Origin: a virus
Length of the DNA: 29,372 bases
Virus record (IMG/VR): IMGVR_UViG_3300017956_000084
Location: 1 to 29,372 of that record
Reading direction: 5' to 3' (one strand)
Position numbers and translations under genes: made by a program. This document shows positions 1-29,372 of this stretch, one piece after another (within the stretch, counting starts at the first letter, position 1; each line of letters begins with the position of its first letter). The notes beneath the pieces are model-generated. The model was not told the origin of the DNA. It searched no databases and saw only the letters and a list, made by a program, of their open reading frames with translations.

Positions 1-204
1 CCAAACAGCTACCAAGCCTAGTAATCCTTGATCACTAAATCCTGATATAATTGCTTGTACATTTCCAATTACAGAAATGTTTGGCCAAAAAGGAATACCT
101 TGGCCGCTGAATAACACTTCAAGTACAATACCTAGTGCTATTAAAGAAACACCCACATCTGCTAGTGCCGATGCCCATGTTTTTATTTTGTTAATAATAT
201 CCAT
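1..204 (-). CDS. Small membrane protein, C-terminus cut by window edge
   Basis: An open frame of 68 codons starts at ATG 204 on the minus strand and runs off the left edge without a stop. A strong Shine-Dalgarno (AGGAGG on the minus strand, about 213-218) lies just upstream and fixes the start. The visible protein has a short amphipathic N-terminus (MDIINKIKTW), a hydrophobic segment at about residues 13-32 (GVSLIALGIVLEVLF) and a second hydrophobic stretch beginning near residue 60 (GLLGLVAVW). It is therefore likely an inner-membrane protein with at least two membrane passes. I do not recognise a named family. A holin-like role is possible for a small phage membrane protein, but nothing visible proves it. 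A sigma70-like promoter with a palindrome lies directly upstream. Confidence 0.7.
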   Translation of the reverse strand, partial: MDIINKIKTWASALADVGVSLIALGIVLEVLFSGQGIPFWPNISVIGNVQAIISGFSDQGLLGLVAVW

Positions 205-234
205 AATAAGGACCTCCTAACTTTTGTTTGTAAT

Positions 235-264
235 ATATTATTATAAAACTTTGTACAAAGTCAA
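235..264 (-). promoter_or_regulatory. Sigma70-like promoter for the small membrane protein gene
   Basis: Read on the minus strand, TTGACT (plus positions 259-264) is followed after 18 bp by TAATAT (235-240). An overlapping TATAAT at 240-245 would give a spacer of only 13 bp. The element sits 31 bp upstream of ATG 204 with the AGGAGG site in between. The match to the bacterial consensus is good but not perfect, and AT-rich DNA produces such matches by chance. Confidence 0.5.
248..261. promoter_or_regulatory. Perfect 14-bp palindrome, possible operator
   Basis: ACTTTGTACAAAGT is identical to its own reverse complement. It overlaps the -35 hexamer and fills most of the spacer of the minus-strand promoter at 235-264, which is where a repressor or activator dimer would bind. 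No regulator gene is visible in the window, so the operator role is inferred from position and symmetry only. Confidence 0.35.
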
Positions 265-304
265 ATAAAAATTTTACCATAATATTTAAAATTGTGAATA
301 ATCG

Positions 305-324
305 AGTTAACTAATATGTTAACT
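305..324. repeat. Inverted repeat AGTTAAC/GTTAACT
   Basis: Two 7-bp arms (305-311 and 318-324) flank a 6-bp TAATAT spacer. The repeat sits in the non-coding gap just beyond the minus-strand terminator and upstream of the membrane-protein promoter. It could be a protein-binding site or a weak hairpin. The 214-bp gap 205-418 holds this repeat, the promoter, the palindrome and the terminator, and no gene. Confidence 0.3.
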
Positions 325-330
325 TTCCAT

Positions 331-361
331 AAAAAAAGGGCGATATTTTGCAATACCGCCC
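331..361 (-). terminator. Intrinsic terminator after the 104-aa gene
   Basis: On the minus strand a 10-bp stem is formed by GGGCGGTATT (361-352) and AATATCGCCC (347-338). It has one G-U wobble and a 4-nt loop. Seven consecutive T follow (plus strand A run 331-337). This is the standard layout of a Rho-independent terminator. It lies 58 bp downstream of the stop codon of the minus-strand gene 419-733, so it ends that transcript. The plus-strand orientation has only a weak T tract. Confidence 0.85.
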
Positions 362-418
362 AAGTTTTAGTCATTTGTTATTATAGTTATAAACTATTAC
401 ATTTGAACTTTTTTATTA

Positions 419-733
419 TTATGCATTTGCATTGATTACAGTTTTACCTGAATCAGCAAGTAAGTCAATTACAGAGTTTTTAATTGATTTAGCAACTTCG
501 TAGTTACCAGTACCAATTACTCTTACATTGAAATCATAACCTTTTGACACTAGATCAGTTGTTGGTGTTGATCTTTTCATTGCCAAATTTTTATGTTTGA
601 TAACACCACCATTGACGTTACCTGAGTTATCTAGAGCATTTTTAGCCTCATCAAGGAAAACGCCAACTTTGTTGGTTACTCTTCCTTTAGAAAATTCTCT
701 AGTGTATACTACATACTGTTTAGTTCTAGCCAT
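419..733 (-). CDS. Hypothetical 104-aa basic protein
   Basis: The open frame extends upstream to an ATG at 775. I place the start at ATG 733 (MARTKQYVVY) because GGAGA of a clear Shine-Dalgarno (AAGGAGAT on the minus strand, plus 740-747) precedes it at normal spacing. The upstream codons would cover the leader and part of the promoter region. The 104-aa product is soluble-looking, rich in Lys, Asn and Val, with no membrane segment or recognised motif. It has its own sigma70-like promoter upstream and a strong terminator downstream, so it is a single-gene transcription unit or the last gene of one. I do not recognise its family. A small early phage protein is a reasonable guess given the host-type promoter. 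Confidence 0.7.
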   Translation of the reverse strand: MARTKQYVVYTREFSKGRVTNKVGVFLDEAKNALDNSGNVNGGVIKHKNLAMKRSTPTTDLVSKGYDFNVRVIGTGNYEVAKSIKNSVIDLLADSGKTVINANA

Positions 734-781
734 TTGTGTATCTCCTTCAAATAGGTTTTTTATTAAGTTAAACATATCTAT

Positions 782-810
782 ATATTATACTAGAATGTGC
801 TGTTTGTCAA
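782..810 (-). promoter_or_regulatory. Sigma70-type promoter for the 104-aa gene
   Basis: On the minus strand a perfect TTGACA (plus 805-810) is followed by TAATAT (782-787) at 17 bp, or by the overlapping perfect TATAAT (784-789) at 15 bp. The -35 lies immediately after the stop codon of the neighbouring minus-strand gene (814). The leader from about 775 to 733 contains the AAGGAGAT site. Position and match are both good, and this resembles a host-RNA-polymerase early promoter. Confidence 0.7.
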
Positions 811-813
811 CAA

Positions 814-1062
814 CTATTTTATCCACTTTTTGGATTTTTCTACTTTGATACCAGCATTTTTAAATATGAGTTCTGGAAAACGCATGATTTCGTCTTTGAT
901 TTCATACATCTTTAAAGAAACATCATGGTCGTCATACCATAATTCGTCTGAAAGTTTTTTGTTGTACACATCTGTAATGACATCCAATAAACGAACAGCT
1001 TGTTCTTTTTCCATATACCACCATTCTTTGCCATTGGCAAAGTTTTTTAAATTTGCTGACAT
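814..1062 (-). CDS. Hypothetical 82-aa acidic/basic mixed protein
   Basis: The ATG at 1062 lies 4 nt past the TAA of the ClpP-like gene on the same strand, so translational coupling is likely, and no separate Shine-Dalgarno is evident. An internal ATG at 1014 (MEKEQAVRLL) is an alternative start. The 82-aa product has a Trp-Trp-Tyr cluster near residue 14 and a helical, charged middle (DVITDVYNKKLSDELWYDD). It ends with a Lys-rich tail. No known domain or membrane segment can be seen. It probably shares a transcript with the ClpP-like peptidase, which hints at but does not establish a joint role. Confidence 0.65.
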   Translation of the reverse strand: MSANLKNFANGKEWWYMEKEQAVRLLDVITDVYNKKLSDELWYDDHDVSLKMYEIKDEIMRFPELIFKNAGIKVEKSKKWIK

Positions 1063-1066
1063 ATTG

Positions 1067-1627
1067 TTATAATATATGATCTGCTATCTTTAAGTCAACC
1101 AGTTGTTTTGCCGTAAAGTATTGATCAGAAGGATTATTAAACTTTTTACGTACTTCTGATAGAGGAAATCCAGTTGCATCTCTTAGAATTTGCATTGATC
1201 GTTGTTCACAGTTCACGTTTTCTTTCATCTGTGATCTCATATCATGCATTTTAGATTCCATTGCATCTGAATGTTGATGATTCATAATACCAGTATTTTT
1301 ACCAATGTATCTTTCGCCTTGCTTTCCACTAGCAAAAATTAAAAAACCTGCACTCATAACAGCACCAATTCCTATTGTGGATATGTGATGATAGCTATTA
1401 CGCATAACATCAATTAATCCAAAAGTTTCATATAAGTCCCCACCAACGGTGTTCACATATAATTTTAGAGTTCTTTTAGGTTTCTTGTTTAGGTTACAAG
1501 CAATAATCCATTTTATAGCTTTGCCAATATTTTCTTCAGTTAATTCTCCATTCAGATAATGTATATCTTCATTGTTAAGCAAAACGTCAACTCTATCTTC
1601 AGCAGTAAATTGGTCGTATTTTTTCAT
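1067..1627 (-). CDS. clpP-like: ClpP-like serine peptidase (S14 fold)
   Basis: The 186-aa protein matches the ClpP/S14 crotonase-like fold along its length. It has an N-terminal strand/helix region and the oxyanion-hole glycine segment NTVGGDLYETFG (59-70). The nucleophile elbow is GIGAVMSAGFLIFASG with Ser92, and the histidine loop NTGIMNHQH contains His117. A C-terminal YFTAKQLVDLKIADHIL corresponds to the FLSAxEAxxYGLVDxIL end of ClpP. The segment that normally carries the catalytic Asp (about 156-167) reads SEVRKKFNNPSD with no Asp at the usual place. T4-like marine phages are known to carry ClpP-like genes, and ClpP-type enzymes also serve as prohead proteases in other phages. Its role here could be capsid maturation or host-protein turnover. 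A T4-like late motif on the minus strand (1658-1665) favours late expression. Confidence 0.85.
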   Translation of the reverse strand: MKKYDQFTAEDRVDVLLNNEDIHYLNGELTEENIGKAIKWIIACNLNKKPKRTLKLYVNTVGGDLYETFGLIDVMRNSYHHISTIGIGAVMSAGFLIFASGKQGERYIGKNTGIMNHQHSDAMESKMHDMRSQMKENVNCEQRSMQILRDATGFPLSEVRKKFNNPSDQYFTAKQLVDLKIADHIL

Positions 1628-1657
1628 TGGTTAAATAGTATATGTTAATATGTAACT

Positions 1658-1665
1658 TATTTATA
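1658..1665 (-). promoter_or_regulatory. T4-like late promoter motif TATAAATA
   Basis: The minus strand reads a perfect TATAAATA, the late-promoter element recognised by the T4 gp55 sigma factor. With the usual spacing, transcription would start near 1652, leaving a leader of about 25 nt before ATG 1627 of the ClpP-like gene. It is a strong match in a non-coding divergent region, although the motif is short and AT-only. Confidence 0.6.
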
Positions 1666-1706
1666 AGCAGATGTCAAGCATAATTAAGTTAGCAGTTAAT
1701 CAAAGC

Positions 1707-1714
1707 AATAAATA
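1707..1714 (+). promoter_or_regulatory. Late-type promoter motif AATAAATA before gp25
   Basis: AATAAATA is one base away from the T4 late consensus and lies 17 bp upstream of ATG 1732. A start site near 1720 would leave a 12-nt leader containing AAGGA (1720-1724) at 7-nt spacing from the gp25 start. The same 8-mer recurs before three other structural genes (16954, 18372, 19052), which supports a functional role. Confidence 0.5.
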
Positions 1715-1731
1715 TTATTAAGGATAAGGAA

Positions 1732-2157
1732 ATGGCATACTCGGGTTCAACACAAATGACTAATTCCACTGCAAATAGTAGTGAAGATTCAGGATTTAAT
1801 CAGATCTATAAAGGGTTTTCAACGAGTGCTGGAAACAAGAGTAATATGCTATATGATATTGATGTAGTAAAACAAGATCTTATCAATCACTTTTATACCA
1901 GAAAAGGCGAAAGAGTTATGAATCCTGAATTTGGTTCAATTGTGTGGGATCTATTATATGAACCACTTGATGAAAGTGCAGAAGAAGATTTAATTGAGGA
2001 TTGTAGTAGAATTGTAAATGAAGATCCAAGATGTGAATTAATAGACATTCGTTTAGATTCGTTGGGCAACGGTATAAGAATTGATATCAGTATTAACGTT
2101 TTACCATTTAATAAACAAGCAGTAATGCAATTGGATTTTGAAAGAGAAACATTATAA
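1732..2157 (+). CDS. 25: Baseplate wedge subunit gp25 (lysozyme-like fold)
   Basis: The 141-aa product belongs to the GPW/gp25 family of contractile-tail baseplate proteins. The diagnostic part is in the middle: IDVVKQDLINHFYTRKGERV, then MNPEFGSIVWDLLYEPLD (the RxGERxxxPxFGxxxWDxLFEP signature of the family), then a two-strand C-terminus with INVLPF. The first 35 residues are Ser/Asn-rich and longer than in T4 gp25 (132 aa). In T4, gp25 sits at the centre of the wedge and initiates sheath contraction together with gp6. Its stop overlaps the start of gp6 by one base (TAATG), so the two are translationally coupled, as expected for partners in the same complex. An AAGGA site 7 nt upstream supports the start. 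Confidence 0.93.
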   Translation: MAYSGSTQMTNSTANSSEDSGFNQIYKGFSTSAGNKSNMLYDIDVVKQDLINHFYTRKGERVMNPEFGSIVWDLLYEPLDESAEEDLIEDCSRIVNEDPRCELIDIRLDSLGNGIRIDISINVLPFNKQAVMQLDFERETL

Positions 2158-5100
2158 TGAGTCAAATAGTAAGACAGAATAATTTATTTGCCGCAGAAGA
2201 CTGGAAAACAGTTTACAGAACATTTTCACAAGCAAACTTTACAGCATATGATTATGATTCAATCAGATCAACAATGCTTAACTACATCTCAGTAAACTAT
2301 CCTGAAGATTTTAATGATTATATTCAATCCAGTGAATTTATTGCTATTATTGATCTTGTTGCATATCTAGGCCAAAGTATTGCATTTAGAACAGATTTAA
2401 ATTCAAGAGAAAACTTTTTAGATACTGCTGAAAGAAGAGACTCAATTATTCGATTAGCAAAACTAATTAATTACAGAACTAAAAGAAATGTTCCTGCTAG
2501 AGGTATTTTAAAAATTACAAAAATTTTAACTAGTGAACCATTAGAAGATTCTAATGGTAATGAACTTTCAAACACATCAATATCTTGGAACGATTCTACA
2601 AATGCTGATTGGTATGATCAGTGGTTAACAATTTGTAATTCAATGTTTAATTCAACAAACCAGTTTGGCAATCCAACATCAAAAAAAGTTGTTGGTGGAG
2701 TACCGACAGAAATTTATAATGTTAACTCACAAACAGACACCAGTGTTGTTAAACCTATTTCTGTTAGCATCGACGGAGTGAATACTAAAATTGATATTGT
2801 AAAAGCATCAATTAATACTTCTAATTATTTAGAAGAAAGATCTCCAGACCAAACAGATGCATTTACTATAATATATAGAAACAACAACCAAGGTTTTGGA
2901 TCAGTTGACACTGGGTTTTTTGTTTATTTTAAAGAAGGTGAATTAGAATACCAAGACCAATATTATAACGACCCAATACCAAACAGAGTTTTATCTGTTG
3001 ATAAAACAAACATTAACGATTTAGATGTTTGGGTACAGAAAGTATCATCTGGCGGTGTCCCAATAGAAAAATGGAAAAAAGTTCCTTCGTTGTTTGGGCA
3101 AAACACCATCTACAATTCACTTGCATTGTCTGAAAGAAATATCTTTAACGTACAGTCTGAAAATAACGACAAAATAAAAGTATTGTTTGCAGATGGCAAC
3201 TTTGGTAATGCACCCAAAGGAAATATTAGAGTTTGGTATAGACGAAGCAAAGGCAAAGGCCAAGTATTAAGAGCAAACAGAATTCAAAACAAAGAAGTTA
3301 CATTGACTTATCTTAACAAAGACGGTCAAGAGTATCAGGCTACACTAAGTTTAACATTAACATATACTGTTAACAATTCATCTGATACAGAAACAAATGC
3401 AAATATTAAAAATAATGCACCGGTGGCATTCTATACACAAGATCGTATGGTAAATGCAGAAGACTATGCAATTTTTCCATTAACACAATCACAAACAATA
3501 CAAAAAATCAAAACAATTAATAGAACACACATAGGTCATTCAAGATATCTTGATACAAATGACCCTACTGGTACTGTTAAAAATGTAAATGTTTTTGGCG
3601 AAGATGGAATCTTGTATAAGAATCCAAACTTTACATTGGCTACTGAAGAAATAACTGGAATTATATCAGATAATTCTAGTTATAGTTACATTATTAATAG
3701 TGTGCTTGAACCTTTATTAAAAAAACCACAGTTAAAGAATTTTTATTTTGATACTTACAAAAAAGCAGTTGAAACTGATCATGATTCAGATCAATTTGAA
3801 ATGGATCAAGTATCAGTGAACCAAGTTGCGTGGCAACCTTATCCAGTTTCAGGATCAAGCAACGTTGGATTTTTCTATATTGGTAACGCCCCGGTGTTAG
3901 CAACAGGTAGACCAAATTCAGCACAATTAATTACAGTATTCAATAATCCATACAGTTCAAATGAAAAACTTGCATTTATTAGACCTGGTGCTAAGTTAGA
4001 ATTTGTTGACAGTTATTCCAACCCTACTACAATCAAATGGGCCACTGTTGTTTCTGTTACTAATGATGGTACAATTTTATCATCAGAAACTACAGGATCA
4101 ATCACACTTGATCAAGAAATAACAGCTGGCCTAAAAGTTAGAAAAGTCTTGCCAGCTTTTAGGACAACATTGTCAACTGATGAAAAAGCATTAATACAGG
4201 CACAAATGGAAGCAGGATTAGATTTCGGTATAGGATATCATTACAGAGATTTATCAACAACAGCAAATAAATGGTATGTAATTGGTGAAGACTTTGTTGA
4301 TACCTCAGCAGATTTTACAGTAAAATATAATCAGTCACACGGCGGATACAGTTCATTAGGTGAAGATGCTTCTTGGTTAATAAGAGCTTCATACATACCT
4401 GCATCTGATACTGCTAGTTCACCAAAATATGTTTTTACAGTTAGAGGACTAGAATATGTTTTTGAAAGTGACAACGAAGTTAGATTTTTCTATGTAGACA
4501 AATATAAAAATATTAGTACACAAACAGGAAAAGCAATCAAAGATACAATCAAAATACTTGATATAAACAAAGATGTAGACGTATTATCAAACCCAGCAAG
4601 TACAACAAAATTAACAAACCCGGTAACATTTGAATTGTCCGAAGAATTTGTTGAGCAAGACGGATATGTTGATACTAAAAAAGTTAAAATTGCAAACTAT
4701 GATTCAGACGATGACGGAATGCCAGACAATCCAATTGGTCATGAACTTTTAATTAACGATACTAATTTTGTATTCTTTAATAGTTACAGCGATTACAATG
4801 GTTATACATATTACAAGATTAACAAAGAGGTCTCTCAAGTTGATGTATTAACCGGATCGGGTCTTGAATTTTTAACAACTGATCAACAGTTTTATTTGAA
4901 TAATACTAAACTTAACAACGGAACGTCATCTCAATATACAAAAAGATATGGTGTTTCTGGTAATACAATTTATAAAGCGTATACTGGAAGAACAGCAACA
5001 ACATCAGAGCCGTTCTATTTTCAGTATAAGCATTCAGCACCAAGAACACAAAGAGTTGATCCTAGCGTATCTAACATTATTGAAATGATTGTTTTACAAA

Positions 5101-5648
5101 CATCATATTATACAAATATACAGAACTGGTTTGCCGCAAATAAAACTGCCGCAGAATTACCTGTTCAACCAACTGCAACAGAGTTAAAAGAATCACTAGC
5201 AGAACTTGAAAAATATAAAACAATAGGAGATCAAATAGTTTATTCTCCAGCTAAATTTAAATTGTTGTTTGGTAAAACTGCTAATGTGGCTAACCAAGCT
5301 ACATTTAGAGTAGTTAAAATACCAGGTGCAACATTTACAGATAATCAAATTAAAACAGGTGTTGTTAATGCAATCAACGATTACTTTAATATTGCAAACT
5401 GGGATTTTGGAGACACATTCTTTTTTACAGAATTATCAGCGTACATTCACAATCAACTGTCGTCGCAAATTTCATCTGTTGTAATTGTGCCCAATGACAG
5501 TGAATCAAAATTTGGTAATCTTTTTCAAATTAGAGCAGAACCAAATGAACTTTTCTTTTCAACGGCATCTGTTGAGGATGTTGAAATTGTAGTAGGTTTA
5601 ACTGGAAACAATTTAAACCCTTCAATGACAGACACTGGGAGTTACTAA
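2157..5648 (+). CDS. 6: Baseplate wedge protein gp6 (Baseplate_J-like)
   Basis: The 1163-aa product has the N-terminal signature of T4-like gp6. This is a helix-rich region at about residues 30-115, including SEFIAIIDLVAYLGQSIAFR and RENFLDTAERRDSIIRLAKL, followed by an insert-rich beta middle. The C-terminal third (about 1000-1150) has the Baseplate_J-like pattern, with FRVVKIPGATFTDNQIKTG, helix NAINDYFN and SAYIHNQLSSQISSVV. In T4, gp6 dimers form the inner ring that ties wedges to the hub and carries gp25 and gp53. The protein is almost twice the size of T4 gp6 (660 aa), which is usual for marine T4-like phages, where extra beta domains are inserted. The start overlaps the gp25 stop, and the giant structural gene follows after 3 bp. 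Confidence 0.92.
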   Translation: MSQIVRQNNLFAAEDWKTVYRTFSQANFTAYDYDSIRSTMLNYISVNYPEDFNDYIQSSEFIAIIDLVAYLGQSIAFRTDLNSRENFLDTAERRDSIIRLAKLINYRTKRNVPARGILKITKILTSEPLEDSNGNELSNTSISWNDSTNADWYDQWLTICNSMFNSTNQFGNPTSKKVVGGVPTEIYNVNSQTDTSVVKPISVSIDGVNTKIDIVKASINTSNYLEERSPDQTDAFTIIYRNNNQGFGSVDTGFFVYFKEGELEYQDQYYNDPIPNRVLSVDKTNINDLDVWVQKVSSGGVPIEKWKKVPSLFGQNTIYNSLALSERNIFNVQSENNDKIKVLFADGNFGNAPKGNIRVWYRRSKGKGQVLRANRIQNKEVTLTYLNKDGQEYQATLSLTLTYTVNNSSDTETNANIKNNAPVAFYTQDRMVNAEDYAIFPLTQSQTIQKIKTINRTHIGHSRYLDTNDPTGTVKNVNVFGEDGILYKNPNFTLATEEITGIISDNSSYSYIINSVLEPLLKKPQLKNFYFDTYKKAVETDHDSDQFEMDQVSVNQVAWQPYPVSGSSNVGFFYIGNAPVLATGRPNSAQLITVFNNPYSSNEKLAFIRPGAKLEFVDSYSNPTTIKWATVVSVTNDGTILSSETTGSITLDQEITAGLKVRKVLPAFRTTLSTDEKALIQAQMEAGLDFGIGYHYRDLSTTANKWYVIGEDFVDTSADFTVKYNQSHGGYSSLGEDASWLIRASYIPASDTASSPKYVFTVRGLEYVFESDNEVRFFYVDKYKNISTQTGKAIKDTIKILDINKDVDVLSNPASTTKLTNPVTFELSEEFVEQDGYVDTKKVKIANYDSDDDGMPDNPIGHELLINDTNFVFFNSYSDYNGYTYYKINKEVSQVDVLTGSGLEFLTTDQQFYLNNTKLNNGTSSQYTKRYGVSGNTIYKAYTGRTATTSEPFYFQYKHSAPRTQRVDPSVSNIIEMIVLQTSYYTNIQNWFAANKTAAELPVQPTATELKESLAELEKYKTIGDQIVYSPAKFKLLFGKTANVANQATFRVVKIPGATFTDNQIKTGVVNAINDYFNIANWDFGDTFFFTELSAYIHNQLSSQISSVVIVPNDSESKFGNLFQIRAEPNELFFSTASVEDVEIVVGLTGNNLNPSMTDTGSY

Positions 5649-5651
5649 TAA

Positions 5652-8600
5652 ATGGCTAAGGTAAGTTCAAAGTTACCAGAGTTTTTACAGAATCCAAAAC
5701 TGAAAAACTTTTTTGATGGCACAGTAGAACAAGCATTTTCAAAAGCCGACAATGAAAAAGTTACTGAATGGATTGGTAGAAAATACGGCACATATTATAA
5801 TCCTTTCAAAGATAATTACAAGCCCGAAGATAACAGCTTAAGAAAGAATTATCAATTAGAAACCACAGCCGCATTAAAAAATCCTGACAATCTACTAACG
5901 TCAGATTCTATATTTTTTAACGAAGCTCTTGATTACATAGTAAATGAAAATGGAAAAATTAATAATCAAAATAGATTGTTTGGTCAAGAATATTATACAT
6001 ATTCTCCACCTATTGATTATGATAAATTTTTAAATTACGAAAACTATTATTGGTATCCAAGTTTAGATACTGGTGTTCCGAGTGTTGTTGTTTCAGGAAC
6101 TACTGAAACATTTACAGCAACAAACAGCCAAGATTTCACATTAGAATATCCTATATCAAGTAACGATGAAGTAAAAGTTAACGGAACACTGATTTCAACG
6201 TATACATCAACCGGATTAAATTTAACTATAAGTAGTCCAACTTTATCCGCAGGCGATAACATTTCTGTATTACATAAAATCGATCCAGATGATATCGTTG
6301 GTTTAAAAATTTATACATCACCAAACGGAATTACGTTCACATCAGGTTTATTAATTGAGTTTTCATCAAACTATCTTTCAAATTCAAGTTATGCAAACAA
6401 AAGATATTTTGTTGAAGGTGTTAATAGCAAAAATGGTATTGAATTTGTTGAAACCAGTGACGAAACTGAATTATTTTTAGATGAAGAGTTTCTTCCATGG
6501 GATCCGGCTGAAGATCAAGGAACAACATCAACAACAGATGGATTTGATTCAAATAGATGGGATACTGTTCCTTCAATTCAAAATCCTGACTATATTACAA
6601 TTGAAAGAGGTTGTACTGACAAAAATCCATGGTCTCGAACTAACGGTTGGGTACACAAAGATGTTATTACAGCATATAAAAACTTTCAAGAAGAAGTAAC
6701 CGTATATCATCCTTTTGATAGTGTTACAAGTTCTATCAGTGGTTGGGACGATGGTTACTGGGATAGCACAACTGAATTTCAACCTTCAATATTTCAATTA
6801 GATATTAGCAGAAAAGGTAGAAGACCTATTATCGAATTCAAAAAAGATATAAAACTTTATAACTACGGAGAAAAACACACACAAACAGTTGACGTGTTGT
6901 CTATAGAAGACACAATTGATGATATAACAGGAGAAGCAAGTTATAGAATTGATGATATTGAATTACGCGATGGTATGAAAATATTGTTTATTAATTCAAA
7001 CTTTGAAACAACACTAACACCATGGGATGGTGATAGTTATCCATGGGACCATGACAGTGATAATAATCCTTTAACGCCAGTTGAAGATGATGGCGACATT
7101 ACAACAACGTCAGGACTAACAGGCGGTGACGTTGGTTGGGATATCTCCGGTACCGACTTTGATGTTTCAAGTTCAATATGGCAAGTGTCAGGAGTAGGCT
7201 CATCTATAACACTTACAAAAGTACCCGGCGTTACTATTGATGATTATAGTTTAGTGACTATTAGACTTGGTGCAGTGAACGCCGGCAGAGAATACTACTG
7301 GACAGGATATGCATGGCAAGTATCACAACAGAAAACTTCTTTAAATCAATCACCATTGTTTGCATTATATGATAGTAACGGCAAGTCATTAGACGATTCA
7401 ATTACATATCCATTATCAACTTTTGTTGGTAATAAAATATTTGGCTATAAAATAGGCACAGGCGCCACTGATTCTGTATTAGGATTTGCACCTTATTATG
7501 TAGGATATAATTCGGTTAGTAACTACCAATTTGAAAACTTTTTAAACACTGATTCTAGTATAAATGGATTCAAGTATTATAAACAATTTGATTATAAAAA
7601 TATTTTAAAAGATACAATTGAATATGATCTAGTAATTAATCCAGACTATACATCTTCTGCTAACAAAGTTTATATAGAAAATATAAAACAGCAAACATTA
7701 AATTTACAAAGAGGAAATTCTTATAAATTATTATTAAATGACAGTTCGTTTAGTTCAAACGGGTTTTCAAAAACATATCATCCTGTATTGATAAGTTTAA
7801 CAGACGACGGAGTACACAACTCGGGCACAGTTTATAATACCGGTGTAAAATATTATCTTGATAATGTTGAAGTAACAGAAACGGTTTTTAAATCTAGTTC
7901 TTTTAACACAGCCAAAAAAAGATACATCGAAATTAATCCTACAGCATCAACTCCTGACACATTATATTATTTCTGTAATACACATCCTGGCATGGGAGGA
8001 AAAATAAGTTTATTAGATAATCCTTATTCTACTGTTGCTGAAAAAACAGAAACAAATTATTTTAACGAATGGAGATCAGTTGAAACAAAATCAAAACAAA
8101 AATTAATTCAAGAATTTGAAACTGACGAATATTCTATCAAAAATAATTTTAAACTTGATACTATTGTAGCAAGTGATCAGTCCGTGCAAGTATATGTTAA
8201 CAACAAACTGGTATCAAACTATACAATTAATTTTGGGCAGTTTATTAAATTTAATAGTGATTTAGAAAATCATCAACATATTTTAATAAAGTATGATACA
8301 AATGATGTTGATACAATACTAACATCAGCCTATCACGAAGTGCCAAAAAACTTGTCTAATAACTCACAAAACAAAGATGTAGTTAGTTACAGTTATAGTA
8401 ATTTCTTAGATCATTTTGCTTCTGGTATACAAAATCAGCATAATCTTGTAGGACTTGCACTAGGTAATAACACATATCGAGACACTAGAAAAGATTTAAA
8501 TTTATCTACTGAAATTTTACAACACAATGCACCGTTACTAAAATTTATGACCCATGTTAACAGTGATGACAGAAATATTGTCAAGTCTGTTAGATATGCA

Positions 8601-11600
8601 CAAAGCGAATATGTAAGATTCAAAAATAAATTTCTTCAGACACTAGAAGCAGTTGATAGAGAAAACGACACTGGAACATGGTCCGGTAAACAGCTTGTTG
8701 ATGCCACACTAAAGAAAATGAATACCAATAAAAAACTAATCAACAATTGGTCATATAGTTTAATGCTGTCATATGGCGAAACAGGAAAACGTACCACAAT
8801 TACTATTGATTCTACAAATAAAACATGGAACAATGATACATCAACTGTAACGCAGAACTATCAAGAAATTTTAAATCTTGTAGGTGCACCTGGATTAGAG
8901 TTAGATGTTAGTTATAATCCAGTAACTGATAAAGACATTAAATCTTTATATGTTTACAAGAATAATGTAATTCAATTAATGAACGTTGATTATGTTATAG
9001 ACAATTCCGCCGGTACAAAAATTGTGTTTATTGGTGCTGATAAACCTGTTATAGGAGATAAAATTCAAGTTGATTATTTTGATGTAAAACAACCTGCGTG
9101 GATTCCAGCAACACCATCAAAATTAGGAATAAGTCAAGTGTTTATTCCACAAGAAATATCTGATACATCATATTCTGCAGGATCGCAAACATTTATTCAA
9201 GGACATGATGGTTCGTTGACTTTAAAATACAACAACTTTAAAGATACAGCACTATTAGAGTTAGAAAAAAGAATTTATAACGACATTGAAGTTAAATTTA
9301 TTGATCCAGATTATGTTCCTTTATTATCTTACGATCATGTCTTTGGAAATTATTTTAATAAAAAAGATTACAATTACGAAGAATTTGTTCAAGCAATTCG
9401 ATCACATGCATATGATTGGGGTGTAAAAAATGAAGTAGAAATGAGATTAAACAAAACGTATGATTCAACTGATTGGAAAACATGGAATTATTCTTCTGTA
9501 AAAAATATTTCAAACGATCCTACTCCGGGACATTGGAGAGGTATATTTAAAAAGTTTTACGGTACGCACAGACCACATTCACACCCATGGGAAATGTTAG
9601 GATTTAGCATTAAACCAAACTGGTGGGATGACACATATTCATGGACTGATGTTGATAAAAGAAATAGTTTAATTAATGATATTGAACAAGGTATTATCAA
9701 ACTTGGTAGTCGAAGAAATAATTTAAAAAATGAGTATGCTGATAAATCTAATGTTTATAGACACGATGGGTTTACTAATTATGTTCCTGTTGATTTGCAA
9801 GGACAATTAAGAAGTCCAAAGGATATTGGATTGATTTCGGTTAATCCTGTTTCAACAGAAGCTAAAAAAGACTGGAAGCTAGGAGATCTATCACCAGCTG
9901 AATTGGCTTTTGTTATTGACAGTTCTTATGCGTTTGCTATGATGAATGTGATGCTTGTAAGCAAACCAGCTGAATTTTGTGAAACAATGTTTGACACACT
10001 AAATGTCGATTTTGCTAACATAAACAAAAAACAAAAATTTTCAAAATTAACAAATAAAAGGTTAAACAACAATGTATATGTTCATAGAGAAATATCTACA
10101 GATAGCAAAGTAGTAGTTGGTTACGGATACAATCAATATGTTTCTGAAAGATTAATATCACAGACTAAAAATGTTTTAAATTTATATGGTGGTATTATTA
10201 GAAATGTAAATCCACAGTTGGGTATTAAACAAGCATCTTATATAGATTTTGATTCATACAGAGTACAAGCAGAATCATATTCACCAACATCGTCAACTTC
10301 AAGTATTTTCTTACCAGATAACAACGTGACAACATTTGTACACACTAGCGAAGCTGTTGGTAAAACTGCATATTCTGGTGTTATCATTGAAAAAACAAGC
10401 AACGGTTATAAAGTGCATGGATACGATGCAGGTGCAAACTACTTTAATGTAACAGAAAGTGATATAAATGGGTTAAAAGCACCAGTTGTAGTTGGAGCAA
10501 AGCCAATTAATGTTCCAGCATATACACCAGGTAATAGTTTAACATCTGGAGATTATATCAAGTACGAAGGACAAATTTATAAAGCAGTTAAAGATCATAC
10601 AACCGGTGATAAATTTACACCAAGCAATTATCAATCTGTTGCAGAAGCGCCAACAGAGGGTGGAAAAAAAGTTACATATTATAGAAACGTTGTTAACGAT
10701 TCAATTAAAATAGTTGAATACGGAACTGAGTTTACATCAGAACAAGAAGTATTTGATTTTATGATTAACTGGGGAAGATACTTAGAAAATCAAGGTTGGA
10801 TATTTGATGTACAAAATAACAGAATTAGAGAAACATATGACTGGCTATACTCTGCAAAAGAATTTTTATTTTGGAGTCTAGGTGAATGGGCAGATGGCTC
10901 AGTACTAACATTATCACCTCTTGCATCTGAAGTTTCTTTTGAACCTAAAAAAGGTATTGTTGCTAATGTTGAAGATATTATCGGTAATAGCTATGCTATT
11001 CTTAATAGATCGGGTATGCCAATTGATGCCGCAACTACAACAGTGATTAGAGATGGTAGAAAAGTAACTATTACAGAAGACAACAATGATCCAATTTACT
11101 TTGTTAATTTGTTTACTAGAGAAATTGAACATGTTACTGTTTTTGACAATACTACATCATTTGGAGATGTAATTTACGAACCGGTACTTGCAATTAGACA
11201 ACCAAGATTAAAACAAACAGTTTTAAGATCAACAGGCTGGCTTGGTAAGTTAGAAGCAAACGGTCATTTAATTACTACAAGCGGTATTGTCAGTAACTTT
11301 GACACATCAGCAAAAGATATTCAAACATATCTTGATGTTGATTCAACTACAAACAATGATGAACTTAATAAAGCTGGGTTACACACAATTGGCTATCAGT
11401 CTAGAGATCACTTAGATAACTTAGAAATCATTGATGAAAATCAAGTTAGATTTTATCAAGGGTTTGTTAAACAAAAAGGTAGTAAAAATGCAATTGATAG
11501 ATTGTTAAGAAGCAACACAGTTCTAGACAATCAAGATATTAATATCTATGAATATTATGCTATTAAACTTTCAGACTTTGGTGGTAACGATATTAATCAA

Positions 11601-14600
11601 TCAATTGAAGTAAAACTCAGCGATGAAGAAATTAAAACCAATCCGCAAATAATCCAATTCTTACCTAAAAAAGATGATGTAGTTACAACCGATATAAAGA
11701 CCGATAACATTATTACAATAGATGTTGATGATAATACAAGATGGGTTAAAAAACCAAATGGCAATAAAAACTCTGAAGAACTTTTTGCAACAAGACCAGA
11801 GTCATTTGAAATGCCAACTGCTGGGTATGTACATTATAAAGATGTTAATGCAAGAGTGTTTACAAAAACAGACTTAGACAGTTATTATAAAAATAATCAT
11901 TCATCAGGAAGTATAAACGAAGGACATTTAGTATGGGTAGCAAAAGATAATTCAACAGAGTGGAATGTTTATAGATTCACAGAAGTCTCACAGGCCATTG
12001 AATCAGTAACTTCAACAGAACCGTTTACTGTTACATTATCAGAACCAACAAAATTATTAACAATACACGGTGATTCAACAAATTTAATTTTAGAAAAATC
12101 AAATATAGCCGATCAGAGTATCACAGCTGATACATACGGTGATAAAACACTGACACTAAATTTACAAGATCAATCTGTGTCAAAAACATTTGAATTTGCA
12201 AATGTTGGTGGTTCGGGTGCAGATGTTGTTGCCGGCAATGTTGCAGATCAAGTACTTGAAATGATAGTAACTACAGCAGGCTCAGGATATTCAGTTGGAG
12301 ACAGCGTTGAAGTTTCTGGATCGGGTGGATCATCTGCAACAGGTAATGTTACTGCAATTGATATGTCGGGTGGTATAACAAACATTGCCGTTGTATCAGG
12401 TGGCGCAAACTTCTTTGGCGAACCTGGTGATATATCAATTAAAACAGCCGGTGTTGATTCTGCCGGAGTAGGTGCTGTTATTAGATTTAAAGGTAATAAT
12501 CCTACGTATCAAATTAACACAACTTTATCTAGCTCAGCCACACCGTTTACAAAAGGAGAAACAATCACAGGTAGTGTTAGTGGAGTTTCTGCAACTATTA
12601 TAAATGTGTACACAGACGGAACAACTACAATTTTACATATTAACGGACATACTGCAACACCAGTTGCAACTGATGTGTTTACAGGCGGTACATCTGGCGC
12701 AGTATCAACAGGAACAAACACAATCACAGCAAGAAGCTTGGCATCTTATGGCGACTCAACATTTGGTGCATTACTTGATTTAGAAATTAACAATGGCGGC
12801 ACAGGATATCAAAGTCCAAGTATTCATGTTTCAGGTACAACACCAGCACAAGGTATACTTGAACAGACTTCCGGTGTAATTGATAAAGCATATATAACTG
12901 ACGGCGGTTCTGGATATAGATTACAATTTCCTGAAAAAGCAGATGTTGAAATCGCAATCAAAGATACAGTATTAAATGCAAACGTTGATTTTGCTGACAG
13001 TTTATTAAAATGTGATACAGTATCAAATGTTGTTGTTACAATTAATGAAGCATTTGACGGCACAGGTCCTACAATTAATTTAGGATCAACTGCAAATACT
13101 TCTTTACTAATTTCAACACAAAGTTTATCTGCAAATGCTACAGTAACTTCTTTTAATAGTAATATAACTGATAGATCAAACACAGCATTAAGATTGAGCT
13201 TTAGTGCCACAAATGCAACAACAGGTAATGCTACAGTTACAGTTAATTACAAAAAAGCATTATACAATATTTCAGAACTTGATGGAAGTGCTACTACTAT
13301 AACAGCAAATGATTTATCAGGTGGTACACATGCTTTATATAAATGGAAAGATGTAAGACTTGCATCAAGAAACAACGGAGTTGATCAAAGCAATGTTGGT
13401 TCTAGTTTATCTGCAACTGTAAATGATTTTGTATCAAATGTTTGTTCTGATGTAACGTTTATTGATGGAGACAAAATTTTCTTAGACAATGGCGGCAACA
13501 ACAAATGGTATACAATGACTATGACCACAGATGCTTCTGTAAAAACAGCATACGACATTTTAGCAAGTAACAGCAACGTAGACTCAAGTATTACAATTGG
13601 TAGCAATTATTGGATTATTAATTCTGATGTTGACTATACAGCAACAACACCAAACCAAACACTGTTTAATACTACAAAAAGAATGCAACACACTCAAGTA
13701 AATTCAGCACTGTTAAACAGATCGAGAATTTATAACAACTATGAAGGTGACAACGAAGTTGATTTAGAAGTGTTTGATCCAATTAAAAATATCTACCCAG
13801 GTGTTGCAATGAGAGAATTATCTTATATAAGAAAAACAAATCCTGCGGTGTTTAGTAATACAGCAAACAACTCTATTAAAACAGCAAATGATTTAGATGT
13901 ATGGGGAGAAAATCAAGTAGGACAATTATGGTGGGATTTATCAACAGTAAGATACATTGAATATGAAAACTTTGATCAACAATATAGACTAAGACACTGG
14001 GGTTCGTTATTTCCAGAATCAACTATCGATGTGTATGAGTGGGTAAGCAGTACAAAAGCACCAAGCAGTTGGAGTTTAGACGGAACAGTTCAAAGTACAA
14101 CTGATTATGTTGTTGAAACTGAAACTGACAAGCAAGGCATTGAGCATACAACTTATTACTTCTGGGTTAAAGCCAGAACTGAAATTCCTGCGAACCATCA
14201 ACGAAATATTTCAGCATTGTCAGTACAAAGATTACTAAAAAATCCTACTTCTCAAGGATTAAGTTGGTACGCACCAGTATCAACATCAAGCATATTAGTT
14301 TCAAACATTGCAAGGTTTATTTCAACCGAAAATAGTGTTTTAAGAGTTAATTATAAAATCAAAGATCTTGATGTGCCAGTACACAAACAATGGTTATTGA
14401 TAAAAGAAAACGATCCTAATGCTTTAGTTCCTACTAGTGTATGGAATAAATTCACAGATTCATTATCAGGCCAAGATGCATCCGGTCTTGCTGTTCCTGA
14501 TACTACATTACATGAAAATATGAAGTATGGTAACACGGTTCGACCAAGACAAAGTTGGTTTAAAAATGTTCAAGAAGCAAGAAGAATATTTAGATACAAA

Positions 14601-16952
14601 GCTAATAACATTTTATCAAAAATTAATCTTGATCTTGAATATCCAAATTGGGATAGTAATATCAATACTAATACACTGTATGAAAAAGTTGACTTTTATT
14701 TAGATGGTTATAACAGTTCTTTAATTATCGATAGAATTGTCGACACAGCATCTGAAATTGACAAATCGGTTTTATCAAAAAATGAAGTTATTAAAGTAAA
14801 CATTGATAACAATTCTAAATGGGCCATTTACATTTACGGCAACAGAGAAAGTATTTTATCAGGTAATATTGATGTGGCAACAGATACAACAGAACAAGCA
14901 TCAACAGCCACAACAGGTGCATCAACCGGTAACATTTATTCTGCATCTTCACAGTCAACCCACTTAGATGATGAAGGTATAGATCCAGCTACATATGAAC
15001 TTGTAAGAGTTGCTACACAAACTAGCACAATGGAATTAAAACAAAACTTCTATTCAAGTACAGCAAGTGCAATAGAAATTAGAGAAATTATGAGCACATT
15101 GTATAATACAATATTACCTGGATCATATAAACAATCACTAAGTGAATTAATGTTTGAATGTATTAACTATGTGTTCACTGAACAAACAAACATTGATTGG
15201 ATTATCAAAACCAGTTATTTTGATGTTCTACAAAATGACAACAGTTTACAACAAAAAGTTTCGTATAAACCAGATACTTTTGATTTTGTAGAAAGTTATA
15301 TCAATGAAGTTAAACCATATCATGGTAAACTGCTAAACTTCTTATCTAAGAAAACAACAGCAATTGAAGAAGCTAATGTTGACATGGATGAATATTCAAT
15401 TAATATGAAAACCGATTTGGTATTTGATAGAGTTTCTAAAAACATTGAAGTATTAAGTTCCGGTACACCAGCTGAACAACTTGAAGCATTAAAAGCCAGA
15501 ACATCTTTAACAACTGTACCTGATGCATCAGCAATTGACAGAATAGCAAAATATTATTTTGGAGAACAGTTGGCTTCGTTAATTACATCAAATCCTGATT
15601 CTGTTGATGCATTTATGAAACAATTACATAATATTGTTTCTCCATTTAACGACTTAGACCTTGACAGTACACCTTTTACAATTAATGAAGAAGGAAATAC
15701 TGTTGGTATTGACAAACACAGATTTGACAACGACATTGGTTGGGATTCAGATGTACAACAAACAATATACAGATCATTATTCCAAAGAAAAAATTTATGG
15801 CAATCTGGTATAGCATACACAACCACAATTAATACAAATAGTTCAGGTGTTATTACATCAAATAGTTATGTACAATACAATGACATATCACATTTTGCAA
15901 ACTGGAGTGTGTCAAACACTTATGCTGTTGACGATTTGGTTGTGTATGATGATAGACTTTATAAGTGTAATGTTGCACACAAAAATCTTGCAAGTGAAAC
16001 TACTTTCCAAAACAGTAGATGGGATTTAATTGAAGATTACGTTTACTTTACAGCAAAAGATCATACATCATCAAGTAGTTTTGCTACAGATTATAATAAT
16101 GGTAATTGGAGTTTGATTACAATTAGTTTTGATGGTGCTGGTTTTATTAGACCACAGCATGAAGATCATCCACAAGAAATGATACCAACAAAAGTAAAAG
16201 AAACATTAAGTATCACTGCTATAACTTACGAACAGATGGCCACAGATATTGATGACATTGATAACGATGGCAACGTTACCGAAAGTCACGGTTATGGTGA
16301 TCAATATGCATTTAGAATTTTTTATGGTCATGATGGTAGAACAAGCTATCAAAGATTACCAAAAATTGCAGAAACCACATTGACAGCAAATATTGATACA
16401 AACGTTTCTGAGATAACTGTTGCAGATGCTTCTGTGCTTTGGGACACATTGTCTGTTCCGGATCCAGATGATTCAAGTACAACTATTGGCACAATTGATG
16501 TTGTTCCAGCAGGTGCAGTTAATAAAAACAATCCAAGCAGAATATGGATTGGTGCAGAGCTGATCGAATTTACAGGAATTAGTGGAAATACATTAACAGG
16601 AATTAGAAGGGGTGTACTTGGTACTCCAATATATAATCATACAACAACTGATGTTGTACGTTCTGCTAGTGTACAACATAATATACCAAATGCATCAGCA
16701 TCAGCAAGATGGAGTGCATTTGATCCAGTTGGGACCAAATTAATTGATAAAACAGTACAAGCAACATGGGACGCAACTGCTTGGGATAATGACGACGCTC
16801 CATGGGATGTAGCAACACTTGATCCATCAGAACAAGCAGTGTTTATCAGAGCAGGTAGTATCAGTAACTTTAACTTATATAATACAACATACGTTAAACC
16901 AGGCTATGCAACACCACAATCTGGTTTAACAGGATACTTTAGTGAAGAATAG
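5652..16952 (+). CDS. Giant baseplate/tail structural protein (VrlC-like, gp7 position)
   Basis: This 3766-aa protein follows gp6 where marine T4-like phages carry a very large virion protein (often called VrlC) and T4 has gp7/gp8. GGGAG 10 nt upstream supports ATG 5652. Visible parts, in order: a conserved-looking N-terminus rich in aromatic residues (to about 140); PWD motifs at 282, 457 and 464; a cupredoxin-like segment at about 690-790 with His710 and C775-N-T-H778-P-G-M781; a Trp-rich central region; a chitin-binding-like segment at about 1623-1665; glycine beads with GSGY/GTGY/GSGY at 2210-2213, 2383-2386 and 2419-2422; a conserved YINEVKPYHGKLLNFL near 3217; a second chitin-binding-like segment at W3418-W3457; and a beta-rich C-terminus with PWD at 3717. 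There is no signal peptide or membrane segment. It probably forms the outer baseplate and attaches fibres. The exact T4 counterpart is uncertain. Confidence 0.85.
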   Translation: MAKVSSKLPEFLQNPKLKNFFDGTVEQAFSKADNEKVTEWIGRKYGTYYNPFKDNYKPEDNSLRKNYQLETTAALKNPDNLLTSDSIFFNEALDYIVNENGKINNQNRLFGQEYYTYSPPIDYDKFLNYENYYWYPSLDTGVPSVVVSGTTETFTATNSQDFTLEYPISSNDEVKVNGTLISTYTSTGLNLTISSPTLSAGDNISVLHKIDPDDIVGLKIYTSPNGITFTSGLLIEFSSNYLSNSSYANKRYFVEGVNSKNGIEFVETSDETELFLDEEFLPWDPAEDQGTTSTTDGFDSNRWDTVPSIQNPDYITIERGCTDKNPWSRTNGWVHKDVITAYKNFQEEVTVYHPFDSVTSSISGWDDGYWDSTTEFQPSIFQLDISRKGRRPIIEFKKDIKLYNYGEKHTQTVDVLSIEDTIDDITGEASYRIDDIELRDGMKILFINSNFETTLTPWDGDSYPWDHDSDNNPLTPVEDDGDITTTSGLTGGDVGWDISGTDFDVSSSIWQVSGVGSSITLTKVPGVTIDDYSLVTIRLGAVNAGREYYWTGYAWQVSQQKTSLNQSPLFALYDSNGKSLDDSITYPLSTFVGNKIFGYKIGTGATDSVLGFAPYYVGYNSVSNYQFENFLNTDSSINGFKYYKQFDYKNILKDTIEYDLVINPDYTSSANKVYIENIKQQTLNLQRGNSYKLLLNDSSFSSNGFSKTYHPVLISLTDDGVHNSGTVYNTGVKYYLDNVEVTETVFKSSSFNTAKKRYIEINPTASTPDTLYYFCNTHPGMGGKISLLDNPYSTVAEKTETNYFNEWRSVETKSKQKLIQEFETDEYSIKNNFKLDTIVASDQSVQVYVNNKLVSNYTINFGQFIKFNSDLENHQHILIKYDTNDVDTILTSAYHEVPKNLSNNSQNKDVVSYSYSNFLDHFASGIQNQHNLVGLALGNNTYRDTRKDLNLSTEILQHNAPLLKFMTHVNSDDRNIVKSVRYAQSEYVRFKNKFLQTLEAVDRENDTGTWSGKQLVDATLKKMNTNKKLINNWSYSLMLSYGETGKRTTITIDSTNKTWNNDTSTVTQNYQEILNLVGAPGLELDVSYNPVTDKDIKSLYVYKNNVIQLMNVDYVIDNSAGTKIVFIGADKPVIGDKIQVDYFDVKQPAWIPATPSKLGISQVFIPQEISDTSYSAGSQTFIQGHDGSLTLKYNNFKDTALLELEKRIYNDIEVKFIDPDYVPLLSYDHVFGNYFNKKDYNYEEFVQAIRSHAYDWGVKNEVEMRLNKTYDSTDWKTWNYSSVKNISNDPTPGHWRGIFKKFYGTHRPHSHPWEMLGFSIKPNWWDDTYSWTDVDKRNSLINDIEQGIIKLGSRRNNLKNEYADKSNVYRHDGFTNYVPVDLQGQLRSPKDIGLISVNPVSTEAKKDWKLGDLSPAELAFVIDSSYAFAMMNVMLVSKPAEFCETMFDTLNVDFANINKKQKFSKLTNKRLNNNVYVHREISTDSKVVVGYGYNQYVSERLISQTKNVLNLYGGIIRNVNPQLGIKQASYIDFDSYRVQAESYSPTSSTSSIFLPDNNVTTFVHTSEAVGKTAYSGVIIEKTSNGYKVHGYDAGANYFNVTESDINGLKAPVVVGAKPINVPAYTPGNSLTSGDYIKYEGQIYKAVKDHTTGDKFTPSNYQSVAEAPTEGGKKVTYYRNVVNDSIKIVEYGTEFTSEQEVFDFMINWGRYLENQGWIFDVQNNRIRETYDWLYSAKEFLFWSLGEWADGSVLTLSPLASEVSFEPKKGIVANVEDIIGNSYAILNRSGMPIDAATTTVIRDGRKVTITEDNNDPIYFVNLFTREIEHVTVFDNTTSFGDVIYEPVLAIRQPRLKQTVLRSTGWLGKLEANGHLITTSGIVSNFDTSAKDIQTYLDVDSTTNNDELNKAGLHTIGYQSRDHLDNLEIIDENQVRFYQGFVKQKGSKNAIDRLLRSNTVLDNQDINIYEYYAIKLSDFGGNDINQSIEVKLSDEEIKTNPQIIQFLPKKDDVVTTDIKTDNIITIDVDDNTRWVKKPNGNKNSEELFATRPESFEMPTAGYVHYKDVNARVFTKTDLDSYYKNNHSSGSINEGHLVWVAKDNSTEWNVYRFTEVSQAIESVTSTEPFTVTLSEPTKLLTIHGDSTNLILEKSNIADQSITADTYGDKTLTLNLQDQSVSKTFEFANVGGSGADVVAGNVADQVLEMIVTTAGSGYSVGDSVEVSGSGGSSATGNVTAIDMSGGITNIAVVSGGANFFGEPGDISIKTAGVDSAGVGAVIRFKGNNPTYQINTTLSSSATPFTKGETITGSVSGVSATIINVYTDGTTTILHINGHTATPVATDVFTGGTSGAVSTGTNTITARSLASYGDSTFGALLDLEINNGGTGYQSPSIHVSGTTPAQGILEQTSGVIDKAYITDGGSGYRLQFPEKADVEIAIKDTVLNANVDFADSLLKCDTVSNVVVTINEAFDGTGPTINLGSTANTSLLISTQSLSANATVTSFNSNITDRSNTALRLSFSATNATTGNATVTVNYKKALYNISELDGSATTITANDLSGGTHALYKWKDVRLASRNNGVDQSNVGSSLSATVNDFVSNVCSDVTFIDGDKIFLDNGGNNKWYTMTMTTDASVKTAYDILASNSNVDSSITIGSNYWIINSDVDYTATTPNQTLFNTTKRMQHTQVNSALLNRSRIYNNYEGDNEVDLEVFDPIKNIYPGVAMRELSYIRKTNPAVFSNTANNSIKTANDLDVWGENQVGQLWWDLSTVRYIEYENFDQQYRLRHWGSLFPESTIDVYEWVSSTKAPSSWSLDGTVQSTTDYVVETETDKQGIEHTTYYFWVKARTEIPANHQRNISALSVQRLLKNPTSQGLSWYAPVSTSSILVSNIARFISTENSVLRVNYKIKDLDVPVHKQWLLIKENDPNALVPTSVWNKFTDSLSGQDASGLAVPDTTLHENMKYGNTVRPRQSWFKNVQEARRIFRYKANNILSKINLDLEYPNWDSNINTNTLYEKVDFYLDGYNSSLIIDRIVDTASEIDKSVLSKNEVIKVNIDNNSKWAIYIYGNRESILSGNIDVATDTTEQASTATTGASTGNIYSASSQSTHLDDEGIDPATYELVRVATQTSTMELKQNFYSSTASAIEIREIMSTLYNTILPGSYKQSLSELMFECINYVFTEQTNIDWIIKTSYFDVLQNDNSLQQKVSYKPDTFDFVESYINEVKPYHGKLLNFLSKKTTAIEEANVDMDEYSINMKTDLVFDRVSKNIEVLSSGTPAEQLEALKARTSLTTVPDASAIDRIAKYYFGEQLASLITSNPDSVDAFMKQLHNIVSPFNDLDLDSTPFTINEEGNTVGIDKHRFDNDIGWDSDVQQTIYRSLFQRKNLWQSGIAYTTTINTNSSGVITSNSYVQYNDISHFANWSVSNTYAVDDLVVYDDRLYKCNVAHKNLASETTFQNSRWDLIEDYVYFTAKDHTSSSSFATDYNNGNWSLITISFDGAGFIRPQHEDHPQEMIPTKVKETLSITAITYEQMATDIDDIDNDGNVTESHGYGDQYAFRIFYGHDGRTSYQRLPKIAETTLTANIDTNVSEITVADASVLWDTLSVPDPDDSSTTIGTIDVVPAGAVNKNNPSRIWIGAELIEFTGISGNTLTGIRRGVLGTPIYNHTTTDVVRSASVQHNIPNASASARWSAFDPVGTKLIDKTVQATWDATAWDNDDAPWDVATLDPSEQAVFIRAGSISNFNLYNTTYVKPGYATPQSGLTGYFSEE

Positions 16953-16953
16953 G

Positions 16954-16961
16954 AATAAATA
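16954..16961 (+). promoter_or_regulatory. Late-type promoter motif AATAAATA before tail-fibre gene
   Basis: AATAAATA begins 2 bp after the stop of the giant gene and ends 5 bp before ATG 16967. With T4 late spacing, the start site would fall on or next to the ATG itself, giving a leaderless or near-leaderless message. Read-through from upstream could also supply the transcript. Confidence 0.4.
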
Positions 16962-16966
16962 TTGTT

Positions 16967-18313
16967 ATGGCGCTAGGAAATATTAAATTAAGAGCAACAT
17001 CGGCAAATGTTACCACTCAGATTAATGGCATAACTGCTATATCTTCTAGTCAAGTAACAAATGCTCCGTTGACTCACGAACAATTAGACTTAAACTTTTT
17101 AGAATTAGCAAATTCTATAGTGAATTTGTCATCTGCTGAAGGTATAACTCTTGCAAATCAAACAACAACTGATTTAACAGAAGGCACAAACTTATACTAC
17201 ACAGATGCCAGAGTAGATTCAAGAGTAGCCAATATTGCAGTTTCAAATATTGGTGCTAATGCTGTCAATGATACACATATTGATTTTGGTACAGGTGCCA
17301 ATCAAGTGTCAACAGCAGACATACCAGAAGAAACTAATTTATACTACACAGATACAAGAGTTGACAACAGAATTAGTCAAGCATCAATAAATGATTTATC
17401 AGATGTGGTTGCAACTTCTCCATCCAATGGAGATATTTTAAAATATGTAACAGCAAATTTAAGATTTGAATTGTCAGCTGATACAAACACTACAGATATC
17501 AGTGCAAACACAATAAATCAACTTTCAGATGTAGACACAACCGGCGTAACAACAAATTCAATTTTAAAATACAATGGTGCAAATTGGGTAGTATCAACTG
17601 ACATAGATACCACAGATTTATCTGCAAACACAACAACTGATTTGACAGAAGGTACAAACTTATACTACACAGATGCCAGAGTAGATGCCAGAGTTGCAAA
17701 CATAGAAGTATCAAATATTGCCATAGATGCAGTTGGCAATACACATCTTGACTTTGCAAATATATCTGTAACTAGTTTTGCTGACATTGGTGATTATGTC
17801 ACAACAACAATGACTGCAAACTTAGATGCAAACGCATATAGTATACTAAACGCAGGCAACGTAGAAGCTGTGGCTTTCAATGCCAATGCAGATTCAACTA
17901 GTCAAGTTTCCACATTCACAAGAGATCAAGAATCAACTGGAACTACAGTAAGAACATTGAACATCAGAGCACAGTCAAGTATAGACATGACAGACGGTTA
18001 TGGTGGTTCACTGGGATTCAAAATCAAAGACGACACAGCAGAAGAAGACATTGGTTCAATCAGTATTGCCAGAGATGGTGCTGACAACACTGGTAAGTTT
18101 ATTTTAACTTTGGTTGATACCGGTACATATACCGAAGTATTAACAGTAAAATCAGACGGTTTAACAGCATTTACTGGTGCAGTACAACTAGCAAGTATGA
18201 CAACAACACAGCGTGATGCAATTAGTTCACCTACTGCTGGAATGATGATTTACAACACCACAGTTAATAAACACCAAGGATATAATGGTACTACATGGAA
18301 TGATTTCTATTAA
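16967..18313 (+). CDS. Tail-fibre protein with TEGTNLYYTDARV repeats
   Basis: The 448-aa protein has a phage-fibre layout. Near the N-terminus PLTHEQLDLNFLELAN (about 35-50) matches the T-H-x-E-L-D-x-N-F attachment motif found at the start of many T4-like marine fibres. The middle has repeats built on TEGTNLYYTDARVD (about 71-84 and 227-240) with a diverged copy PEETNLYYTDTRVD, and these alternate with NQLSDVD-type units. This unit is widespread in marine phage fibres and probably forms a trimeric beta shaft. The C-terminus has LASMTTTQRDAISSPTAGMM and ends YNGTTWNDFY, the usual end module of these fibres. It likely contacts the host surface. Two near-identical 56-bp DNA repeats (17163, 17631) encode the repeated unit. 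No strong Shine-Dalgarno is present; AGGA lies 12 nt upstream. Confidence 0.85.
   Translation: MALGNIKLRATSANVTTQINGITAISSSQVTNAPLTHEQLDLNFLELANSIVNLSSAEGITLANQTTTDLTEGTNLYYTDARVDSRVANIAVSNIGANAVNDTHIDFGTGANQVSTADIPEETNLYYTDTRVDNRISQASINDLSDVVATSPSNGDILKYVTANLRFELSADTNTTDISANTINQLSDVDTTGVTTNSILKYNGANWVVSTDIDTTDLSANTTTDLTEGTNLYYTDARVDARVANIEVSNIAIDAVGNTHLDFANISVTSFADIGDYVTTTMTANLDANAYSILNAGNVEAVAFNANADSTSQVSTFTRDQESTGTTVRTLNIRAQSSIDMTDGYGGSLGFKIKDDTAEEDIGSISIARDGADNTGKFILTLVDTGTYTEVLTVKSDGLTAFTGAVQLASMTTTQRDAISSPTAGMMIYNTTVNKHQGYNGTTWNDFY
17163..17218 (+). repeat. Direct repeat copy 1 in fibre gene
   Basis: A 56-bp unit matches 17631-17686 at 54 of 56 positions by eye. Both differences are third-codon changes, so the encoded peptide (TTDLTEGTNLYYTDARVD) is the same. 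Near identity at the DNA level points to recent duplication or gene conversion within the fibre gene. Confidence 0.85.
17631..17686 (+). repeat. Direct repeat copy 2 in fibre gene
   Basis: This is the second copy of the 56-bp unit at 17163-17218, 468 bp downstream and in the same reading frame (468 is 156 codons). A diverged third copy lies near 17325-17370. Recombination between the two good copies would remove or add exactly 156 codons without a frameshift. Confidence 0.85.
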
Positions 18314-18366
18314 ATCAATGAAAACTAGTAAAAGTAAATTAATTAAGGTTAAATATAGTTTTAATC

Positions 18367-18396
18367 TTGACAATAAATAGAATTATAGGGTATAAT
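18367..18396 (+). promoter_or_regulatory. Composite sigma70-type and late-type promoter
   Basis: A perfect TTGACA (18367-18372) and a perfect TATAAT (18391-18396) are 18 bp apart, with the late-type motif AATAAATA (18372-18379) starting inside the -35. The sigma70 start would fall at about 18403, which is the ATG of the next gene. The late-type start would fall near 18385. It lies in the gap between two structural genes. Confidence 0.6.
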
Positions 18397-18402
18397 AAAG
18401 AT

Positions 18403-19047
18403 ATGCAAAACACAGAAAAACCAAATGAAACAGGCACAGTAAAAGTTCAAGGTCATGTGTTAATCACAGACAAACAAACTGGAGAAGTGCTTGTGGACAA
18501 GAAAAACGCAATTCACCATGGAAACATGGCATTTGTTATTGCGGCGGCCTTGTCACATCATACACTAAATGACTCAGGTATATATCATATGGGATTTGGT
18601 AATGGTGGTTCTGATGTGCTATCTACTGGTGCTATTAAGTATAAAAGCACCAACACTGGCTCTACAAAAGACAATTCTGCTGATTTATACAACCGAACAT
18701 ATCAAAAGGTTGTAGCAAAACCATCAGCTACAACGTCAGTACAGAGCGGTGACCCAAGCAACAATATTGAAGTAATAGCATCAACTGGTGCTTATACTGA
18801 TTTAAAAGTAAAATGTTTACTTGACTTTGGAGAACCCACAGGTCAAGATGCAACTGATAATGCAATAACTGATACCAGTTATGTGTTTGATGAGCTTGGT
18901 TTGTTTGCGTACTATCAAAATACTGCTAGTGGTACAATTGACATTGATCAGAGTTTAATGCTGTCACATGTTATTTTCCACCCAGTACAAAAGAGTACAA
19001 ATAGACAAATTGAGATTATTTACACAGTTAGAGTGCAAATGCAGTAA
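18403..19047 (+). CDS. Virion structural protein, 214 aa
   Basis: The open frame can be extended to a TTG at 18367, but that TTG is the -35 box of the promoter. I therefore start at ATG 18403 (MQNTEKPNETGTVKV). The N-terminal part VQGHVLITDKQTGEVLVDKK followed by NAIHHGNMAFVIAAAL (about 34-49) resembles a small structural protein common in T4-like phages, where a KTGEVLVDxxNAIHxxN pattern leads a beta-rich domain. The rest is beta-rich, with FDELGLFAYYQ and a final IIYTVRVQMQ strand. It probably belongs to the baseplate or the base of a fibre. No enzyme motif is seen. It lies between two fibre genes and ends 30 bp before the next. Confidence 0.7.
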   Translation: MQNTEKPNETGTVKVQGHVLITDKQTGEVLVDKKNAIHHGNMAFVIAAALSHHTLNDSGIYHMGFGNGGSDVLSTGAIKYKSTNTGSTKDNSADLYNRTYQKVVAKPSATTSVQSGDPSNNIEVIASTGAYTDLKVKCLLDFGEPTGQDATDNAITDTSYVFDELGLFAYYQNTASGTIDIDQSLMLSHVIFHPVQKSTNRQIEIIYTVRVQMQ

Positions 19048-19051
19048 TGAA

Positions 19052-19059
19052 AATAAATA
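19052..19059 (+). promoter_or_regulatory. Late-type promoter motif AATAAATA before fibre gene
   Basis: AATAAATA lies 4 bp after the stop of the preceding gene and 18 bp before ATG 19078. The Shine-Dalgarno AGGAG (19064-19068, spacing 9) follows at once. A T4-like late start would fall near 19065, at the edge of the ribosome site, so the transcript leader would be very short. Confidence 0.45.
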
Positions 19060-19077
19060 CGTTAGGAGCAATATATA

Positions 19078-20379
19078 ATGTCATACACAATTAATAACAG
19101 TAGAGGTTCTGTAGTAACAACAGTTACCCCTGGTACAACCCAGGTTGTTGGTGGCATTACCCTAATTGGTAAAAACTACACAGGATACGGTGAATTAATT
19201 GCTGAAGACTTGGTCAAAATGTTGGAAAATCAAGCCAACACTACCAATCCAAGCTCACCCTTGGAAGGCCAGTTATGGTATGACACTACAGAAAATATTC
19301 TAAAAGTATACGATACAAATTGGCAGAGACTACAAGTAACAGTAGGTACATCTGCACCATCATCACCAACAGCAGGTACAATGTGGTTAGACACATCCGG
19401 CGATGGTGTATTCAAAGTTTATGATGGTAGTTCTTTTGTAGCGACAGCAATGGCGTCGTCAAAAACAAGAAGTACCGCAGTAACAGTAAAAGTTGGCAAT
19501 AACACATGGGCCACAACAGCTAGACAAAATGGCTTTACATCAAATTCAAATGCTGAAGTTGATTTAACGGCTATCGTAGCAACAGACGGTTCAGGTAATG
19601 AAGAAGTAGTAGCACTATTTTCTCCAGCATCGTTTGATATTAGTAATCAAACAGATGGCATTGCTAACTCATCAACACTAGCATATGATATCTATAACAA
19701 CTTCTCTGTAACAACAGCAGGTGCAGGATCAAATTCTTTACAAGCTGGTTTGAACATCAGAGACGGGTTTTTAGATCCGGCGGCAACAGCGCCGTTGGCC
19801 GATGAAGCATTAAGTGTTCAAGATGCATCAAATTCATCAGTAGCATATGACAGTGATTCAATTTTAATTTTAACAAAATCTACAGCTCAAGAGCATGTTG
19901 GCGATATTAGACCATCAGCTAACAACACTGTAAACTTAGGTTCAACAACAAATAGATACGCAACTATATACGGTGTATCTACATCAGCACAATATGGTGA
20001 TATTGCGGAAAGATATCATGCTGATGTACCAATGGAACCAGGTATGGTTGTTGCTCTAGGAGGTGCTGAGGAAATTACTCGCACAGCCGAAAGAGCTGAT
20101 GAAAACGTATTCGGAGTCATCTCAACTTCACCAGCATTTAGAATGAATGATGTTGAACAAGATGATGCAGAATATCCTTTTGTTGCATTTTCCGGGAGGG
20201 TTCCTTGTTTAGTCAAAGGACCGGTAGCAAAAGGTGAGAGGTTGGTAAGCAGTGACATTCCAGGAGTTGCTGTTGCGGCCAGCCACACAGACAGTTGGAA
20301 ATCTATCATTGGTAGATCACTAACTGACAAAACTTCAGACGAGGTCGAAAAAATAACTATTGCAATAGGAGTAAAATAA
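19078..20379 (+). CDS. Tail fibre with C-terminal chaperone-like domain
   Basis: The 433-aa protein has three parts. The N-terminus (about 1-80) has TLIGKNYTGYGELIAEDLVK and then LEGQLWYDTTENILKVYD, a module found at the start of many marine phage fibres. A repeat-like PTAGTMWLDTSGDGVFKVYD follows. The middle (about 130-290) is a beta-rich shaft or tip with NLGSTTNRYATIYG. The C-terminus (about 300-433) starts with YGDIAERYHADVPMEPGMVV and contains GVISTSPAF and GRVPCLVKGPVAKGERL. This resembles the D-x-AE-x-(Y/F)…EPG-x-VV domain at the end of many phage fibres, related to Peptidase_G2-type intramolecular chaperones. Whether it cleaves itself cannot be told from the sequence. AGGAG at 9-nt spacing fixes the start. 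Confidence 0.8.
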   Translation: MSYTINNSRGSVVTTVTPGTTQVVGGITLIGKNYTGYGELIAEDLVKMLENQANTTNPSSPLEGQLWYDTTENILKVYDTNWQRLQVTVGTSAPSSPTAGTMWLDTSGDGVFKVYDGSSFVATAMASSKTRSTAVTVKVGNNTWATTARQNGFTSNSNAEVDLTAIVATDGSGNEEVVALFSPASFDISNQTDGIANSSTLAYDIYNNFSVTTAGAGSNSLQAGLNIRDGFLDPAATAPLADEALSVQDASNSSVAYDSDSILILTKSTAQEHVGDIRPSANNTVNLGSTTNRYATIYGVSTSAQYGDIAERYHADVPMEPGMVVALGGAEEITRTAERADENVFGVISTSPAFRMNDVEQDDAEYPFVAFSGRVPCLVKGPVAKGERLVSSDIPGVAVAASHTDSWKSIIGRSLTDKTSDEVEKITIAIGVK

Positions 20380-20380
20380 A

Positions 20381-21298
20381 ATGGCTTATCAACAAGGTGA
20401 TACAATTACTGCTAATGATTATAATACATTCATTGGCGATATTAATACGGTCATCGGTACTGGTAGCGGAGACTCTGGTTATGGCTTAACTGAAATTTCA
20501 ACTGTGGCGCAAGGAGCAACAATATCTGCGGCACAATGGAATTCATTACTTTCTGGTTTACAGAAAGCGGCTAATCACCAAGGATCAACTATTACCAATG
20601 CATCAAACACAGTAAGCACAGGCGGTAATATATTACCACTTTCAAACCTGGCTACTGATATTACAACAATTTCAACTAACAGATTAACAGCGGCAGGCGG
20701 AAACTTATCAACAGGCATTACAGGAACTTCTTCAACAAGAACAACTGCATGGACTGGTCAAATAATTCACGCTTTCACTGTAACGTTTGCATCAGAGAAT
20801 GCGGCTAGACATTTCTTCAACTCAGGTGGAGCAATTACTATGGCATTTTCAAGATCAGGCGGATCATCAACAGATCAAAACACTTCATGGACTAACTTAC
20901 TTTCAGGAGTAGGTACTGTGTCATTGGGTGCTACTGATACAACTGCCACAGTAGGTGGTACTAGTGTTGGATTCCATGATTTAACATCAACAGATCAAAC
21001 TATTTGTTCAAGCGATGTTGGATCAGGCGATTATGCGTTAAATGATCTACTTATCTTGGCTAAATCAAATGGTTCAGGTGTGGTAACAGTTACAATTCAA
21101 TTTAACGACGACCACGCGGCAGAAACTGGTACATACACAGGTGGCGGTCTAGGTACTGCACCAAATGAAGGTACAGGCTGGACAGGCACTGACTCTGTAG
21201 ATGGAACTGTAAGTTCAACTATTACATTTACAAAGGCGGACAATGCTTCATACGTACAAGTTGCAAGTCCAACTTTTGCAAATACTACAACATTATAA
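20381..21298 (+). CDS. Tail-fibre-like virion protein, 305 aa
   Basis: ATG 20381 begins one base after the stop of the previous fibre gene. The N-terminus (YQQGDTITANDYNTFIGDIN, then GTGSGDSGYGLTEIS) and the repeat-like QGATISAAQWNSLLSGLQK look like paired capping units. Similar YxxGDxIxAxDYNxF sequences start many marine phage fibre and tip proteins. From about residue 120 the protein is Ser/Thr/Gly-rich beta structure, including AARHFFNSGGAITMAFSRSG and a long acidic GxGTAPNEG stretch. It has no Cys-based or enzymatic motif. It is the last structural gene before the terminator hairpin at 21318-21357, so it closes the late transcript. It is likely a fibre tip or collar-like adhesin. Confidence 0.75.
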   Translation: MAYQQGDTITANDYNTFIGDINTVIGTGSGDSGYGLTEISTVAQGATISAAQWNSLLSGLQKAANHQGSTITNASNTVSTGGNILPLSNLATDITTISTNRLTAAGGNLSTGITGTSSTRTTAWTGQIIHAFTVTFASENAARHFFNSGGAITMAFSRSGGSSTDQNTSWTNLLSGVGTVSLGATDTTATVGGTSVGFHDLTSTDQTICSSDVGSGDYALNDLLILAKSNGSGVVTVTIQFNDDHAAETGTYTGGGLGTAPNEGTGWTGTDSVDGTVSSTITFTKADNASYVQVASPTFANTTTL

Positions 21299-21307
21299 TA
21301 TTAGTTG

Positions 21308-21336
21308 TTGACATTTTAAAGCCCTTCAGTTATAAT
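21308..21336 (+). promoter_or_regulatory. Perfect-consensus sigma70 promoter of the accessory cassette
   Basis: TTGACA (21308-21313) and TATAAT (21331-21336) are separated by exactly 17 bp, the ideal bacterial housekeeping promoter. A start near 21343 gives a leader of about 18 nt that keeps the GGAGG ribosome site (21348-21352). The -10 lies in the left arm and loop of the terminator hairpin. Confidence 0.8.
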
Positions 21337-21360
21337 TTAATATAATTGGAGGGCTTTTTT
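21318..21360 (+). terminator. 17-bp terminator hairpin ending the structural operon
   Basis: Arms 21318-21334 and 21341-21357 pair along all 17 positions (two G-U wobbles, outer AAAGCCCT/AGGGCTTT) around a 6-nt ATTTAA loop. A run of six T (21355-21360) follows. It lies 20 bp after the stop of the last fibre gene. The right arm also contains the GGAGG ribosome site of the next gene, and the T run ends directly at its ATG. Confidence 0.85.
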
Positions 21361-21708
21361 ATGAGCAACGAAAGACTAGAAAACGCATTAGAATTTGCCA
21401 ACTATAGGCAAACACTGGCAAACCAAAAAGCAAAACTACAAGATCAGTGTGAAGCACAACTAAACTTTGCTTACAACGGAGGTATGTTTTATATTACAGA
21501 ATCATTAATTGGTTTTGTTAATTCATATGTTTCAGACAGTAAAGATTCTATGTGTATATTAGATTCAAATAAAACACCAATTGAAATTACAGATTTGAAA
21601 GATTTTCAAACAAAAATTCAATCAAGGTATTTTGAATCAGTGAATGAATATTTTAGAAGTTATCAAGAACTGTCAACAAAAAGAAAAGTTAAAGCACTGG
21701 TGGAATAA
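21361..21708 (+). CDS. Conserved-looking hypothetical protein, 115 aa
   Basis: I start at ATG 21361 (MSNERLENALEFANYRQT) with GGAGG at 8-nt spacing. A longer reading from TTG 21346 would lie inside the terminator arm and is unlikely. The 115-aa product is alpha-helical. It has an N-terminal charged helix (ENALEFANYRQTLANQKAKL), a central NGGMFYITESLIGFVNSYVS and a C-terminal helix (RYFESVNEYFRSYQELSTKR). Similar small proteins occur beside fibre genes in T4-like marine phages as far as I recall, but I know no function. It is the first gene after the strong promoter and ends one base before the first glycosyltransferase. An assembly or chaperone role for fibres would fit the position, but that is a guess. 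Confidence 0.75.
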   Translation: MSNERLENALEFANYRQTLANQKAKLQDQCEAQLNFAYNGGMFYITESLIGFVNSYVSDSKDSMCILDSNKTPIEITDLKDFQTKIQSRYFESVNEYFRSYQELSTKRKVKALVE

Positions 21709-21709
21709 A

Positions 21710-22594
21710 ATGTCGCGTGGTATATTGTTATTTGCACACAACAATAGACAAATAGATTATGGCAAAATTGCACTTGCAAACGCATGTCTAATAAAAAATA
21801 ATATGAAAAATAATCATATTACTTTAATCACAGACATTGGTACAAAAGAATGGCTACAAAAATCATACAATGATGAAACAGTATCTAAGTATATTGATAA
21901 TATTGTAGTTACAAAAAGACGACAACTAAACAATCCAAAAAGATTTTATGATACTCGTTATACTAAAGTTAACGAAACATTTTATAATATCAACAGAGAT
22001 GAATGTTATCAATTATCACCTTATGATGAAACATTAGTTATAGATGTTGATTATCTTATTTGTAATAATTTATTAGATCAATGTTGGGATTTAAATTATA
22101 ACTTGCAAATAAATTCACAATCAAAAGATTTATATTCAGAAAGAGATTTTAATGAATTTGAATATATTTCCGATCAAGGTCCTAAGTTTTATTGGGCTAC
22201 TGCTTTCTTTTTTAGAAAAAACAAAGAGACTGAATTGTTTTTTAATATAGTTAAAGATATCAAATTAAACTGGAACTATTATAAATTACTGTACAATATT
22301 AACTCGCAAACATATAGAAATGATTTTGCATTTAGTATTGCAGTACACATGTTCAATGGTATGACTAGTACTAACTTTATACCAAGTCTTCCGTTACCTT
22401 TTTTACAACATATACACGGTATTGATGACTTTGTTGATGTGCCTGATAAAAATAGTTTTTTATTTTTATTAGATAAACAAAATCAACCTGGTAAGTATCT
22501 AGCATGTAAAACTAAGAATACAAATGTACATGTTATGAATAAGTTTGCATTAAACAGGCTAGCAGATAAAATTATTGAGGTACACAATGTCTAA
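21710..22594 (+). CDS. GT-A-like glycosyltransferase, first of a tandem pair
   Basis: The frame is open upstream from 21644, but ATG 21710 (MSRGILLFAHNN) lies one base after the previous stop and gives a 294-aa protein that aligns with its neighbour. The start ILLFAHNNRQIDYGKIALAN and the core QLSPYDETLVIDVDYLICNN (about 101-120) carry the D112-V-D114 motif that binds metal and nucleotide-sugar in GT-A enzymes. YRNDFAFSIAVHMFNG (about 202-217) corresponds to the later acidic motif. The protein is rich in Asn, Tyr and Lys, with no signal peptide, so it is cytoplasmic. It would transfer a sugar to an unknown acceptor (virion protein, DNA or cell-envelope glycan). The gene after it is a diverged paralogue. 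Donor and acceptor cannot be read from the sequence. Confidence 0.75.
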   Translation: MSRGILLFAHNNRQIDYGKIALANACLIKNNMKNNHITLITDIGTKEWLQKSYNDETVSKYIDNIVVTKRRQLNNPKRFYDTRYTKVNETFYNINRDECYQLSPYDETLVIDVDYLICNNLLDQCWDLNYNLQINSQSKDLYSERDFNEFEYISDQGPKFYWATAFFFRKNKETELFFNIVKDIKLNWNYYKLLYNINSQTYRNDFAFSIAVHMFNGMTSTNFIPSLPLPFLQHIHGIDDFVDVPDKNSFLFLLDKQNQPGKYLACKTKNTNVHVMNKFALNRLADKIIEVHNV

Positions 22595-23438
22595 AGGTTA
22601 TTTTGCTATTGTACAAAACGGTCAGCATGATTATGTTAGAATGGCTTATGCTCTTGCAATGAGTATTGCTTCTACACAAAAAGGTGTTAGAAAACTATCA
22701 ATTGCTGTAGATAAGAATACAGTTATTTCAGACAAATATAAATTAATGTTTGATAACATTATTGAAATTCCATTCAATGATGATGCAGAACTTGAAACTT
22801 GGAAAGTACACAATAAATGGAAATATTATCACATGACTCCATATGATGATACTGTTATACTTGATGCAGATATGTTGTTTACTAGTGATGTTGGCCATTG
22901 GTGGAACAGTTTTTCTGACAGAGCTATGACAACAACTTCAGAAGTTTTTACATATCGTGGCGACAAAATAAATGACACACACTATCGTAAAACTTTTTTA
23001 ACAAACAATTTACCAAATGTATATACAGCATTTTTTCATTTTAACAAGAATAACAAAGTAACCCAAGAATTTTTTAAACTAGTTGAATATATATTTAGAA
23101 ATTATAATATTTTCAAAGAAGACTTTTTAAATCCGCCTAGACAGAATTGGATCAGTGCTGATGTTATCTATGCAATGGCTATTAAAATTTTAGGAATTGA
23201 AAATGAAGTGATTATGAAAAACTTAAACCATCCAACATTTGTACACATGAAAACAAATGTTCAAAACTGGACTGCAAGTTATTCTGAAAACTGGAACAAA
23301 CATATTGGTGTTTACTTCAATGATAACTGCGAATTAACTGTAGGTAATTTTAAACAAACACTACCATTTCATTATCACACCAAAGACTTTTTAACTGATA
23401 ATATGATTGTAAAATTGGAGAAAAAACTTGGAATCTAG
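22587..23438 (+). CDS. GT-A-like glycosyltransferase, second of a tandem pair
   Basis: ATG 22587 has GAGG at 6-nt spacing and overlaps the preceding gene by 8 bp. The longer frame from TTG 22575 is less likely. The 283-aa product begins KGYFAIVQNGQHDYVRMAYA and has HMTPYDDTVILDADMLFTSD (about 82-101) with D93-A-D95. This is closely parallel to the SPYDETLVIDVD segment of the upstream gene. NWISADVIYAMAIKILG (about 191-207) is the matching acidic motif. It also has several Trp and a C-terminal HYHTKDF that could be a late metal-binding His. The two genes probably arose by duplication and may add successive sugars. No membrane segment is seen, and the donor and acceptor are unknown. Confidence 0.78.
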   Translation: MSKGYFAIVQNGQHDYVRMAYALAMSIASTQKGVRKLSIAVDKNTVISDKYKLMFDNIIEIPFNDDAELETWKVHNKWKYYHMTPYDDTVILDADMLFTSDVGHWWNSFSDRAMTTTSEVFTYRGDKINDTHYRKTFLTNNLPNVYTAFFHFNKNNKVTQEFFKLVEYIFRNYNIFKEDFLNPPRQNWISADVIYAMAIKILGIENEVIMKNLNHPTFVHMKTNVQNWTASYSENWNKHIGVYFNDNCELTVGNFKQTLPFHYHTKDFLTDNMIVKLEKKLGI

Positions 23439-24018
23439 ATATATTGTATTTGATTTAGAAACTAGAGAAATTAAAGGTATCATGAGAAACAGACCTTCAA
23501 TTTCAGAAAATTTTATTGATGTACCTTACAGTGAAGTTGAAGATTTTATTAATGGTAAGTTAAATTCTGTGAATTTTTTTATTGATAGAACAGCTGATGG
23601 TAAATTTTATCTGGCTAAAAAAACTATTAATATGTTAGTAAATTCAATTGATGAAAGACTGTTTAAAATACAATCATCATCTAATAGTCCTGAGTTAATT
23701 GTTGAGAATCATAAAAAAACACAAAACCTTGTTATATATCTAAATCAAAAATTTCGAGAATATCTTTTAGAAAAACACGGAATTAATTCAGATGCTCATT
23801 TAGAGAACTTAAATATACAAGGAACAGCAGTGTTAGAATTCTTGTTGTGTTACAATGATGATCCACATAATAGAATAACTTACACTATGATTCCACTAGT
23901 ACAGTTACTAAAAAATGAAAAATTAACTGTAAAATATGAAACAGAAAAATATGACAATCATTGCATTTTTACTAGAAGAGTGTATAATGATTACAAATAT
24001 GTTGAGGTAAATGAATAA
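23428..24018 (+). CDS. Unknown 196-aa protein with probable TTG start
   Basis: The only start that covers the conserved-looking N-terminus (ESRYIVFDLETREIKGIMRN) is TTG 23428, with GGAG at 23417-23420 and a 7-nt spacer. The first in-frame ATG is about 18 codons later and has no such site. The start overlaps the end of the preceding glycosyltransferase by 11 bp. The protein has an N-terminal beta domain (about 1-55), then a helical part with LVIYLNQKFREYLLEKHGIN (about 102-121), and a C-terminal FTRRVYNDYKYVEVNE. I see no catalytic motif and do not recognise a family. Its place between three glycosyltransferase-like genes suggests a partner or regulator of them. Confidence 0.65.
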   Translation: MESRYIVFDLETREIKGIMRNRPSISENFIDVPYSEVEDFINGKLNSVNFFIDRTADGKFYLAKKTINMLVNSIDERLFKIQSSSNSPELIVENHKKTQNLVIYLNQKFREYLLEKHGINSDAHLENLNIQGTAVLEFLLCYNDDPHNRITYTMIPLVQLLKNEKLTVKYETEKYDNHCIFTRRVYNDYKYVEVNE

Positions 24019-25015
24019 TATGAGTAATATAGTTGACGTAACAGATATTGATATCTTTTATATTAGTTTTGATGAACCAAACATGGAAGAAAACTGGGCT
24101 GATTTAAAATCAAAATGTCCATGGGCAAAAAGGACACACGGTGTATATGGTTCAGACGCCGCACACAAGGCATGTGCTAAAGCATCAGACACAGATAGAT
24201 TTATTAGTGTCGATGGTGATAATATTGTTGATCCAGCATTCTTTGATCAAGTTATTAATTTTGACGAAGCTGATGTTAACTTAGATAATTCAGTAATTAG
24301 TTGGTGTGGTAAAAATTCAATCAATGGATTAGTGTATGGCAACGGTGGTATCAAATGTTGGCCATCACAGTATGTGTTAGATATGAAAACCCACGAGATT
24401 GCAGAAGAGGAAGGCTCTCAAGTTGACTTTTGTTGGGACTTAAATTATATACAAATGAATGATGCTTACAGTTTAGTTGTTAACAACGATACACCTTATC
24501 AGGCCTATAGGGCGGGATTTAGAGAAGGTGTTAAGATGTCATTAGACAGAGGATTCAAGGTTGATCCAGATAATTTTGAAAAAAGTTTACACAATAAAAA
24601 TTTTCATCGATTATTAACATGGATGAATATTGGCGAAGATGTTAAAAATGGCCTTTGGGCAATATATGGAGCAAGACTAGGTTGTTACTTAACTAACTTA
24701 GATCCAAATTTTGATTTTGTAAATGTTAGAGATTTTAAATGGCATACAGAATATTTTGAAAACGAAGTAATGCCAAAGTTTGTTGGTAATACAGATTTTT
24801 GCCCTAAAATGAAATACAACTGGGATTGGGATAAACTTAAAACAGCATCAATGGATTTAGGTCAATCACTCAAGAAAAAACTTAATATTGATGTAGCAGA
24901 AATGGATGCAACAGCTTCTCGTTTCTTTAAAAAGGTTTATTGGAACCCTCCTAGAATGGGCAATCTAGTTACTGAAAAAGATTCTGAAGGAAGGATAATG
25001 TATAAAACAATATGA
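24011..25015 (+). CDS. GT-like protein with DGDN motif, third sugar-transfer enzyme
   Basis: The 334-aa protein starts at ATG 24011, overlapping the previous gene by 8 bp. ATG 24020 is an alternative, and GAGG is 3 nt from the first and 12 nt from the second. The core is IFYISFDEPNMEENWADLK, then THGVYGSDAAHKACAKASDT, then RFISVDGDNIVDPAFF (D68-G-D70), then NGLVYGNGGIKCWP (about 105-118). This DGDN plus GNGG(I/L)KxWP pattern occurs in a family of marine-phage and bacterial glycosyltransferase-like proteins. The C-terminal half (about 160-334) has an extra domain with WMNIGEDVKNGLWAIYGARL and a Trp-rich tail. It is probably cytoplasmic. The third, unrelated GT fold in a row implies a multi-sugar product. 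Confidence 0.75.
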   Translation: MNNMSNIVDVTDIDIFYISFDEPNMEENWADLKSKCPWAKRTHGVYGSDAAHKACAKASDTDRFISVDGDNIVDPAFFDQVINFDEADVNLDNSVISWCGKNSINGLVYGNGGIKCWPSQYVLDMKTHEIAEEEGSQVDFCWDLNYIQMNDAYSLVVNNDTPYQAYRAGFREGVKMSLDRGFKVDPDNFEKSLHNKNFHRLLTWMNIGEDVKNGLWAIYGARLGCYLTNLDPNFDFVNVRDFKWHTEYFENEVMPKFVGNTDFCPKMKYNWDWDKLKTASMDLGQSLKKKLNIDVAEMDATASRFFKKVYWNPPRMGNLVTEKDSEGRIMYKTI

Positions 25016-25470
25016 CCATTGAAACTAACTCAGTAGCATTAGGCAGTGATCACAGAGGAGTCAAATTAAAAAATTATATATATGATTATTTGGTCCCAAA
25101 CACAGACGAAGAGCCTACTAAATTTAATATCAGTGTAATAGAAGATGTGGGTGCTTATAACGAAAAGTCTGTGGATTATCCAGACATTGTGCATGAAGTA
25201 GCCAATTACTTAGAATTTCAATCACATGGTATTTTAATTTGTGGTAGTGGACATGGAGTAACAATGGCGGCAAACAGGCATAAACATGTTAGAGCCGCAA
25301 ACTGTAGAACTGTAAAAGATGTAGAAATGGCTCGTAAACACAACAATATTAATTGTTTATGTTTAGGTGCTGATTATGTAAAACAAAAAGATGTATGGAA
25401 AATGGTACAAACATTTTTTAATACACAGTTTGAGGGTGGTAGACACTTAACTCGACTTAAAAAAATATGA
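25012..25470 (+). CDS. rpiB: RpiB/LacAB-family sugar-phosphate isomerase
   Basis: The 152-aa product is a full-length match to ribose-5-phosphate isomerase B and its LacA/LacB relatives. It has SDHRGVKLK (12-20, substrate-binding DH), VDYPD (54-58), ILICGSGHGVTMAANR (74-89, with catalytic Cys77 in the CGxG loop), ARKHNNINCLCLGADYV (107-123, phosphate-contacting His110) and FEGGRHLTRLKKI at the C-terminus. Known members interconvert aldose and ketose 5- or 6-phosphates. CGSGHG replaces the usual CGTG(I/V)G. It overlaps both neighbours by 4 bp (ATGA), so it is part of the glycosyltransferase transcript. It may supply a pentose for nucleotide synthesis, as with other phage pentose-phosphate genes, or an unusual sugar for the neighbouring transferases. 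Confidence 0.9.
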   Translation: MTIETNSVALGSDHRGVKLKNYIYDYLVPNTDEEPTKFNISVIEDVGAYNEKSVDYPDIVHEVANYLEFQSHGILICGSGHGVTMAANRHKHVRAANCRTVKDVEMARKHNNINCLCLGADYVKQKDVWKMVQTFFNTQFEGGRHLTRLKKI

Positions 25471-26861
25471 CCGATGAAGTTATTAAAATCAAACAAACCA
25501 GAGATAAACTCAATAAAATATCTCCTAGTTTTTGTTTAGCAAAATGGTATCAAAGTACTTTACACCTTCAGTATGGACATACTCATAGTTGCCATCACCC
25601 AAGAACACACCAAGTTCCTTTACAAGAACTAAAATCAAATCCATCTGCATTACACAACACAGAATATAAAAAATCTCAACGTAAATTAATGTTGAATGGT
25701 GAAAGACCAAAAGAATGTCAATACTGTTGGAACGTAGAAGATTTAGGTGATCAACATTATAGTGATCGTAGCAGTAAATCACATGAGCCATGGGCCATTC
25801 CTCATTTACAATCTACAGCAAATATGTCTGGAGATGAAAATGTTAATCCAACATATTTAGAAGTCAGTTTTTCTCATGTTTGTAATTTTAAATGCAGTTA
25901 TTGTAGTCCTGCGTACAGCAGTGCCTGGATGGAAGAAATAGAATCAAAAGGTGCTTATCCAACCAGTGATCAATTTAATAATTTAGATTGGCTTAAACAA
26001 CAAAACAAAATGCCAATACCAAACAGAGAACATAATCCTTACGTAGAAGCATTTTGGAAATGGTGGCCAGAGTTATATAAAACTTTAAAAGTATTTAGAA
26101 TAACCGGAGGCGAACCATTAATGAGCAAAGATACATTTCGTGTCTTAGATTATATAAATGATAATCCTAATCCAGAACTTGAACTTGCAATAAATTCAAA
26201 TGGCTGTGTACCAAATAAATTATTTGATCAATATATTGATAAAATGAAAAGAATTACGCTTGATGAAAAAATTGGATTGACTAGATTATATACCAGTGTC
26301 GACACATATGGTTCTCAAGCAGAATATATCAGAGACGGATTAAATTTTAATCAATGGTATGATAATATTTGTAGAGTGCTTGAAGAATTACCTTTAACTA
26401 AAGTCACAATTATGTGTACAACCGGGTTATTAAGTTTACCAAATTTGCATCGATTATTAGAGTTAATAGCACCATTAAAAACACAATTTTACAGTGAACA
26501 CAGACGTGTGCCTATTACAATTGATACTGCTATATTAAGACATCCAAGTTATTTGAGTGGCGTTGTAGGCCCTACAAACTATGCTAACATGCTTGATAAA
26601 GCACTAGATGTTATGAATGCTAATGCTGAAACACACGACAATGCATACAAAGGATTTTTTGACTTTGAAATAGCAAAACTCAAAAGATTTCAAGAATTTG
26701 TGGCCGCAGGACCTAACCCAGGAGAAAGGTTAAATATACAACAAGTAAGAAAAGATTTTATTACGTTTGTTGACGAGTATGATCGTAGACGAGGAAAAAA
26801 CTTTTGTAAGACTTTTCCTGAACTAACAGAATTTTATCATACGCAAAAGGACATAGTATAA
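25467..26861 (+). CDS. Radical SAM enzyme with N-terminal twitch-like cysteine cluster
   Basis: The 464-aa protein has the radical-SAM core. VCNFKCSYC holds C139-x3-C143-x2-C146, which binds the 4Fe-4S cluster and S-adenosylmethionine. RITGGEPLMS (211-220) is the GGE motif. Before the core, C23, C42, C84 and C87 (FCLAKW…SCHHPR…ECQYCWNVED) form a second cysteine set. This resembles the twitch/SPASM auxiliary-cluster domain, but placed N-terminally, as in a group of twitch radical-SAM proteins described from phages and metagenomes. The C-terminal part (about 250-464) completes a partial barrel and adds helices. It overlaps rpiB by 4 bp and the protease by 1 bp. Twitch/SPASM relatives modify peptides or sugars. 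The substrate here is unknown, with virion proteins or a sugar from this cassette as candidates. Confidence 0.88.
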   Translation: MTDEVIKIKQTRDKLNKISPSFCLAKWYQSTLHLQYGHTHSCHHPRTHQVPLQELKSNPSALHNTEYKKSQRKLMLNGERPKECQYCWNVEDLGDQHYSDRSSKSHEPWAIPHLQSTANMSGDENVNPTYLEVSFSHVCNFKCSYCSPAYSSAWMEEIESKGAYPTSDQFNNLDWLKQQNKMPIPNREHNPYVEAFWKWWPELYKTLKVFRITGGEPLMSKDTFRVLDYINDNPNPELELAINSNGCVPNKLFDQYIDKMKRITLDEKIGLTRLYTSVDTYGSQAEYIRDGLNFNQWYDNICRVLEELPLTKVTIMCTTGLLSLPNLHRLLELIAPLKTQFYSEHRRVPITIDTAILRHPSYLSGVVGPTNYANMLDKALDVMNANAETHDNAYKGFFDFEIAKLKRFQEFVAAGPNPGERLNIQQVRKDFITFVDEYDRRRGKNFCKTFPELTEFYHTQKDIV

Positions 26862-28714
26862 TGACAATAAAAGCATTGCTAATACCAAATAATAGCGTTA
26901 TTACAAAAGAACAATTAATTTCTGAATTAATAGCAGACGGTGTTACTATTATTGATGATACCGTCCCAGACGTAATTAGAGTTGAAATGATTGATAGAAA
27001 TCAATTTGACAAATGGTTAAACTCTGAAAAAGTAGCAGGTGCAAATAGTGAAGATTATGAAAACAAAATACGATTCGAAGCTGATGCTTCAGCTACTATA
27101 AATCCAAATTTAACTACAACAGTAAATTCATCGTATCATAATTGGGGACTTGCGTCAATGACTCAAGACAGTACAACACTGTCAACAACATTCACTTACA
27201 CTCATACAGGAGCAAATGTTGATGTAGTAATTATGGATACAGGTATTGTTGTGGGGCATCCTGAGTTTAATGATTTATCTTCAAATACAACATCAAGAAT
27301 AAATCAAATCAACTGGGGAGGTTCTCAAGGTTCAAGTTTTTATACTGACCCAGATGGTCACGGAACCCACTGCGCCGGCATTGCCGCTGGCAGGACGCAA
27401 GGGTGGGCCAGAGATGCACAGATATATTCTTTTACAACTAACCTTAGTGGATACACACATGGATATAGTCCAAGTTCAATGGGTTATATAACTGCATGGC
27501 ATAATGCAAAATCTAACAACAGACCAACTGTAGTTAATATGAGCTGGGGAGTTTCAACTTATTATCCTCCAAATCATCCAGATTATTTTTTCTCAACAAG
27601 TGATTGGGATTCAGATAATGCTGAATGGCACATGACAAGATCGAGTACATATGATACTTTGGTTAAAAATATGGTTAATGCTGGTATAGTGGTTGTGTGT
27701 TCAGCAGGCAATGATAACGAACAAATTTATGCTACAACCGAATCTGGATGGAATGACGGTTATTGGTATTTCTTTGATTCTGGCAATGATATGGGATACG
27801 GTACTAATGAAAAAATTTATCAACGCGACATTAGTAGCCTTGAGAAATCATTTGGTCTTACTAACACCAAATCTGGAATTTCCGGAGCTCCGCCAAATGG
27901 AAGTTATGGAAACACAATTTATTTTCAAGCAACTAACAATGGTAAATCGCCAGGAAATGCTTGGTTAGATTCAGCAACGTCAACAAGATATGATATTAGT
28001 GTACAGGCCTGTACTGCTTTTAAAAGTAAAGCATCTTTTTCAAATTATGGAACACCAAATATAATTTGGGCTCCTGGATATCGCATAATGAGTTCATATA
28101 TCAACAAAGGCTCAGCAGTGCAATTGGGATCAACTGGTTATTATTATAATAAATTAAGTGGCACATCAATGGCGGCACCTCAGGTGGCAGGATTGGCCGC
28201 TTGTTACTTAGATACAAATTCAACAAATTTTGGTGCTGTAACAACATCAGCAAATCAACAATCTATACAAAATTTTCTTCAAGCAAACAAGCGAGATGAC
28301 ATAAATGATTGGTATAATTCTCCTGGATTAACAAATTTACACAGAGCATATCAACCTTATCAAGATTACACAAAAACATGGACAGCAAACGCAGGATCAA
28401 TAGGTAGTGTAAATGAAAACAATACTGCTAGTTTTGATCTTTCGTCAGCATTTACAAATGCGGCCAATGAATCATTACATACAGTTACACATTCAATTCA
28501 TAGTGGATCTATTCCACCAAATTTTACTTTTGACAACAACGGTACACTGTCAGGAACACCTTCACCTTCTCACGGTGGGAAAACATATAATTTTACAGTT
28601 AGAGCTACTAATGATTTTGCCACCGAAGATCGTAGTTTTAGTTTAACTATTAATGATACTTCATCGCAAGTAAAAGTTGGTAGTATTAGAGTAAGAGGAG
28701 TAAAATTTAGCTAA
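26861..28714 (+). CDS. Subtilisin-family (S8) serine protease with Ig-like C-terminus
   Basis: The 617-aa protein has all four subtilase signatures: VVIMDTGI (catalytic Asp126), DGHGTHCAG (His167), CSAGND (oxyanion Asn284) and SGTSMAAPQVAG (nucleophile Ser436). There is an N-terminal region of about 95 residues before the catalytic core that may be a propeptide-like domain. From about 505 to 600 there is a putative Ig-like domain (SVNENNTASFDLSSAF and FDNNGTLSGTPSPSHGGKTY), typical of cell-surface and tail proteins. No signal peptide is seen, so release by lysis or packaging in the virion is more likely than secretion. TAATG joins it to the radical-SAM gene, and AAAAGGA lies 9 nt upstream. 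It could trim fibres, mature a modified peptide or digest host surface proteins. Confidence 0.92.
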   Translation: MTIKALLIPNNSVITKEQLISELIADGVTIIDDTVPDVIRVEMIDRNQFDKWLNSEKVAGANSEDYENKIRFEADASATINPNLTTTVNSSYHNWGLASMTQDSTTLSTTFTYTHTGANVDVVIMDTGIVVGHPEFNDLSSNTTSRINQINWGGSQGSSFYTDPDGHGTHCAGIAAGRTQGWARDAQIYSFTTNLSGYTHGYSPSSMGYITAWHNAKSNNRPTVVNMSWGVSTYYPPNHPDYFFSTSDWDSDNAEWHMTRSSTYDTLVKNMVNAGIVVVCSAGNDNEQIYATTESGWNDGYWYFFDSGNDMGYGTNEKIYQRDISSLEKSFGLTNTKSGISGAPPNGSYGNTIYFQATNNGKSPGNAWLDSATSTRYDISVQACTAFKSKASFSNYGTPNIIWAPGYRIMSSYINKGSAVQLGSTGYYYNKLSGTSMAAPQVAGLAACYLDTNSTNFGAVTTSANQQSIQNFLQANKRDDINDWYNSPGLTNLHRAYQPYQDYTKTWTANAGSIGSVNENNTASFDLSSAFTNAANESLHTVTHSIHSGSIPPNFTFDNNGTLSGTPSPSHGGKTYNFTVRATNDFATEDRSFSLTINDTSSQVKVGSIRVRGVKFS

Positions 28715-29372
28715 TGGTAAATCTTACAGCAAAAGGAGTAATTGTAAGCGGCGGTGCTAAATTGATCAGCACCACAGATTCCAGTTGGGATCCAAGCACA
28801 TCCATAACAGCAGTTGCTTGGATAGATGCTAGTGACAGTTCTAATTACACAAGAAGTGGGACATCATTACTGTCAGTCACCGATAAGGCAGGCACATACA
28901 CAATGACAGTGGGTGGTAATCCTATAACTAACAGCAGTACACAAAACGGTTTGAATGTTTTTGACTTTGATGGCAATGGTGACTATCTACAAAGTACAAA
29001 TTATCTAGCACAAGTATCAAGTGGCAATCACTGGGCTATTGGAGTGTTTAGATTTGAAGTTACAGACAGCACACAGGATAGTTTGTGGAGTTATGAAACA
29101 AACCAATCACCAAAAAGAGATTATGCTATAAGTTCAGGTGCCAGTAACAACACTTGGCCAGGTGAATTAGATATGGATGGGTTGAGTTCTAATAGAATTA
29201 GTAACACAATTGGTAACTTACAACTATGGAATTCAAAAAGTTTAACACAAAACACGTATCATGTAGTTGCTTGTTTCTTTAACAAGACAGGCAATCAGAT
29301 TGGTGTTAGGGTAGATGGATCAAATGCATTTACGCCAGTAAATGATTATACTAACTCAATATCAACAAACCA
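28714..29372 (+). CDS. LamG/concanavalin-like adhesin, cut by window edge
   Basis: ATG 28714 overlaps the protease stop by one base (TAATG). The frame stays open to the right edge, giving about 219 visible codons. AGAGGAG lies 13 nt upstream. After a short N-terminus (MVNLTAKGVIVSGGAK) comes AVAWIDASDSSNYTRSGTSL and VFDFDGNGDYLQS, a pattern typical of LamG/laminin-type jelly-roll domains in marine phage fibre proteins. It continues with HWAIGVFRFEV, LWSYETNQS and YHVVACFFNKTG, all consistent with that fold. Such domains bind carbohydrates or glycoproteins, so this is probably a receptor-binding or fibre protein. It returns the region to a structural function after the enzyme cassette. The full length and C-terminus are unknown. 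Confidence 0.78.
   Translation, partial: MVNLTAKGVIVSGGAKLISTTDSSWDPSTSITAVAWIDASDSSNYTRSGTSLLSVTDKAGTYTMTVGGNPITNSSTQNGLNVFDFDGNGDYLQSTNYLAQVSSGNHWAIGVFRFEVTDSTQDSLWSYETNQSPKRDYAISSGASNNTWPGELDMDGLSSNRISNTIGNLQLWNSKSLTQNTYHVVACFFNKTGNQIGVRVDGSNAFTPVNDYTNSISTN

Follow-up and report, generated by a model that had tools for sequence, protein, structure and literature searches.

Two adjoining genes and a 56-bp element at their junction

The window analyzed in the present study, a 29,372-base IMG/VR viral record, derives from a marine phage, and the element described below is known in it computationally. Two plus-strand genes adjoin this element. The upstream gene (20381..21298), an open reading frame with counterparts in 35 related viral loci, encodes a fibre-like protein of 305 aa that matched no PHROG or Pfam family. 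The downstream gene (21361..21708) is the first of a cassette and encodes a protein of 115 aa, the structure model of which (mean pLDDT, 82) resembles DUF4376 domain proteins with an E value of about 5e-4, while a PDB fold search with this protein returned nothing usable. Judging from the model, the 115-aa protein is DUF4376-like, and nothing in the analysis points to an enzyme. The term "enzyme cassette", used in an earlier sequence-only reading of this DNA, consequently does not suit the first gene, although it suits those further downstream, which encode an RpiB-family isomerase, a radical SAM protein, and a subtilase. Elsewhere in the window, the structural module contains a single ORF of 3,766 aa (5652-16952). 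The nearest counterparts of the baseplate protein are in the jumbo myophages Salicola phage SCTP-2, PA5oct, GAP32, and Atu_ph07 (33-42% identity), and only this protein led to jumbo myophages; in named phages, DNA and tblastn searches with the junction found no relatives.

Direct reading of the plus strand at 21308-21363 shows that a promoter, GGAGG, a T run, and ATG share this stretch with a 17-bp hairpin. The -35 hexamer TTGACA (21308-21313), the TTGAC of which is invariant in 10 aligned relatives, is followed after 17 nt, within the 16-18 nt expected of a sigma70 promoter, by the -10 hexamer TATAAT (21331-21336), giving a consensus score of 12/12; from sigma70 geometry, transcription is predicted to start 6-8 nt past the -10, at 21342-21344. 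The hairpin, identified by sequence and folding, consists of a left arm (21318-21334) also marked by covariation, a loop (21335-21340), and a right arm (21341-21357), with 17 pairs that include two G-U. Four bases of the -10 lie in the left arm and two in the loop, and the right arm carries the Shine-Dalgarno GGAGG (21348-21352), located 8 nt 5' of the start codon ATG (21361-21363). The T run occupies 21355-21360; its first three T close the base of the stem by pairing with AAA, such that three T remain after the stem. The perfect promoter, the position of both arms, and the nesting of the -10 and GGAGG within the hairpin had all been described by the sequence-only reading, and are as it stated; its six T following the hairpin are present, but half of them belong to the stem.

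The hairpin alone has a predicted energy of -22.0 kcal/mol and, as a G+C-rich stem followed by a T run, possesses the features of an intrinsic terminator. Perfect promoters with 16-18 nt spacers number two in the window, whereas 200 dinucleotide shuffles gave a mean of 0.105; the single uninterrupted 17-bp hairpin had no counterpart in 6 shuffles. Current annotation divides such an element into separate features or overlooks it, as in the generic terminator scan of this window, the output of which lacked the hairpin at 21318-21357. No Rfam family matched in the window at gathering scores, which rules out a known riboswitch or leader RNA family.

The second perfect promoter, TTGACA-N18-TATAAT, is in the 18367-18403 region. 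Based on its sequence, this sigma70-type promoter could drive the fibre unit, and, therefore, RNA arriving from upstream need not be late. The "late read-through" assumed previously is doubtful for this reason, and also because TATAAATA was not enriched in related records: across 17 related records, its frequency did not exceed that of its reversed control, on which basis T4-type late promoters were rejected as the typical driver, and gene-upstream regions of three of these records showed no enrichment over the same type of control. Regarding the 18367 promoter itself, its first 13 bases, TTGACAATAAATA, are kept in six related loci (L036, L037, L039, L040, L045, and L048), and its spacer contains AATAAATA, which resembles a T4-type late promoter. 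Since the ATG at 18403 sits at the predicted start site, the RNA would be leaderless or nearly so.

Predicted fates of read-through and internally started RNA

When naked RNA was folded at 37 C, without ribosomes or kinetics, the opening of GGAGG cost 16.6 kcal/mol in the read-through RNA, in which the site is inside the stem, and 0.8 kcal/mol in RNA started at 21342-21344. These predictions agree with the earlier view that read-through RNA buries the ribosome site and that RNA from about 21343 leaves it free. As judged by folding, the junction thus shows the contrast that characterizes T4 gene e, namely, a Shine-Dalgarno sequence that is paired in the long RNA and free in the short RNA.

We consider the element to probably be an insulated gene start, from which the downstream gene is expressed solely by its own promoter. 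The sequence suggests that the hairpin folds in RNA arriving from the fibre gene, with the 3' end falling in the T run, and the transcript of the 305-aa gene would accordingly end at the hairpin. Any read-through RNA that escaped would, by the folding prediction, retain GGAGG in the stem and be poorly translated, and RNA initiated at about 21343 by the internal sigma70-type promoter would have no left arm and no hairpin, leaving GGAGG exposed. Since the hairpin is predicted to bury this site in read-through RNA and internally started RNA to expose it, the downstream gene would use its own promoter alone. It is highly probable that the element works as a terminator and promoter, two activities that we infer, and we lean towards the view that the hiding of the ribosome site has itself been selected. 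Furthermore, a polymerase arriving from upstream crosses the promoter before the terminator forms, and, thus, promoter occlusion would be expected under strong upstream transcription, making the upstream and downstream units partly exclusive. To state that the gene ignores read-through may, therefore, be too weak a description.

The contrast between long and short RNA, for which T4 provides a precedent (PMC3014915), is also what a pure translation switch of the gene e type, without real termination, would produce. We regard such a switch as very improbable because a stem of this stability is joined to a T run, and because a separate terminator occupies this place in relatives that have lost the nesting.

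Conservation and replacement among relatives

Loci for comparison were gathered by homologues of the fibre gene (35 loci) and by homologues of the 115-aa gene (8, later 80). The whole element was kept, with the same gene order, in L036-L041, L043, L045, and L048-L052, in which TTGAC, the -10, the hairpin, GGAGG or AGAAGG, the T run, and ATG were all present. Among relatives with 45-60% protein identity in the downstream gene, the hairpin was maintained by compensatory changes, the evidence that the sequence-only reading had suggested seeking in related phages. The arm sequences diverge yet pair, with 91.5% of cells paired across 11 sequences and 15 pairs, and 7 of the 15 pairs were changed on both sides. 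The covariation score was 0.513 versus 0.05-0.17 with the partner slid, in an alignment (A3) that leans towards structure because it was made by hand from the arms, with the loops and one bulged base of the L049 group omitted and the distant L222 included.

A dyad that spans the -10 and start site is in the usual position of an operator, and the hairpin may accordingly be viewed as a DNA site for a repressor bound between the -35 and start site. This interpretation is extremely improbable: pairing is kept while the arm sequence varies, the G-U pairs fit RNA and not DNA symmetry, and T follows the stem in all nested relatives.

The arrangement is not a genome-wide habit of these phages. An energy-based scan of five long related records (328, 243, 108, 69, and 60 kb) yielded 133 terminator-like hairpins; a hairpin nested with a -10, ribosome site, and start codon occurred once per record in all five, always before the 115-aa gene, and this single occurrence rules out such a habit.

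Nesting has been replaced in L042, L044, L046, and L047, although their protein shares 92-95% identity with its counterpart in the nested loci L049-L052. These four loci have the same gene order and carry a separate terminator (AGGGCGGCAACGCCCTATTTTTTT) with an un-nested promoter immediately after it, and, thus, the terminator and promoter functions appear to have been kept even though nesting was lost. The ribosome site was clearly hidden in L044 (11.2 versus 0.4 kcal/mol), whereas hiding in L042, L046, and L047 was weak or no better than in shuffles; in the folding comparison, this set is numbered L219, L213, L217, and L218. The loss of the stem at loci with a conserved gene order, which the sequence-only reading had held to count against it, is observed in these four loci, while the loci listed above keep the stem. 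Four same-order loci without the nested stem, with hiding clear in one, lower our confidence that hiding is essential.

These loci bear on an explanation by economy only, in which the terminator was merged with the promoter of the next gene to save space. The G-rich right arm would then serve as a ribosome site by chance, and, with termination being sufficient, the hiding of the site would be a side effect of little consequence. We consider this to be rather unlikely. The ribosome site being hardly hidden in three of the four separate-terminator loci is in its favor; however, among distant homologues, the group that includes L219, L229, and L263 hides the site without a T run, and the 115-aa gene is by far the most hidden gene in three long records. 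Its opening cost is the largest among the 168, 107, and 42 Shine-Dalgarno genes in these records, with values before the 115-aa gene homologues of 12.5-16.7 kcal/mol versus a mean of about 2. The distant homologues that hide the site without a T run are L227, L229, L263, L266, L270, and L273, with L219 added in one listing; the hairpins of the former six begin upstream of the predicted start site, and spacer shuffles matched their hiding in 0-3% of cases. In a large distant group (L224, L231, L232, L247, L258, and others), a TTGACA promoter is conserved, but no hairpin hides the site. The 115-aa gene seems to usually have its own promoter, with the insulating device differing among lineages.

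Other motifs were noted at related loci. A perfect dyad, e.g., GTTTGCATGCTA-ACTAC-TAGCATGCAAAC, precedes a distant homologue of the 115-aa gene in L055, L057, L059, L060, and L065, with ATG in the right arm and no clear Shine-Dalgarno sequence. The motif AGATAANTA or TATAAATA recurs in the loop of the hiding hairpin in L220, L222, L239, L249, and L263, and is perhaps a late promoter of these phages. Strong early-type promoters resembling TTGACA-N16-ATGCTATTAT are present in L159-L175 (G017) and L176-L188 (G004), several of them within L165 (about 118-138 kb of G017) and L176 (the first 20 kb of G004).

Recurrence in other phages and relationship with known systems

Viral contigs and cellular genomes were scanned with the pattern TTGAC-N17-19-TATNAT-N4-28-GGAGG-NN-TTTT, counting matches followed by a start codon and an ORF of at least 30 aa; the comparison is restricted to proportions among the matches listed. 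A place was regarded as nested when opening cost at least 8 kcal/mol and at least four of the five GGAGG bases paired upstream of the predicted start. Nesting was detected at 36 of 91 viral places (19 of 59 ORF families) and 4 of 99 cellular places (3 of 84 families); the difference between viral and cellular families gave a Fisher value of 5e-6, counted with 85 cellular families. A viral control with AAAA in place of TTTT had 1 nested place among 98 (1 of 77 families). This association of nesting with the T tail, 36/91 versus 1/98, is also in line with economy only. Shuffled spacers attained 8 kcal/mol in about 3-5% of cases, and the median opening cost at nested viral places was 15.8 kcal/mol in the long RNA versus 1.8 in the short RNA, among the matches listed.

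The genes behind nested elements included a 5'-3' exonuclease, supported by tblastn, a relative of the T5 D2 protein, and Krischvirus ModB, and, by eye, others resemble dUTPase, dCMP deaminase, and UV endonuclease. A T4-late-type version, with TATAAATA overlapping the left arm, was found at 9 of 57 places (8 of 49 ORF families), the shuffle control for which is compromised by the possibility of the hairpin falling entirely between the promoter and GGAGG. In L664, L669, L672, L690, and L710, terminator hairpins have TATAAATA overlapping their left arm and GGAGG in their right arm, before a start codon; the L710 element precedes a 517-aa ORF resembling the terminase gp17 by eye. A match to GGAGGGCTTTTTTATGA does not by itself identify the element, as most of the 34 stretches with this sequence were short-loop terminators without a promoter or real gene start; exceptions are L015 and L022, in which a 67-aa ORF is preceded by an independent nested element. 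We tentatively propose, as a possibility falling somewhat short of an even chance, that the three-in-one element has evolved repeatedly in phages as a general device that is rare in cellular genomes, exists in sigma70- and T4-late-type versions, and makes adjoining units exclusive by termination, site hiding, and promoter occlusion.

A description of a triple overlap of terminator, promoter, and ribosome site was not found in the open-access literature, in which it seems to have been undescribed so far. The start of modB in the Krischvirus phages GEC-3S, ECD7, and kaaroe is similar, with an annotated TTGACA-N17-TATTAT, a GCCTCC/GGAGGC hairpin, and T6 before modB; it differs in a shorter stem that begins just past the -10, and is likewise only predicted. 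Since phage genes as unrelated as those for a 5'-3' exonuclease, a dUTPase-like protein, and ModB, among others, have this layout upstream, it may be found by pattern, tested in E. coli phages, and used as a ready-made insulator.

The closest known mechanism is that of T4 gene e. In T4 genes e, soc, 49, and I-TevI, the long RNA hides the Shine-Dalgarno sequence in a hairpin, and RNA from a late promoter inside or beside the left arm, being without the 5' strand, is open to translation (PMC3014915). The window element shares with gene e a site that is hidden in the long RNA and opened by an internal promoter. However, its promoter is of the sigma70-type TTGACA-N17-TATAAT, not TATAAATA, and we did not assign it to the gene e class because of this difference; moreover, its hairpin doubles as a terminator with a T run, and the account of the T4 genes (PMC3014915) mentions no terminator. 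The element resembles an intrinsic (rho-independent) terminator in its G+C-rich stem followed by a T run, and differs from it in that the hairpin also contains the -10 and ribosome site of the next gene. The element thus combines, in about 56 bp, an intrinsic terminator and a T4-style ribosome-site hairpin, each of them a textbook device.
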